From Comamonas kerstersii (GTDB taxonomy: Bacteria > Pseudomonadota > Gammaproteobacteria > Burkholderiales > Burkholderiaceae_C): a stretch of 64,000 bases of DNA. Location of the stretch: positions 124,001 to 188,000 of the forward strand of contig NZ_VZOT01000004.1 in the NCBI RefSeq assembly GCF_008801935.1, read 5' to 3'. The stretch's first letter is position 1. Every line of letters starts with the position of its first letter. Below, one piece after another: positions 1-64,000 of the stretch. The position numbers and the translations under genes were made by a program. The notes beneath the pieces were generated by a model. The model ran no database searches, was not told the DNA's origin, and saw only the letters and a list, made by a program, of their open reading frames with translations.

Positions 1-787
1 CGGTGGCTGCAATGTGGTACAGGCCAAACTCCTGAAAGCCGGGAGAGTCAATGATGGCGGTGCTGCGTGCCTCATCCATCCAGTACAGGCTGGTGGTGGT
101 CGTGGTGTGCTTGCCGGTGTTGAGCACGCGCGAGATTTCGTTGGTTGCGGCCTGCGCGCCGGGCACCAGCAGATTGATCAGCGTGCTCTTGCCGACGCCG
201 GAGGGGCCGAGCACAAAGCTGCGCTTGCCCTGCAGCAAATCCATGAGGGCTTCTTTTTGCTCAGGGTCATCGCTGGTCAGGTTCAGCGGGATGATGGGGT
301 AGCGTGCGCTGCCGTCTGCGTTCAGGATGCCGCGGTAAGCCTCCAGCCGCTGCCAGGCCATGGCAAAGGGCTCTTCCAGATCGTACTTGTTGAGCGCAAT
401 GATGGGGGTGATGCCAGCATCTTCGGCGGCAATCAGCGCGCGGGCCAGCTGGCTTTCCGAGAACACGGGCTCGGCGGCAATCAGCACCAGCACCTGGTCG
501 ATATTGGCGGCAAAGGTCTTGGTGCGGATTTCATCCTGGCGGTACAGCAGGTTGCGGCGCTCGAGCACTTTTTCGATCGTGCCTTCTTCGCCCTGACCCG
601 GAGGTGGCGGCTGCCACAGCACATGGTCGCCAACGACGGCCTGGCTTTTCTTGCCACGGGGGTGGCAGATGCGGCGCTGGCCGTCGGGTGTCTCTACGAT
701 GCAGTGGCGGCCATGGCTGCCCACCACCAGACCTTCGGTGGATGCGGCTGCCGAGGCGACTGCTGCTTTGCTATGTCTGCGGCTCAT
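1..787 (-). CDS. rsgA: Ribosome small-subunit-dependent GTPase A (RsgA/YjeQ), C-terminus cut by window edge
   Basis: Late 30S ribosome-assembly GTPase that helps release assembly factors from the maturing subunit. About 262 codons are visible. An N-terminal OB-fold-like part is followed by a circularly permuted G domain: G4 NKYD (133-136) comes before G1 GPSGVGKS (194-201) and G3 DSPG (247-250), which is the hallmark of this family. A KHTTTTT stretch near 226-232 matches the switch region. The Cys/His zinc-binding C-terminus lies outside the window. The ATG at 787 overlaps the stop of the upstream M48 protease gene (ATGA), so the two are probably translationally coupled. Identification is firm; only the missing end is unknown. 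Confidence 0.95.
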   Translation of the reverse strand, partial: MSRRHSKAAVASAAASTEGLVVGSHGRHCIVETPDGQRRICHPRGKKSQAVVGDHVLWQPPPPGQGEEGTIEKVLERRNLLYRQDEIRTKTFAANIDQVLVLIAAEPVFSESQLARALIAAEDAGITPIIALNKYDLEEPFAMAWQRLEAYRGILNADGSARYPIIPLNLTSDDPEQKEALMDLLQGKRSFVLGPSGVGKSTLINLLVPGAQAATNEISRVLNTGKHTTTTTSLYWMDEARSTAIIDSPGFQEFGLYHIAAT

Positions 788-2106
788 GCGGCGCTCACGG
801 ATTCAGGGGCTGTGGGGGCGGGCATGCGTGCCAGGCGCTCCACGGCAGGAGGGTGGGAGTAGTAGTAACGCGCGTACACAGGGTCGGGGGTGAGGGTGGA
901 GGCGTTGTCTTTATAGAGCTTGAGCAGGGCGCTGGCCAGTGCACTGCCTTGGGCTTGCTGCATGGCGTAGGCATCGGCCTCAAATTCATCGCGGCGCGAA
1001 AAATGCGCGGTCAGCGGCCCAGCCCAGAAAGTAAAGACGGGCATGGCCAGTGCAAACAGCAGCAGGGCCAGTGCATGGTCATGCGCAGGCAGGCCGAAGG
1101 CCATGGCAGGGCTGGGCAGAACGCCCAGGCCCGTAAAGAACCAGACCTGCTGCGACAGCCAGCCCAGCAGGGCAAAGCCAGACAGACTCAAGGCAAACAT
1201 GCCCAGCATGCGCTTGAGGATGTGCTTGTGCTTGAAGTGGCCCAGCTCGTGGGCGAGCACGGCCTCCACCTCGTCGGCATTGAGCTGCTTGAGCAAAGTG
1301 TCATAAAACACCACGCGCTTGGAGTTGCCAAAACCTGTGAAATAGGCATTGGCATGGGCCGAGCGGCGGCTGCCGTCCATGACGAACAGGCCCTTGGCCG
1401 CAAAGCCGCAGCGTTGCATCAGCTGTGTCACGCGAGATTTGAGGGATTCATCGGCCAGGGGCTCGAACTTGTTGAACAGCGGGGCGATGAAGCTGGGGAA
1501 AATCCACATCAGCAGCAGCTGAAAGCCCGTCCAGATGCACCAGGCCCACAGCCACCACAGGCTGCCAGTGGCTGCCATGAACCACAGAATCACCCATGCA
1601 ATAGGCAGGCCGATCACAGCGGCCAGCAGGCTGGACTTGAGCAGGTCGCCCAGCCAGATGCCGCGCGTGCTCTTGTTAAAGCCAAAGCGCGCTTCCAGCA
1701 CAAAGGTCTGGTAGTAGGAGAAAGGCAGGTCCAGCAGGCCGGAAATCAGTGCAAAGCAGCTCAGCAGCACCAGTTGCTGGAGCATGCCGGGTTCCATGGC
1801 CTGGAGCAGCAGTTCGTTGAGCAGGTTGAGGCCGCCCAGCAGCGTCCAGCCCAACAAGATCAGTGTGCCCCAGGCCATGTGGGCCAGGCCGAGCCGTGCC
1901 TTGGCCAGGGTGTAGTCTGCAGCTTTCTGATGGGACTGCAGGGAAATAAAGGGAGCGAAAACGGCCGGAACAGCATGGCGGTGCTGTGCCACATGGCGCA
2001 CCTGGCGGGCATTGAGCCAGACCTGCACCAGCAGCTGCAGCACCAGGGCCGCCGCGAAGGCCAGAGTCAATAACATCGAGGGGGAAAGCGAATTTGTTGT
2101 CGGCAT
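784..2106 (-). CDS. M48 family zinc metalloprotease (Ste24/CAAX-protease type)
   Basis: Integral inner-membrane zinc protease of 440 residues. The HELGH motif at 286-290 gives two His ligands and the catalytic Glu; a downstream RRDEFEAD segment supplies the third ligand, probably E374. Hydrophobic segments lie near 11-30, 75-95, 108-126, 155-178, 185-210 and 305-365, the layout of Ste24p-like enzymes and unlike the shorter HtpX. In bacteria the role is usually inferred to be membrane-protein quality control; no CAAX substrate is implied. It is the first gene of a two-gene unit with rsgA (4-bp overlap) and is divergent from orn, with 29 bp between start codons. An internal Met at residue 11 is an alternative start. 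Confidence 0.9.
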
Positions 2107-2135
2107 GTGCCGCGAGTGTAGGCGACAATTTGCGG

Positions 2136-2732
2136 ATGTCTCTTGCTTCTTCCCCTGAAACCCCTGTGTTGCCCAAGTCAGACCTGAACCTGGTGTGGCT
2201 GGACTGTGAAATGACGGGGCTGAACCCCGAACATGACCGCATCATTGAAATTGCGGTGGTTGTGACCAATGCCCAGCTCGACATTCGCGTGGAGGGGCCG
2301 GTGTTTGCCATTCACCAGAGCGATGCGCTGCTCAATGGCATGGATGCATGGAACAAGGGCACGCACGGCCGCAGTGGTCTGATTGACCGCGTCAAGGCCT
2401 CTGAAGTGACCGAGGCCCAGGCGGAAGCCGCGCTGATTGCTTTTCTGAGCAAGTACATCCCCAAGGGCAAGGTGCCGCTGTGTGGCAACAGCATTGGCCA
2501 GGATCGCCGCTTTCTGGCGCGCTACATGCCCAAGCTGGAGAGCTATCTGCACTACCGCAATGTGGACGTGAGCACCCTCAAGGAACTGGCCAGACGCTGG
2601 AAGCCAGAGGTGGTCAGCCGCTTCAAGAAGGCGCAGCGCCACACGGCACTGGCCGATGTGCTGGAGTCGATTGACGAGCTGGCGCACTATCGCGCGCATT
2701 TCCTGGCACTGGCACCTGTGGCGGCTGAATAA
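2136..2732 (+). CDS. orn: Oligoribonuclease (DEDDh 3'-5' exonuclease)
   Basis: Degrades 2-5 nt RNA fragments, including pGpG from c-di-GMP turnover, to mononucleotides in the cytoplasm. It has 198 residues with the DEDDh signature: D23 and E25 in WLDCEMTGL, a later Asp in the [10 protein letters not shown] segment, and the H...D pair in [13 protein letters not shown]. The start at 2136 was chosen because conservation begins there and because a GACAAT -10-like element ends 6 bp before this ATG, which would make the transcript leaderless. An in-frame upstream start at 2094 would overlap that promoter. The gene is divergent from the M48 protease. Confidence 0.95.
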
Positions 2733-2743
2733 AGCCCCTGTCA

Positions 2744-2772
2744 TTGAAGGAAAACCGAGGTCGTGTGATAAT
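2744..2772 (+). promoter_or_regulatory. Sigma-70 promoter for the DEAD-box helicase
   Basis: The -35 TTGAAG (2744-2749), a 17-bp spacer and the extended -10 TGT-GATAAT (2764-2772) make one of the best promoter matches in the window. It starts just past the orn stop codon and predicts a start near 2779, which leaves an unusually long 5' leader of about 240 nt before the helicase gene. Confidence 0.65.
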
Positions 2773-2778
2773 CCACCT

Positions 2779-3019
2779 CTTGCCTTGCTGCGCGAGCAGC
2801 TGCATTACACAGGCAATAACGCACATCTCCCATCACTCACCGGGCACCGACACCCGCACGCCGGGCCGCTTGCACAAGCGGCCAGCGCTGCCAGATACGA
2901 CAGCCCACGGTCTCCACCATGCAGTGGAGCGCATTGTTTGACGGTTGATGTTCCTTCCCTAACCGTCATGAAAGCAGCACCGCCGTTGTGTGTCGTGCAG
3001 CTTTCCGTGTGAGAAATAC
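2779..3019 (+). promoter_or_regulatory. Long structured 5' leader of the DEAD-box helicase mRNA
   Basis: No protein-coding frame of note is visible here. Two clear hairpins are: 9-bp arms GGCCGCTTG/CAAGCGGCC at 2864-2883 with only two unpaired bases between them, and 7-bp arms GACGGTT/AACCGTC at 2940-2967. Long structured leaders are known on cold-induced helicase and Csp mRNAs, so regulation of translation or stability by temperature or by the helicase itself is a reasonable inference. No match to a named riboswitch was recognised. Confidence 0.45.
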
Positions 3020-4978
3020 ATGAACGACTTTTTGAATGAGCAGGGCCAGCAGGCCGCTGCAGACGTGTCTTTGGACGCAACTTTGGACACCATGCTGGCT
3101 GAAATGGATGCGGAAGATACCGCTGCCGCCGCAGAAGAAGTGCCCGCAGGCCCCAATCCTTTTGAAGCACTGGGTCTGGCTCCTGAGCTGGTCCGCGCTG
3201 TCACCGACATGGGCTACACCCAGCCTACCCCCGTACAGGCACAGGCCATTCCTCTGGCCATGGGCGAAGGTGCTGATGCGGACGGTTATATCGACCTGAT
3301 GGTCTCCAGCCAGACAGGTTCGGGCAAGACCGCAGCTTTCCTGCTGCCCGTGCTCAACACCCTGATTCAGCAAAAGGCAGAAGAAGAAGCAGAAGCCAAG
3401 GCGGAATACGACCGTCTGGTGGCAGAAGCTGCTGCTCGCGGCGAACCTGCTCCCAAGCGCAACAAGCGCAAGGACCCCACTAATCCTCGCAATTTCAAGG
3501 CTGCCGTGCCCGGCGCCCTGATCCTGTGCCCCACACGTGAGCTGGCACAGCAGGTGGCGCATGACGCCATCGAGCTGGTCAAGCACTGCCGTGGCCTGCG
3601 CATTGCCAACGTGGTGGGTGGCATGCCTTATCAGGTACAGATTGCCAAGCTGCAGAATGCCAACCTGGTCGTGGCTACGCCAGGCCGCCTGCTGGATCTG
3701 CAGCGCTCCATGCAGATCAAGCTGGACAAGGTGCAGTTTCTGGTGGTGGACGAAGCTGACCGCATGCTGGATCTGGGCTTTGCCGATGATCTGGCAGAAG
3801 TGAACCAGATGACTGCGCAGCGCAAGCAGACCATGATGTTCTCGGCCACGTTTGCACCACGCGTGCAGCAACTGGCCATGCGTGTGATGCATGATGGTGG
3901 TTCCAACGTCAAGAAGGTGACTATCTCTACGGCGCAGGAAAAGCACTCCAATATCAAGCAGGTGCTGTTCTGGGCGGACAACGCCCAGCACAAGCGCAAG
4001 CTGCTGGACCACTGGCTGCGTGATGAGTCCATCAACCAAGCCATCGTGTTTGCCTCTACGCAAGTGGAGTGTGATGGTCTGGCAACTGACCTGCAAGAAG
4101 CTGGTTTCTCGGCTGCTGCTTTGCACGGCGCTTTGAGCCAAGGTTTGCGTAACCGCCGTCTGATGGCGCTGCGCAATGGCCAGATTCAGGTGCTGGTGGC
4201 AACTGACGTTGCTGCGCGAGGTATTGACGTGCCCACCATCACCCACGTGTTCAACTATGGCCTGCCCATGAAGGCAGAAGACTACACCCACCGCATCGGC
4301 CGTACTGGTCGTGCCGGTCGTGAAGGTGTGGCTGTGACATTTGCGGAATTCCGCGACCGTCGCCGTGTGTTTGACATTGAAGGCTATACACGCCAGCAGT
4401 TCAAGGCAGAAACCATTCCTGGCATGGAGCCTCAGCAGCGCTTCCCAGCCGCTGGCGAGCGCGATGGCCGCCGTGGCGGTGGTGGTCGTGGTGGCTTCGG
4501 TGGCCGTCGCGATGGTGATGGCTATGGCCGCAAGCAGGGCTTTGGTGACCGTGGCGGTTTTGGCGGTGGTCGTCGTGAAGGTGGCTTCGGCGGTGATCGT
4601 CCTCGATTGGGTGGTGATCGTGACCGTGGTGGCTTCGGTGGTGACCGTCCTCGCTTTGAAGACCGTGGCGGTGATCGCGGTGGCTTCGGCGGTCAGCGTC
4701 GCGAAGGTGGTTTTGCAGATCGCAAGCCCGCATTCGGTGACCGTCCTGAGCGCGGTGGCTTCGGTGGCGATCGTCCCCGTTTTGGTGGCGAGCGCGAGCG
4801 TGGCAACTTTGGCGGTGACCGTCCTCAGCGCGAGCCTCGCAGCTTTGGCGGTGATCGTTCCCGCTTTGAAGACCGTGGCGGTGACCGTGATCGCGGTGGT
4901 TTTGGCGGTGGTCGCCGTGAAGGCAAGTCTTTCGGTGGTCGTGACGACCGTCGCAAGAGCTTCCAGCACGACCGCTAA
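3020..4978 (+). CDS. DEAD-box ATP-dependent RNA helicase with RGG-type tail (RhlE/DeaD-like)
   Basis: ATP-dependent RNA-duplex unwinding, probably in ribosome assembly or RNA decay. The 652 residues contain the Q motif (around 65-75), motif I SSQTGSGKT (96-104), PTREL (171-175), DEAD (244-247), SAT (275-277) and HRIGRTGR (424-431). Between motifs I and Ia there is a charged Glu/Ala/Lys insertion at about 117-160 that standard RhlE proteins lack. Residues 481-652 form a low-complexity tail of repeated GGFGG, DRPRF and RGG-like units, expected to bind RNA and possibly to drive condensates. The ATG at 3020 was chosen because the upstream in-frame extension lacks conservation; the ribosome site is weak, which fits regulation through the leader. 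A rho-independent terminator follows. Confidence 0.92.
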   Translation: MNDFLNEQGQQAAADVSLDATLDTMLAEMDAEDTAAAAEEVPAGPNPFEALGLAPELVRAVTDMGYTQPTPVQAQAIPLAMGEGADADGYIDLMVSSQTGSGKTAAFLLPVLNTLIQQKAEEEAEAKAEYDRLVAEAAARGEPAPKRNKRKDPTNPRNFKAAVPGALILCPTRELAQQVAHDAIELVKHCRGLRIANVVGGMPYQVQIAKLQNANLVVATPGRLLDLQRSMQIKLDKVQFLVVDEADRMLDLGFADDLAEVNQMTAQRKQTMMFSATFAPRVQQLAMRVMHDGGSNVKKVTISTAQEKHSNIKQVLFWADNAQHKRKLLDHWLRDESINQAIVFASTQVECDGLATDLQEAGFSAAALHGALSQGLRNRRLMALRNGQIQVLVATDVAARGIDVPTITHVFNYGLPMKAEDYTHRIGRTGRAGREGVAVTFAEFRDRRRVFDIEGYTRQQFKAETIPGMEPQQRFPAAGERDGRRGGGGRGGFGGRRDGDGYGRKQGFGDRGGFGGGRREGGFGGDRPRLGGDRDRGGFGGDRPRFEDRGGDRGGFGGQRREGGFADRKPAFGDRPERGGFGGDRPRFGGERERGNFGGDRPQREPRSFGGDRSRFEDRGGDRDRGGFGGGRREGKSFGGRDDRRKSFQHDR

Positions 4979-5000
4979 GCTTGCAAAGCTTTTTGCAAGA

Positions 5001-5027
5001 AAAAACCGGTTGCGTGCCGGTTTTTTT
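5001..5027 (+). terminator. Rho-independent terminator after the DEAD-box helicase
   Basis: An ACCGG/CCGGT stem flanked by A5 on the left and T7 on the right, about 23 bp past the helicase stop. A second inverted repeat, TTGCAAA/TTTGCAA, lies just before it at 4981-4998. Confidence 0.85.
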
Positions 5028-5150
5028 GTGCCTGTTGTTTTAAAAAGAGAAGCGCCTGGCGCTGGTGAAAAGCCAGTTTCAGAATGCTTTCTATCTGAAA
5101 GTGGCTTGCTGCCGGCGCAAGCAGCTATGGTTTGTGTAGAAGGCAACAGC

Positions 5151-5183
5151 AAAAAAGCCTGTCTTGTTTCCAAGACAGGCTTT
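5151..5183 (-). terminator. Terminator of the tRNA-Lys transcript
   Basis: On the minus strand a 13-bp stem (AAAGCCTGTCTTG and its complement) with a GAAA tetraloop runs into a T6 tract. It sits 5 bp past the last tRNA-Lys copy, so it closes the three-tRNA unit. Confidence 0.85.
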
Positions 5184-5187
5184 GATT

Positions 5188-5263
5188 TGGTGGGCCCTGA
5201 AGGATTCGAACCTTCGACCAACGGATTAAGAGTCCGCTGCTCTACCAACTGAGCTAAGAGCCC
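5188..5263 (-). tRNA. tRNA-Lys (anticodon CTT), copy 3 in transcription order
   Basis: A 76-nt cloverleaf read on the minus strand: acceptor GGGCTCT pairs with AGGGCCC with one G-U; D-arm GCTCAGTTGGTAGAGC; anticodon loop CTCTTAA with CTT at 34-36; T-arm GAAGG-TTCGAAT-CCTTC; discriminator A and an encoded CCA. It decodes AAG. It is identical in sequence to the next two copies. Confidence 0.97.
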
Positions 5264-5312
5264 TTCTGCAACCAGAAAAGATTCAATGCGCTGTGGCAAT
5301 GAAGAGAAATTT

Positions 5313-5388
5313 TGGTGGGCCCTGAAGGATTCGAACCTTCGACCAACGGATTAAGAGTCCGCTGCTCTACCAACTGAGCTAAGAGCCC
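5313..5388 (-). tRNA. tRNA-Lys (anticodon CTT), middle copy
   Basis: The same 76-nt sequence as its neighbours, with encoded CCA and CTT anticodon. A 49-nt spacer separates it from the downstream copy and a 22-nt spacer from the upstream copy. The spacers are unrelated, so only the tRNA units are duplicated. Confidence 0.97.
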
Positions 5389-5410
5389 GACAAGAAACGA
5401 AAGCAAGAAG

Positions 5411-5486
5411 TGGTGGGCCCTGAAGGATTCGAACCTTCGACCAACGGATTAAGAGTCCGCTGCTCTACCAACTGAGCTAAGAGCCC
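5411..5486 (-). tRNA. tRNA-Lys (anticodon CTT), promoter-proximal copy
   Basis: First of three identical tRNAs on the minus strand. Upstream, a CATAAT -10-like element (plus-strand 5520-5525) is followed by a GC-rich discriminator typical of stringently controlled stable-RNA promoters. I could not place a convincing -35, so the promoter is not listed separately. Confidence 0.97.
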
Positions 5487-5582
5487 ACTTCGTTGCGCTT
5501 CGTATCAAGCGAAGCCGCAATTATGCACCAATTTTTTTATCCCTGCGGGAAAACACTTGCAATTTTTGAAAAAGTAGCGGCC

Positions 5583-6485
5583 TTACTGCATGGCATTGCG
5601 GCTGGCTAATTCCACAAACAGCCCGCTGTGGTCCAGATCACCCAGACCGTGCTCCACGCCATCGGCGTACAGCTGCTCAAACAGGGCGGTAATCGGCGCA
5701 TCAAAACCGATTTCCTGGGCAGTGGCCATGGCGTTGCGCATGTCCTTGAGCTGCACTGTCATCTTGCCGCGTGCAGCAAAGTCGCGCTCCACCATGCGCT
5801 GGCCGTGCAGCTGCAGGATGCGGCTGTCGGCAAAGCCGCCGGTAATGGCTTCGCGCACCTTGGCAGGGTCTGCACCGCCTTTGGCGCACAGCAGCAGGGC
5901 TTCCGCCACGGCGCCGATGGTGATGCCCACAATCATCTGGTTGGCCAGTTTGGCCAGCTGCCCTGCGCCATGTGGGCCTACATGCGTGGCACGGCCCAGC
6001 GGTGCAAACACGGGCAGGGCTGCCTCAAAGTCTTCGGGTTTGCCACCAGCCATGATGGCCAGCGTGCCGGCTTCTGCACCCACAGTGCCGCCGGAAACCG
6101 GTGCGTCCAGATGGCGGATACCGCGCTCGGACAGGCGCGCGGCATGGTCGCGGGCTTCGCGGGGCTGGATGGAGGCCATGTCAATCACCAGCACGCCTGC
6201 GCGCATGCCCTGGATGGCAGCATCCGGACCCATGCCAAACAGCACTTCACCGACGATCTTGCCGTTTTCCAGCATGCTGATGACGTAGTCGGCATGGAGG
6301 CAGGCCAGGCGAGGGCTGTCGTGCACATGGGCGCCTTCCACAGCCAGTGGCTCCGCCTTGGAGCGGGTGCGGTTCCAGATGTGCAGTTCATGGCCTGCAG
6401 CCAGCAGTCGGCGTGCCATGGGCAGGCCCATGAGGCCGCAGCCAAGCAAGGCAATGCGCAGGCGTTGCGAAGAGGTGGCAGTCAA
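5583..6485 (-). CDS. NAD(P)-dependent beta-hydroxyacid dehydrogenase (3-hydroxyisobutyrate/tartronate-semialdehyde reductase family)
   Basis: Cytosolic oxidoreductase of 300 residues, the usual family length. The N-terminal Rossmann glycine motif GCGLMG is at 15-20. The family substrate signature DAPVSGG is at 127-133, and the catalytic Lys is K179 in GQLAKLANQ. An all-alpha C-terminal dimerisation domain fills the rest. The exact substrate (3-hydroxyisobutyrate, tartronate semialdehyde or another beta-hydroxyacid) cannot be set from sequence, and the neighbours give no pathway clue. It is transcribed alone, and no clear terminator was found before the tRNA cluster. Confidence 0.88.
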   Translation of the reverse strand: MTATSSQRLRIALLGCGLMGLPMARRLLAAGHELHIWNRTRSKAEPLAVEGAHVHDSPRLACLHADYVISMLENGKIVGEVLFGMGPDAAIQGMRAGVLVIDMASIQPREARDHAARLSERGIRHLDAPVSGGTVGAEAGTLAIMAGGKPEDFEAALPVFAPLGRATHVGPHGAGQLAKLANQMIVGITIGAVAEALLLCAKGGADPAKVREAITGGFADSRILQLHGQRMVERDFAARGKMTVQLKDMRNAMATAQEIGFDAPITALFEQLYADGVEHGLGDLDHSGLFVELASRNAMQ

Positions 6486-6574
6486 CGTATGTCTCCGGTC
6501 GTAGTTATGGTCGGCTCATGCGCTGCAAGCGGGCGAGACCGTAGGTGCAATGATGGAGAGTTTTTCGCCCATCA

Positions 6575-6597
6575 GGCTTGCAAATGGCTTGCAAGCC
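6575..6597. repeat. Inverted repeat downstream of the transporter gene
   Basis: 9-bp arms GGCTTGCAA/TTGCAAGCC around a 5-nt loop, 15 bp past the stop of the minus-strand transporter gene. No T tract follows on either strand, so it may be an RNA 3'-end stabiliser or a weak terminator. Confidence 0.35.
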
Positions 6598-6611
6598 CGG
6601 GGCGCTGTGCC

Positions 6612-7154
6612 TTAGACCGGGGCGTTGGTCTGTGCGTGCCGACCAATGAGCAGGCGAAATGGCAGCAGCAGACACACAGCCATCAGCAGTTTGACGCCCA
6701 GATCACCCAGCGCCCAGGTGATCCAGGGCAGGTCTTCTCCGGCAAAGGCCACGCTCCAGAACACCGTGGTGTCCAGCACGGCCGCCAGTGCCGTAGCTGC
6801 CAGCGGCGCGCGCCACCAGCGGCTGTGGCGCAGCTTGTTGAACACGGAAATATCGAGCATCTGCGACAGCAAAAAGGCCAGGCCAGAGGCAGCAGCAATG
6901 CGTGGTGGTGCCAGCACGGCAGAGGCGGCTACGGCCACGGCAAAGCCTACCCAGGCCACACGTCGCGCCTGCGCTGGGCCAAAGGCGCGGTTGACCAGTT
7001 CGGTGACCAGAAAGGCAAACGGATAGGTGATGGCACCCCAGGTCAGCCAGTCATTGATGGCGTACTGCACCAGGATGTTGGACGACAGCACGACCAGGCC
7101 CATGGCCAGCACGGCCACGCCCAGTTGTGCAGTGTTGGGACGGGGGTAACGCAT
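6612..7154 (-). CDS. VUT-family queuosine-precursor transporter (YhhQ-like)
   Basis: Inner-membrane protein of 180 residues with about six hydrophobic segments. The family signature ITYPFAFLVTELVNRAFGP is at about 42-60, and a conserved DxSVFNKLR-like region lies near 102-110. YhhQ in E. coli takes up preQ0/preQ1 for the queuosine tRNA modification; the same substrate is likely but not proven here. The start lies 13 bp after the stop of the FAD dehydrogenase gene, so they may be co-transcribed. Confidence 0.85.
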   Translation of the reverse strand: MRYPRPNTAQLGVAVLAMGLVVLSSNILVQYAINDWLTWGAITYPFAFLVTELVNRAFGPAQARRVAWVGFAVAVAASAVLAPPRIAAASGLAFLLSQMLDISVFNKLRHSRWWRAPLAATALAAVLDTTVFWSVAFAGEDLPWITWALGDLGVKLLMAVCLLLPFRLLIGRHAQTNAPV

Positions 7155-7167
7155 CGTGCTGTCCTTC

Positions 7168-8952
7168 TTAGTAAGCGCCGGAGTTGCGCACGCCAGACGA
7201 AGGCACGTCCACGCCCAGAATGGCAGCGGCTACGGCTTCCCCCACCTTGATGCCATCCACACCGGCCGACAGAATGCCGCCTGCGTAGCTGGCACCTTCC
7301 CCGGCGGGGTACAGGCCGCGCGTATTCACGCTCTGGAAGTTGGCATCACGCGCAATCTTCACAGGCGATGAGGTACGCGTTTCCACGCCCGTGAGCACGG
7401 CATCGTGCATGTCGTAGCCGCGAATCTTCTTGCCAAAGGCAGGCAGGGCTTCGCACATGGCTTCGATCGCAAACGTGGGCAGTGCCTGGTGCAGGTCGCC
7501 CCAGGTAATGCCGGGCTTGTAGGAAGGTGGCACGCCACCTACGTCTTGCGAAGGCTTGCCCTTGATAAAGTCGCCCACCAGCTGGCCCGGCGCGTTGTAG
7601 TTGCGCCCGCCCAGCACATAGGCCTTGGATTCGAGTTGGCGCTGGAACACGATGCCTGACAGGGGGTGGTACTGGCCTGCGGGCTGGTGCTCTACGCCAA
7701 AGGTCTTGCCGTCAAAGGCCCAGGCAAAGGATTCGGCATCCTGTGGGTAGTCCGAGGGCTCAATCGCGCAGACCATGCCCGCATTGGCGTTGCGCTCGGC
7801 GCGCGAATACTGGCTCATGCCATTGGTGACCACGCGCTCAGGCTCGCTGGTGGCCGCGACCACGGTGCCGCCGGGGCACATACAGAAGCTATAGACCGCA
7901 CGGCCATTCTTGGCGTGGTGCACCAGCTTGTAGTCGGCCGCGCCCAGCAGGGGGTGGCCTGCATTTTTGCCCCAGCGTGCCTTGTCAATCACGCTCTGGG
8001 GGTGCTCGATACGAAAGCCCACGGAGAAAGGCTTGGCCTCCATGTAGACACCGCGCTCATAGAACATGGTAAAGGTGTCGCGTGAGCTGTGGCCCAGCGC
8101 CATCACCACATGATCGGTCTGCAGCGTATAGCTTTCGCCCGTGGCTTGCTTCAAAATTTGTAGTGCCGTGACGTGGCGGTCATCGCCTTCACCTTCGATG
8201 GTGATGTCGGTCACGCGCTCTTCAAAGCGGATTTCGCCGCCCAGACGGCGGATTTCTTCGCGAATGCCTTCCACCAGTTTCACCAGTTTGAAGGTGCCGA
8301 TGTGGGGGTGGGCGGCATACATGATCTCGGGCGGTGCGCCATAGGTGACGAACTCGGTCAGCACTTTGCGGCCCAGATGGCGTGGGTCCTTGATCTGGCT
8401 GTAGAGCTTGCCGTCAGAGAAAGTGCCTGCGCCGCCTTCGCCAAACTGCACGTTGGACTCAGGCGTCAGCTCGCGCTTGCGCCACAGACGCCAGGTGTCC
8501 TTGGTGCGCTCGCGCACGGTCTTGCCGCGTTCCAGCACGATGGGCTTGAAGCCCATCTGCGCCAGCACCAGCGCAGCAAACATGCCGCAGGGGCCAAAGC
8601 CTACGACCACGGGGCGGTGCTTGAGGTCTGCGGGGGCATGACCCACAGGCTTCCACGTCATATCGGGCGTGGGGTTCACATGGGGGTGCTCGGCAAACTG
8701 GGCCAGCAGCGCGGCTTCCTGTGCGGGGTCTGCCAGTGTGATGTCGATGATGTAGACGGCCAGCAGTTCGGCCTTGTTGCGCGCATCAAAGCTGCGCTTG
8801 TGCACGGTGAGCTGGGCGATGGCCTCAGGTGCAATCCCCAGCCGTGCTGCGGCCTGGGCACGCAGCTGGGCTTCGGGATGGTATTCGGTGTGGTTCTCGG
8901 GGTGGTATGAAACGACCGAGAGAGGGACTTTGAGTTCTGCAATACGAATCAT
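7168..8952 (-). CDS. FAD-dependent dehydrogenase of the COG2509 type
   Basis: A 594-residue flavoprotein of unknown physiological substrate. After an N-terminal region of about 110 residues comes the dinucleotide-binding motif GFGPCGMFAAL (118-128), then a GEGGAGTFSDGKLYS segment and a C-terminal GEGASYAGGILSAGVDG FAD-contact motif, all typical of this family. The ATG at 8952 was chosen; an in-frame TTG at 8973 would add seven residues without support. It may form a two-gene unit with the downstream YhhQ-like transporter. The family name stops at "dehydrogenase"; no reaction can be assigned. Confidence 0.85.
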   Translation of the reverse strand: MIRIAELKVPLSVVSYHPENHTEYHPEAQLRAQAAARLGIAPEAIAQLTVHKRSFDARNKAELLAVYIIDITLADPAQEAALLAQFAEHPHVNPTPDMTWKPVGHAPADLKHRPVVVGFGPCGMFAALVLAQMGFKPIVLERGKTVRERTKDTWRLWRKRELTPESNVQFGEGGAGTFSDGKLYSQIKDPRHLGRKVLTEFVTYGAPPEIMYAAHPHIGTFKLVKLVEGIREEIRRLGGEIRFEERVTDITIEGEGDDRHVTALQILKQATGESYTLQTDHVVMALGHSSRDTFTMFYERGVYMEAKPFSVGFRIEHPQSVIDKARWGKNAGHPLLGAADYKLVHHAKNGRAVYSFCMCPGGTVVAATSEPERVVTNGMSQYSRAERNANAGMVCAIEPSDYPQDAESFAWAFDGKTFGVEHQPAGQYHPLSGIVFQRQLESKAYVLGGRNYNAPGQLVGDFIKGKPSQDVGGVPPSYKPGITWGDLHQALPTFAIEAMCEALPAFGKKIRGYDMHDAVLTGVETRTSSPVKIARDANFQSVNTRGLYPAGEGASYAGGILSAGVDGIKVGEAVAAAILGVDVPSSGVRNSGAY

Positions 8953-9049
8953 GGGCTTGTACCTATCAAGCAAGAGATGCGCATCGTAGCGCCAAGTGTT
9001 TGGCCTTGTCGCAGGCTCTGAATGTGCGCTTCACAGACAATCAGCGCCT

Positions 9050-10126
9050 ATGGATACCGCCCGTCTGCCCGTTTTTTCCACCCAGTTATTGATTTGTCCT
9101 GCACAGCCTGATGTACCCCTGAGTGCGGCGCAGCAGGCATTCAACCGCTTACTGGAGCAGCTCGATGCTGCCCGCACCCAGTGGCAGGCTTGGCAGGACG
9201 CCACGCAGGAAGTGCACACGCGCTATGCGCAGCAGGTGCGCCCGCTGATGCAGCAGCTGTGGCAGGCACAGGCGGCACTGGCGCAGTGGCTGGACAGCTG
9301 CTCGGGCCAGGCCATGAGCAAGCTCGATCGCCAGACCCTGCAGCACATGATTGTGCAGCTGAGCGAAGACGGGGCGCAGCAGGCCAGCGGGGTAGTTGGC
9401 GCGACACTGGCCGAGCTGCATGCCCGCTATGCACCTGCGCAGCAGGCAGAACCAGAGCCAGCCGAAGAAGTGGCAGCGCAGACGGTTGCGCACAACGCCG
9501 CGCCTGAGATCGACTGGAACGATGCAGATGCCGTGGCCGCCTATGTGGAGGCGCAGACCCAGGCTGCACAGCGACAGGCGCAGCGCGCACGGGCCGCACA
9601 CCAGCAGCAACGTCAGCGCCAGCAAGCACAGCGCAAGGCGCAGGCTGCGCAGCAGGAGGCCAAGCCTTCGGTCAAGGCGGTCTACCGCAAGCTGGCCAGC
9701 AGCCTGCACCCGGACCGGGAGCAAGACCCGAAAGCCCGCGCACGCAAAACCGCGCTGATGCAGCGTGTGAATCAGGCCTACGAGGCCGATGATTTGTTGG
9801 CCCTGCTGGAGCTGCAATGGGAGGTCGAGCTGCTGGATGCTAAGCGCATGGTGCAGTTGCAGGACGCCCACTTGCAGCGCTACAGCCTGGTGCTGCAGGA
9901 GCAATTGCAGCAGCTGCTGCAGGCCACACGAGATGCACAGGCCGAGCTGGCCCAGATGCTGGGCCTGAACCCGCAGCTGCGCCATGCGCCGCACAAAATG
10001 CCCAAGCTGCTGCGCCAGTATGTGCAAAGCCTGCAGCAGCAGGTGGCGCAGCTACAGCATGCCACCGTGCATTTGCAGCGCCAGCCAGATGCGCTGGTGG
10101 ACTGGCTGCGCGCACAGCGCGCATAG
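9050..10126 (+). CDS. J-domain protein with long Gln/Ala-rich coiled coils
   Basis: A 358-residue protein in which a short J-domain core sits in the middle-to-C-terminal half: the VYRKLASSLHPDREQDP segment carries the HPD tripeptide at 220-222, which stimulates Hsp70 ATPase. It is preceded by a basic Gln/Arg/Ala helix (about 172-205) and flanked by predicted coiled coils at about 25-100 and 260-340. It is not DnaJ: there is no G/F region and no zinc fingers. It is likely a specialised DnaK co-chaperone with an unknown client. The ATG at 9050 was chosen over an upstream in-frame start at 8996 that adds a non-conserved stretch. It converges on sbcC with a 5-bp gap. Confidence 0.7.
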   Translation: MDTARLPVFSTQLLICPAQPDVPLSAAQQAFNRLLEQLDAARTQWQAWQDATQEVHTRYAQQVRPLMQQLWQAQAALAQWLDSCSGQAMSKLDRQTLQHMIVQLSEDGAQQASGVVGATLAELHARYAPAQQAEPEPAEEVAAQTVAHNAAPEIDWNDADAVAAYVEAQTQAAQRQAQRARAAHQQQRQRQQAQRKAQAAQQEAKPSVKAVYRKLASSLHPDREQDPKARARKTALMQRVNQAYEADDLLALLELQWEVELLDAKRMVQLQDAHLQRYSLVLQEQLQQLLQATRDAQAELAQMLGLNPQLRHAPHKMPKLLRQYVQSLQQQVAQLQHATVHLQRQPDALVDWLRAQRA

Positions 10127-10131
10127 CTGGG

Positions 10132-13100
10132 TTAATACGTCAGGGTGGAATAGCCCACACCGCCCGCCTTGCTCACGCGGATTTGCACGGGAATGCGCTC
10201 CTTGAGGGCTTCCACGTGGCTGATGATGCCAATCATCTTGCCGCTGGCGTTCAGGGCATCGAGGGCGCTGAGGGCCGTCTCCAGCGTGTCGCCATCCAGT
10301 GTGCCAAAACCTTCGTCGAGGAAGAGCGAATCAATAGACACCTTGTGGCTGACCAGATCCGACAGGGCCAGCGCCAGTGCCAGACTCACGAGGAAGGATT
10401 CACCGCCTGAGAGTGTGCGCGTGTCGCGTGCCACATCGCCCTGCCAGCCATCCACAATGTCCAGTTCCAGCTCGCCCGTGGTTTTGCGGCGCAGGCTGTA
10501 GCGGCCATGCAGGCGCTGCAGATGCCGGTTGGCCAGGTGCAGCAGGTGGTCCAGCGTCAGACCCTGCGCAAACCTGCGGAATTTGTCGCCCTTGGCAGAG
10601 CCAATCAGGGCATCCAGCCGCTGCCAGACGTCGCAGTCCTGCTGCGCACGTTCGATGGCTTGCAGCAAGGCCTGCTGTTGCTCGCGCAGCTGGGCGTCCG
10701 CTTCAAGGCGTGCCAGGTTAGCGCCCAGCTGTGTGTTGTGTTGATCGCGCTGGTTCTGCACATCGGCCATGTGTGCCTGAATGGCATCCGGTGCTTCTTC
10801 GCTCAATGCCTGTTGCTGTAGTTCAGCCAGACGCTGCTGGGCCGCGTTCCACAGCGCATGGCTGCGCTGCACTTCGCCATGCAGCTGCTCGTGCAGGCGC
10901 TGCAGACGTAGCAGCTCGGCTTCAGGCAGCAGTGCGGCAAGGAAGTCCTGCTCTGTGGCGAAAGGGCTGGCCTGTAGGGCCTGCTGCCAGTCGGCTTGCG
11001 CAGCCTGCAGGTCTTGCTGCAGTTGATGCAAGGTCGCTTCCGCCTGGCGCAGTTGGCCTTGCTGGCTGTGCTGTTGCTGGCGGCAGTGTTCCAGTTGTTG
11101 CACGCAGCTTTCCAGATCCGCTGGCAGTTGGGCATTGCGTCCAGGCAGGGCATCGGGCGCAAGGCCCAGCGCTGCACATTGCTGCTGCCAGTGCTCGGCG
11201 GTGGACGCAGCCTGTGTGTGCTGGTGGTGCAGGCTGTCCAGCGTGCGCGCCAGTGCCTGGAGTTGTTGCTGGCGCTGCTGCCAGCTGTGCCACTCCTGCT
11301 GGCGGGCCTGCAGCCAGTTCTGCATGTCGGCGGCCTCGGGCAAGGCATAACCCTGTGCCTTGAGACTGTCTGACAGGGCTTGTTGCTGTGCCTGCATGTC
11401 CTGCTGCAGCGTCTGTAACTCGGTCTGGGCCTGTTGCAGTTGCTGTACGCGCTCGTGCAGTTGCTGTTCGGTCAGCGCGAGGGTGTGGGCGCAGTCCTTG
11501 TGCTGCTGCTCGGCCTGCTGCAGGGCTTGCTGGGTTTGCTGCAGCTGCTGCTCGGCGGCATCGGCAGCTTGCAGCTGTTGGTGCAGCTGTTCGGTGGCTT
11601 GCTGGGCTTGCCGGTACTGTGCTTCCAGCGCCTGCGCCGAGGTTTCGGCGGCGGCGGTGCTGGCCGTCAAAACTTCCCAGCGCTGCTGCCATTGCGCCAG
11701 CTGCTGCTCAGCGGCTTGCAGCTGGGTGTTCCGCTCTGTCTGCTGGGCGTGGACGGCGGCCAGCTCGGCGCTGACCGTTTCACCCTGGCGCTGTACGGCA
11801 TCGCGCTCGGCTTCTGCCTGCTGCAGGGCCTGCTGTGTGGCGGAGACATCCAGCGCCGCATAGCGCGCAATGGCCGGGTGTTCCTGAGAGCCGCACAGCG
11901 GGCAGGCTTCGCTGGGCTGCAGCGCATGGCGGTACTGCTCCAGACTCTGGATGCGTTGCTCCTGTAGCAGCAGGGTCTGCTTGTCCTGCACTTTTTCCTG
12001 CAGGGCCTTGTATTGCGTACGTAGCTGGTGGCGCTGCGCTTCCAGTTGCACGATGCGCTGCGCAATGTCCTGCAGGGCCAGCGCATGCTGCTGGCGTTGC
12101 ACTTCCATGGCACTGCGCTGCGCGGCATGGTCGCGCAGCTGCTGCCTGTGCTGTGCCGTTTCCAGTGCGATCTGCCAGCGCTGGCGCAGGGCTTGCAGGC
12201 TGCTTTCCGCACCCAGTTGCTGCTGCAACGCCTTTGTAGCCCGTGCGTGCTGCTGCTGTGCGGTCTGCACGGCTTGCGCGGCCTGTGTGCAGGCTGTCTG
12301 CTGCTGGCCGCGCTGTTGTTGCAGGCGTTCAGCAGCGTGCTTGAGCTCAGCGATATGGCGGTTGTGGGCTGCCAGCTTGCCTTGGTCTTGCTGCAGTTGC
12401 TCCAGCTTGGAGCGCCAGCCGCTCAGCGCTTCGCCCAGCTGTGCATAGGGGGCATGTTGCTGCAGCCAGTCTTGCCATTCGGATTGCTGTTGCTGGGTTT
12501 GCGCGAGTGCTTGCTCAACCTGCTGCAGCGCATGGGTACTCAGCGTACGGGCCTGCAGGTGCAGCAGCTCCAGCGCCTGCTGTGTCTGCTGCAGGCTGCG
12601 CTGCAGTTGCTGGTGCTCGGCGCTGGCCTGTGTGTGTTGCTGCTGCAGGCGCTGGCAGTGGGCATGGCGTGGCGCAATGGCCTGGGCGGGGGCATGGGCC
12701 TGCAGACGCTGCAACTCGGCACTGGCGTTGTACAAGGCTTGCTGGGCTGCGGCATGGGCTTGCTCCGCACGCGTGACTTCCTCAGCCGTGCTGGTGGTCT
12801 GTGCTTGCCATTGCGCAATGGTGTGCAGTTGGCGCAGCTGTTCCTGTAATTGCTGCAATGTGCTGCGCAGGGTGTCGGACTGGGTTTGCAGCGCTTCGCG
12901 TGTGGTGGCGTCCAGCGGCTGCATGCCTTGCAGCAGGGCTTGCTGCTTTTCCAGCTGCTGGCGGGCTTCGCGGGCACGCTCAAACACAGCTTGAGAGATC
13001 TGGCCGTAGACCTCGGTGCCGGTCAGCTCTTCGAGCAGCTCGGCACGCTCGTTGGCGTTGGCGTTCAGAAAAGCCGCAAAACCGCCTTGCGCCAGCAGCA

Positions 13101-13563
13101 TGGACTTGGTGAATCGTCCAAAGTCCAGGCCCGTGAGGCCGACGATGCGCTTGAGCTTGTCATTGCTGTGGGTGGTGAGAATTGCTCCTTCACCCGTGGC
13201 TGGGTCAATGTGTGCCAGCTCTACCTTGGGTGGCTGCAGTGCGCCATGGACCTTGTCACGCGCACGGCGCTGGCTCCAGAAGGCACGGTAGGTCTGGCCT
13301 TTGACGGAAAAAGTCACCTCGGCCATGCAGCCGGCCGTGTGGCGCGTCATCAAATCGTTGTTGCTGCCACCAATGCTGCTCAGGCGCGGGGTCTGGTGGT
13401 ACAGGGCCAGGCAGATGGCATCGAGCAGGGTGGACTTGCCAGCCCCCGTCGGCCCGGTGATGGCAAACAGGCTGTTGTCGGCAAAGGGCGGCTGGCTGAA
13501 GTCAATGGCAAATTCGCCTTTGAGGGCGTTGAGGTTTTTCAGGCGCAGGCTCAGGATTTTCAT
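10132..13563 (-). CDS. sbcC: SbcC, ATPase subunit of the SbcCD nuclease
   Basis: SMC/Rad50-like ATPase that, with SbcD, cuts hairpin and protein-blocked DNA ends. In 1143 residues it shows Walker A GPTGAGKST (37-45), a zinc-hook CPLCG near residue 554, the signature LSGGESF near 1056 and Walker B FLDEGFGTLD near 1081, so all catalytic parts are present. The two coiled-coil arms are extremely rich in Gln, Ala and His, with repeated QQ and LQQ units and relatively few Lys and Glu. It starts 4 bp inside sbcD (ATGA overlap), indicating coupling, and converges with the J-domain gene. Confidence 0.96.
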   Translation of the reverse strand: MKILSLRLKNLNALKGEFAIDFSQPPFADNSLFAITGPTGAGKSTLLDAICLALYHQTPRLSSIGGSNNDLMTRHTAGCMAEVTFSVKGQTYRAFWSQRRARDKVHGALQPPKVELAHIDPATGEGAILTTHSNDKLKRIVGLTGLDFGRFTKSMLLAQGGFAAFLNANANERAELLEELTGTEVYGQISQAVFERAREARQQLEKQQALLQGMQPLDATTREALQTQSDTLRSTLQQLQEQLRQLHTIAQWQAQTTSTAEEVTRAEQAHAAAQQALYNASAELQRLQAHAPAQAIAPRHAHCQRLQQQHTQASAEHQQLQRSLQQTQQALELLHLQARTLSTHALQQVEQALAQTQQQQSEWQDWLQQHAPYAQLGEALSGWRSKLEQLQQDQGKLAAHNRHIAELKHAAERLQQQRGQQQTACTQAAQAVQTAQQQHARATKALQQQLGAESSLQALRQRWQIALETAQHRQQLRDHAAQRSAMEVQRQQHALALQDIAQRIVQLEAQRHQLRTQYKALQEKVQDKQTLLLQEQRIQSLEQYRHALQPSEACPLCGSQEHPAIARYAALDVSATQQALQQAEAERDAVQRQGETVSAELAAVHAQQTERNTQLQAAEQQLAQWQQRWEVLTASTAAAETSAQALEAQYRQAQQATEQLHQQLQAADAAEQQLQQTQQALQQAEQQHKDCAHTLALTEQQLHERVQQLQQAQTELQTLQQDMQAQQQALSDSLKAQGYALPEAADMQNWLQARQQEWHSWQQRQQQLQALARTLDSLHHQHTQAASTAEHWQQQCAALGLAPDALPGRNAQLPADLESCVQQLEHCRQQQHSQQGQLRQAEATLHQLQQDLQAAQADWQQALQASPFATEQDFLAALLPEAELLRLQRLHEQLHGEVQRSHALWNAAQQRLAELQQQALSEEAPDAIQAHMADVQNQRDQHNTQLGANLARLEADAQLREQQQALLQAIERAQQDCDVWQRLDALIGSAKGDKFRRFAQGLTLDHLLHLANRHLQRLHGRYSLRRKTTGELELDIVDGWQGDVARDTRTLSGGESFLVSLALALALSDLVSHKVSIDSLFLDEGFGTLDGDTLETALSALDALNASGKMIGIISHVEALKERIPVQIRVSKAGGVGYSTLTY

Positions 13564-14801
13564 GCGGCCTCTCCAGTAGTGATGCTGCGCAGCACGTGCT
13601 CATAGCGCTGCTGCAGCGCGGTCTGCAGCTCGGGCGCCAGGCTTTCCTGCGCCAGCCTGCGTGCAAACACGTCCTGCGGCGTGAGTTCCTGCAGCGATTC
13701 GCTGGGCTCGCCCAACAGCTGGGCGGTGGCTGTGCCGCGCTGGCGCTTGGTGCGCAGCACTTCCACGGGTAAGTCCTCCGTCATGCTGGCAATGCGTGCG
13801 GCCAGATCGGGCAGGTAGTCGTCTTCCTGCACCGTCACTTCCACCCAGGCGGGGTGCTCGGTGCTAACGCCTTCACGGGCAGCGATTTCCTTGAGGGCAG
13901 CAGGCAAGCTGGTCAGATTGCCGGAGACCGAGGCCAGTACCTGAACCACCGGCGTGGACAGGGGCGTGACGCTGTGCAGGCCTTGTGCGTGGAGATCCAC
14001 CAGCAGCACTTCCTTGGTCTGTCTGGCTTCGTCGAAGCCCAGTGCAATGGGTGAGCCGCAGTAGCGAATGTGTTCCAGCCCACCGACTTTTTGTGGCTTG
14101 TGGATATGGCCGAGCGCAATGTAATCAGCGGGGGGGAAGGCGCTGGTCGGGAACGCTTCTAGTGCACCCACATAAATTTCGCGCACGGATTCATTGCTGC
14201 TGGCACCCACGGTGGTCAGGTGCCCGGTGGCAACAATGGGCACTTGCACGCCATGGGCCTGCTGCAGTGCGGTCTGCTGGGCCTGTGCGGCGGCAAACAC
14301 GCGGGCATAGGTGTCGGCAATGGCGGTTTGCAGGCTGCGCTGCTTGTCTTCGGCGCTTTGCCCCGCCTGGCTGGTGAGTACATCGCGTGGGCGGATAAAG
14401 GGCAGGGCGCAGACAATGCAGCCGGGTTGCGCGCTGCCACGCTGGGGCAGGGTGACCACGTGCTGGCTAGCCTCACCCGTCGCAGCAATCACTGTGGTGT
14501 TCAGGTGGTGCATCAGCGGCAGGCTTTCGCTGAGCACGCTGACGGAGTCATGGTTGCCGCCCAGCAGCAGCAAGGCCACGCCCTGGCGGTGCAGCTCGGC
14601 AATCAGGCGGTAGTACAGCGCACGGGCGTAGCTGGGCGGGGTGCCGGTGTCGAAAATGTCACCCGCAATCAGCACGGCATCCACCGCGTGCTGCTGCACC
14701 TGTTCGAGCAGCCAGTCAATCAGCAGCGCGTGCTCGCGCTCGCGGCTGTGGTTCATGAAGTTCTGGCCCAGGTGCCAGTCAGAGGTGTGAAGAATGCGCA
14801 T
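13560..14801 (-). CDS. sbcD: SbcD, nuclease subunit of SbcCD
   Basis: Mre11-like Mn-dependent phosphoesterase of 413 residues. Metal-binding motifs are D8 and H10 in SDWHLGQ, D48 in AGDIFDTG, N83-H84 in GGNHDS and a later GHIHKPQ, all intact. It pairs with SbcC for double-strand-end processing and palindrome cleavage. It is the first gene of the sbcDC operon and overlaps sbcC by 4 bp. Upstream there are 80 bp before the repeat/chemoreceptor region; no convincing Shine-Dalgarno site precedes the ATG. Confidence 0.96.
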   Translation of the reverse strand: MRILHTSDWHLGQNFMNHSREREHALLIDWLLEQVQQHAVDAVLIAGDIFDTGTPPSYARALYYRLIAELHRQGVALLLLGGNHDSVSVLSESLPLMHHLNTTVIAATGEASQHVVTLPQRGSAQPGCIVCALPFIRPRDVLTSQAGQSAEDKQRSLQTAIADTYARVFAAAQAQQTALQQAHGVQVPIVATGHLTTVGASSNESVREIYVGALEAFPTSAFPPADYIALGHIHKPQKVGGLEHIRYCGSPIALGFDEARQTKEVLLVDLHAQGLHSVTPLSTPVVQVLASVSGNLTSLPAALKEIAAREGVSTEHPAWVEVTVQEDDYLPDLAARIASMTEDLPVEVLRTKRQRGTATAQLLGEPSESLQELTPQDVFARRLAQESLAPELQTALQQRYEHVLRSITTGEAA

Positions 14802-14889
14802 GCGGTAGCAAGGAGAAAAGACAAAGCAGACAGCATGTGGATGCTATCAATGCCGCAGTGGCTGTGCGGCGGTGCTTGAAAAATAAGAG

Positions 14890-14974
14890 CTTCCAGCGCT
14901 TGATAGTGCTTGGATTCAAATTGAAAAGCATCTGAAATCCTTGCAATACAAGCGCTGGCAGCTATGAAAAGTAG
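14890..14974. repeat. Dispersed palindromic repeat, copy A
   Basis: Outer arms AGCTTCCAGCGCTTG and CAAGCGCTGGCAGCT enclose a GAAAAGCATCTGAAATCC core that is shared with copies B and D. It lies in the gap between sbcD and the broken chemoreceptor gene. A further partial unit, GTAGCGCTTTCAGAG, sits just beyond it. Confidence 0.75.
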
Positions 14975-14982
14975 TAGCGCTT

Positions 14983-16248
14983 TCAGAGCCTGAAGATGTC
15001 CAGCGTGCGGCGCAGAATGCCTGCGTGGGCATCCATGTGGTGGGCCGACTGGGCAGAGACCTCTGCCAACTGTGCATTGTCCTGGGTGACGGTGTCCAGG
15101 TCATGGAGCGCATCGTTGACCTGGGCAATGCCCTGGCTTTGCGCGTCCGCTGCCGTGGTCACGTCCTGCAGCAGCTGGCTGACGTCGGTGACTGAGGCCA
15201 CCACCTGCTGGATGGTCTGGCTGGCCTGCTGCATATGGCGTGCGCTTTGCTCGATCTGGCCGCTGGTGGTGGCAATCAGCTGGCGGATTTCTCCGGCCGC
15301 CTGCGCACTGCGCTGGGCTAGGGCACGCACTTCACCGGCCACCACGGCAAAGCCACGGCCCTGCTCGCCAGCACGCGCTGCTTCCACGGAGGCATTGAGC
15401 GCGAGGATGTTGGTCTGGAAGGCAATGCTTTCAATGGTGGCAATGATCTGCCCCATCTGCTGTGAAGACTGGTACATGGTCTGCACCAGCGCGCTGACTT
15501 CCTCCATGGCGGTGCCGCCCTGCTGGGCCAGGCTGGAAAAGCCGTCAATCTCATGCCGGGCATCCCCCACCACAGCGCGCAAGTTGATCTGCACCTGCTT
15601 GAGCCGCTCCAGCAGAAAGCCCATGGGGTGTCGCCCCTGGTAGGCGGGCAGCGCACCATCGAGCTTGCAGCCTGCAATATCGCTGCACAGCGACACGGCG
15701 GCCTCAAAAGGCTGGGTAATGCGCAGATGCTGGCGGTACAGCACCAGGCCCGTCAGCGCCGCCAGCAGCATGGCTTGCAGGCCTATCTGCCAGCCCTGCG
15801 TGCCCTGGCGGAATCAGGCGTACAGCGCAGTGGCAGCGCGCACTTCGCCGTCTGTAGGCTTGACACGCACCCAGTAGTAGCGCCCGTCCTTGCGCAGGTG
15901 CTTGACCAGCCCGATCCAGGTGCGGCCATGGCCGATGGTGGCCCCCATGTCCTTGAAGGCTTCGGCAGGCATGTCGGGGTGGCGCACGATGTTGTGCGGC
16001 TGGCCCATGAGCTCATCCATGCTGTAGCCGCTGACGTGGCAGAAGGCAGCGTTGCAGTGGGTGATACGGCCCGTGCGGTCCGTGGTGGACATGAGCAGTT
16101 CGTGCTCAGGGAAGACAAATGCCTCATCGCGCACGGCGATGCTGCGCTGTGCGGGTTCAAACACCGGAGGGGGTGGAGGTGGTGTCTGAATTCTGGGCGA
16201 TGTGCGGCGCTGTGTGATGGCGTCAGATCGCGAAGCCGTAACCTGCAT
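14983..16248 (-). pseudogene. Aer-like PAS chemoreceptor interrupted by an in-frame TGA
   Basis: The frame starts at ATG 16248 behind an excellent AAGGAGG site. It encodes a PAS sensor half (144 residues, NAAFCHVSGYSMDELMGQPH region), then meets TGA at 15814-15816. The same frame continues without a shift through a transmembrane segment and a complete methyl-accepting signalling domain (hairpin tip [21 protein letters not shown]) to a stop at 14983. The total is 421 codons, the normal size for this HAMP-poor Aer-type receptor. One substitution, for example CGA (Arg) to TGA, would explain it. The two halves cannot signal as one protein unless the stop is suppressed. A sequencing error is the main alternative. 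Confidence 0.8.
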
Positions 16249-16316
16249 GGAGCCTCCTTCATGCTGCGTTTTTTCAGGTCAAAAACGCTGACATGCTAGG
16301 TAGACCCTGTCTCAAA

Positions 16317-16349
16317 GCAGGCACCGCTCATCACATGAACGGTGCCTGC
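16317..16349 (-). terminator. Hairpin terminator after the ABC exporter
   Basis: A perfect 10-bp stem (GCAGGCACCG and complement) with a 13-nt loop, 27 bp past the minus-strand ABC gene stop. Only a short CTTTG follows, so it is a weak intrinsic terminator or an RNA-stabilising stem. Confidence 0.5.
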
Positions 16350-16375
16350 ATGGCAGCTTGTTTTAGAGCAAGCAG

Positions 16376-18220
16376 TTACAGCTGCCCTTCCGTGGGCTCA
16401 TTCAGGAAACCCCCACTCTGGTGGGCCCACAGGCGTGCGTAGATGCCGCCCAGCTGCAACAGCTCCTGGTGCGTGCCCTGCTCCACGATATGGCCCTTGT
16501 CCATGACGATGAGGCGGTCCATGGCGGCAATGGTGGAGAGGCGGTGGGCAATCGCAATCACGGTCTTGCCTTCCATGAGGTCGTCCAGGCTTTGCTGGAT
16601 CGCGGCTTCCACCTCGCTGTCCAGCGCGCTGGTGGCCTCGTCCAGCAGCAAGATGGGCGCGTCCTTGAGCATCACGCGCGCAATCGCCACGCGCTGGCGC
16701 TGGCCGCCTGAGAGTTTCACGCCGCGCTCGCCCACTTGTGCGTCATAGCCGCTGCGGCCATGGCGGTCGGTCAGCGTGTCAATGAACTCGGCCGCCTTGG
16801 CACGCTCGGCGGCGGCGCGCATTTGCTCCTCGGTGGCATCGGGGCGGCCATACAGAATGTTTTCACGCATGGAGCGGTGCAGCAGCGAGGTGTCCTGCGT
16901 CACCATGCCAATTGCGCCGCGCAGGCTGTCCTGCGTGACCTGGCTGATGTCCTGGCCGTCAATGGTGATGCGGCCTGCCTGTGGCTCGTGAAAGCGCAGC
17001 AGCAGGTTCACCAGCGTGGACTTGCCTGCACCCGAGCGGCCAATCAGGCCAATGCGCTCGCCGGGGCGAATGTGCAGGTCCAGCCCGTCGATGATTTTCT
17101 TGGCGCCGTCCTTGTAGCCAAAGCTCACGTGCTCAAAACGAATTTCGCCCTGCTTGACCTGCAGCGCAGGAGCGTTGGGTGCATCCACAATGGTGCGGGG
17201 CTTGGACAAGGTGGTAATGCCGTCATGGATGGTGCCAATGTTTTCAAACAGGCCCGTCATCTGCCACATCACCCAGTGGGAGTAGCCCGCAATGCGCAGC
17301 GCCATAGCAATCACGGCCGCGACCACGCCTGCACCGGTCTGGCCCGTGCTCCACAGCCACAGCGCCATGCCGCCACTGCTCAGAATCAGGAGCGTGATCA
17401 TGGTGTGGTTGCTCAGCTCGAACAGGCTGACCAGACGCATCTGCGCGTAGCCGGTTTTCTTGAAGTCTTCCATGGCGCTGCGTGCGTACTCGGCCTCGCG
17501 GCGGGTATGGGCAAACAGTTTGACGGTGGCGATGTTGGTGTAGGCATCGGTCACACGGCCCGTCATCATGGATCGCGCATCGGCCTGCTCCTGGCCAATC
17601 TTGCCCAGACGCGGCACAAAGTACCAGCAGGCCAGGGCGTAGCAGAGCAGCCAGATGCCAAAGGGCAGCAGCAGGTAGGCATCAAAACTGCCAGCCAGCA
17701 GCAAGATGCTGATGAAGTACACGCCCACGCCGACCAGCACATCGACCACGATGAAGATCACCTCACGCACAGCCAGCGCGGTCTGCATGATCTTGGTGGT
17801 GATGCGTCCGGCAAACTCGTCTGCGTAGAACGACATGCTCTGGCCCAGCATCAGCCGGTGGAACACCCAGCGCATGCGCATGGGAAAGTTGATCGCCAGC
17901 ACCTGGTGCATGACCATGGTGTGCAGGGCCAGCAGCACGATGGAGCCCAGCAAGATGGCTGCAATGCCGAGCAGACTGCCGCGCTGCACCTGCCAGAACT
18001 CTGCCATCGGCGTGGTAGACAGCCAGTTCACCACGCGGCTCATCACGCCAAACAGAAAGGCTTCATAGATGGCCAGCAGGGCGCTGGTGATGGTCATCAG
18101 CACAATCCAGCCGCGCATGCCGCGCGTGCAGGACCACAGAAAGGCGACAAAGCCCGTGGGCGGCAGCTGGGGCTCGTCCGCGGGATAGGGGGGAATGCGT
18201 TTTTCAAAAAATCCGAACAA
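16376..18220 (-). CDS. ABC exporter, fused permease and ATPase (MsbA/multidrug type)
   Basis: Half-transporter of 614 residues expected to work as a homodimer in the inner membrane. An N-terminal six-helix export domain (about 25-335) is followed by the nucleotide-binding domain with Walker A GRSGAGKST (394-402), signature LSGGQ (503-507) and DEATSALD (527-534), then an IAHRLST switch His. The substrate is unknown; lipid or drug export are the common family roles. It sits alone between a broken chemoreceptor gene and cysK, which gives no functional hint. Confidence 0.9.
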   Translation of the reverse strand: MFGFFEKRIPPYPADEPQLPPTGFVAFLWSCTRGMRGWIVLMTITSALLAIYEAFLFGVMSRVVNWLSTTPMAEFWQVQRGSLLGIAAILLGSIVLLALHTMVMHQVLAINFPMRMRWVFHRLMLGQSMSFYADEFAGRITTKIMQTALAVREVIFIVVDVLVGVGVYFISILLLAGSFDAYLLLPFGIWLLCYALACWYFVPRLGKIGQEQADARSMMTGRVTDAYTNIATVKLFAHTRREAEYARSAMEDFKKTGYAQMRLVSLFELSNHTMITLLILSSGGMALWLWSTGQTGAGVVAAVIAMALRIAGYSHWVMWQMTGLFENIGTIHDGITTLSKPRTIVDAPNAPALQVKQGEIRFEHVSFGYKDGAKKIIDGLDLHIRPGERIGLIGRSGAGKSTLVNLLLRFHEPQAGRITIDGQDISQVTQDSLRGAIGMVTQDTSLLHRSMRENILYGRPDATEEQMRAAAERAKAAEFIDTLTDRHGRSGYDAQVGERGVKLSGGQRQRVAIARVMLKDAPILLLDEATSALDSEVEAAIQQSLDDLMEGKTVIAIAHRLSTIAAMDRLIVMDKGHIVEQGTHQELLQLGGIYARLWAHQSGGFLNEPTEGQL

Positions 18221-18299
18221 GCTGTGTTTCTCCTTGTTCGGGCAATGGTAGGCAAGAGCCTTGACCTGTGAGGGTGCAGGGATTCGTTCTCTGAAAACA

Positions 18300-18380
18300 A
18301 TAGCTGCCAGCGCTTGTATTTATTGAATTTCAGATAGAAAACTATCTGAAATCCTTTATTTGCAAGCGCTGGCAGCTATA
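18300..18380. repeat. Dispersed palindromic repeat, copy B (most complete)
   Basis: Outer arms ATAGCTGCCAGCGCTTG and CAAGCGCTGGCAGCTAT pair almost perfectly. Inside is a second palindrome, TTTCAGATAG and CTATCTGAAA. The whole 81 bp could fold as a long hairpin with an internal arm. It lies between the ABC gene start and the cysK terminator. Confidence 0.85.
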
Positions 18381-18410
18381 AAAAAGCCGCCGGCATGGCG
18401 TGCGGCGGCT
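18380..18410 (-). terminator. Rho-independent terminator of cysK
   Basis: On the minus strand an 8-bp AGCCGCCG/CGGCGGCT stem is followed directly by T6, starting 23 bp past the cysK stop. Confidence 0.85.
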
Positions 18411-18432
18411 GATGGGGCAAAGACAGCGCGTC

Positions 18433-19356
18433 TTATGCGCCGGTAGGCAGAAAACCTTCCACGGACAGATAGCGCTCGCCCGTGTCATAGGCAAAGCCCA
18501 GCACCTTGGCGCCAGCGGGCAGCTCAGGCAGCTTTTGCGCAATCGCGGCCAGCGTTGCCCCCGACGAAATACCGACCAGCAGGCCTTCCTGCGCAGCTGC
18601 GCGGCGGGCGTATTCACGGGCAGGCTCGCCTTCGACCTGGATGACACCGTCCAGCAGCGCCACGTCAAGGTTCTTGGGAATAAAGCCCGCACCAATGCCC
18701 TGAATAGGGTGGGGCGCAGGGCTGCCGCCAGAGATCACGGGCGAAGCCGCAGGCTCCACGGCAAACACTTTCAGATTCGGGAACTTGGCCTTGAGTACCT
18801 TGGCCACGCCAGACAGGTGGCCGCCCGTGCCTACGCCGGTGATCAGCACGTCCAGCCCATCGGGGAAGTCCGCCAGAATTTCCTGGGCCGTGGTGGCTTC
18901 GTGGATGTCTACGTTGGCAGGGTTTTCAAACTGTTGGGGAATCCATGCGCCGGGAGTCTGTGCCGCCAGTTCCTGCGCGCGGGCGATGGCGCCCTTCATG
19001 CCTTTTTCCTTGGGGGTCAGATCAAACGTAGCGCCATAGGCCAGCATCAGGCGGCGGCGCTCGATGGACATGCTCTCTGGCATGACCAGAATCAGCTTGT
19101 AGCCCTTGACTGCTGCGACCAAGGCCAGACCCACGCCGGTATTGCCGCTGGTGGGCTCAATGATGATGCCGCCGGGTTTGAGTGCGCCGGATTTTTCTGC
19201 CGCTTCCACCATGACCAGTGCAATACGGTCCTTGATGGAGCCACCGGGGTTGCCGCGCTCAGACTTGATCCACACATTGGCATTGCTGCCGAAGATGCGG
19301 TTCATGCGGATGATGGGCGTGTTGCCAATCGTCTGTAAAACGTTGTCGAACTTCAT
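18433..19356 (-). CDS. cysK: Cysteine synthase A (O-acetylserine sulfhydrylase)
   Basis: PLP enzyme making L-cysteine from O-acetylserine and sulfide. Its 307 residues match the CysK length. PLP forms a Schiff base with K42 in [18 protein letters not shown] binds the substrate carboxylate, and GTGGH holds the cofactor phosphate. An AAGGAG site lies 5-6 bp before the ATG. It is transcribed alone with its own terminator. A CysM-type specificity for thiosulfate is possible, but the overall sequence reads as CysK. Confidence 0.93.
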
Positions 19357-19536
19357 TGCGGCTCCTTGGGTGCATGCACGTTAGATCAGAACATTGTGGC
19401 GCAATTGTTCACACACCGGGCGATATGCATATAGCTGCTTGCCATATGTTCCGTATCAGCTTGTGCGTGCAGACTGCTTGCTATCCGGTACGGCCTCCGT
19501 TACCGTGTCACACAGACTGACAAAGGGGGTCCAAGC

Positions 19537-19707
19537 GTGCCTTTACTGCACATCAACATGGCCGTGATGACGGTTGCCTGCCTCTTGCTGCTGGTAGGTT
19601 TTTCACTGCGCGAATACGTATGGGGTCCGGGAATGATGCTGCTGGGCTCACTGACCATCATGGGCCTCATCATCTACGACATACGGATTCTTTCCGCCAT
19701 GTCCTGA
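19537..19707 (+). CDS. 56-residue two-helix membrane protein of unknown function
   Basis: A GTG start follows an AAAGGGGG ribosome site by 8 bp. The product has two hydrophobic stretches: about residues 8-22 (NMAVMTVACLLLLVGF) and 32-49 (GMMLLGSLTIMGLIIY), joined by a charged REYVWGP turn. I do not recognise the family. Its stop lies 33 bp before the start of rnpB, so the rnpB promoter overlaps its end. The good ribosome site and hydrophobic pattern favour a real gene, but there is no homology evidence. Confidence 0.55.
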   Translation: MPLLHINMAVMTVACLLLLVGFSLREYVWGPGMMLLGSLTIMGLIIYDIRILSAMS

Positions 19708-19740
19708 GGGTGCACAGATTCCTGAGGGATAATGGCCGCC

Positions 19741-20083
19741 GTGAAGTTCGCCAGACTGCCGCTGGTGCAAGCGTGGAAACACGGCACTGGAGGAACGTCC
19801 GGACTGCATAGGGCAGCGTAGCAGCTAACAGCTGTCCACCGTGAGGTGAGGATCAGAGCAACAGAGACGTAGTCTTGGGGGCGTACCGCAAGGTAAACCA
19901 CCAAGGGTGAAACGGGCAATCTCTACGCGCAGCAATACCAAGTAGGCACACGTTGACGGGGCCCCCGGAGTGTGCGGGTAGGTAGCATCGAGCCAGTTGG
20001 GCGACCACTGGCCCAGAGTAATGGCAGTCACGCAGCGGGTAACCGCTGTGCACAGAATCCGGCTTATCGGCGGACTTCACACT
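19741..20083 (+). ncRNA. rnpB: RNase P RNA (bacterial type A)
   Basis: Catalytic RNA that trims tRNA 5' leaders. The 5' GTGAAGTTCGCC pairs with the 3' GGCGGACTTCAC as P1. Conserved core blocks are present in order: GAGGAACGTCCGGACT with CATAGGGCAG, the AGAGCAACAGAGA region, AAGGGTGAAACGG, a CGAGCCAGT stretch and AGAATCCGGCTTATCGG near the 3' end. A GATAAT -10 (19728-19733) lies 7 bp before the first base. The length of about 343 nt is typical. A strong terminator follows at 20101. Confidence 0.96.
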
Positions 20084-20100
20084 TATCAAACACCCATACC

Positions 20101-20131
20101 AGCGCCCCGGACCTCCGGGGCGCTGCTGTTT
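20101..20131 (+). terminator. Rho-independent terminator of rnpB
   Basis: A 10-bp stem (AGCGCCCCGG and complement) with an ACCT loop, followed by a GCTGTTT tail. Confidence 0.8.
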
Positions 20132-20195
20132 CTGGCGCGTGCAACGGCTTTGCAGGTGACAGCTCTGACAGCATGCTTGCTCAATAATGTGCAGC

Positions 20196-21866
20196 ATGCT
20201 GCGTCCTGAACAATTGCTCTATCCCCAGCGGGTGCCCAGCGAGCCGCTGGCTGCCTCCACCTTGCTGCTGCTGCGTGACCGCCCCGAAGGTGGCTGGGAG
20301 GTCCTGATGACACGGCGCTCCAGCGCCGCCAGCTTTGGCCCTGGCATGTACGTCTTTCCTGGTGGCTGCATTGAAGCGCAGGATGGGCAGATCCCTGCAG
20401 AGGTGGTGCAGTTCCGCCCGGAGATGGAGGCCGCGACCCGCACGGCCACCGTGGCGGCCCTGCGCGAAACTCTGGAAGAGATGGGCGTGCTGCTGGCCTT
20501 GCGTGCCGATGGTGCGCCTGCCGCGCAGGCAGAGGTGGATGCGCTGGACCGCCATGCACCGCTGTGGCCCCAGCTGCAGCAGGCCGGGTTGCGGCTGGAT
20601 GCAGCAGCGCTGTGGCAGGTCGGGCACTTCACGGCTCCGGCCCATCTGCCCAAGCGCTTTGCCGTGCCCTTTTTTGTGGCACGCATGCCAGAGGGGCAGA
20701 CGCCCTTGCCTGACAACAGCGAGCAGTTTGAAGCTGTCTGGATAGAGCCCAAGGCCGCACTCGACAAGCACCGCAGCAAGCAGATGCCCATGATGCTGCC
20801 CACGGTGTATACGCTCAAATACCTGTCACGCTATGACAGCGTGCAGGCGATCCAGCAGGCCGCAGCCCATGGTTTGCTGTGGAGCCATGCACCACGCTTT
20901 GTGCTGGACCAGGGCAAGGAGCGGGCGCTGATTGAAAGCGATCTGGCCTATGGTGAAGCGGCCATGGTCTGCCCTGATGGCCAGGTGCTGCACGACATTG
21001 CCTGGCAAAACGAGCGTGCCGTGCCGCTGCGCAAAAACCTGCTGCGCTTGACGGCACCGAACGCCAATGTGATGACTGGCCCTGGCACCAACAGCTATCT
21101 GGTGGGGGAGCAGGCTACGGGCTATATCGCTATCGACCCTGGACCGGCAGACCGCGCGCATGTGCAGCGCCTGCTGGATGCGGCTGGGGGGGATATTCGC
21201 CACATTGTCTGCACCCATTCCCATCCGGATCACTCGCCCGGCGCATTTTTGCTGCAGTCGCTGTGCGAGACGCGGGGCTGGCGGCCGCAGATTTACGGCA
21301 TGCCATCGGCGGCCACTTCCCGTGCAGACAGCCAGTTTGTGCCCGATGTGGTGCTGCAAGATGGTGAGCAGCTTAGGCTTGTGGGACAAGCGCTGGATGG
21401 CAAAAACATTGTCCATACCCTGCGTGCTGTCTTCACGCCGGGCCATGCGGCCAATCACCTGTGCCTGCTGCTGGAAGAGGATGCGCTGCTGTTCAGCGGT
21501 GACCACATCCTCAATGGCAGCACCACCATCATCGATCTGCCGGATGGCAATATGCGCGACTACATTGCCAGCCTGGACAAGCTGGCGGCGCTGTGTGCAC
21601 AGCAGGGCGTGGAGTTCTTGCTGCCTGCCCATGGCTATGTGCTGGGTCAGGCGCAGCAGGTGATTGCCCAGCTCAAGGCCCACCGCCTGGCGCGTGAGGC
21701 CAAGGTGCTCGCTGCCATGCAGCAAAAACCTGATGGAACGCCGCAGGACTGGGTGGCACTGGCTTATGCCGACACGCCCCAGCATCTGTGGAAGCTGGCA
21801 GAAAGAAGCCTGATGGCGCACGTGGATCGGATTCGTGCCCTAAGCTTATTGCATGTCACAGACTGA
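20196..21866 (+). CDS. Nudix hydrolase fused to a metallo-beta-lactamase-fold hydrolase
   Basis: A 556-residue fusion. Residues about 15-230 are a Nudix domain: FPGGCIEAQDG is followed, after an insertion of about 20 residues, by the RETLEEMG helix (90-97), the split Nudix box seen in the NUDT19-like group. Residues about 280-530 are an MBL fold with HSHPDH (341-346), a GHAANH ligand segment and SGDH, similar to LACTB2-type nucleases or glyoxalase-II-like thioesterases. A CoA-ester or nucleotide substrate is plausible but unproven. The start at 20196 was chosen because AATAAT (20183-20188) ends 7 bp before it; the in-frame ATG at 20187 overlaps that -10. It overlaps the next gene by 14 bp. 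Confidence 0.85.
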   Translation: MLRPEQLLYPQRVPSEPLAASTLLLLRDRPEGGWEVLMTRRSSAASFGPGMYVFPGGCIEAQDGQIPAEVVQFRPEMEAATRTATVAALRETLEEMGVLLALRADGAPAAQAEVDALDRHAPLWPQLQQAGLRLDAAALWQVGHFTAPAHLPKRFAVPFFVARMPEGQTPLPDNSEQFEAVWIEPKAALDKHRSKQMPMMLPTVYTLKYLSRYDSVQAIQQAAAHGLLWSHAPRFVLDQGKERALIESDLAYGEAAMVCPDGQVLHDIAWQNERAVPLRKNLLRLTAPNANVMTGPGTNSYLVGEQATGYIAIDPGPADRAHVQRLLDAAGGDIRHIVCTHSHPDHSPGAFLLQSLCETRGWRPQIYGMPSAATSRADSQFVPDVVLQDGEQLRLVGQALDGKNIVHTLRAVFTPGHAANHLCLLLEEDALLFSGDHILNGSTTIIDLPDGNMRDYIASLDKLAALCAQQGVEFLLPAHGYVLGQAQQVIAQLKAHRLAREAKVLAAMQQKPDGTPQDWVALAYADTPQHLWKLAERSLMAHVDRIRALSLLHVTD

Positions 21867-22611
21867 ATCCCACAAGGACAACGCCGTTCGGCTGTCCAAG
21901 CGACTGGCCGAGCAACTGCAATGCTCGCGCCGCGAAGCAGCGCTTTATATTGAAAACGGGGCCGTGCAGGTGGACGGTATCACCGTCGAACACCCGGGTG
22001 CGCGCGTGCTGCCAGAGCAAACCATCACGTTGGAGGCCGGGGCCAAGCCGCAGGAGGTGCCGCCTGTCACCATCTTGCTGCACAAGCCTGCCCATTACGC
22101 CGCATTGACCCCGCGCGGTGCAGAGCAGAGTGCGCAGGACTTGCTGACGGTTGACCACTGGAACCAGGGCAATACGCCAGCTCCCATCCGCGTGCTGAAC
22201 AAGCATTTTCAGCATCTGGAGTGCCTGGAAGCTTTGCCGCTGCCTGCCAGTGGACTGACGATTTACTCTCAGGACAGGCGCGTGATACGCAAGCTGCAGG
22301 AGGAAGCTCGTTTTCTGGAGCAGGAGTGCATTGCCGAAGTGCAGGGCAAGATCGTGGACGGCGGCCTGGAGCGCCTGTGCAATGGCACTGCGATAGAAGG
22401 CAAGCAGCTGCCACGCATCAAGGTCAGCTGGCAAAGCGAGCAACGCCTGCGTTTTGCGCTCAAGGGGATTGCCCCGCATGAAATCGATGCCATGTGCCGG
22501 GGCGTGGGGCTGAAGCTGGTCGGGCTCAAGCGCCTGCGCGTAGGCCGCATCTCCATGGCTGGGCTGACCGAAGGGCAGTGGCGTTACCTCATGCCCTGGG
22601 AGCGCTTTTAA
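21853..22611 (+). CDS. S4-domain RluF/RsuA-type pseudouridine synthase homologue lacking the catalytic Asp
   Basis: A 252-residue protein with an N-terminal S4 RNA-binding domain (about 12-60) and the RsuA/RluF fold after it. The C-terminal part, with a GLKLVGLKRLRVGRI segment, matches the family end. The catalytic motif is degenerate: the usual GRLD..S.GL reads as ALPLPASGL (127-135), putting Pro129 where the catalytic Asp should be. The conserved Tyr of the EKEY motif is Cys159. It may bind rRNA without modifying it, or act by another route. It is translated in overlap with the Nudix-MBL gene; a terminator follows. Confidence 0.8.
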   Translation: MSQTESHKDNAVRLSKRLAEQLQCSRREAALYIENGAVQVDGITVEHPGARVLPEQTITLEAGAKPQEVPPVTILLHKPAHYAALTPRGAEQSAQDLLTVDHWNQGNTPAPIRVLNKHFQHLECLEALPLPASGLTIYSQDRRVIRKLQEEARFLEQECIAEVQGKIVDGGLERLCNGTAIEGKQLPRIKVSWQSEQRLRFALKGIAPHEIDAMCRGVGLKLVGLKRLRVGRISMAGLTEGQWRYLMPWERF

Positions 22612-22639
22612 CTGCTTGCTTCACGCAGCAGCAAATGCA

Positions 22640-22665
22640 AAGGGGCCGTCAGGCCCCTTGTGCTT
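22640..22665. terminator. Bidirectional terminator between the S4 protein and DoxX genes
   Basis: An 8-bp AAGGGGCC/GGCCCCTT stem with a GTCA loop and a GTGCTTTT tail on the plus strand, placed between two convergent genes. Confidence 0.75.
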
Positions 22666-22681
22666 TTCAGGTGCAAAGCGT

Positions 22682-23071
22682 TTATTTGCTTTTGCTGTGT
22701 CCCATGGCAACCACCAGCGCGGTCACCAGAAAAAACGCCTGCAGCTCCAGCATCCAGCCCCCCGATTTGTTGAGAAGCAGAAACTGCTGGCTGTGCACCA
22801 GAATCAGTGCTACGACCATATTGATGGCGATGACCAGTGCCGCAGGCACTACGTACAGCCCTACGAGCAGAAACAGTGGGGCTACCACCTCGCCCAGAAA
22901 TACCGCATAGGCCAGAAAACCTGGCAGCCCGGTCTGCGCCACCATGGCTTCAATATGCCCGATGCCATAGCGGACCTTGGCCCAGCCGTGGAACAACATC
23001 AGTATCGCCAGTGTGACTCTCAGTAACACCATGGCTGCCTGCGGATGGTAGAAATATTTCCAGAAGCTCAT
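22682..23071 (-). CDS. DoxX-family inner-membrane protein
   Basis: A 129-residue protein with four hydrophobic helices (about 12-30, 50-72, 74-95, 108-124). LRVTLAILMLFHGWAKV near the N-terminus and the later GLPGFLAYAVFLGEVV segment match the DoxX family. Members act with thiosulfate oxidation or redox-stress systems in some bacteria; nothing nearby points to a specific role. It is monocistronic and converges on the S4-domain gene. Confidence 0.85.
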   Translation of the reverse strand: MSFWKYFYHPQAAMVLLRVTLAILMLFHGWAKVRYGIGHIEAMVAQTGLPGFLAYAVFLGEVVAPLFLLVGLYVVPAALVIAINMVVALILVHSQQFLLLNKSGGWMLELQAFFLVTALVVAMGHSKSK

Positions 23072-23285
23072 GGGCGTTCAGCTTACGCAGTTTCGCGCGT
23101 CAATGAAAGGGTGGTGGCAGGGTAAAGGCTGCTCCAGCGCATATTGCTGTTTAACGTGCAGCATGAACGATGCAGATCAGGGTGCAGCCTGTGTAGTCCA
23201 AGTTCGCTACTTGTGGCTGAAAAGCAGGAATGTGGCGCTTTCCGTCACCTGAGCCAGCAGGCATTGCGTATGCTTTCAATCATGG

Positions 23286-23300
23286 GTGTGCACTGCACAC
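23286..23300. promoter_or_regulatory. Perfect 15-bp palindrome before the SYLF gene
   Basis: GTGTGCA-C-TGCACAC lies 21 bp upstream of the SYLF start codon, where an operator or a small 5' hairpin could act. No known regulator motif is claimed. Confidence 0.3.
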
Positions 23301-23321
23301 GTATGTCAAAAAGGGGTGTGA

Positions 23322-23903
23322 ATGAAACAGTCTTTGCAAGCAAAAGTATGGGCCGCCAGCCTGGTGGCTGTGCTGGGTATGGTGGGCTGCTCCACCACGG
23401 GAACAACGCAGGGCCAGGGTGGAGCACCCAGCACGCGGGCGGAGCTGGAGGTGCAATCGACCGCAGCGCTCAACCGCCTGTACAAGGCCATGCCAGATAC
23501 GCAGCAGCTGGTGGCCAAGTCCACCGGGGTCTTGATCTGCCCGGCGGTGATTGGTGGCAGCTTTGTCGTGGGTGCTGAATATGGTCAGTGCGTGCTGCGC
23601 TCTGGTGGCGCTACGCACGGTGTGTATCGGCTGATGGGCGCATCGGTGGGCTGGCAGGCTGGTGGCTTGTCCAAGTCCGTGATTTATGTGTTCACCACGC
23701 GCGACGCCTACCAGAACTTTGTGGACAGCGATGGCGTCTCCTTTGGTGCCGGGGTGAATGTGGCTGTGGGCCGTGCAGGGGTGAATGGCCGTATCGACAC
23801 GGAAACGGCCATGGCCCCAGTCAGTGCCTATGTGCTCAACAACGTGGGGCTGGAAGCTGGCGCTTCGGTGCAGGGGCTGAAGTTCAGCAAGATTGCGCAG
23901 TAA
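23322..23903 (+). CDS. SYLF (YSC84-type) lipid-binding lipoprotein
   Basis: A 193-residue exported lipoprotein: the signal peptide ends in the lipobox LGMVGC, with Cys at about residue 23. The rest is an Ysc84/SYLF domain that starts with an AALNRLYKAMPDTQQLVAKSTGVL-like helix and contains GGSFVVGAEYG and a beta-rich GVSFGAGVNVAVGRAG core. SYLF domains bind phospholipids; the bacterial role is unsettled. A GGGGTGTG stretch precedes the ATG and a terminator follows, so the gene is monocistronic. Confidence 0.88.
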   Translation: MKQSLQAKVWAASLVAVLGMVGCSTTGTTQGQGGAPSTRAELEVQSTAALNRLYKAMPDTQQLVAKSTGVLICPAVIGGSFVVGAEYGQCVLRSGGATHGVYRLMGASVGWQAGGLSKSVIYVFTTRDAYQNFVDSDGVSFGAGVNVAVGRAGVNGRIDTETAMAPVSAYVLNNVGLEAGASVQGLKFSKIAQ

Positions 23904-23926
23904 TCACAGACTGCCATGCTGAGACT

Positions 23927-23949
23927 GACCGGCTGCGGCCGGTCTTTTT
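23927..23949 (+). terminator. Rho-independent terminator of the SYLF gene
   Basis: A 7-bp GACCGGC/GCCGGTC stem with a TGCG loop, followed by T5, 23 bp past the stop. Confidence 0.85.
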
Positions 23950-24050
23950 CATGGTGCACAGTGCTGACAGGCAGATAATTCGCACCTGTCCCTGCCGCAT
24001 GTTCCCACTGAACAGGTGCAAGCAGCAGGCTGACATATCTATCACTTTCG

Positions 24051-24066
24051 CGTGGCCATGGCCACG
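24051..24066. promoter_or_regulatory. Perfect 16-bp palindrome before dapF
   Basis: CGTGGCCA-TGGCCACG lies 18 bp before the dapF start codon. It could be an operator or a hairpin that affects initiation; no regulator is recognised. Confidence 0.3.
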
Positions 24067-24084
24067 CATGGATCTCACTGCACC

Positions 24085-24963
24085 ATGCACATTCGCTTCA
24101 CCAAAATGCAGGGCGCGGGCAATGACTTTGTCGTGCTCGATGAAACACAAGGCCAGCTGGGCCTGACGCCAGCGCACTACCGTTTTCTGGCCGATCGCCA
24201 CTTTGGCGTAGGTGCCGACCAGATTCTGACGGTGCGCCCTGCGCCAGCCGATGGCCTGGATTTTGAATATGTGATCCATAACGCCGATGGCGGTGAAGTC
24301 GAGCAGTGCGGCAATGGGGCACGCTGCTTTGCGCGCTACGTGTATGACAAAGGCTTGACCAGCAAGACCGAAATCCGTGTGCAGACCAAGGCCGGAGTGA
24401 TTGCTCCACGGCTGACGGATGATGGCCGCGTGACCGTGAATATGGGCAGGCCTGTGCTGGATGCAGCCCAAGTGCCTTTTGATGTCAGCGGCCTGACGGC
24501 ACGCCAGCAGTCCCATGCCCAGGTCTGGCCTCTGGCGTTACCTGCATCTGCTTGCGTTGCGCAGGTGGAGGTCGTGGCAGTTTCCATGGGTAATCCCCAT
24601 GCCGTGCAATGGGTAGAGAACGTGGACACGGCGCCTGTTGCAGAGCTGGGCCCGCTGGTAGAGTTGCATCCGCGTTTTCCGCAGCGCGTGAATGCGGGTT
24701 TTGCACAGCAGCTATCTGCTTCGGAGATTCGACTGCGTGTGTATGAGCGTGGTGCCGGTGAAACCCTGGCGTGCGGGACAGGAGCCTGTGCTGCCGTGGT
24801 TGCCGGTATCCTCTTGGGGAAACTGGAGCACTGCGTGGACGTACACACGCGCGGTGGACGGTTGACCATTGAATGGTCAGGTGGGGCCCAAGATGCTGTC
24901 ATGATGACGGGTCCGGCTACCACCGTGTTCGAAGGCCAGATTGAGATACCTGACGAGATATGA
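24085..24963 (+). CDS. dapF: Diaminopimelate epimerase
   Basis: Interconverts LL- and meso-diaminopimelate, feeding both lysine synthesis and the MurE step encoded about 12 kb away. It has 292 residues and both catalytic cysteines: one in EQCGNGARC and one in LACGTGAC. The ATG at 24085 begins the conserved [16 protein letters not shown] start; an in-frame ATG at 24052 would place 11 extra residues across the upstream palindrome. It overlaps the DUF484 gene by 4 bp (ATGA). Confidence 0.96.
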
Positions 24964-25664
24964 ACAGCATCGACAACTCCGCTATCAATGAAGAGCGCAT
25001 CGCTGAATACCTGCTGCAGCATCCCGAATTTTTTGAGCGCCATGCGGAAATGCTCACCCGTGTGCAGCTGAGCAGTGGTCATGGTAGCCGTGCCGTCAGC
25101 CTGCAGGAGCGCCAGGCTGAAATGCTGCGTGACAAGATCAAGGGGCTGGAGCAGCGCATCATGGAAATGGTGCGCAACAGCAGCGAGAACGCATCGATTG
25201 CACACAAGGTGCACCGCTGGAGCTGTGCGCTGGCACAGGTCAGCGATCCCCGCAATCTGCCCCATGCCATTGCAGAGGGCATCCAGCAGGAGTTTGATGT
25301 GCCCCAGGTAGGGATACGCGTCTGGGATGTGGCTGGCCCTTATGTGGGTTCGCTCTTCACCATGGGCGTGAGTGATGATGCGAAATCCTTTGCCACATCG
25401 CTGACCATGCCGTTCTGTGGTCCTAACCTAGGCTTTGAACCCACAGCCTGGCTGCCTAACCCCAGCGAAGTGCAGTCCATTGCCTTGCTGACACTGCGCG
25501 AAGGCAGCAACGACAGCCAGACCCCGGCCTTTGGTTTGCTGGTGCTGGGTTCACCAGATCCGCTGCGTTTCGATGCCACCATGGGCACGGAATTCCTCTC
25601 GCGCATTGCGGAACAGGCCAGCGCCGCGCTGGGCCGTTTGCGTGTAACAGCATCTGGCAACTGA
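24960..25664 (+). CDS. DUF484 family protein
   Basis: A 234-residue cytosolic protein. The N-terminal [20 protein letters not shown] segment, a central coiled coil ([20 protein letters not shown], about 47-66) and a GAF-like C-terminal half define DUF484. The family is nearly always found between dapF and xerC in proteobacteria, as here, and its molecular role is unknown. It is translationally coupled to dapF and lies 10 bp before xerC. Confidence 0.92.
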
Positions 25665-25674
25665 TCGCGCCACC

Positions 25675-26613
25675 ATGCCAGCGGCTGCCGAGCTTGCTCC
25701 AGAACTGCAGCGCTATGTGCAGCATGTAAGCAGTGAGCGTAGGCTGGCAGCACGCACTGTCGCCATTTATACGGAAGGGCTGCAGCAGCTGCAGACCATG
25801 GCCCAGCAGGCAGGGCATGAGGTGCTGGCGCTGCAGTCAAATCATATTCGCCGTTTTGTGGCGGCACTGCATGCCAAAGGCCGACATGGACGCAGCATTG
25901 CGCTGTGGCTGTCGTGCTGGCGGGGTTTTTTCAGATGGGCTGCCTGGCAAGGGCTGGTGGCGCGTAACCCGGTAGAAGGGATTCGTGCCCCGAAAACCTC
26001 TAAACCCCTGCCCAAGGCGCTGGGGGTGGATGCCGCGGTGCAGCTCGCCTCTTTTTCCGATCCTCAAGCCGATCCCTGGGAAGAAGCGCGCGATGCAGCC
26101 ATGACAGAGCTGCTCTACAGCAGCGGCCTGCGTGTCAGTGAGCTGGCGAATCTGGACGTTGAAGCAGGTGCTGGCCTGGGCTGGCTGGATCTGCAGGCGA
26201 GGCTGGTGCATGTCACCGGCAAGGGCGGCAAGCGCCGCAGCGTACCTGTGGGGACTGCTGCCAAGGCTGCCTTGCAACGCTGGCTGGATCTGCGTGCCAG
26301 TCGTTTTTCACCGCACTGGCAGGAAGCAGCCTTGTTTGTCGGTGTGCGCGGTGCACGTATGACACCGCAAGCGATCTGGAAAAGTCTGCGCCAGCGCAGC
26401 CAGCAGGCCGGGCTGACGCAGGCGGTGCATCCCCACGTGCTGCGGCACTCCTTTGCCAGCCATGTGCTGCAGTCCAGTGGCGATCTGCGCGCGGTGCAGG
26501 AGCTGCTGGGGCACGCCAACATCACGACCACCCAGATCTATACCCGGCTGGATTTCCAGCATCTGGCGCAGGCCTATGCCCAGGCACACCCCAGGGCACA
26601 GAAAAAATCTTGA
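25675..26613 (+). CDS. xerC: Tyrosine recombinase XerC
   Basis: Works with XerD at dif to resolve chromosome dimers. Its 312 residues have an N-terminal SAM-like core-binding domain and a catalytic domain with Arg in SGLRVSEL, Lys in TGKGGKRR, His and Arg in HVLRHSFASH, His in LGHANITTT and the nucleophile Tyr in IYTRLDF. The dapF-DUF484-xerC context confirms XerC rather than a phage integrase. The ATG follows the DUF484 stop by 10 bp. Confidence 0.94.
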   Translation: MPAAAELAPELQRYVQHVSSERRLAARTVAIYTEGLQQLQTMAQQAGHEVLALQSNHIRRFVAALHAKGRHGRSIALWLSCWRGFFRWAAWQGLVARNPVEGIRAPKTSKPLPKALGVDAAVQLASFSDPQADPWEEARDAAMTELLYSSGLRVSELANLDVEAGAGLGWLDLQARLVHVTGKGGKRRSVPVGTAAKAALQRWLDLRASRFSPHWQEAALFVGVRGARMTPQAIWKSLRQRSQQAGLTQAVHPHVLRHSFASHVLQSSGDLRAVQELLGHANITTTQIYTRLDFQHLAQAYAQAHPRAQKKS

Positions 26614-26821
26614 GGGCTGCAGCACTTGCGAAGCCCACGAATGACGCCATGTTTAGCTGCTCAGGCAGCTTCGAGCATCTCCGGTAAAAGCCATATGCTT
26701 GGTGGGATGGCTACACTTGCTGCCTTCAACGCCGCCCTGACAGCGGCTCGCGTTGTGTTTTTTGACTAATTGGCAAGCTGCCTATTGGGTGGTTTGCATA
26801 CTGCGACAAGGTTGTATTTCC

Positions 26822-27919
26822 ATGGCACTCATTCCCGTCAGCATCCTTACCGGCTTCCTGGGCTCGGGCAAGACCACGCTGCTCAAGCGCGTGCTCAGCG
26901 AGTCGCACGGCATGAAGATTGCCGTGATCGAAAACGAGTTCGGTGAAGAAAATATTGATACCGACATTCTCAAGACCGAATCCAAAGAACAAATCCTGCA
27001 GATGAGCAATGGCTGCATCTGCTGCACCATCCGCGAAGACCTGCGCGAAGCTCTGCAGCTGCTGGCTGCCAAGCGCCGTAAAGGGCTGGTGGAGTTCGAC
27101 CGCATCGTGATTGAAACCACGGGTCTGGCTGATCCTGGTCCTGTGGCTCAGACTTTCTTCATGGACGATGAGATCGCTGAGACCTACATGATCGATTCCA
27201 TCCTGACGCTGGTGGATGCCAAGCATGCCAACCAGCAGCTGGATGACCGCCAGGAAGCGCGCCGCCAGGTTGGCTTTGCTGACCAGATCTTCCTGTCCAA
27301 GACCGATCTGGTGACTGAAGCTGAAAAAGATGCGCTGATTCATCGCCTCAAGCACATGAACCCACGTGCACCTATCAAGGCGGTGCATTTTGGCGAAGTG
27401 GCGCTGAATGAAGTGTTTGACCTGCGCGGCTTCAACCTGAACGCCAAGCTGGACATCGACCCTGACTTTCTCAAGGAAGACGAGCACGATCACAGCCATT
27501 GTGACCATGAGCATGGCCACTGCACGCATGACCACGACCACGAGCATCACCATGGTCATGACTGCGGCCACGATCACGAACATGGCGAACACTGCAGCCA
27601 TCCTCACCACCATCACCACGACGATGATGTGAAGAGCTTTGTGTATCGTGCCGATCGTGCTTTCGATCCTGCCAAGCTGGAGGACTTTCTGGGTGCCATC
27701 GTCAATATCTATGGCCCCAAGATGCTGCGCTATAAAGGCGTGCTCGACATGAAGGGTACCAACCGCAAGGTGATTTTTCAGGGGGTCCACCAGTTGATGG
27801 GCAGTGACTTGGGCCCAGAATGGGCACCCGACGAGCAACGCCAGAGCAAGATGGTCTTTATTGGCATTGATCTGCCACAAGATATATTCCGCCAAGGTCT
27901 GGAGCAGTGCCTGGCCTGA
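26822..27919 (+). CDS. COG0523/CobW-type G3E GTPase with a His-rich metal-binding loop
   Basis: Putative metallochaperone of 365 residues. The GTPase motifs are GFLGSGKTT (11-19), ENEFGE, ETTGLADPGP (98-107) and SKTD (159-162). The family metal-binding CxCC is at C65/C67/C68. Residues 222-269 hold 23 His and four Cys, a large zinc- or nickel-buffering insert, before the CobW C-terminal domain (KSFVYRADRAFDP onward). The start at 26822 gives the conserved N-terminus; an in-frame start at 26753 is unlikely. It lies 173 bp upstream of dksA. The cobalamin role (CobW proper) is less likely than zinc handling. Confidence 0.9.
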   Translation: MALIPVSILTGFLGSGKTTLLKRVLSESHGMKIAVIENEFGEENIDTDILKTESKEQILQMSNGCICCTIREDLREALQLLAAKRRKGLVEFDRIVIETTGLADPGPVAQTFFMDDEIAETYMIDSILTLVDAKHANQQLDDRQEARRQVGFADQIFLSKTDLVTEAEKDALIHRLKHMNPRAPIKAVHFGEVALNEVFDLRGFNLNAKLDIDPDFLKEDEHDHSHCDHEHGHCTHDHDHEHHHGHDCGHDHEHGEHCSHPHHHHHDDDVKSFVYRADRAFDPAKLEDFLGAIVNIYGPKMLRYKGVLDMKGTNRKVIFQGVHQLMGSDLGPEWAPDEQRQSKMVFIGIDLPQDIFRQGLEQCLA

Positions 27920-28092
27920 GGGCTTACATTCCTCAGCCAGGGATTTATCCAGATAAGACTGTGCGTTATGTGCAACTACAGGGGCGTGAAGGTATCTGGT
28001 CGATACAATCGCGGCCCTGACAAGCGTCGGGCGCTCCTGTTCCATCGGGGCAGGGCTGCCCAGGCCATGCTAGTACTGTGAGGAGACAGGAA

Positions 28093-28794
28093 GTGACAGC
28101 AGTAGAAACCAGTAAGAAAAAAGCGACGACCAAAGCAGCTGCCAATGCCACAGAGCAGAAGGTCAAGGTTGCAGCCAAGAAGACTGCTGCCAAGTCCAGC
28201 GCTACTGCTGCCAAAACCACGGCGGGAGCCAAATCCCGCTCGGTTCCCAATGAATCCATCAAGGCTTCTGTTGCTGCTACTCACGCAACCTCAGCCGTTT
28301 CTGAAAAAACCATGCCAACGACTACTTCCTCTGTGATCCAACGTGATCCCAAGCTCGCCAACAACTGGAAAACCAAGCCTGTGGAAGCGCTGACTGACGC
28401 TGAAATCGTGGCCATGCCTGATGACGAGTACATGAACGATGTACAGCTGGCGTATTTCCGCGCCAAGCTGTCCAAGCTCAAGCAGGACATGCACCAGAAC
28501 GCGGGTGAAACTGCTGAAAATCTGCGTGAAGACACTGTGGTGGTGCCTGATCCAGCAGACCGCGCGACCATCGAAGAAGAGCATGCGCTGGAGCTGCGTA
28601 CGCGCGACCGCGAGCGCAAGCTGTTGAAAAAAATCGAGCAGGCTATTGCGCGTATTGATGCGGGCGAATATGGTTACTGCGACGAGACGGGCGAGCCCAT
28701 CGGCGTGCCCCGTCTGCTGGCTCGCCCCACAGCTACGTTGTCGCTGGAAGCACAGCAGCGTCGTGAGCTCAAACAGAAAATGTTTGGTGACTAA
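28093..28794 (+). CDS. dksA: RNA-polymerase-binding transcription factor DksA, one-Cys type with Ala/Lys-rich N-terminal tail
   Basis: ppGpp co-factor that binds the RNA polymerase secondary channel. The coiled-coil tip DPADRA has both key Asp residues (D153, D156). The zinc-finger positions read C196, T199, S217 and A220, so only one of the four canonical Cys remains and zinc binding is not expected. The first 95 or so residues are an Ala/Lys/Thr-rich low-complexity tail resembling histone-H1-like repeats, giving 233 residues against about 150 in E. coli. A GTG start at 28093 was chosen because AGGAGA lies 6 bp upstream; a GTG at 28078 would place that site inside the gene. Confidence 0.92.
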   Translation: MTAVETSKKKATTKAAANATEQKVKVAAKKTAAKSSATAAKTTAGAKSRSVPNESIKASVAATHATSAVSEKTMPTTTSSVIQRDPKLANNWKTKPVEALTDAEIVAMPDDEYMNDVQLAYFRAKLSKLKQDMHQNAGETAENLREDTVVVPDPADRATIEEEHALELRTRDRERKLLKKIEQAIARIDAGEYGYCDETGEPIGVPRLLARPTATLSLEAQQRRELKQKMFGD

Positions 28795-28836
28795 ATCTTC
28801 TGCCGTGCCTGATGCACGGCTTTGAACTATTTGCCC

Positions 28837-30465
28837 ATGCACCCAGATAGCAGCAAATCAGGCGGTTTTTTCAGCAAAGTCATGCATCTGATGCGCAGCA
28901 AGGCTGGCACGGATACTCCGTCGGATGCAGACCATCTGGGTGTTTTGGAAACTTCGCAGGAAGTGCGTGAGCGCAGGCGTCGCAATGAAGCCATTCGCCG
29001 CCAGGAATTTGCGCAGTTGCGTGCGCTGCGACAAAACGGTGCCGAAGGTGCAGCGCTGACACCAGCGCACCAGCGCGATGAAGTCCTGCAGTCCGTTCTG
29101 GGACAGGAAACGCGCACTGCGGAAACCCTGCAAAAAATCGATGCCATCGAGGCACAGATGTCTGACCAATGGTGGCGTCAGCGGCCTGCATCAGCCGATA
29201 AGGCTACGACGACGGCTTTTCAGGGAAGTGAATGCAGCGCATCAACCACTGCCGAAAAGCTTCCTGCAGGTGCAGCAGCCACTGCGGTGAGCACCGATGC
29301 CGCTGCAGCCCAGATGCAGTCTGTCGAAGCCCCGCAGCCTGCGTCTGCTGCAGATACTGCGCTTACACCGGTGTTGCGCTCCTTTGTTCCTCACCCTGAT
29401 GTGGAGGAGGCCGCCATCTTGTTTGCCCATGGCGATATGGATGGTGCACGCACGTGTCTGCTGGAGCAGCTGCTGCAAGCGCTCAATAACTCACCTGTAG
29501 ACGACGGCAAGGTCGCAGTCCTGTGGCATGCCGCGCTGGACCTGTGTCGGGCGACTGGTGATGAAGAAGCCTTTGAGTCGCTGGCGATTGACTATGCCGA
29601 GCACTTTGGTCGTTCTGCGCCGCTGTGGGTGTCCATTCCTGAACGTCTGGGTCTGCCTGCCCTGTGTGGTGCGATGCGGCCTGTGGTGAACAAGCGTCAG
29701 TTTCAATGGTCTGCCGCAAGCGTGCTCACGGTCAGCAGTGTGGCTGCGCTGCGAGCATCCAAGGAAGGGGCACAGCAGCCCTGGCACCTTTCCTGGACGC
29801 GCCTGACGGAGATCGAAGCCGCAGCGCTTGCGCCGCTGGCGGATCTGCTGCAGGAGTGGGCAGACAGTGCGGGCCAGTTCGTTTTCTCAGATGCCGCCAA
29901 GCTGCTGCAGGTGCTGGAGCAGCACACGCTGGTATCTGATGCCAGTCAGCGCATGGAGTGGTGGACGCTGCGCATGGCGCTGCTGCGGCTGATGGGGCGC
30001 ATGGAAGCTTACGAGCAGGTGGCGCTGGATTACTGCATCACCTACGAGGTGTCACCGCCATCCTGGGTGGAGCCTCAGTGCCATTGCGTGGTCCAGGAAG
30101 AGGGCGAGGCCGATGTCTCGCTGCTGCATGACGCATCGCAACACACGGGGGCTGCTCAGGAAGGTGGCGCGGTGCCCGTGGTCATTGACCGCAGCCAGGG
30201 GCTGGCGGGGGTGATCGAGGGCGATCTGCAGGAATGGCTGGATTTGCTGGGGCAGCAGGCACAGCCCGGGCAAGTGCTGGATGTGTCGTGCGACAACCTG
30301 ATCCGGCTGGATTTTGTGGCGGCCAGCTGCGTGCTCAACTGGGCTGCGGAGATGCAGAGCAAGGGCGTGCAGCTGCGCTTTAGCCGCCTGCACCAGCTGA
30401 TGGCGGCGTTTTTCCATGTCATGGGGGTGCATGAGCACGCCACCGTGCAGGCCACGCTGGCCTGA
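28837..30465 (+). CDS. STAS-domain protein of unknown function upstream of hslVU
   Basis: A 542-residue soluble protein. The N-terminal region (about 1-175) is charged, then Ala/Thr-rich and probably disordered, with an [15 protein letters not shown] basic helix. The middle is alpha-helical with TPR-like features. The C-terminal 90 residues resemble a STAS/anti-sigma-antagonist fold ([18 protein letters not shown] and the [17 protein letters not shown] segment). The ATG at 28837 was chosen over an in-frame TTG at 28822. It lies between dksA and hslV. The presence of a STAS domain suggests a partner-switch or scaffold role; no function is known. Confidence 0.7.
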
Positions 30466-30523
30466 AAAAATCTTCAAAAAAAGCGCTTGCATTGATGGCA
30501 AGTGTCCCCATCTGAAGCGACCT

Positions 30524-31069
30524 ATGGAACAGTATCACGGCACAACCATCATCAGCGTGCGTCGCCAGACGCCCGAAGGCATTCAGGTCGCTATTGGCGG
30601 CGACGGGCAAGTGACCCTGGGGCACATCGTGGTTAAGGGCAGCGCACGCAAGGTGCGCAAGCTCTACCACGGCAAGGTGCTGGCAGGTTTTGCCGGAGCT
30701 ACGGCAGACGCATTTACCTTGTTCGAGCGCTTTGAGGCCAAGCTGGAAAAACACCAGGGCCATCTCACACGTGCAGCGATTGAGCTGACCAAGGAATGGC
30801 GCACCGACCGCGTGCTGCGCAAGCTGGAAGCCATGCTGGCCGTGGCCGATCACAGCGCTTCACTCATCATCACCGGCAACGGCGATGTGCTCGAGCCCGA
30901 GCAGGGCATTGTGGCCATCGGCTCCGGTGGTGCGTATGCCCACTCCGCTGCCAAGGCCCTGCTGAACAACACCGAGCTGCCAGCGGAGGTCATCGTCAAA
31001 AAATCTCTGGAGATTGCGGGCGAGTTGTGCATCTACACCAATATGAACCACACCATCGAGACGCTGTAA
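30524..31069 (+). CDS. hslV: HslV, peptidase subunit of the HslVU protease
   Basis: Proteasome-like threonine protease that forms a double-hexameric core capped by HslU and degrades misfolded and regulatory proteins. Its 181 residues begin with a six-residue propeptide (MEQYHG) before the TTIISVRR active N-terminus, so Thr7 becomes the nucleophile after processing. Conserved GNGDVLEPE and [14 protein letters not shown] segments follow. The start at 30524 was set by the conserved beginning. It is 58 bp past the STAS gene and 81 bp before hslU. Confidence 0.95.
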
Positions 31070-31089
31070 GCGGCTTGGTGATCTCTGAA

Positions 31090-31136
31090 TTGATAGCTGC
31101 TAGCGCTTTCTGCATAAGCGCTAGAGCCTGATTTGA
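31090..31136. repeat. Dispersed palindromic repeat, copy C (short form)
   Basis: TTGATAGCTGCTAGCGCTTT and AAGCGCTAGAGCCTGATTTG form the arms of a short variant placed between hslV and hslU. It could act as a hairpin that tunes the hslV:hslU ratio. Confidence 0.7.
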
Positions 31137-31150
31137 CTAATATTTTGCTT

Positions 31151-32467
31151 ATGTCTTCCATGACGCCCCAAGAGATCGTTTCCGAACTCGATCGCCACAT
31201 CGTGGGTCAGCCTGCTGCCAAGCGCGCGGTGGCGATTGCGCTGCGCAACCGCTGGCGTCGCCAGCAGGTCGCAGAAGGCCTGCGCCAGGAAATCACACCC
31301 AAGAACATTCTCATGATTGGCCCCACCGGTGTGGGCAAGACTGAGATTGCACGCCGTCTCGCACGTCTGGCGGATGCGCCCTTTATCAAGGTCGAAGCCA
31401 CCAAGTTCACGGAAGTGGGCTATGTGGGCAAGGATGTGGACGCCATCATCCGTGATCTGGCGGAAATCGCCGTCAAGCAGGCGCGAGAGACCGAGATGAA
31501 GAAGCAGCGCATGCGCGCCGAAGATGCGGCCGAAGACCGCATCCTCGATGTATTGCTGCCACCTGCACGCACGGGTGAAGCCCCCGAAGAGACAGGCACG
31601 CGCCAGATCTTCCGCAAGAAGCTGCGTGAAGGCCAGCTGGACGACAAGGAAATCGAAATCGAGCTGGTGGATAGCAAGCCACAGCTGGAAATTCTTGGAC
31701 CCCAGGGTATGGAAGAGATGGCCGAGCAGCTGCGCGGCATGTTCAGCCAGATGGGGCAGGAGCGTCGCAAGACACGCAAGCTCAAGATCAAGGATGCGCT
31801 CAAGCAGCTGATCGATGAGGAAGCCGCCAAGCTGGTCAATGAGGAAGAGACCAAGACGCGCGCACTGGCCAATCTGGAGCAAAACGGCATTGTCTTTATC
31901 GATGAGATTGACAAAGTCGCTACGCGTCAGGAAACCAGTGGCTCGGATGTCTCGCGCCAGGGCGTGCAGCGCGACCTGCTGCCGCTGGTGGAGGGCACGA
32001 CCGTCTCGACCAAGTACGGCATGGTCAAGACCGACCACATCCTGTTCATCGCCTCGGGAGCTTTTCACCTGTCCAAGCCCAGCGATCTGATTCCTGAGCT
32101 GCAGGGGCGCTTCCCTATTCGTGTGGAGCTGGATTCCCTGTCGGTGCAGGACTTTGAGGCCATCCTCACGCAAACCCATGCATCGCTGGTCAAGCAGTAC
32201 CAGGCACTGCTGGAAACTGAAGGCGTGAAGCTGGAATTCACGCCTGAGGGCATCACACGTCTGGCCTACACGGCCTACACCGTCAATGAACGCACGGAAA
32301 ACATTGGTGCGCGCCGCCTGGCAACGGTGATGGAGCGTCTGCTCGATGAAGTGAGCTTTGACGCCGTGAAGCTGGCAGGTCAGACCGTGACCATTGACGC
32401 CGCCTATGTGGATGCCCGTCTGCAGATGCTGAGCCAGGACGAAGACCTGTCCCGATACATTCTGTAA
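31151..32467 (+). CDS. hslU: HslU, AAA+ unfoldase of the HslVU protease
   Basis: ATP-dependent unfoldase that feeds substrates to HslV. Of its 438 residues, Walker A is GPTGVGKTE (57-65), Walker B is IVFIDEID, and there is a long intermediate I-domain between them (about 110-240). The C-terminal DEDLSRYIL docks into HslV. The ATG at 31151 ([10 protein letters not shown]) was chosen; an ATG nine bases further is possible. A strong terminator follows. Confidence 0.95.
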
Positions 32468-32485
32468 ACCGCAAAAACTTGCACG

Positions 32486-32527
32486 TCCCCCTTGCCGATG
32501 TCATGTCGGCAAGGGGGATTTGTTTTG
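32486..32527 (+). terminator. Rho-independent terminator of hslVU
   Basis: A 13-bp stem TCCCCCTTGCCGA with its complement around a 7-nt loop, followed by a TTTGTTTT tail. Confidence 0.85.
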
Positions 32528-32693
32528 CAAAAGAATGCCAAAAGTGTGTAGGACGGTAACGTTTCTTTGAATTTGTCTAAGCATTTGAATTCAAAGGGAA
32601 TTTTTCGTTTTATGGGTGTTTTTGTCTGCTAAGCCATTGATTTCATTGCAAACCTTTGTGTTTCCTCTAGTGGTGGAGCACAAATTTGCTGCT

Positions 32694-32723
32694 ACAGTGC
32701 AAAAAAGTGCAATTAAGTGGTGA
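32694..32723 (+). promoter_or_regulatory. Putative MraZ operator: three AnAGTG repeats with 10-bp period
   Basis: AGTGC at 32696 and 32706 and AGTGG at 32716 repeat exactly every 10 bp in an A-rich context. MraZ is known to bind short direct repeats with one-helical-turn spacing upstream of its own gene. The site lies in the 319-bp AT-rich gap (32468-32786) between hslU and mraZ. No other gene is visible in that gap; an additional AGTGGTGG occurs at 32669. I did not find an unambiguous -35/-10 pair. Confidence 0.55.
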
Positions 32724-32786
32724 AAGTTGCCTAAAGCGTCCTGCGCAGGATGTCCAAGGCCCAAGCGAACGGGGTGTTAACCAATC

Positions 32787-33215
32787 GTGTTTCAAGGGGC
32801 TTCGTCATTGAATCTCGATGGAAAGGGGCGGTTGTCCATACCGACCCGGCATCGTGACGCCCTCATTTCGCAAGCGCAAGGTCAAGTCACTATCACCAAG
32901 CATCCGCACGGCTGCCTGATGCTTTTCCCCCGTCCTGAATGGTTGTTGTTTCGTGAACGTATCGGTCAGCTGCCGATGTCTGCGCAATGGTGGAAACGTA
33001 TTTTTCTGGGCAATGCCATGGATGTGGAGATGGATGGCACGGGGCGCGTGTTGATCTCTCCGGAGCTGCGCAAGGCCGTGAACTTGAGTCGCGAAGTGAT
33101 TTTGCTCGGCATGGGCAACCATTTTGAGCTCTGGGACCAAGCCACTTATGAAGCCAATGAGGCAGAGGCCATGCAGGCCCCCATGCCCGATGTATTCCAG
33201 GATTTCGCTTTTTAA
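32787..33215 (+). CDS. mraZ: Transcriptional regulator MraZ
   Basis: First gene of the dcw cluster, a DNA-binding repressor of its own operon. It has 142 residues with two SpoVT/AbrB-like halves: [17 protein letters not shown] near the N-terminus and [16 protein letters not shown] in the middle, both with the DGxGR signature. The start is GTG at 32787, as the conserved N-terminus [11 protein letters not shown] requires. The stop lies 13 bp before the rsmH start. Confidence 0.94.
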
Positions 33216-33228
33216 AAAAGGATCAGCG

Positions 33229-34158
33229 TTGAACCCGCAGCCTCTCCAACACATAACCGTTTTGCTGCATGAGGCCGTCGATGCCTTGCTGGGTGGAGCT
33301 GTGTCTGCTGCCAACGGCACCTACGTGGATGGAACGTTTGGCCGGGGTGGTCACTCGCGCCTGATTTTGTCCAGGCTCAGCCCGCAGGGACGCCTGATAG
33401 CTTTCGACAAGGATCCCTTGGCGATTGCAGAAGCCGGGCGTATTGAAGACGCCCGTTTTTCTATTCGCCACGAGGGTTTTCGGCACATGGGCGAGCTGCC
33501 TGCAGCCAGTGTCGATGGCATTTTGATGGACCTGGGCGTCAGCTCGCCGCAGATTGACCAGGCCGACCGCGGTTTCAGTTTCCGCTTTGAAGGTCCGCTG
33601 GACATGCGCATGGACACAACGCGCGGTATGAGTGTGGCCCAGTGGCTGGCTGAAGCCGAGGTGCAGCAGATCACTGACGTGATTCGCGACTATGGCGAAG
33701 AGCGCATGGCCTACCCGATTGCCAAAGCCATCGTGGCGCATCGCGAGGCCCATGGTCCGCTGCAGACCACGACCGAGCTGTCCAATCTGGTCGGCAAGAT
33801 TGTGAAAAGCCGTGACGGACAGAACCCGGCTACCCGTACCTTTCAGGCGCTGCGCATTTTCATCAATGCGGAGCTGGTGGAGCTTGAAGAAGCGCTGCAG
33901 GCCAGCCTGCGCGTGCTCAAGCCAGGTGGGCGTCTGGCAGTGATCAGTTTCCACTCGCTGGAAGACCGCATCGTCAAGCAGTTCATTGCGGATCACTCCA
34001 AGGAGGTCTTTGACCGCCGTGCGCCATTTGCGGCGCCCAAGCCCATGCACCTGAAGGCGCTGGAGCGTATCAAGCCCAGCAAGGCCGAGGTCGAGGCCAA
34101 CCCGCGCTCACGCAGTGCCGTGATGCGTGTGGCTGAGCGTACCGAGGTGCCTGTATGA
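33229..34158 (+). CDS. rsmH: 16S rRNA (cytosine1402-N4)-methyltransferase
   Basis: SAM-dependent enzyme that methylates C1402 in the ribosomal P site; formerly MraW. Its 309 residues include the SAM-binding [10 protein letters not shown] (35-44), the [20 protein letters not shown] region and a C-terminal [11 protein letters not shown] motif. The start is TTG at 33229, since AAAGGAT lies about 7 bp before it and homologues start there. Reading from an upstream ATG inside mraZ (33124) would give an unsupported extension. Confidence 0.94.
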
Positions 34159-34195
34159 GCAAGCTGGTCTGTTCATGCATGTCAAGGGGGAGGTC

Positions 34196-34477
34196 ATGCT
34201 TCGCCTGAACTTCCTGCTGTTGCTTGCCGTCATGCTGAGTGCTCTGTACCTGGTGCAGACCCAGTATGAATCACGTCGCCTGTTTACTGCATTGCACCAG
34301 GCGACGAATGAGGCACGCAATCTGGAAACGGAGTATCAGCGACTGCAGGTGGAGCTGCGCGCACAGTCTGCGCCTTCGCGGATTGAGTCCATGGCAGCCG
34401 CTCAGGGCATGCAGAGTGCATCGCCTGCCATCACGCACTATGTGCATGATGTGCAGCAAGAGGGAGGTGCGCAGTGA
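34196..34477 (+). CDS. ftsL: Cell-division protein FtsL
   Basis: Small bitopic divisome protein that forms the FtsQLB complex and activates FtsWI. Its 93 residues have one membrane segment (about 5-22) and a periplasmic leucine-zipper-like coiled coil (about 30-65). The ATG at 34196 was chosen because an AGGGGGAGG site lies right before it; it starts 37 bp past the rsmH stop. The 3' end overlaps the GTG of ftsI by 4 bp. Confidence 0.9.
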   Translation: MLRLNFLLLLAVMLSALYLVQTQYESRRLFTALHQATNEARNLETEYQRLQVELRAQSAPSRIESMAAAQGMQSASPAITHYVHDVQQEGGAQ

Positions 34478-36216
34478 GGCGCGGCCTGAACTACACCTCC
34501 AGCCCCTTGCTGGCCAGCAAGACACCTGCATGGCGTAGCAAATTTGTCATGGCCTGTCTGGTGCTGGCTTTTACGGGGCTGGCCGCACGAGCCGCCTGGG
34601 TGCAGGTGATCGACAATGACTTTTTCCTGCGTCAGGGAGAGGTGCGCTTTGCGCGTACGCTGGAGTTGTCTGCCAACCGCGGCCGCATTCTGGACCGCAA
34701 TGGCCTGATTCTGGCCTCCAGCGTGCCAGCGGCCAGCATCTGGGCCATTCCCGAAGATGTGGAAAAGAACACGCCGGAAGATCTGGCCAAGCTGCCTCAA
34801 CTGGCCAAGCTGATGGACATGCCGCTCGATCAGCTCAAGAAAAAGCTGTCGGAAGACAAGAGCTTTGTCTGGGTCAAGCGCCAGCTGGACTGGGAAGTCG
34901 GTCAGAAGATCAAGGAACTGGGGATCAAGGGTGTCTACCAGTCACGCGAGTACAAGCGCCAGTATCCCGAAGGTGAAGCTGCCGCCCACATCGTGGGTTT
35001 TACCAATGTGGAAGACAAAGGCCAGGAAGGCATGGAGCTGGCTTTTGAGAACGATCTGGCGGGCCGCAAAGGTTCACGCCGCGTGATCAAGGATCGTCTG
35101 GGGCGTGTGGTCGAAGGCGTGGGGGAAGAAATCCCGCCCATCGATGGCCGTGACATTCAGCTGTCGATCGACAGCAAGATTCAGTTCTTTGCCTACCAGA
35201 AGCTCAAGGAGCAGGTGATTGCACACAAGGCCGTAGGCGGCAGTGTGGTGGTCATGGATGCCAAGACTGGTGAGTTGCTGGCACTGGCCAATTATCCGAG
35301 CTTTGACCCGGCTAACCGCAAGCGCCTGACCGGTGAGCAGCTGCGCAACCGTGCCATTACCGATGTGTTCGAGCCTGGCTCGATCATGAAACCTATTACC
35401 GTGGGCATCGCACTGGAGAGCGGCAAGTTCAGACCAAGTTCGGTGATTGACACCACACCAGGTCGCATCAATGTGACCGGTTCTGTCATTTCCGACACGC
35501 GCAACTATGGTGTATTGACGGTGGAGGGCGTGATCCAGAAGTCTTCCAACGTGGGTACGACCAAGATTGCCCAGCAGCTGAGTGCCCAGGAAATGTGGGA
35601 AACCTTCTCTGCGGTGGGCTTTGGCCAGAAGCCGCAGATTTCCTTCCCTGGTGCTGCCAGTGGCCGTCTGCGCCCCCACAAGACCTGGCGACCTGTGGAA
35701 CAGGCCACCATGTCCTATGGCTATGGACTCTCAGCCAGCTTGGTGCAGATGGTGCGTGCCTATACCGTGTTCTCCAATGGTGGCAAGGTGATACCTGCCA
35801 CCATGCTCAAGCTCGACAGGCCTCCTGTGGGCGTTCCCGTGTTTTCGGAGCGTACTGCCGAGCAGGTGCGCAAGATGCTGGCGTTGGCGACAGGTCCAGG
35901 TGGTACAGGCCAGCGGGCGCAAACCGTGGGCTATTCCGTCGGTGGCAAGTCGGGTACAGCACGCAAGCAGGTGGGCAAAAGCTATGCCGCAGGAAAATAC
36001 CGGGCTTGGTTTGCTGGCATGGCGCCGATTGAGAATCCGCGCGTAATTGTGGCGGTCATGGTCGATGAGCCTAGCAACGGCACTTATTACGGTGGAGCTG
36101 TGGCAGCCCCCGTGTTCAGTACCGTCGTGCAGCACAGCTTACGGCTGTTGGGGGTCGCGCCTGACATGGCAGTGCAACCACAAATCGTGGCCGACCCCGT
36201 GGAGGAATCGCTGTGA
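34474..36216 (+). CDS. ftsI: Peptidoglycan DD-transpeptidase FtsI (PBP3)
   Basis: Septal crosslinking enzyme working with FtsW. It has 580 residues: a membrane anchor (about 24-44), an N-terminal pedestal domain and the transpeptidase domain with S303-x-x-K306 (EPGSIMKP), S357-S-N359 and K492-S-G494. All three active-site motifs are intact. It begins at GTG 34474 (GTGA overlap with ftsL) and ends in a GTGA overlap with murE, so translation is probably coupled on both sides. Confidence 0.96.
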   Translation: MRRGLNYTSSPLLASKTPAWRSKFVMACLVLAFTGLAARAAWVQVIDNDFFLRQGEVRFARTLELSANRGRILDRNGLILASSVPAASIWAIPEDVEKNTPEDLAKLPQLAKLMDMPLDQLKKKLSEDKSFVWVKRQLDWEVGQKIKELGIKGVYQSREYKRQYPEGEAAAHIVGFTNVEDKGQEGMELAFENDLAGRKGSRRVIKDRLGRVVEGVGEEIPPIDGRDIQLSIDSKIQFFAYQKLKEQVIAHKAVGGSVVVMDAKTGELLALANYPSFDPANRKRLTGEQLRNRAITDVFEPGSIMKPITVGIALESGKFRPSSVIDTTPGRINVTGSVISDTRNYGVLTVEGVIQKSSNVGTTKIAQQLSAQEMWETFSAVGFGQKPQISFPGAASGRLRPHKTWRPVEQATMSYGYGLSASLVQMVRAYTVFSNGGKVIPATMLKLDRPPVGVPVFSERTAEQVRKMLALATGPGGTGQRAQTVGYSVGGKSGTARKQVGKSYAAGKYRAWFAGMAPIENPRVIVAVMVDEPSNGTYYGGAVAAPVFSTVVQHSLRLLGVAPDMAVQPQIVADPVEESL

Positions 36217-37712
36217 GCAGCGCAATCAAGCAAATTCAAGACCTGCAGCAGGCAGTGGCGTGGCTGCGCGCCCGTGTGAGCGGTCATTTACGCACCGACA
36301 GCCGTCAGGTGCAGCCCGGCGATGGTTTTATTGCATGGCCAGGTGGTGTCACCGATGGCCGCAAATATGTGGCAGCAGCGCTGGAGCGCGGCGCAGCAGC
36401 TTGCCTGGTCGAGCAGGATGGCCTGCAAGCCTTTGACCTGCAGGGGCCTGTGGCCAGTATGACGGGTCTGAAGGCGGCGACCGCCCTGATTGCGGATGCC
36501 TGGTATGGCCAGCCCTCGGGCCAGCTGCAGGTGCTGGCGGTGACTGGTACCAATGGCAAGACGTCGACAGCCTGGTGGCTGGCGCATGCGCTGGCGCAGT
36601 ACCAGCACGGCGTGCGCAAGGGCTGCGCCATGGTCGGTACGCTGGGGGTTGGTGTGCCACCTGCGGTACAGACCACCGGCATGACCACGCCAGACCCCGT
36701 GTGCCTGCAGCAGGCTTTTGCCGACTATGCAGCCCAAGGCATTGCTGCCTGTGCCATCGAAGCTTCTTCGATCGGCATTGAGGAGCATCGCCTGGATGGC
36801 ACGCAAATCCACGCCGCCATCTTCACCAATTTCACCCAGGATCACCTGGACTACCACGGCAGCATGGATGCCTACTGGCAGGCCAAGGCCAGGCTGTTTG
36901 CATGGCCGGGTCTGAAAGCCGCCGTCATCAATATCGATGATGCACATGGCGCAGCACTGGCTCAGGACTTGATGGCTCAGGGTCAGCTGGATGTCTGGAC
37001 GGTGGCTGTCGATGCACCAGCCCGTCTGCAAGCCAAAGATGTACGCCATGGCCTGCGCGGCCTGCGCTTTGAAGTGCAGGAGGGCGAACAGGTCTTCACC
37101 ATGGAAACCGGTCTGATCGGCCAGTACAACGTCAGCAACATGCTGGGTGTGCTGGCCACGCTGCGTACGCTGGGCATCGGCCTGGTGGATGCAGTGCAGA
37201 TCTGTGCCGATCTGGAGCCTGTTCCGGGCCGCATGCAGCAGATTGCCCTGCCCGAGCAACCGCTGGTGGTGGTGGACTATGCGCATACGCCCGATGCGCT
37301 GGAGCAGGCCCTCAAAGGCCTGCAACCTGTGGCCAGGGCGCGTGGCGGCCAGCTGCACTGTGTGTTTGGCTGCGGAGGTAACCGCGACGCGACCAAGCGC
37401 CCCCTGATGGGCCTGGCTGCACAGCGTCAGGCTGACGTGGTCTGGGTGACCAGCGACAACCCCCGTGGTGAAGTACCCGATGCCATTGTGCAGGACATTG
37501 TGCAGGGCATGCAGCTGCAAGGCGTGCATGTGCAGGTGGATCGCACACAGGCCATTACGCAGGCCATTGCCCAGGCGGATGCCCACGATGTGGTGCTGCT
37601 GGCGGGTAAGGGGCATGAGGACTACCAGGAAATCCAGGGTGTGAAGTACCCGTTTTCCGATATGGACAAGGCGCGCGGAGCATTGGCTTTGCGCAAAGGA
37701 AGTAGCAAGTGA
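36213..37712 (+). CDS. murE: UDP-MurNAc-tripeptide synthetase MurE (meso-DAP adding)
   Basis: Adds meso-diaminopimelate to UDP-MurNAc-L-Ala-D-Glu. Its 499 residues carry the ATP-binding TGTNGKTST (111-119), the HGSMDAYWQAKARLF segment with the Lys expected to be carbamylated, and D415-N-P-R418, the signature for meso-DAP rather than Lys. Its substrate is made by DapF encoded in this window. It starts at a GTG that overlaps ftsI. Confidence 0.96.
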   Translation: MSSAIKQIQDLQQAVAWLRARVSGHLRTDSRQVQPGDGFIAWPGGVTDGRKYVAAALERGAAACLVEQDGLQAFDLQGPVASMTGLKAATALIADAWYGQPSGQLQVLAVTGTNGKTSTAWWLAHALAQYQHGVRKGCAMVGTLGVGVPPAVQTTGMTTPDPVCLQQAFADYAAQGIAACAIEASSIGIEEHRLDGTQIHAAIFTNFTQDHLDYHGSMDAYWQAKARLFAWPGLKAAVINIDDAHGAALAQDLMAQGQLDVWTVAVDAPARLQAKDVRHGLRGLRFEVQEGEQVFTMETGLIGQYNVSNMLGVLATLRTLGIGLVDAVQICADLEPVPGRMQQIALPEQPLVVVDYAHTPDALEQALKGLQPVARARGGQLHCVFGCGGNRDATKRPLMGLAAQRQADVVWVTSDNPRGEVPDAIVQDIVQGMQLQGVHVQVDRTQAITQAIAQADAHDVVLLAGKGHEDYQEIQGVKYPFSDMDKARGALALRKGSSK

Positions 37713-39109
37713 TGATGAATTTGCAACAGGCTCTGGCGTGGATTGCCACCTTCCAGCCGCAGGCGCGGCTGGTGGGTGATGCCGCCACGGCGCTGCTGCG
37801 CGTGCATACCGACAGCCGCACGCTGCAGGCCGGAGACCTGTTTGTGGCGCTCAAAGGCGAGCGCATGGATGCGAATGACTTTTTGCCTCAGGTCAAAAGC
37901 CAGGGATTGGCTGCCGCTGCCATTGCGCATGGCGGGCTGGAGGCGCTGGGCCTGGCGGGCATTGAGGTGCCAGACACCACGGTAGCCCTGGGCGCGCTGG
38001 CGGCAGGCTGGCGCAGCCAGTTTGCGCTGCCCCTGATTGCCGTGACCGGCAGCAATGGCAAGACTACGGTCACGCAGATGATGGCCAGCATTTTGCGTGC
38101 CCACGCAGGCGATGCCGCACTGGCCACCCAGGGTAACTTCAACAACGCCATTGGTGTGCCGCTGACCCTGTTTCGCATGACGGCGCAGCACCGCATTGGC
38201 GTGGTGGAGCTGGGCATGAACCACCCCGGCGAGATTGACCATCTGGCTCGGATCACACAGCCTACCGTGGCACTGGTGAACAACGCCCAGCGTGAGCACC
38301 AGGAGTTCATGCACACCGTGGAAGCTGTGGCGCGTGAAAACGCCAGCGTGTTTGCCCACCTGCCTGCGGATGGCGTGGCCGTATTCCCGGCAGATGATGC
38401 TTTCACTCCTTTGTGGCGCGAGCTGGCAGCGGGTCGCGAGTGCATGTGCTTTGGTGCTGCAGATGCCGATGTGCAGGCCACCTCTGCCGCCTGGGCAGAC
38501 AGCGCCTGGCAGGTGCAGGTGCGCACGCCACAGGGCAGTTTTGACTGTGCGCTGCATATTGCAGGCCAGCACAACGTGCGCAATGCACTGGCTGCAACGG
38601 CCTGTGCGCTGGCCGCGGGTGTGCCGCTGGCAGCGATTGCTGCGGGACTGAGCGCCTTTGAACCTGTCAAGGGTCGTTCACGCTCCACAGCTGTGCACTG
38701 CGCAGGCCGTCGCATTGATGTGGTGGACGACACCTACAACGCCAATCCTGACTCCATGCAGGCCGCGATTGCGGTGCTGGCTGAGCTGTCTGCACCGCGC
38801 CTGCTGGTGCTGGGTGACATGGGCGAGGTGGGTGATCAAGGCCCAGCCTTCCACGCCGAAGTGGGCGCCAGCGCCCGTCAGGCCGGTATTGAGCATCTGA
38901 TGACCATTGGCACGCTGATGCAGCATGCCGTGGATGCCTATGGCGCAGGTGCTGAGCATTTTGAGGACATGGCTGCGCTGATTGCGGCTGTGCAGCAGCG
39001 GGTGGGGCAGGTTGGCGCAGTGCTGGTCAAGGGCTCCCGGAGCATGAAGATGGAACAAGTGGTGCAAGCCCTGGAAAACGCTTGCAGTAAGGAGGCAGGA
39101 TGCTGCTGA
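37709..39109 (+). CDS. murF: UDP-MurNAc-pentapeptide synthetase MurF
   Basis: Adds D-Ala-D-Ala to the tripeptide precursor. Its 466 residues have VTGSNGKTT (112-120) for ATP, an [10 protein letters not shown] segment and a [10 protein letters not shown] motif typical of MurF. The start is GTG at 37709 overlapping the murE stop (an ATG at 37712 is an equal alternative). It overlaps mraY by 10 bp. Confidence 0.95.
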
Positions 39110-40278
39110 TTTTGGCTGGATGGTTGCAGTCCCTGTCGCCAGACTTGAGTTTTTTGCGCGTGGTGCAGTACATCACGTTCCGTGCCGTGGCTGCGGCTTT
39201 GACCGCGCTGACCATTGGTCTGTGGGTGGGCCCCAAGGCCATTCGCATGCTGACTGCACTGAAGATGGGTCAACCCGTGCGTGGCTACGCCATGCAGACC
39301 CACCTGGTCAAGAACGGCACCCCCACCATGGGCGGTGTGCTGATTCTGTTTGCCATTGCCGTGTCTACGCTGCTGTGGTTTGACCTGAGCAACCGCTTTG
39401 TCTGGATTGTGCTGCTGGTCACGCTGGGTTTTGGTGCGATTGGCTGGGTGGACGACTGGCGCAAGGTGGTCAACAAAGACCCCGAAGGCATGCGTTCGCG
39501 CGAGAAGTATTTCTGGCAGTCGGTCATTGGTGTGATTGCTTCGGTGGCGCTGGTGTTCAGCATTTCCGAAAACTCCAATGCACGTGCGTTTGAGCTGTTT
39601 GTGACCTGGGTGCAGTCGGGCTTTTCGATGGACTTGCCGCCCCAGGCAGGCCTGCAGGTGCCGTTCTTCAAGGAAGTCAGCTACCCGCTGGGCGTGCTGG
39701 GCTTTGTGATCCTGACGTATCTGGTCATCGTGGGTGCCAGCAATGCCGTGAACCTGACCGATGGCCTCGATGGTCTGGCCATCATGCCCGTGATCATGGT
39801 GGGCACAGCCCTGGGCATTTTTGCCTATGTGACGGGCAACGCACAGTACGCACGCTATCTGCATTTCCCGAGCATCCCCGGCACGGGCGAGCTGATGATT
39901 TTCTGCGGTGCCATGGCGGGGGCTGGCTTGGCTTTCCTGTGGTTCAACGCCCACCCTGCACAAATCTTCATGGGTGATGTGGGGGCACTGGCACTGGGCG
40001 GTGCGCTGGGCACGATCGCCGTGATCGTGCGCCAGGAAATTGTGCTGGCCATCATGGGCGGCATCTTTGTGGCCGAAGCCGTGTCCGTGATGCTGCAGGT
40101 CGTGTGGTTCAAGTACACCAAGAAGCGTTACGGCGAAGGCCGACGCCTGCTGAAGATGGCGCCGCTGCACCACCACTTTGAAAAGAGTGGCTGGAAGGAA
40201 ACGCAGGTCGTGATCCGCTTCTGGATCATCACCATGCTGCTGTGTCTGATTGGCCTGTCCACCCTGAAGCTGAGGTAA
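39100..40278 (+). CDS. mraY: Phospho-MurNAc-pentapeptide transferase MraY
   Basis: Transfers phospho-MurNAc-pentapeptide to undecaprenyl phosphate, making lipid I. It is a 392-residue polytopic membrane protein with about ten helices. NGTPTMGG, the GWVDDWRK Asp pair, [10 protein letters not shown] and the HHHFEKSGW end are conserved. Its 5' end lies inside murF (an AGGAGGCAGG site is within murF), and murD starts 3 bp past its stop. Confidence 0.96.
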
Positions 40279-40281
40279 GCC

Positions 40282-42174
40282 ATGCAAGACCCAGACTTCA
40301 TGCACCAGCAGCCTTCTGTCACAGAGCCAGAAGCTGCAGCTGCGGTGGAAAATGCAGAATTGATAGCTGCTAGCGCTGAAGAAATCAGTGTTTCAGATGG
40401 AAAAGCATCTGAAATAATTGATGAACAAGCGCTGCAAGCTACAGAAATAAAAGCGATATCGGTGGCTGACACCGTGATTCCCTCGCTGGATACGCTGACC
40501 GCTGCCAAGGACGCTGCCGCTTTTGTGGCCCAGATTTTTGCCGACCCCGGTGTCTCGGACGCCGCAGACAACGAAGTCACGCAGCCCGAGCCGCAGGAGG
40601 CGGTGGAGGTGGTGGAGCTGCCGCCCGTGCCCGCCCAATGGCCTCAAGGCCAGGCGCAGCATCTGCAGGGCCAGCGTGTGCTGATTCTGGGCCTGGGTGC
40701 TTCTGGCATGGCCATGGCGCGCTGGTGTGTGCGTGCAGGTGCGCAGGTCACGGTGGCCGACACCCGCGAAGCACCGCCCCAGCTGCCCAAGCTGCAGCAG
40801 GAATTGCCCAGCGTGCGATTTGTGGGCGGCGCGCTGACGGCGGCACTGGTCGATGGGCAGAACCTCACGGCGGTGTATCGCTCGCCCGGCCTCACTCCCG
40901 AGTCCATCGCGGAGGTCGTACATGCTGCGCGTGCGATGGGGCTACCCGTGGGCGGCGAACTGGATCTGTTTGCCGCTGCGCTGCAAGGTTTGCAGCAGGC
41001 CCATGGCTATGCACCCAAGGTGCTGTCGGTAACGGGCACGAACGGCAAGACCACGGTGACTTCGCTGACCGGCAAGCTGCTCGAGCATGCTGGCATGCGC
41101 GTGGGCGTGGCCGGTAATATCGGCCCCACATTGCTCGATACGCTGAGCGCTCGCATTGATGCTGAGGATTTGCCGCAGGCATGGGTGCTGGAGCTGTCGA
41201 GCTTCCAGCTCGATGGCGTGCAGGGCTTTGAACCCACGGCCGCCGTGGTGCTCAACGTCACGCAGGACCACCTCGACTGGCACGGCAGCATGCAGGCCTA
41301 TGCTGCTGCCAAGGCCTGCATCTTCGGGGAAACGGCGCTGATGGTGCTCAACCGCGAAGACCGCATCGTCATGGACATGCTGCCTGCGCCGGTCAAGGTC
41401 AAACTGCAAAAGCCCCAGCTGCGTGCCCATGTGACCTTTGGCTATGACATGCCACGCCGCCCCGGTGACTTTGGCATTGAAATGGTCGCAGGCATGCCCT
41501 GGCTGGTGCGCGCCATGGACGCAGACAACACCGGCCGCCGTGCGCGTGATCCGGAGGAGGAACTGCACATCCAGCGCCTGCTGCCTGCAGACGCTTTGCG
41601 CATTCGTGGTCGCCACAACGCTACCAATGCCATGGCCGCACTGGCTCTGGCGCAGGCGGCGGGAGCCGCGCTGGCCCCCATGCTCTACGGTCTGCGTGAA
41701 TACCGGGGCGAGCCCCACCGCGTGGAGCCCATCGGCATGGTCAACGGCGTGGAATATTTCGACGACAGCAAGGGCACGAACGTGGGCGCGACGGTGGCTG
41801 CGCTCACCGGCCTGGGAGCAGACCGTCGTATGGTGCTGATCCTGGGTGGTCTGGGCAAAGGCCAGGACTTTGCGCCACTGGCTGCCCCTGTGGAGCGCTA
41901 TGTGCGCGCCGTGGTGCTGATTGGCCGCGATGCCCCCTTGATTCGCCAGGCCCTGCAGGGCACGGGCGTGCCGCTGCTGGATGCACAGGACATGGCGCAG
42001 GCCGTGCAGCTGGCCAGCCAGCATGCCAAAGCCGGAGAAGCTGTATTGATGAGCCCTGCCTGCGCCAGCATGGACATGTACCGTGACTATGCGCATCGCG
42101 CACAGGCCTTTATCGACGCGGTCAAGGATCTGGCGGATGAGGCTGGGCAAGTGCTGGAGGGCTATCCCCTATGA
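40282..42174 (+). CDS. murD: UDP-MurNAc-L-Ala:D-Glu ligase MurD with a long N-terminal extension
   Basis: Adds D-glutamate to UDP-MurNAc-L-Ala. The core begins near residue 128 ([14 protein letters not shown]); ATP binding is at V250-T258 (TGTNGKTT), and the DDSKGTN and MSPACASMD segments near the end are conserved. The frame is 630 residues against about 440 in E. coli. Residues 1-127 are acidic, Ala/Glu-rich and not part of MurD; residues 27-54 are encoded by a copy of the dispersed palindromic repeat. A GAGG site and the 3-bp gap from mraY support the start at 40282; GTG codons near 40609 are possible alternatives. It overlaps ftsW by 4 bp. Confidence 0.93.
40362..40443 (+). repeat. Dispersed palindromic repeat, copy D, inside the murD reading frame
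   Basis: Aligns end to end with copy B: GATAGCTGCTAGCGCT, then TTTCAGATGGAAAAGCATCT, then CAAGCGCTGCAAGCTAC. It is read in frame as [15 protein letters not shown] followed by [14 protein letters not shown], with no stop codon. Confidence 0.8.
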
Positions 42175-43439
42175 AGGACTGGTCCGCCCTGCGCGCACGT
42201 TTTTCGCACTGGCTGAAAGGGGCTGAAGACAAGCCCGTGGATGTGCTGCCCGTGCGCGTGAGCGGAACCGAGTATCGGCAGACGCGTGCCCTGCCGCCTG
42301 CGGCACTGGGGCTGGACCAGGCGCTGATCTGGGTGGTCATCGGTCTGCTGGCATGGGGGCTGGTCATGGTGTATTCAGCCTCGATTGCCATGCCGGACAA
42401 CCCGCGCTTCGGCAAGATTGAGCACTACCACTTCCTGCTGCGCCATTCGATGGCGCTCGGTGTGGGCTTTGTCGGGGCATTGATGGCGTTTCAGATTTCC
42501 ATGAAGACATGGGAGCGGCTGGCCGTTCCAATGTTTCTGGTGGCCCTGTTTCTGCTGGTGCTGGTGCTGGTGCCGGGGGTGGGGCTGGTCGTCAACGGTG
42601 CGCGGCGCTGGCTGCCGCTGGGGGTCATGAACTTCCAGCCATCTGAACTGGCCAAGTTCGCCGTACTCATCTATGCCGCCAACTACATGGTGCGCCGCAT
42701 GGATGTGAAGGAGCGGTTCTTCCGCGCTGTCTGGCCCATGGCGGTGGCCGTGGTGATGGTGGGCGTGCTGCTGCTGGCAGAGCCTGATATGGGCGCCTTC
42801 ATCGTGATCGTAGTGATCTCGATGGGCATTCTGTTCCTCGGCGGTGTGAATGCACGCATGTTCTTTCTGATGGCAGCGCTGGTGGTCGCAGCTTTTGTCA
42901 CCATGATTGCCCTCTCGCCCTGGCGGCGTGAGCGAATCTTCGCGTATCTGGACCCGTTCTCGGCCGACCATGCGCTGGGCAAGGGCTACCAGCTCTCGCA
43001 CGCGCTGATTGCGATTGGTCGCGGCGAAATGTTTGGCGTGGGGCTGGGCCGCAGCGTGGAAAAACTGCACTGGCTGCCAGAGGCGCACACTGACTTTTTG
43101 CTGTCCGTGATCGGTGAGGAGTTCGGCTTTGTCGGCATCTTGCTGCTGATCATTGCCTTTGTGTGGCTGACCCGTCGCATTACCGAAATCGGCCGCGAAG
43201 CCATTGCGCTGGACCGTGTGTTCTCTGGTCTGGTCGCGCAGGGCGTCGCGCTGTGGTTTGGCTTCCAGGCTTTCATCAACATGGGTGTGAACCTGGGCGC
43301 CTTGCCCACCAAGGGTCTGACGCTGCCGTTGATGAGTTTTGGTGGCTCGGCCATTTTGATGAACTTGATCGCCTTAGCCGTGGTGCTGCGGATTGACTAC
43401 GAAAACAAGCTCCTCAGCCCGAGGATGAGAAGGATATGA
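42171..43439 (+). CDS. ftsW: Septal peptidoglycan glycosyltransferase FtsW
   Basis: SEDS-family lipid II polymerase paired with FtsI at the septum. It is a 422-residue membrane protein with about ten helices. Motifs include the [17 protein letters not shown] and LAEPDMGAF regions (with the catalytic Asp of the SEDS family in an EPD context), [15 protein letters not shown] and [10 protein letters not shown]. It overlaps both murD and murG by 4 bp. Confidence 0.95.
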
Positions 43440-44500
43440 AAGAAAAAGTGGCTTTGATCATGGCCGGCGGCACGGGAGGGCACATCTTCCCGGGGCTGGC
43501 CGTGGCTCAGGCATTGCGTGAGCAAGGCTGGCGTGTGCACTGGCTCGGCGCTCCCAACAGCATGGAAGCGCGCCTGGTGCCGACCTATGGCTTTGCGCTG
43601 GAAACCATTGATTTCGGTGGCGTGCGCGGCAAAGGGCTGACCACGCTGGCGCTGCTGCCGCTGCGTTTGCTCAAGGCATTCTGGCAGTCGCTGGCCGTGG
43701 TGCGTCGGGTCAAGCCTGATGTGCTGGTGGGCTTTGGGGGCTACATCGCCTTTCCCGGCGGGATGATGGGCGTGCTGACTGGCAAGAAGCTGGTGCTGCA
43801 CGAACAGAACTCCGTGGCCGGTGCTGCCAACAAGGTGCTGGCAGGCATTGCCGACCGTGTCTTTACCGCCTTTCCCAAGGCACTGAAAACAGGCCAGTGG
43901 GTGGGCAATCCGCTGCGTGAAGACTTTTTGCGCCAGCCAGACCCTGCCCAGCGTTTTGCCGGGCGCAGCGGCCCGCTCAAGGTGCTGGTGGTGGGCGGCA
44001 GTCTGGGTGCCAAGGCGCTCAATGACATCGTGCCGCAAGCACTGGCATTGATCCCGGCTGAACAGCGCCCACAGGTGGTGCACCAAAGCGGCGCCAAGCA
44101 GATCGATGCCCTGCGTGCCAACTACGAGGCTGCTGGTGTGCAGGCAGAGCTGCTGCCTTTTATCGACAACATGGCTCAGGCCTTTGCCGACGCCGATCTG
44201 GTGATCTGCCGCGCAGGTGCCAGCACGGTCACGGAAATTGCTGCCGTGGGCGCGGCTGCCATCTATGTGCCTTTCCCCCATGCGGTGGATGACCACCAGA
44301 CGCACAACGCGAAGTTTCTGGTCGATGCAGGTGGTGGATGGTTAATACAACAAGATGCATTGAATGCACCAAAATTGGCTGAAATGCTACAGAATATGCA
44401 GCGTTCCGTACTCTTGAATGCTGCCCTTAAAGCGAAAACGATGCAGAAGATTGATGCAACCCATGCCGTGGTTGCTGCGTGCGAGGAGATCGCCGCATGA
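43436..44500 (+). CDS. murG: UDP-GlcNAc:lipid I GlcNAc transferase MurG
   Basis: Adds GlcNAc to lipid I, completing lipid II on the inner face of the membrane. It has 354 residues in two Rossmann-like halves: [15 protein letters not shown] near the N-terminus and [25 protein letters not shown] and [13 protein letters not shown] in the C-terminal half. The last 150 bp are visibly more AT-rich than the neighbours. It overlaps murC by 4 bp. Confidence 0.95.
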
Positions 44501-45930
44501 AACACGCCATTCAAAACATCCACTTTGTGGGTCTCGGTGGCTCGGGAATGAGTGGTATTGCCGAGGTGTTGCACAACCTCGGCTATTGCGTCTCTGGCTC
44601 TGACCTGGCGCACAGTGCCACGCTGCAGCGTTTGCAATCGCTGGGGATCAAGACCTTTGTGGGCCACGATGCGGCCCATGTGCAGGGGGTCGATGTGGTG
44701 GTGACTTCCACCGCCGTCAAAGCCGACAACCCCGAAGTGATCGAAGCGCGTGCGCGCAAGATTCCTGTGGTGCCGCGCGCCCTGATGCTGGCTGAGCTGA
44801 TGCGCTTCAAGCAAGGCATTGCCATTGCGGGCGCTCACGGTAAGACCACCACCACCAGCCTGGTCACCAGCGTGCTGGCGGAAGGCGGCCTGGACCCCAC
44901 TTTTGTGATTGGCGGCAAGCTCAACAGCGCCGGAGCCAACGCCAAGCTGGGCCATGGCGACTACATCGTGGTGGAAGCGGATGAGTCCGATGCCTCGTTT
45001 CTGAACCTGCTGCCCATCATGGCCGTGGTCACGAACATCGATGCTGACCACATGGAAACCTACGGCCATGACTTTGGCAAGCTCAAGCAGGCCTTTGTGG
45101 ATTTCCTGCACCGCATGCCTTTCTATGGCCGTGCCATCGTCTGTGCGGAAAGCCCTGCGGTGCGCGAGATCCTGCCGCAGCTGGCACGTCCCGTAACTAC
45201 CTACGGCTTCGCAGAAGACGTGCAGGTGCGTGCCATCAACGTGCGTGCCGAGCATGGCCAGATGCGCTTTACCGTGCTGCGCCAGAACGGCCACACCTAT
45301 CCAGCGCTGGACGTCACCCTGAGTCTGGCTGGCGAGCACAACGTGCTCAATGCGCTGGCTGCCGTGGCGGTGGCCATGGAACTGGAGATTCCTGATGACG
45401 CCTTGTTGCGTGCGCTGGAAGGCTTCAAGGGGGTGGGTCGCCGTTTCCAGCGCTATGGCGATCTGCCCTGCAAGCAGGGCGGCAACTTCACGGTGATTGA
45501 CGACTATGGCCATCACCCCGTGGAAATGGCGGCGACGCTGGCTGCAGCGCGTGGCGCCTTCCCTGGCCGCCGCCTGGTGCTGGCCTTCCAGCCCCACCGC
45601 TACACCCGCACCCGCGACTGCTTTGAAGACTTTGTGAAAGTGCTGGGGCAGGCCGATGCTGTCTTGCTCAACGAAGTCTATGCCGCTGGCGAAGAGCCCG
45701 TAGTGGCTGCAGACGGTCGTGCGCTCGCGCGTGCCGTGCGTGTGGCAGGCCGTGTAGAGCCCATTTTTGTTGAGAAAATTGAAGATTTGCCACAGATGAT
45801 TGCAGACAATGCGCAGCCCGGCGATGTGGTGCTGTGCATGGGGGCAGGGTCGATTGGCGCAGTGCCAGCGCAGCTGGTTAGTTTGCTAGAGAAAAAAGAG
45901 CAAATAACGCAGGGAGGATCTGCGTTATGA
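44497..45930 (+). CDS. murC: UDP-MurNAc:L-alanine ligase MurC
   Basis: First amino-acid ligase of the peptidoglycan precursor pathway. It has 477 residues, with an N-terminal [17 protein letters not shown]-binding motif, ATP-binding GAHGKTTTT (112-120), [10 protein letters not shown] and DDYGHHPVE. The ATG at 44497 overlaps the murG stop; an in-frame start at 44479 would add a non-conserved stretch. It overlaps ddl by 4 bp. Confidence 0.96.
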
Positions 45931-46907
45931 GCAATAATATGAAAAGTATTGATGTAAAAGCCCTGGGCAAGGTTGCGGTGCTGATGGGAGGTCGTTCATC
46001 TGAGCGAGAGGTCTCTCTGATGTCCGGACAAGGTGTGTTGGCAGCCTTGCTGTCGCAGGGCGTAGATGCCTACGCTTTTGATCCCGCAGAGCGTGACCTC
46101 GGGGCACTCAAGACAGATGGTGTGGACCGCTGCTTTATCGCCCTGCACGGTCGTTTTGGTGAGGATGGCACGGTGCAGGGTGCACTGGAGCTGCTGGGCA
46201 TTCCCTATACAGGTTCCGGTGTGATGGCTTCGAGCATTGCCATGGACAAGATCATGACCAAGCGCATCTGGCGCAGCGAGAACCTGCCTACGCCAGACTG
46301 GCGCATGGTGGCCAGCGCTGCACAGACGGAAGCTGCATTTGCCGAGCTGGGTGCCCCCATGATTGTCAAGCCTGCACGCGATGGCTCCAGCATGGGGCTG
46401 ACCAAGGTGACGGATGCCAGCCAGTGTGCCCAGGCCTATGCCCTGGCTGCACAGTACGACGAAGAAGTGCTGTGCGAGCAGTTCATTGCCGGTGAAGAAA
46501 CTACCTGTGCCGTTCTGGGCGAGGGTGCCAGTGCCCGTGCGCTGCCTGTGATTCGCATCGAGGCACCAGACGGCAACTATGACTACCAGAACAAGTATTT
46601 CACTGACGTTACGCAGTATCACTGCCCCAGCGGACTGCCTGCTGAGGAAGAGACACGCATTCAGCAGATCGTGGAGCGCGCTTTCCGGACCCTGGGCTGC
46701 CGTGGCTGGGGACGTGCGGACGTGATGATTCGCAGCAGTGACCGCCAGCCCTTCCTGCTGGAAATCAATACCTCTCCCGGCATGACCAGCCACTCGCTGG
46801 TGCCTATGGCTGCGCGTGCTCAGGGTATGAGCTATGAACAACTGTGCCTGTCCATCCTGGCCACCGCCTCGCTGGACAGCGCTGCAACCGAGGAGTGCAA
46901 AGCCTGA
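45927..46907 (+). CDS. ddl: D-alanine:D-alanine ligase
   Basis: ATP-grasp enzyme that makes the D-Ala-D-Ala substrate of MurF. Its 326 residues show [14 protein letters not shown] near the N-terminus, [25 protein letters not shown] and the Mg-binding [16 protein letters not shown]. It is the DdlB-type copy of the dcw cluster. It starts inside the murC stop, and the ftsQ ATG shares its last base. Confidence 0.95.
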
Positions 46908-47761
46908 TGAGCTATTCCATGTCAGCACCTCTGGATGTCAAGCTGATGAATGTGACGGCCACCGTCATGTTCACGGGCTTTGCCGTCCTCGTGCTGGCAT
47001 TGGCGAGCTGGTGGGTGGTGCGCCATCCTGCGTTCTCGATTGCACGCATCGTGGTCGAGGGAGAGCTGGTGCATAACAACGCAGTGACACTGCGTGCCAA
47101 TGTGGCACCTCACCTCACAGGCAACTTCTTCACGATTGACCTGCAAAAAGCGCGCGAAGTGTTTGAGCAGGTGCCTTGGGTGCGGCAAGCCGAAGTGCGG
47201 CGGGAGTACCCGAATAGTTTGCGCGTGCTCCTGCTGGAGCATGAACCCCAGGCGTACTGGGGGCCGGATACCGGCACCGCCATGGTCAACACCATGGGAG
47301 AAATTTTTGAGGCCAATGTGGGCGAGGTGGAGCGTGAAGGCTTGCCTCGCCTTTCCGGTCCTCCGGACTCCGCTGCCGAGGTGCTGCGCATGTACTACGC
47401 ACTGGAGCCCGTGTTCACGGCGCTGGACACACCCATTGATGCCCTGACTTTGCGCGATGGCGGCAGCTGGCAGGTGAAGCTGGAGAACGGTGCAGACATC
47501 GAACTGGGCGGCGGTAGTGAGCAGCAGGTGCTGCAGCGCATGCAGCGCTTTGTGCGCACGCTGCCCCAGATTACCCAGCAGTACCAGCGGACGGCAGAAG
47601 CACTGGAATATGCGGATTTGCGTTACCCGGACGGCTATGCCCTGCGACTGCGCGGAGTGAGCACGGTATCGCGTGAGAAAGCGCTGGAAATGGCCAAGCG
47701 CCAGGCAGCAAAGCAACAACAAGACAGTAAAAAGATTCGACCTTCTGAGGGCAGACACTGA
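46907..47761 (+). CDS. ftsQ: Cell-division protein FtsQ
   Basis: Bitopic divisome scaffold of the FtsQLB complex, 284 residues. It has a short cytoplasmic N-terminus, one membrane segment (about 19-39), a POTRA domain (IARIVVEGELVHNN to about 117) and a beta domain with PRLSGPPDSAAEVL. The ATG shares a base with the ddl stop (TGATG). An ATG four codons later is an alternative. ftsA begins 1 bp past its stop. Confidence 0.92.
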   Translation: MSYSMSAPLDVKLMNVTATVMFTGFAVLVLALASWWVVRHPAFSIARIVVEGELVHNNAVTLRANVAPHLTGNFFTIDLQKAREVFEQVPWVRQAEVRREYPNSLRVLLLEHEPQAYWGPDTGTAMVNTMGEIFEANVGEVEREGLPRLSGPPDSAAEVLRMYYALEPVFTALDTPIDALTLRDGGSWQVKLENGADIELGGGSEQQVLQRMQRFVRTLPQITQQYQRTAEALEYADLRYPDGYALRLRGVSTVSREKALEMAKRQAAKQQQDSKKIRPSEGRH

Positions 47762-47762
47762 T

Positions 47763-48992
47763 ATGGCAAGAGAGTACAAAGACGTCGTCGTCGGTTTGGA
47801 CATTGGCACCGCCAAGGTCATGGCTGTGGTCGCCGAAGTCGCGCCCAGCGGCGAGCTCAAGCTGGCAGGTCTTGGCGTCGCCCCAAGCAATGGCCTCAAG
47901 CGCGGCGTAGTGGTGAACATTGAAGCCACCGTGCAGAGCATCCAGCAGGCGCTGAAAGAAGCCGAGCTGATGGCCGACTGCAAGATCCAGCGCGTCTACA
48001 CCGGCATCACGGGCAGCCACATTCGTGGTCTGAACCAGAGCGGCATGGTGGCGATCAAGGACAAGGAAGTCACGCCGACCGACGTGGCACGCGTGATCGA
48101 AACCGCCAAGGCGGTGAGTATCTCGTCCGACCAGCGTCTGCTGCTGGTGGAGCCTCAGGAGTTTGTGATTGACGGCCAGGATGTCAAAGAGCCGGTGGGC
48201 ATGAGCGGCATCCGTCTGGAGGCCAAGGTGCACATCGTCACCGGTGCGCAGAGCGCGGCTGAAAACATCATCAAGTGCGTGCGCCGCTGCGGCCTGGAGG
48301 TAGAGCAGCTACTGCTCAATCCGCTGGCTGCCAGCCAGGCTGTGCTGACGGATGATGAGCGTGATCTGGGCGTGGCGCTCGTGGACATCGGTGCGGGTAC
48401 GACCGACGTGGCCATCTTCACCGGAGGTGCAATTCGCCACACGGCCGTGATTCCGATTGCGGGTGACCTGATCACCAGCGACATCGCCATGGCCCTGCGC
48501 ACGCCTACCAAGGATGCCGAAGACATCAAGGTCGAAAGCGGTTATGCCAAGCAGATGCTGGCAGACCCAGACAGCCAGGTGGAAGTGCCGGGTCTGGGCG
48601 ATCGTGGCCCTCGCATGATCAGCAAGCAGGCGCTGGCAGGCGTGATCGAGCCACGTGTGGAAGAAATTTTCTCTCTGGTACAGCAAGTCATCCGTGAATC
48701 TGGCTATGAAGAGGTGCTGTCCTCCGGCATCGTTCTTACGGGCGGCAGTGCAGTGATGCCGGGCATGGTCGAGCTGGGTGAAGACATCTTCCTCAAGCCT
48801 GTGCGCCGTGGCATCCCCAAGTATTCCAGTGCATTGGCCGATATGGTGGCGCAGCCTCGCTCTGCCACCGTCATGGGCTTGCTGGAAGAAGCGCGACAGG
48901 CAAGATTGCGCGGGTTCAAGGTGGCTCAAAAGAGTGGGTCTGTGAAGACCGCTTTTGGTCGATTTAAAGACTTCATTGTGGGAAACTTCTAA
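47763..48992 (+). CDS. ftsA: Cell-division protein FtsA
   Basis: Actin-like ATPase that anchors FtsZ to the membrane through a C-terminal amphipathic helix. Its 409 residues include the phosphate-1 motif VVGLDIGTAKV, VDIGAGTTDVAIF (phosphate-2), the GGSAVMPGM adenosine motif and a basic tail (FGRFKDFIVGNF). The ATG at 47763 was chosen by conservation; the in-frame upstream start at 47673 lies within ftsQ. A 121-bp gap separates it from ftsZ. Confidence 0.96.
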   Translation: MAREYKDVVVGLDIGTAKVMAVVAEVAPSGELKLAGLGVAPSNGLKRGVVVNIEATVQSIQQALKEAELMADCKIQRVYTGITGSHIRGLNQSGMVAIKDKEVTPTDVARVIETAKAVSISSDQRLLLVEPQEFVIDGQDVKEPVGMSGIRLEAKVHIVTGAQSAAENIIKCVRRCGLEVEQLLLNPLAASQAVLTDDERDLGVALVDIGAGTTDVAIFTGGAIRHTAVIPIAGDLITSDIAMALRTPTKDAEDIKVESGYAKQMLADPDSQVEVPGLGDRGPRMISKQALAGVIEPRVEEIFSLVQQVIRESGYEEVLSSGIVLTGGSAVMPGMVELGEDIFLKPVRRGIPKYSSALADMVAQPRSATVMGLLEEARQARLRGFKVAQKSGSVKTAFGRFKDFIVGNF

Positions 48993-49113
48993 CTATGTGC
49001 TCTAGACGTATGCGCATCACGGGGCCTCCCACAGATTTCCGATACCGAAGTCAGAGAGAAACCCACCATTTAGCTATAGCGAGTCCATTTCAAAAATTTC
49101 CAGGAGCACCAAC

Positions 49114-50364
49114 ATGACCATCGACATGATCGAAGCCGAAACATTCAATCAGGGTACGCAGATCAAGGTGATCGGTGTCGGCGGCGGCGGCGGTAACGCT
49201 GTCGAGCACATGATTGCCAGCAATGTGCAGGGCGTTGAGTTCATCAGCGCGAACACCGATGCGCAGGCGCTGATTCGCAGCAACGCACATCGCACGATTC
49301 AGCTGGGGCACAGTGGTCTGGGTGCTGGCAGCAAGCCTGACAAGGGCCGTGAAGCTGCGGAAGCTGCAGTGGACGATATTCGCGCAGCCATCGAAGGTGC
49401 CCACATGCTGTTCATCACTGCCGGCATGGGCGGCGGTACGGGGACTGGCGCTGCACCTGTGATTGCTCGCGTAGCTAAGGATATGGGCATTCTGACCGTG
49501 GGCGTGGTGACCAAGCCTTTCGAGTGGGAAGGTGGCCGTCGCATGTCCAATGCAGACAGCGGTCTGACCGAGCTGGAAGCCAATGTGGACTCGCTGATCG
49601 TGGTGCTCAACGAGAAGCTGCTGGAAGTGCTGGGCGATGACATCACCCAGGAAGAAGCTTTCGCACATGCCAACGACGTGCTCAAGAACGCCGTGGGCGG
49701 TATTGCTGAAATCATCAACGAATACGGCCATGTGAACGTCGACTTTGAAGACGTACGCACCGTGATGGGTGAGCCAGGCAAGGCCATGATGGGGACAGCC
49801 CGCGCCTCCGGTCCTGACCGCGCACGTCTGGCGGCTGAACAGGCGGTGGCCTGCCCGCTGCTGGAAGGCATTGACCTGTCCGGCGCCAAGGGTGTGCTGG
49901 TGCTGGTGACTGCTGCACGCGGTAGCCTGAAGCTGGCAGAGTCCCGCCTGGCCATGTCCACCATCAACGCCTACGCTTCGCCAGAGGCACACGTGATCTA
50001 CGGCGCTGCCTATGATGACTCGCTGGGCGACGATATCCGCGTGACCGTGGTTGCAACCGGTCTGTCGCGTCCTGCAGCACGTCGCCAGACCATGTCGGTG
50101 GTCCAAGGTGGTCTGCGTACCGGTACTGACGGTGACTTTGCCTACGGTGGCGCACCTGTTGCTGCCATGGGTGGTGCAACCATGGGTGCCGCAACGACCA
50201 TGGGTGCAGCAAGCACCACGGCAGGTGGTAGCTATGGCGATGTGAGCGTGCCCAGCGTCTGGCGTACCAACCGTACACAGGCTGCAGCACGTGTGGACGC
50301 ACTGGCTTCGGGTGGCATGGATGATCTGGAAATTCCTGCATTCCTGCGCAAGCAAGCCGACTGA
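49114..50364 (+). CDS. ftsZ: Cell-division GTPase FtsZ
   Basis: Tubulin homologue that forms the Z-ring. It has 416 residues with the GTP-binding signature GGGTGTG (106-112) and a VDFEDVRTVM T7 loop. The disordered linker (about 320-400) contains Met-Gly-Ala repeats such as AAMGGATMGAATTMGAA. The conserved C-terminal peptide DDLEIPAFLRKQ binds FtsA and ZipA. An AGGAG site lies 7 bp upstream. The 121-bp gap after ftsA probably holds an extra promoter, and a strong terminator follows. Confidence 0.97.
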   Translation: MTIDMIEAETFNQGTQIKVIGVGGGGGNAVEHMIASNVQGVEFISANTDAQALIRSNAHRTIQLGHSGLGAGSKPDKGREAAEAAVDDIRAAIEGAHMLFITAGMGGGTGTGAAPVIARVAKDMGILTVGVVTKPFEWEGGRRMSNADSGLTELEANVDSLIVVLNEKLLEVLGDDITQEEAFAHANDVLKNAVGGIAEIINEYGHVNVDFEDVRTVMGEPGKAMMGTARASGPDRARLAAEQAVACPLLEGIDLSGAKGVLVLVTAARGSLKLAESRLAMSTINAYASPEAHVIYGAAYDDSLGDDIRVTVVATGLSRPAARRQTMSVVQGGLRTGTDGDFAYGGAPVAAMGGATMGAATTMGAASTTAGGSYGDVSVPSVWRTNRTQAAARVDALASGGMDDLEIPAFLRKQAD

Positions 50365-50388
50365 TTCGCGTCCCGCATGGACCCCAAG

Positions 50389-50418
50389 AACCGAGCCCGC
50401 ATGGCTCGGTTTTTTTTA
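50389..50418 (+). terminator. Rho-independent terminator of the dcw cluster after ftsZ
   Basis: A 9-bp AACCGAGCC/GGCTCGGTT stem with a 5-nt loop, followed by T7, 25 bp past the ftsZ stop. Confidence 0.9.
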
Positions 50419-50498
50419 TGTATCACAGGTTGAGGCATCTGCTGGGTCAACGTGCGCAGCCAATCGCCGTTATAGATATATCCAAACCCTTTCATCCC

Positions 50499-50525
50499 TT
50501 GAAAACAGCAGGCAGCCGGTAAAAT
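50499..50525 (+). promoter_or_regulatory. lpxC promoter predicted to give a leaderless mRNA
   Basis: TTGAAA (50499-50504) and TAAAAT (50520-50525) are separated by 15 bp, a short spacer. The -10 ends 6 bp before the lpxC ATG, so the transcript would begin at or next to the start codon. No ribosome site is present. Confidence 0.55.
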
Positions 50526-50531
50526 CAATCC

Positions 50532-51455
50532 ATGCTCCAGCAACGTACCATCAAAACTATCACCCGTGCCGTCGGCATGGGGCTGCACAGTGGCCAGCGG
50601 GTCGAAATGACGCTGCGCCCCGCTCAGCCTGATACGGGCATTGTGTTCCGTCGGGTGGACTTGCCTGAGCCTGTCGATATGCCCATCACCGCCCATGCCA
50701 TCGTGGATACACGCATGGCCTCCACCATTGGCGTGGGCAATGCCAAGGTACACACCATCGAGCATCTGATGTCAGCCTTGTGCGGTCTGGGCATTGACAA
50801 CCTCTACATCGACATTACGGCTGAAGAAGTGCCCATTCTGGATGGTTCCTCTTCGTCCTTTGTCTTCCTGCTGCAAAGTGCAGGCATTGAGCTGCAGAAG
50901 GCCCCCAAGAAGTTCATCCGCATCAAGCGCCCGGTTGAAGTGCGCGAAGGCGAGGGCAAACAGCTCAAGTGGGCACGTTTTGAGCCCTACCACGGCTTCA
51001 AGCTCAAGTTTGATATCGACTTCTCGCACCCCGCCGTGGACTCCACCGGGCAGTCGTTCGAATTCGACATGGGCGAGGGTAACTACATGCGCGACATTGC
51101 GCGTGCCCGCACCTTTGGTTTCACCAAGGATGTGGAAATGTTGCGCACCAATGGACTGGCGCTGGGTGGCGGCCTGGACAATGCCATCGTCATGGATGAC
51201 TACAAGGTGCTCAACAGTGACGGTCTGCGCTATGACGACGAGTTTGTGAAACACAAGATTCTGGATGCCATCGGTGACCTGTACGTGATTGGTCATCCGA
51301 TTCTGGGGGCTTACAGAGCCTTCCGTTCCGGTCACGGCATGAACAATCAGCTGATCCGTGCCGTGCTGGCAGATGCCGAGAACTGGGAAATAGTGACGTT
51401 TGACAACGAGCGCAAAGCCCCCGCTGGCTTTGCACAGACGGCACTGGCTTGGTGA
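50532..51455 (+). CDS. lpxC: UDP-3-O-acyl-N-acetylglucosamine deacetylase LpxC
   Basis: Zinc-dependent committed step of lipid A synthesis. Its 307 residues show the metal ligand H78 in [10 protein letters not shown], a later [10 protein letters not shown] segment supplying the second His and the Asp, and SGHGMNN with the catalytic-region His. It follows ftsZ, as in most proteobacteria, but it is separated by a terminator and has its own promoter. Initiation appears leaderless. Confidence 0.96.
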
Positions 51456-51599
51456 AAAGATAGCGCTCTGTGCAGCAACTGCTTGGGCTGGCGTGCTTTT
51501 TCATACTGAACTGGCCGCGCGCTGCCTGATTACGCAGCAAGTCAGTGCTGTGGTAAGCGGGACGCGCATCCAGGCGTAGCTACCAATGGTGGACAGTAA

Positions 51600-51625
51600 A
51601 GGCTCGGTAACCCCGAGCCTTTTTG
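51600..51625 (+). terminator. Rho-independent terminator of lpxC
   Basis: A 7-bp GGCTCGG/CCGAGCC stem with a TAACC loop and T5 tail. The 145 bp between the lpxC stop and this terminator show no gene I can support. Confidence 0.8.
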
Positions 51626-51660
51626 CTGGGTGCTACCCGGGATTGCCGCCTATACTCACG

Positions 51661-51760
51661 CCTGCTCCGGGGTGCACGTAATGGCGTGCTGAGATGGCGG
51701 ACCTGACCGCCGGAACCGCGAACTTGATCTGGTTAGTACCAGCGAAAGAAGAGCTGCAGC
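51661..51760 (+). promoter_or_regulatory. TPP riboswitch (THI element) controlling thiC
   Basis: Conserved blocks occur in order: CCGGGGTGC, GCTGAGA, ACCGCGAAC, TTGATCTGGTTAGTACCAGCG and a closing strand pairing with the 5' GCTC. Binding of thiamine diphosphate would repress thiC. No intrinsic terminator lies in the 110 bp before the thiC start, so control is probably at translation initiation. Together with the terminator region, this accounts for most of the 413-bp gap 51456-51868. Confidence 0.93.
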
Positions 51761-51763
51761 TGA

Positions 51764-53713
<1,950 letters not shown>

Positions 53714-53767
53714 TAGCACTGCACCCGCACCACGCCAGCACTGCGCGGGCGTTTGCCCCGGACAGAC

Positions 53768-54325
53768 TCAGTATGCGCGCCCAGCTTTGAGCATGGCGTG
53801 CTGCCTGCGGCGCAGGTCAGATTCCTGCCCCAGCTTGTCCAGCATGGCGCCTGCATGGGCGTGGGTGATAGCCAGTCCCAGTGCGTCAGCTGCGTCGGTG
53901 CCGGGCAGGCCGGGCAGCTGCAGCATGCGTTTGACCATTTCCTGAATCTGCCCTTTGGCCGCACGGCCATGGCCGGTGATGGCTTTTTTCATCTGCAGCG
54001 CTGTGTATTCGGCCACGGGCAGGTCGTTGGTGACCAGGGCGGTCAGTGCCGCACCACGCGCTTGCCCCAGCAGCAGCGTGGACTGGGGATTGACGTTGAC
54101 AAACACAATTTCGATAGCGGCCACCTCAGGCTGGTAGCGCTCTACTATCTCGCTGATGCCCTCGTACAGAATCTTCAGGCGAGCAGGCAGATTGCCCAGC
54201 TCTACCCCTTCGGTGCGCGTGGTGCGTATGGTGCCGCTGGCCACATAACGCAGATGTTGGCCTTCGCGCTCAATCACGCCAAAGCCGGTGGTTTGCAGGC
54301 CGGGGTCAATGCCAAGAATTCGCAT
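53768..54325 (-). CDS. ruvC: Holliday-junction resolvase RuvC
   Basis: Dimeric endonuclease that cuts Holliday junctions together with RuvAB. Its 185 residues have the RNase-H-like acidic residues D7 (GIDPG), E72 (AIEIVFVN) and the Asp pair in [13 protein letters not shown]. ruvA/B are not adjacent. CAAAAT on the minus strand (plus 54333-54338) ends 7 bp before the ATG and belongs to the edge of repeat copy E; it could serve as a -10 for a leaderless transcript. It converges on thiC. Confidence 0.95.
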
Positions 54326-54332
54326 GAGAAAT

Positions 54333-54382
54333 ATTTTGATAGCTGCTAGCGCTTATCTGGTAATCCTTAGAGGCTGATTTTC
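54333..54382. repeat. Dispersed palindromic repeat, copy E (short form)
   Basis: ATTTTGATAGCTGCTAGCGC followed by TTATCTGG and the half-conserved CTTAGAGGCTGATTTT. It matches copy C, with a degenerate right arm. It lies immediately upstream of ruvC. Confidence 0.65.
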
Positions 54383-54434
54383 CTTGTAATCAGAAAGTCT
54401 GAGCCTCTTGCTGCCCATCATACGCATGTACCAC

Positions 54435-55148
54435 TCAGGGCAAAGGCGTAGCACCCATGCGGCGCTGGATGGCACTGCTGCGTGACTGCAGATAGCGTGA
54501 GCCAGGGTGCTGCTCGTAGTAGCGGGGGCGGGGCAGCATCACGGCCAGGCGAGCCGCCTCATAAGGGGTGAGCTTGGAGGCGCTTTTGCGGAAGTAGTGC
54601 TGGGCAGCAGCTTCGGCACCAAAAATGCCCTGGCCCCATTCCACGTTGTTCAGGTAAATCTCCAGAATGCGCTGCTTGCTCAGAAACAGCTCCAGCAGAT
54701 GGGTCAGCACCAGCTCCTGTCCCTTGCGCAAAAAGCTGCGCTCACCCGAGAGCAGCAGGTTCTTGGCCAGCTGCTGGGTGATGGTGGAGCCTCCATAAAT
54801 CTTGGCAGGCTTGGCGCTGGTCTGGGCCTGAGCAAGTGCCTTCTGGTTGCGTTCCCAGGCTTTTTCAATCGCCTCCCATTGCACGCCGGTGTGCTCCACA
54901 AAACCGTCGTCCTCGGCCGTCAGCACGGCGCGTTTGAGGTGGCTGGAGATGTGCTCGTAATCCACCCATTGCTGTTTCCAGGGACGCTGCTGCGCGCTCT
55001 GGTGCCAGATGCGCCAGGCTTCCGAGCGCTGAAAGGCGGTGGATTGCGGGTCCCACCATGCGGCCAGCGCAATGCGCAGCACAAAGAACAGCTGCAGCGC
55101 CAGGAAGGCGGCAAGCACCAGCAGCAGCCAGCGGGTCAGCGCGTGCAT
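54435..55148 (-). CDS. mtgA: Monofunctional peptidoglycan glycosyltransferase MtgA
   Basis: Inner-membrane GT51 enzyme that polymerises lipid II. Its 237 residues begin with a membrane anchor (about 5-28); then come TAEDDGFVEHTG with the catalytic Glu, GGSTITQQLAKNLLLSGERS, RILEIYLNNVEWGQGIFGAEAAA and RLAVMLPRP. The ATG at 55148 was chosen; the longer reading from 55223 lies inside aroE. It overlaps aroE by 13 bp and is last in the RNB-tonB-aroE-mtgA unit. Confidence 0.94.
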   Translation of the reverse strand: MHALTRWLLLVLAAFLALQLFFVLRIALAAWWDPQSTAFQRSEAWRIWHQSAQQRPWKQQWVDYEHISSHLKRAVLTAEDDGFVEHTGVQWEAIEKAWERNQKALAQAQTSAKPAKIYGGSTITQQLAKNLLLSGERSFLRKGQELVLTHLLELFLSKQRILEIYLNNVEWGQGIFGAEAAAQHYFRKSASKLTPYEAARLAVMLPRPRYYEQHPGSRYLQSRSSAIQRRMGATPLP

Positions 55149-56002
55149 GCCTTGGTTTCTTGCGCGATGACTTCGCGCAGTTCTTCCAGTACTTGCTGAG
55201 AGGGAGGACGCACACCGCGCCACAGGGCAAAGGATTCGGCCGCCTGCTCCACCAGCATGCCCAGACCATCACGGCCTGTTGCACCATGTGCCTGCGCCCA
55301 TGCCAGAAAGGGGGTAGCGGCTGCGCCATACATCATGTCGTAGGCCAGGCAGCCGGGCCGCAGCACGCGCGCCGTCACGGGAATACCAGCGCCTTGCAGG
55401 CTGGCTGCCGTGGCGTTGATGACGATGTCGAAATCGCCCTCCAGGGCTTGCAGTTCCTGCGCTAGCAGCTCTACTTTTTGTTGGGCAGCCAGTGGTGCAT
55501 GCTGCTCTACCAGCGTCTGCGCCTTGGCAAAGGTACGGTTGCAGATGGTGATGCTGCGGGGCTGCTGCTCCAGCAGGGGGCCGAGCACGCCAGCAGCAGC
55601 GCCGCCAGCGCCAATCAAGAGCACATCCTTGCCGGTGATGGCAACGCCCGCATTGCGGGTGATGTCGGCCACCAAGCCCAGGCCATCGGTGTTGTCAGCA
55701 TGGATGCGGCCATCGCCGTCAATGACCAGGGTGTTGGCCGCACCAGCCAGTGCTACGCGCGGGCTTTGCGAGTGCGCGGCCTGCGCGGCTTCCAGCTTGA
55801 AGGGGACGGTCACATTGCAGCCCTTGCCGCCTTCGGCAATGAGCTGCTGCAGATCTTCGGCAAAGCCCTGCAGCGGCACCAGGCGGCGGCGGTAGTCCAG
55901 TGCCTGCTGTGTCAGCTGCGCAAAGCGTGCGTGGATCCAGGGAGAGCGGCTGTGCGCCACGGGGTTGCCCATGACGCAGTACATGTCGAGCGTGGTTTGC
56001 AT
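55136..56002 (-). CDS. aroE: Shikimate dehydrogenase AroE
   Basis: NADPH-dependent reduction of 3-dehydroshikimate. Its 288 residues carry the substrate-binding GNPVAHSRSP motif, the catalytic Lys in NVTVPFKLEA, NTDGLGL and the NADP Rossmann segment GAGGAAAGVLGPL. Aromatic synthesis links it to aroG at the right edge, though not in the same operon. It is preceded by tonB (20-bp gap) and overlaps mtgA. Confidence 0.95.
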   Translation of the reverse strand: MQTTLDMYCVMGNPVAHSRSPWIHARFAQLTQQALDYRRRLVPLQGFAEDLQQLIAEGGKGCNVTVPFKLEAAQAAHSQSPRVALAGAANTLVIDGDGRIHADNTDGLGLVADITRNAGVAITGKDVLLIGAGGAAAGVLGPLLEQQPRSITICNRTFAKAQTLVEQHAPLAAQQKVELLAQELQALEGDFDIVINATAASLQGAGIPVTARVLRPGCLAYDMMYGAAATPFLAWAQAHGATGRDGLGMLVEQAAESFALWRGVRPPSQQVLEELREVIAQETKACTR

Positions 56003-56022
56003 GGCGAAGAGGGCCTCAGGCG

Positions 56023-56883
56023 TTAACGCACATTGGTTTCCAGGGTCTGGTCGCGGGTGAACTTAAAGCGTGACACCACGGCAATCTGGTCGGCCTTGGC
56101 ACGCATGGCGGGGCCAAAGTGGCCGAAAGGACTGGCTGCCCGTGCAATGGCCTGGGCGCGCTGATCCAGCTGTGGATTGCCGGAACCTTGCACGATTTCG
56201 GTGTCCAGCACATGACCATCATGGTTCACGGTCAGCACCATGACCAGCTCGCCATAGAGCTTTCTGCCCTGGTGCTCGGGAAAGTTCTCCGTGCCCTTGT
56301 CTTCTACCTTGCGGCGCAGTGCGTCGTAGTAGACGGCATACACCTCCTCGCGCGTGGCAGGGCTGATGTAGCGTTTCTTGGGGCGTGCGTTTTCTTCGTT
56401 GATGCGCTTTTCAATTTCGGCCAGCAGCTTGACGAGCTGCTTGCGCTTTTGCTCCTGCTGCTCCTGGTCCTGCTGGCGCGACACTTCGCGTGGGTCAAAC
56501 TCCGGCAGGGCAGCCAGCTGTTTGCGCAGCTGGGTCAGCAGCACGGTCTGCTGCTCCTGCAGTGCATCCAGTTTTTTCTGGCGCTCTTCGAAATCGTCGC
56601 CAATGGCAGTCAGTGCCGAGTAGGGCAGCGGGCTGGTGGCGCGACCCTGGGCCGCATCACCGCCACCGGCCAGTGCCGCCTGGGCAATGGCCTGGGCTTT
56701 TTCCGGTCGCTCCTGCGTGTGCGCATTGACCAGGATGACCTCCAGCGGCGTGTCCTGAAAGACACGGTTGAACTGCTCGGGCGCGACAAAGCGCACGGTC
56801 AGCAAGGCGGCATGGATGGCAACGGACACCCCCAGCGCAATGCTGAGGGTAGACATGGAGCGGAACGCGGAAAAGAGCTTCAC
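56023..56883 (-). CDS. TonB-like energy transducer
   Basis: A 286-residue protein with an N-terminal membrane anchor (about 14-34), a Gln/Glu/Lys-rich helical periplasmic spacer (about 95-170) and a C-terminal TonB domain (GELVMVLTVNHDGHVLDTEI onward). It would couple inner-membrane energy to an outer-membrane partner, but no exbBD or receptor gene is near. A GTG start overlaps the RNB gene stop (GTGA), so it is co-translated. Confidence 0.85.
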   Translation of the reverse strand: MKLFSAFRSMSTLSIALGVSVAIHAALLTVRFVAPEQFNRVFQDTPLEVILVNAHTQERPEKAQAIAQAALAGGGDAAQGRATSPLPYSALTAIGDDFEERQKKLDALQEQQTVLLTQLRKQLAALPEFDPREVSRQQDQEQQEQKRKQLVKLLAEIEKRINEENARPKKRYISPATREEVYAVYYDALRRKVEDKGTENFPEHQGRKLYGELVMVLTVNHDGHVLDTEIVQGSGNPQLDQRAQAIARAASPFGHFGPAMRAKADQIAVVSRFKFTRDQTLETNVR

Positions 56884-58958
56884 GGTGCAGGAGTATCGGC
56901 GCTGGTGCTGTCGGCTTCATTGACGTCCACCGCGATGGCAATGGGGCCTGCAGCCACATCGTCTTCATCCTCGGCAGTGTCATCAAGGGGTGCATCATCG
57001 CTGGAGTCCAGCGGATCGTCCAGCCGTTCGATCACGGTGCCGTGAATATCCAGCGTGATTTCGTCAATCGCGCCCAGCTTCACACGCACGCGGGCACCAC
57101 GGGGCAGGTCTTGCGCACCGATGATGCTGATGACCAGCGGCAGCGTGTCTGCACGCACCAGAATGCCGTTGGGGCCGTTGTCCTTGATGACGGCGCAGTC
57201 CAGCTCGGTGATGCCGTTCTGCTCCACGTACTTCAGCGTCCAGAAGCGTTCCATGCTCTGCTGGTAACCGTTGTAGGCGCTGTAGGCGCCGTCAAAGCTG
57301 CTGATGATGCCGAACAGCTCGGCATCCTTGGGCTTGAAGGGGGCTGCCAGCGCGGCGGTGGCGCCATGGCGTGCGCAGGCAATGATCTGCCACTGGTTGA
57401 CCAGGTCCACATAGCGGCGCAGCGGCGAAGTGGCCCAGGAGTAGCTCTTGACGCCAATGCCTGCGTGGGGCAGTGCCTTGGTAGACATGCGCACTTTCAC
57501 GCCCGGGGCCATGCTGGCCTGGCTGCGGTAGATGCCGGGCACGCCCAGCTCGGCCAGCCAGCCACCCCAGGTGCTGTTGGCCACGATGGCGGCCTCGGCC
57601 ACGATCAGGTCCAGCGGCGCGCCGCGCTTGCGTACGGAGATGCTCACTGTCTCGCTGCCATTGGGCTCTTCGCCGTCATTGCCTTCCAGGCGGAAGGTGT
57701 AGTCGGGGCGCGAGAAGTTCTCTGGCTTGCCGCGCACTTCCTCGCGGCCCTTCTTCAGGTGCTTGGCCAGGCGGTGCAGGAACATCAGCTCCTGGCGGCG
57801 CTCGGCCAGATTGGCCGGCGTGCCTTCCACTTCCAGCGTGGGGTCGGCCAGCCATTCTTCGGTCACGATGTGGTCCAGCTTGTCGTGGCGGAAGTTCACC
57901 ACCACAGGCACGCGCTCGAGCTTGGTGACTTTGTCCTTGACTTCCAGCGTTGCCTCGTCATAGGTCACATACAGCGACACAGCGGGGTTGGCGCGGCCTT
58001 CGTCCAGTGTGTAGATCTGCACGACTTCGTCGGGCAGCATGGTGATCTTGTAGCCGGGCATGTAGACCGTGGACAGGCGGTTGCGCCCCAGCTTGTCCAG
58101 ATCCGAGCCAGGTTCAATCGCCAGACCGGGCGCGGCAATGTGAATGCCCAGCGTGACAGTGCCGGTGCCCAGGCCCTGCACGGACAGCGCATCGTCGATT
58201 TCCGTGGTCATGGAGTCGTCGATGGAGTAGGCCTGCACATTCGCCACCGGCAGGTCTTCGGGCGGCTGAGGCGCTGTCAGCTCTGGGAAGCGCGTGCCCT
58301 TGGGGAAGTTCTCGAACAGGAAGCGCTTCCAGTGGAACTGGTAGGCCGAGTCGATGGCACCTGCGGCCTGCAGCAGCTCCAGTGGTGCTTTTTGTGCGCT
58401 GCGGCTGGCTTCGACTACGGCCTTGTACTCGGGCGCGTTCTTGTCGGGCTTGAACAGAATCTTGTACAGCTGCTCGCGGATCGGCTGGGGGCAAGTGCCA
58501 GCGGCCAGTTCCTGGGCCCAGCCATCAATCTGTGCCTGGATCTGCTTTTTCTTTTCAATGGCGGCCAGTGCCTGCTGCAGGATTTCAGCGGGCGCTTTGC
58601 GGAAACGGCCCTTGCCAGCGCGGCGGAAATAGTGGGGTGCGCCATACAGCGCAAACAGCATGCCGATCTGCTGGGTGTTGGGGGCGCTGTCCGAGAAGTA
58701 GTCGCGCGCCAGATCGGCAAAGCCAAATTCTTCTTCGGGGGCAAATTCCCAGGCCAGGTCCAGCTCGATGGTGGAGGCAATGGCCTCGGCTTCGGCCATC
58801 AGGACGGCAGGCTCGGGCTTTTCAAACTTGAGCAGGATGTGGGCGGCCTTGACCTTGACGCGCTTGCCAGAGGCCAGCTCGACTTGGGAGGAGGCATCGG
58901 CCTCAGACAGGATACGGCCGGCCAAAAACTTACCGGCATCTTCAAACAATGCGTGCAT
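56880..58958 (-). CDS. RNB-domain exoribonuclease (RNase II family)
   Basis: A 692-residue 3'-5' exoribonuclease. The RNB catalytic region includes the Asp cluster in IDDSMTTEIDDALSV and the conserved YSWATSPLRRYVDLVNQ, followed by an S1-like segment and a disordered acidic tail (DDPLDSSDDAPLDD onward). It is close to RNase II in domain size and shorter than RNase R. It leads the operon that continues with tonB, aroE and mtgA. Confidence 0.9.
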   Translation of the reverse strand: MHALFEDAGKFLAGRILSEADASSQVELASGKRVKVKAAHILLKFEKPEPAVLMAEAEAIASTIELDLAWEFAPEEEFGFADLARDYFSDSAPNTQQIGMLFALYGAPHYFRRAGKGRFRKAPAEILQQALAAIEKKKQIQAQIDGWAQELAAGTCPQPIREQLYKILFKPDKNAPEYKAVVEASRSAQKAPLELLQAAGAIDSAYQFHWKRFLFENFPKGTRFPELTAPQPPEDLPVANVQAYSIDDSMTTEIDDALSVQGLGTGTVTLGIHIAAPGLAIEPGSDLDKLGRNRLSTVYMPGYKITMLPDEVVQIYTLDEGRANPAVSLYVTYDEATLEVKDKVTKLERVPVVVNFRHDKLDHIVTEEWLADPTLEVEGTPANLAERRQELMFLHRLAKHLKKGREEVRGKPENFSRPDYTFRLEGNDGEEPNGSETVSISVRKRGAPLDLIVAEAAIVANSTWGGWLAELGVPGIYRSQASMAPGVKVRMSTKALPHAGIGVKSYSWATSPLRRYVDLVNQWQIIACARHGATAALAAPFKPKDAELFGIISSFDGAYSAYNGYQQSMERFWTLKYVEQNGITELDCAVIKDNGPNGILVRADTLPLVISIIGAQDLPRGARVRVKLGAIDEITLDIHGTVIERLDDPLDSSDDAPLDDTAEDEDDVAAGPIAIAVDVNEADSTSADTPAP

Positions 58959-59045
58959 AGGGCGGTGATTGTCCCACGCTGCAGATTTCCCCCGAGCGCT
59001 GCACGCCTCGAAAAATGCAGTGTGGAATGTGTGCTTTTGAAAAAG

Positions 59046-59124
59046 GAGCTGCCAGCGCTGGTTATGCCTTGGTTTCCATATGTTTTATATGTAAAACCAT
59101 TGTCTATCAAGCGCTGGCAGCTCA
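59046..59124. repeat. Dispersed palindromic repeat, copy F
   Basis: GAGCTGCCAGCGCT and AGCGCTGGCAGCTC arms surround a second inverted repeat, GGTTT.CATAT and ATATG.AAAACC. It lies between the divergent RNB gene start and the 3' end of the esterase gene. Confidence 0.8.
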
Positions 59125-59134
59125 TGTTTTTGAT

Positions 59135-59719
59135 TCAGGCCAGATCCAGAAAGTCCAGCACGTGCGACATCTGGCTGTCAAATTCGCTGATGGCGTGATC
59201 GCCCCCTTCCAGAATGATCTGCCTGGCCTGCGGGTAGCGCGCCACCATTTCGCGCCAGTCCAGCACTTCATCGCCCTTGGCAAAAATGCCCAGCTGCTCG
59301 CCCTGAGCGGCCTGCCTGTGCAGCGCCATGTCGCGCAGCTCCTGGATGTATTCGGGCTTGAAGAAGAAGGACTCTTCCGGGTTGTGCCAGCTGGTCTGCG
59401 CGCCAATGTAGCGCTCGAGCGTGCGGTCCGGGTAGACGGACGGGTTGAGCACCACCAGCTTGCAGTGCTTGTGGTGCGCCACCCAGGTGGCGTAGTAGCC
59501 GCCCAGCGAGGAGCCAATCACAGCCATGGTCTCGCTGGGCCAGTCCTTGACGGCTTCCATCACCATGTCCATGGCTTCCTTGGGCGAGGGCGGCAGCTGC
59601 GGGCACAGCCATGTCACCTCGGGGTGGTGCTGCTGTACGTACTGCGCCATGGTGCGCGCCTTGTTCGACTGGGGCGAGGAACGAAATCCGTGCAGGTACA
59701 GCAAATGGGTGGTGGGCAT
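59135..59719 (-). CDS. YqiA/YcfP-type alpha/beta-hydrolase (esterase)
   Basis: A 194-residue cytosolic alpha/beta-hydrolase. LLYLHGFRSSPQSNKA forms the oxyanion region, the nucleophile Ser is in GSSLGGYYA (about 70-78), KGDEVLDW carries the acid and GGDHAISEF the His. The E. coli YqiA family hydrolyses short acyl esters; the natural substrate is unknown. The ATG at 59719 begins the conserved part. It is divergent from rodA. Confidence 0.85.
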   Translation of the reverse strand: MPTTHLLYLHGFRSSPQSNKARTMAQYVQQHHPEVTWLCPQLPPSPKEAMDMVMEAVKDWPSETMAVIGSSLGGYYATWVAHHKHCKLVVLNPSVYPDRTLERYIGAQTSWHNPEESFFFKPEYIQELRDMALHRQAAQGEQLGIFAKGDEVLDWREMVARYPQARQIILEGGDHAISEFDSQMSHVLDFLDLA

Positions 59720-59788
59720 GGTGGCGGTGGTCCTCACAAATTGAAGGGGGTGACAAAAGTAGCTGGGCGCAGGCACAGACACTGCGCA

Positions 59789-59794
59789 GATAAT
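59789..59794 (+). promoter_or_regulatory. -10 element for a leaderless rodA transcript
   Basis: GATAAT ends 8 bp before the rodA ATG and no ribosome site is present. A convincing -35 was not found. Confidence 0.4.
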
Positions 59795-59802
59795 CGCACG
59801 CT

Positions 59803-60975
59803 ATGTCCGCTGAATTCGATAAGCCCCATATTCTTCAACGTATCTTGCCGATGTTCCGCGGCTTTGATCCGCTTTTGCTGCTGTGCATCGCGTGGCTGGC
59901 GGGCATAGGGCTGCTGGCCATGTATTCCGCAGGATACGACCATGGCACGCGCTTTGTCGATCACGCGCGCAACATGCTGCTGGCCGCAGGCATCCTGTTT
60001 GTGGTGGCGCAGATTCCCCCGCAGCGGCTGATGATGGTGGCGGTGCCGCTGTACACCGTCGGCGTGCTGCTGCTGCTGGCCGTGCTGCTGTTTGGCATCA
60101 CCAAAAAAGGCGCGACACGCTGGGTGAATGTGGGCGTGGTGATTCAGCCTTCGGAAATCATGAAGATTGCGGCCCCGCTGATGCTGGCCTGGTGGTTCCA
60201 TCGGCGCGAAAGCGTGCTGCATGCCCTGGACTTTGTGATTGCCTTTGCCCTGCTGGCGCTGCCTGTGGCGCTCATCCTCAAGCAGCCCGACCTGGGTACT
60301 TCGCTGCTGGTGCTGGCAGCGGGTCTGGCGGTGATCTTTTTTGCAGGTCTGCCCTGGAAGCTGGTCGTGCCGCCGGCGGTGCTGGCAGCGGTTGGCATTA
60401 CCTGGCTGATCTGGAACGAGCCCTGGCTGTGTCAGGACGGCATGAGCTGGTACTTTCTGCACGACTACCAGCGCACCCGGGTGTGTACCTTGCTCGACCC
60501 CATGCGCGATCCGCTGGGCAAGGGCTTTCACATCATTCAGGGCATGATTGCCATTGGCTCTGGCGGCATCTGGGGCAAGGGCTTTATGGCGGGCACGCAG
60601 ACCCACCTGGAGTTCATTCCCGAACGCACCACCGACTTCATTTTTGCCGCGTATTCCGAAGAGTTTGGCCTGCTGGGCAATCTGATGCTGATTCTGGGCT
60701 TTTTGCTGCTGGTCTGGCGCGGCCTGGCCATTGCCGCCAAGGCGCAGTCCCTGTTTGGCCGTCTGATGGCCGGGGCCGTGGCCATGATTTTCTTCACCTA
60801 CGCCTTTGTGAACATGGGTATGGTCAGCGGCATCCTGCCTGTGGTGGGCGTGCCTCTGCCCTTTATCAGCTATGGCGGCACAGCCATGGTCACACTGGGC
60901 CTGGCACTGGGCGTGCTGATGTCCATCGCGCGCTACCAACGGCTGGCCATGGCAGAGCCCAAGCACACTTTGTAA
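59803..60975 (+). CDS. rodA: RodA, SEDS glycosyltransferase for cell elongation
   Basis: Polymerises lipid II for side-wall growth together with PBP2. It is a 390-residue membrane protein with about ten helices. Motifs include GATRWVNVGVVIQPSE, the LKQPDLGTS SEDS Asp segment, ERTTDFIFAAYSEEFGLLGN and the LPFISYGGTAMV end. It is a paralogue of FtsW. mrdA (PBP2) would normally be a neighbour, but none lies directly upstream here: the divergent esterase does. Confidence 0.95.
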   Translation: MSAEFDKPHILQRILPMFRGFDPLLLLCIAWLAGIGLLAMYSAGYDHGTRFVDHARNMLLAAGILFVVAQIPPQRLMMVAVPLYTVGVLLLLAVLLFGITKKGATRWVNVGVVIQPSEIMKIAAPLMLAWWFHRRESVLHALDFVIAFALLALPVALILKQPDLGTSLLVLAAGLAVIFFAGLPWKLVVPPAVLAAVGITWLIWNEPWLCQDGMSWYFLHDYQRTRVCTLLDPMRDPLGKGFHIIQGMIAIGSGGIWGKGFMAGTQTHLEFIPERTTDFIFAAYSEEFGLLGNLMLILGFLLLVWRGLAIAAKAQSLFGRLMAGAVAMIFFTYAFVNMGMVSGILPVVGVPLPFISYGGTAMVTLGLALGVLMSIARYQRLAMAEPKHTL

Positions 60976-61025
60976 AACTTGGTCATTCGCACAGTACCGG
61001 GCTGGCAGGACTTCGGGGCAGTGGC

Positions 61026-61060
61026 TATAACCCCAGGCAGGGTCTCTCATGGTGAGAGGC
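61026..61060 (+). promoter_or_regulatory. -10 element and 5' hairpin before the YegP-like gene
   Basis: TATAAC (61026-61031) could be a -10. From 61040 a 10-bp hairpin (GGGTCTCTCA with TGAGAGGCCC, one G-U) would form at the very 5' end of the RNA, which often stabilises mRNAs. Confidence 0.35.
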
Positions 61061-61090
61061 CCGTGCAACCAACCAGAAGGGGATCCAGCC

Positions 61091-61432
61091 ATGGCGGCCA
61101 AGTACGTGCTCAAGAAGTCGAAAAACGACAAATTCTTTTTCAATCTACATGCCACCAATGGCCAGTCCATTCTCAGCAGTGAGCTGTATGAAGCCAAGGC
61201 CAGCGCCCTCAACGGCATAGAGTCAGTGCGCAAGAACGGCGTGCAGGAAACGCGTTTTGACAAGCTCAGCGCCAAGGATGGCTCTCCGTATTTCACCCTC
61301 AAGGCTTCCAATGGACAGGTGATTGGTCAAAGCGAGATGTACACATCCACGGCCGCGCGCGACAACGGCATTGCTTCCGTGATGAAAAATGCAGCCGATG
61401 CCGAGCTGGACGACCAGAGCACCACAGCCTGA
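61091..61432 (+). CDS. YegP-like DUF1508 protein, two tandem repeats
   Basis: A 113-residue small basic protein made of two copies of the DUF1508 unit: KNDKFFFNLHATNGQSILSS with NGIESVRKNG, then GSPYFTLKASNGQVIGQSE with NGIASVMKNA. The family is widespread and of unknown function. AAGGGGA lies 7 bp before the ATG. Confidence 0.88.
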   Translation: MAAKYVLKKSKNDKFFFNLHATNGQSILSSELYEAKASALNGIESVRKNGVQETRFDKLSAKDGSPYFTLKASNGQVIGQSEMYTSTAARDNGIASVMKNAADAELDDQSTTA

Positions 61433-61494
61433 AAAGCGGCCTGACTCAAGCCGGTGCGTGGTGAGGTCATGGCGGCCTGCCTAAAATGCTTGCC

Positions 61495-62955
61495 ATGATC
61501 TCTCGTGAACCCACCATCGAGCGCCTGGCCACGGCCCGGCAACTGCTGCTAGAGCCTTTTGGCCTGGATGAATCCCATCTGTCCCGTGCGCTGGCCGAAA
61601 TCCGTGCACACCAGGTCGATGATGCCGACCTGTATTTCCAGTACACCCGCGCTGAGGGCTGGAGTCTGGAAGAAGGCATTGTCAAGACAGGTTCGTTCTC
61701 CATCGACCAGGGCGTGGGTGTGCGCGCGGTCAGCGGTGAAAAAACCGCTTTCGCGTATTCCGACGATATCTCCGAAGCTTCGCTGCTCGACGCTGCCCGC
61801 GCCGTGCGCGCCATCTCTGGCAGCCAGCAGCAGCGCAAGGTCAAGATTCCCAAGTCCACGATTGCGCCTTCGCGCAGCCTCTACCCCGGCGTGGACCCCA
61901 TTGCCAGCATGAACAGCACCGAAAAGGTGGAGCTGCTCGGCAAGGTGGAAAAGCTGGCACGCGCCAAGGACCCTCGCATCGTGCAGGTGATGGCAGGGCT
62001 GGCCAGCGAATACGACGTGGTCATGGTCGCGCGTGCCGACGGCACACTGGCTGCGGACGTGCGCCCGCTGGTGCGTCTGTCGGTCACCGTGATCGCGGAG
62101 CAAAATGGCCGCCGTGAAGTGGGTTCGTCCGGCGGTGGTGGCCGTTTTGGTCTGGCTTACTTCAGCGATGAGCAGATCACCACCTATGTCAATGAAGCGG
62201 TGGAGCAGGCACTGGTGAATCTGGACTCGCGCCCAGCCCCTGCGGGCGAGATGACCGTGGTGCTTGGCCCCGGCTGGCCCGGTGTGCTGCTGCACGAAGC
62301 CGTGGGTCACGGTCTGGAAGGTGACTTCAACCGCAAGGGCTCCAGCGCTTTCAGCGGTCGTATTGGCGAGCGCGTGGCCGCCAAGGGCGTCACCATTCTG
62401 GACGATGGCACGCTGGCAGACCGCCGTGGCTCGCTTAATGTGGACGACGAAGGCTGCCCCACACAGGCCAATGTGCTGATTGAGGACGGCATCCTGAAGG
62501 GCTATATGCAGGACGCGCTCAATGCCCGTCTGATGGGTGTCAAGCCTACGGGCAACGGCCGCCGTGAAAGCTATGCCCATCTGCCCATGCCCCGCATGAC
62601 CAACACCTACATGCTCGGCGGTGACAAGTATCCACAGGAAATCGTGGCCTCCATCAAGAAGGGCCTGTACGCGACCAACTTCGGCGGCGGTCAGGTGGAC
62701 ATTACCAGCGGCAAGTTTGTGTTCTCTGCCAGCCAGGCCTACTGGGTGGAAAACGGCAAGATCCAGTACCCCGTCAAGGGCGCGACCCTGGTGGGCAATG
62801 GCCCTGAGTGCATGAAGAAAGTTAGCCTGATTGGCAACGACATGCGCCTGGACAGCGGCGTGGGTACCTGTGGCAAGGAAGGCCAGAGCGTGCCTGTGGG
62901 CGTGGGGCAGCCCACCATGCGCATCGATGGCTTGACCGTAGGTGGTACTGCGTAA
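61495..62955 (+). CDS. tldD: TldD, metalloprotease subunit
   Basis: With TldE/PmbA it forms a heterodimeric peptidase that acts on unfolded peptides and leader regions. Its 486 residues carry the zinc motif [12 protein letters not shown] near residue 268 and the conserved [20 protein letters not shown]. The start at 61495 was chosen because TAAAAT (61482-61487) ends 7 bp before it, giving a leaderless mRNA; the in-frame ATG at 61486 overlaps that -10. A terminator follows. Confidence 0.93.
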
Positions 62956-62990
62956 TTGCTAAAGATTTGCAGGTTTTTTGCCTGAAAATC

Positions 62991-63029
62991 AAAAAAGGCT
63001 GATTTATTGCGTTGAATCAGCCTTTTTTT
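62991..63029 (+). terminator. Rho-independent terminator of tldD
   Basis: A 14-bp stem (A6 GGCTGATT with AATCAGCC T6) around a 10-nt loop, ending in T7. Confidence 0.9.
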
Positions 63030-63074
63030 ATGCTGGATTTGAAGTTTTCTTGTTTTTAAGGTGGCTGGCTTGCA

Positions 63075-63103
63075 TTGCGAGGCAGGCATTCCGGTGTTAA
63101 AGT
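63075..63103 (+). promoter_or_regulatory. Promoter of the aroG attenuator transcript
   Basis: -35 TTGCGA (63075-63080), 17-bp spacer, extended -10 TGT-TAAAGT (63095-63103). The -10 ends 8 bp before the leader-peptide ATG, so transcription would start at or within 1-3 nt of that codon. Confidence 0.6.
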
Positions 63104-63111
63104 CACCCGCT

Positions 63112-63168
63112 ATGCAAGTTCGTAGCGCTTTCTATTTCTACTTTTGGTTCTCGGTCCCAGGCGGATGA
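63112..63168 (+). CDS. Aromatic leader peptide (attenuator) upstream of aroG
   Basis: An 18-codon frame with the product MQVRSAFYFYFWFSVPGG. Seven consecutive codons, FYFYFWF, read Phe, Tyr and Trp. No ribosome site precedes it; the predicted transcription start is at the ATG itself. Ribosome stalling on these codons when charged aromatic tRNAs are scarce would expose GGCGG at 63160-63164 to pair with CCGCC at 63211-63215, blocking the terminator. Covering of this site by a ribosome at the stop codon would let the terminator form. Confidence 0.85.
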   Translation: MQVRSAFYFYFWFSVPGG

Positions 63169-63208
63169 GAGGCAATAGCTCGCGCACACGAACAAACCCT
63201 CTTCAAAG

Positions 63209-63242
63209 AACCGCCGAAGCTGAAAAGCCCGGCGGTTTTTTT
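63209..63242 (+). terminator. Attenuator terminator before aroG
   Basis: An 8-bp AACCGCCG/CGGCGGTT stem with a 13-nt loop, followed by seven T. It lies 41 nt past the leader stop and 30 nt before aroG. With the leader frame and tldD terminator, this accounts for the 316-bp gap 62956-63271. Confidence 0.88.
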
Positions 63243-63271
63243 ATACCTCATCACTTTTTACAGAGGCAGAT

Positions 63272-64000
63272 ATGACAGCACATGAATATGGCGAAGCTTG
63301 GTATCGCAGCTCGGTCAACCAGAAAACAGGACAAACCGATGACGAACGCATCCAGGAAATTACCGTGCTGCCTCCACCCGAACACCTTATTCGTTTCTTT
63401 CCCATCCAGAACACCCCTTCCGAGCGCCTGATCAGTGATACGCGCCGCACCATCGGCAACATCATGCATGGCCGTGGTGACGACCGTCTGCTGGTGATCG
63501 TGGGCCCTTGCTCTATCCATGACCCAGCTGCTGCCCTGGACTATGCCCGCCGCCTGGCCGATGTGCGTGAGCAGTACAAGGACACGCTGGAAGTGGTGAT
63601 GCGCGTGTACTTCGAAAAGCCTCGCACCACCGTGGGCTGGAAGGGTCTGATCAACGACCCCTACCTGGACGGCAGCTACCGCATTGACGAGGGCCTGCGC
63701 ATTGCGCGCCAGCTGCTCATCGACATCAACCGCCTGGGCGTGCCAGCGGCCAGCGAGTTCCTGGACGTGATCTCGCCCCAGTACATTGGTGACCTGATCA
63801 GCTGGGGGGCCATTGGTGCCCGTACCACCGAAAGCCAGGTGCACCGCGAGCTGGCCTCTGGCATTTCGGCTCCCATCGGTTTCAAGAACGGCACGGACGG
63901 CAATATCCGCATTGCTACGGATGCTATCCAGTCCGCCAGCAAGGGGCACCACTTCCTGTCCGTGCACAAAAACGGTCAGGTGGCCATTGTGCATACCAAG
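63272..64000 (+). CDS. aroG: DAHP synthase, class I (AroG/F/H type), C-terminus cut by window edge
   Basis: Condenses phosphoenolpyruvate and erythrose 4-phosphate, the first step of the aromatic pathway. 243 codons are visible. RFFPIQNTP, VGPCSIHDPAAALDYARRL, the MRVYFEKPRTTVGWKGLINDP PEP-binding segment, DVISPQYIGDLISWGAIGARTTESQ and GFKNGTDG are all present. Which aromatic amino acid inhibits it cannot be read with confidence; the mixed Phe/Tyr/Trp leader suggests general aromatic control. The ATG at 63272 follows an AGAGG site. Confidence 0.95.
   Translation, partial: MTAHEYGEAWYRSSVNQKTGQTDDERIQEITVLPPPEHLIRFFPIQNTPSERLISDTRRTIGNIMHGRGDDRLLVIVGPCSIHDPAAALDYARRLADVREQYKDTLEVVMRVYFEKPRTTVGWKGLINDPYLDGSYRIDEGLRIARQLLIDINRLGVPAASEFLDVISPQYIGDLISWGAIGARTTESQVHRELASGISAPIGFKNGTDGNIRIATDAIQSASKGHHFLSVHKNGQVAIVHTK

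Follow-up and report, generated by a model that had tools for sequence, protein, structure and literature searches.

Palindromic repeats that code for protein are best known from the obligate intracellular bacteria Rickettsia and Wolbachia, and one such element, RPE1, keeps a single reading frame. Palindromic insertions in frame have been described in Wolbachia and in Methanocaldococcus jannaschii (PMC2996958). REPs of the GTAG/CGTC type occur within genes, including uvrA and genes for RNA helicases, in Opitutus terrae, Thauera, Thioalkalivibrio and others (PMC3733652); neither Comamonas nor Acidovorax is named in the main text of that paper. Two shorter motifs, GCTTAT(N)5AAGCG of Acidovorax ebreus and ATAGCT(N)22CAAAAG of Polaromonas, were listed as potential novel motifs with 114 and 125 copies, mostly intergenic; the paper puts 5 and 18 of these copies in genes and mentions no coding role for them (PMC5217627). 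In-gene palindromes have precedents in Rickettsia, Wolbachia, M. jannaschii and a number of free-living bacteria, so the kind of element described below is already known. The family itself is new as far as our literature search reaches; with subscription papers lying outside its reach, the search returned no report of the element in Comamonas coding sequences.

The murD copy and its repeat family

The window, by which we mean the whole stretch of 64,000 nucleotides of Comamonas kerstersii DNA that was analysed, carries murD as a frame of 630 codons (40282..42174, + strand) whose ATG lies 3 bp past the mraY stop with a GAGG ahead of it. Matches to TIGR01087 (murD) and to Pfam MurD-like_N both begin at residue 132, so that about 131 residues stand ahead of the MurD fold; from residue 132 the canonical portion (40675..42171, +) also matches Pfam Mur domains and solved MurD structures. 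The palindromic element lies in frame within this extension at 40362..40443 (+), where it codes for residues 27-54 and supplies only about 27 of the roughly 131 residues. Its parts, all on the + strand, are the left outer arm TAGCTGCTAGCGCT at 40364..40377, the left inner arm TTTCAGAT at 40391..40398, the right inner arm ATCTGAAAT at 40407..40415 and the right outer arm at 40428..40441, the last at the same distance of 64 nt from its left counterpart that the intergenic copies show.

The copy falls into a direct-repeat family of the window (40358-40441, 14881-14964, 18295-18378 and 59040-59123) with 67-74% identity to the reference copy. Against a nucleotide HMM made from 40 other copies of the same genome (G000), intergenic copies only, it scored 52.4 bits (E 1.4e-15, model positions 3-81). 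Codon shuffling of the window's murD region gave at best 9.0 bits in 5000 trials, shuffling of 59 murD 5' regions at best 11.6 bits in 5900, and 201 pieces of adjacent coding DNA at best 9.8 bits. A sequence-only reading of the same DNA had claimed that 40362-40443 is homologous to the intergenic copies, is open in frame as residues 27-54 and follows an ATG placed 3 bp past mraY behind a GAGG. The frame and the ATG at 40282 were confirmed, and the homology was borne out, the similarity being far better than the chance level that was to count against it. That reading also took the first 127 codons not to be MurD: the non-MurD extension is real, and its length is closer to 131 codons, given that the domain matches start at 132.

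Three of the other copies in the window are non-genic by the coding test used: 14886..14967 (- strand), copy B at 18298..18379 (+) and 59044..59123 (+), where a long frame scores as non-coding. A degenerate copy at 5051..5128 (-) scores 31-39 bits. The examined stretches of G000 hold 105 distinct copies, of which 102 are full length, and the arm pattern matches 171 times, against once for a reversed control pattern. The element is some 80 bp long; its outer arms lie 64 nt apart around the inner TTTCAGAT palindrome. In an alignment of 33 copies the arms, the feature considered for a comparison with MITEs, are present, and the two ends read ATAG...CTAT, some single copies reading GTAG. T-rich runs flank the element on both sides (T fraction 0.70-0.78 at positions 4-6 past it). 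Covariance-model matches were obtained in 43 of 53 Comamonas genomes, plentiful in some and few or none in others, with up to 87 matches listed per genome. The element would appear to be a non-autonomous palindromic repeat, mostly intergenic, that belongs to one part of Comamonas. With their palindrome and two-sided T-runs, the intergenic copies, 18298-18379 included, could act as two-way transcription terminators; 9 of the 102 copies start at the stop of a gene or no more than five codons away from it, the genes in question reaching as far as the copy or a little way into it.

A strict in-gene test (30 codons on each side) passed none of the 102 copies, murD included, and was set aside as too strict for a 27-codon tail. 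Under a relaxed test three of the 102 open into downstream coding DNA, and of these only murD has an upstream ATG or GTG. This census of G000 was weighted towards high-scoring copies; a copy in hrpA (G000:C2:122387-122479) escaped it and came to light in a peptide profile search.

Other repeats were seen in the window. A short 45-nt repeat at 31090-31134 and 54336-54380 has the same outer arm as the element. Three tandem 78-nt units, 97-100% identical and resembling tRNA genes on the minus strand, occupy 5186-5486, and a Gly/Arg-rich repeated coding stretch of GGFGGDR-like units at 4473-4923 was detected as repeat families.

The MurD extension and the history of its element

Alignment of MurD N-termini and murD 5' DNA, as the earlier reading had proposed, covered the 49 of 53 Comamonas genomes with readable mraY-murD junctions; one further locus (L114) is broken and three were not included. 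On the Comamonas jiangduensis contig (L021/L114) both murD and mraY are frame-shifted in the draft, probably through assembly errors. An open extension of 75-180 residues is present in all 49 intact loci and the element in 22 of them. Ten Acidovorax-type loci have MurD extensions of 87-186 residues; in Limnohabitans and other relatives MurD starts directly at the fold. Because extensions that lack the element occur in other Comamonas and in Acidovorax, the extension is independent of the repeat.

One stretch of the extension, residues 74-86 (40501..40539, +), is conserved in both Comamonas and Acidovorax, with invariant columns in the alignment and a dN/dS of 0.14. It gave nothing above cut-off in Pfam or NCBIfam, is a helix at low confidence in the structural model, and may be more interesting than the repeat itself. 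The AlphaFold2 model of MurD (mean pLDDT 67.2) places residues 1-109 below 50 and begins the MurD fold at 132; the element peptide, as modelled, sits in the disordered part of the tail.

Recognition of the element in murD depends on the threshold: at least 10 bits are reached in 22 of the 49 loci, at least 15 in 18 and at least 30 in 10, and at 6 bits or more there are 27 loci, all in one frame. In L062 the left part of the element is deleted and the register there is unreliable. The 22 recognisable copies occupy the same place in the same frame, and the murD copy is not peculiar to the window's genome. In a tree of MraY and MurD all 22 belong to one clade of 30 species (support 0.87). Eight members of the clade score below 10 bits, so a single insertion requires decay or loss in these; none of the 19 Comamonas outside the clade reaches 10 bits in murD (L108 scores 9.0). 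The 12 bases past the element are alike among the 22 copies, with G at position 84 in 22 of 22 followed by A in 22 and A in 21, and the lengths around the element vary (10 distinct upstream, 12 distinct downstream). The simplest account of the murD copies is one old insertion that was then inherited.

For the peptide encoded by the element, dN/dS is 1.01 when calculated from 111 close pairs and 0.90 from six sister pairs. The corresponding values for the MurD core are 0.18 and 0.09, and the linker outside the element gives 0.43. The element also differs from its surroundings in composition: in nine loci its GC fraction is 0.41-0.46, and that of the remaining extension 0.61-0.70. Drift alone does not account for the pattern, since silent sites diverge less in the element than in the core (0.163 against 0.291 in the six sister pairs). 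The peptide has the look of a passenger that drifts, not of a part with a function, and the proposal that the repeat became part of MurD stands for its presence in frame in the gene, not for a functional role in the protein.

The element in other protein genes

The first further case was a copy in a pxpB-pxpC fusion, in the murD frame, among loci of two other genomes. A profile of ten element peptides, searched in the 53 Comamonas genomes, identified at least 30 non-murD long stop-free frames (539-1988 codons), and the in-gene copy counts are lower bounds. The DNA model confirmed 29 of the 30 listed non-murD loci with 18.7-53.6 bits and found nothing in the remaining one, the uvrA locus L317. 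Coding scores were positive on both flanks in 27 of 29 tested loci; the exceptions are a C-terminal tail (L311) and era (L323), where the element is N-terminal and the start uncertain. The hosts belong to eleven families, hrpA, rpoN, uvrA, pxpB-pxpC, a biotin carboxylase fusion, aceF, rbbA, phaZ, a FemAB-like family, YqaJ and era, named with Pfam and NCBIfam for representatives and otherwise by length and flanking residues or by HrpA and RpoN searches. The UvrA host is double-length, and the carboxylase host is a biotin carboxylase-carboxyltransferase fusion.

In several of these proteins the element is found between domains. In RpoN it covers residues 154-183, with domains ending at 122 and starting at 210; in the biotin carboxylase fusion residues 469-500, between 460 and 502; and in PxpB-PxpC residues 260-293, between 247 and 321. 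It also lies between Pfam domains in AceF, RbbA and Lpd, and in a tail in PhaZ, as in MurD. The HrpA copy falls inside the region assigned to DUF3418, and that of the FemAB-like protein inside the family region. At 15 bits or more the element is present in 18 of 32 HrpA loci examined and in 14 of 28 placed RpoN loci (two of 30 could not be placed). The HrpA region measures 69-79 residues with the element and 69-80 without it, and no clean empty site was found among the 32 loci; plain insertion fails to explain HrpA because the length is the same in either case.

Of 250 genomes in the family, eight matched the peptide profile at E<=1e-5, and six of the eight do not belong to Comamonas. Seven of the places were examined, the matches in G241 and G247 being left out, and six lie in uvrA, hrpA, rbbA and lpd (L396 and L398 were named by flanking residues only). 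The uvrA, hrpA and rbbA copies in other genera sit in the same linkers as in Comamonas.

As the element is a palindrome, its six frames reduce to three classes. Among 40 intergenic copies the murD class is open in 11 and 11, the second class in 5 and 2, and the third in 0 and 3. The peptide of the second class is rich in Leu and Phe, and that of the murD class is hydrophilic. When a profile of the second class was used, many copies were recovered, but none of its nine listed long-frame matches was coding on both sides. The preference for one frame, 27 of 29 for the murD class against 0 of 9 for the second, comes from profiles that are each confined to one frame and from a search of two of the three classes. 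Stops and hydrophobicity together would leave a single usable frame.

Competing readings and comparison with known systems

Any explanation has to accommodate the observed homology, position, frame, clade distribution, drift and recurrence in other genes. We think it probable that the repeat entered the murD tail in the ancestor of the clade and has since been inherited, drifting, as a tolerated passenger, and that the same happened in other genes. A repeat of about 80 bp would have entered the murD stretch for an already long, disordered N-terminal tail in the ancestor of about 30 species, presumably by way of a mobilising enzyme, and would have landed, or persisted, in the single frame that is frequently open and yields a hydrophilic peptide. 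Because that frame was used, murD would have stayed open, with the ligase fold about 80 residues downstream untouched. The copy would then have been inherited, its peptide drifting almost without constraint and decaying past recognition in some species, and it most likely acts as a mere spacer in MurD, with no function of its own. At least eleven further families of housekeeping genes would have taken up the repeat in the same way, in linkers or tails.

The main doubt about a one-time insertion comes from the same-site copies in other genera, which point to re-entry or gene conversion at favoured linkers. The linkers of HrpA, UvrA, RpoN and MurD might be hot spots that are re-seeded or homogenised by intergenic copies, an alternative that we regard as a serious but minority possibility. 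The elements of HrpA, UvrA and RbbA stand at matching places across genera even though the murD peptide drifts fast. Each of the 22 genomes that carry the element in murD has at least 20 listed matches elsewhere, and no murD copy occurs in the 17 genomes below that number. However, ten genomes with at least 20 listed matches have no murD copy of 10 bits or more, the link with copy number is confounded by relatedness, and the murD copies have flank and frame in common and are distributed in keeping with the tree. A bolder proposal, also a minority possibility, is that the in-gene copies form a coding-adapted lineage, moving or being copied between genes in one frame, apart from the intergenic copies. 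For 52 in-gene copies the nearest relative outside the own gene was another in-gene copy in 36 cases and an intergenic one in 11, with five ties; the intergenic set included 21 distinct copies from two other genomes, and L399 (a 262-codon frame with no Pfam family) was excluded. Several bases differ in frequency between in-gene and intergenic copies (C82, 0.96 and 0.11; A73, 0.81 and 0.23; G45, 0.67 and 0.11; C28, 0.52 and 0.02). Several of these diagnostic bases also raise the hydrophilicity of the peptide, and the search profile favours the resulting residues. Such a lineage is doubtful because mean identity is equal between in-gene copies of different genes (0.601) and between in-gene and intergenic copies (0.602), and convergence or search bias could yield the diagnostic bases.

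Conservation suggests that MurD is translated from the upstream ATG, so that the element peptide would be part of the protein. Were translation to start downstream, the element would be an untranslated leader. In favour of this, in-frame GTG codons occur downstream of the element but ahead of the conserved stretch and also close to residue 106, MurD begins at the fold in Limnohabitans and other relatives, and the era case is N-terminal as well. Yet all 27 species copies are open in one frame, the stretch after the element is constrained as protein, and the element stands between conserved parts of one protein in hrpA, rpoN, uvrA, aceF, pxpB-pxpC, rbbA and the carboxylase fusion, so that a wrong start seems improbable to us. 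We consider it quite improbable, too, that the hairpin is kept as an RNA or DNA element, for instance in murD translation control or mRNA stability. The terminator-like intergenic family, a strong palindrome with T-rich flanks, and the low silent divergence of the murD copy would suit such a role. However, the murD copies keep on average 18.0 of 36 Watson-Crick pairs, compared with 25.4 in intergenic copies and 22 in other in-gene copies. When arms are crossed between species murD retains 17.0, a test that is weak because intergenic copies themselves give 25.0 crossed against 25.4 with their own arms. Finally, linkers are of low complexity and the peptide profile was built from such peptides, so an Ala-rich linker could resemble the repeat by composition. 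Codon shuffles, neighbouring DNA, the second frame and confirmation at the DNA level argue against chance and leave it a negligible probability; for the window copy it is refuted (52.4 bits against at most 11.6 shuffled).

This family, found in a free-living group at matching linkers of MurD, HrpA, RpoN, UvrA, AceF and others across dozens of species, provides a tractable system. It lends itself to asking by what route a selfish repeat gets into proteins, what restricts it to one frame, for how long the peptides persist and whether any become useful.

Among the systems considered, a GTAG/CGTC REP with its RAYT was rejected: such REPs have units of 20-40 bp tagged with GTAG or CGTC (PMC3733652), whereas the Comamonas element is about 80 bp and reads ATAG...CTAT. 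The two Y1_Tnp genes of G000 are unflanked by the element (best 0.3 bits and none in the examined flanks). The Acidovorax ebreus motif GCTTAT(N)5AAGCG (PMC5217627) matches the short repeat of the window at 31104-31119, that is, the short form and not the 80-bp one, and common arms suggest that the short Acidovorax and Polaromonas motifs are linked to the longer form. The palindromes of Wolbachia and M. jannaschii are also in frame, in other lineages, and are likened here by description.

The closest parallel, already suggested by the sequence-only reading and reinforced by finding the same repeat in frame in eleven further Comamonas gene families, is with the Rickettsia palindromic elements. 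The likeness is one of descriptions rather than of compared sequences. Rickettsia elements are about 150 bp long (PMC10969869); the Comamonas element has about 80 bp, occurs in free-living Comamonadaceae and lies mostly outside genes. In both, a multicopy palindrome also occurs in frame in housekeeping genes that are not related to one another, at positions that function tolerates (PMC10969869, PMC2996958). The Comamonas repeat is a genomic palindromic family with whole in-frame copies in unrelated genes, at linker or tail positions. It is presumed to be mobile and its peptides to be translated, and we take it to be one new family of protein-coding palindromic elements that would work like those of Rickettsia.
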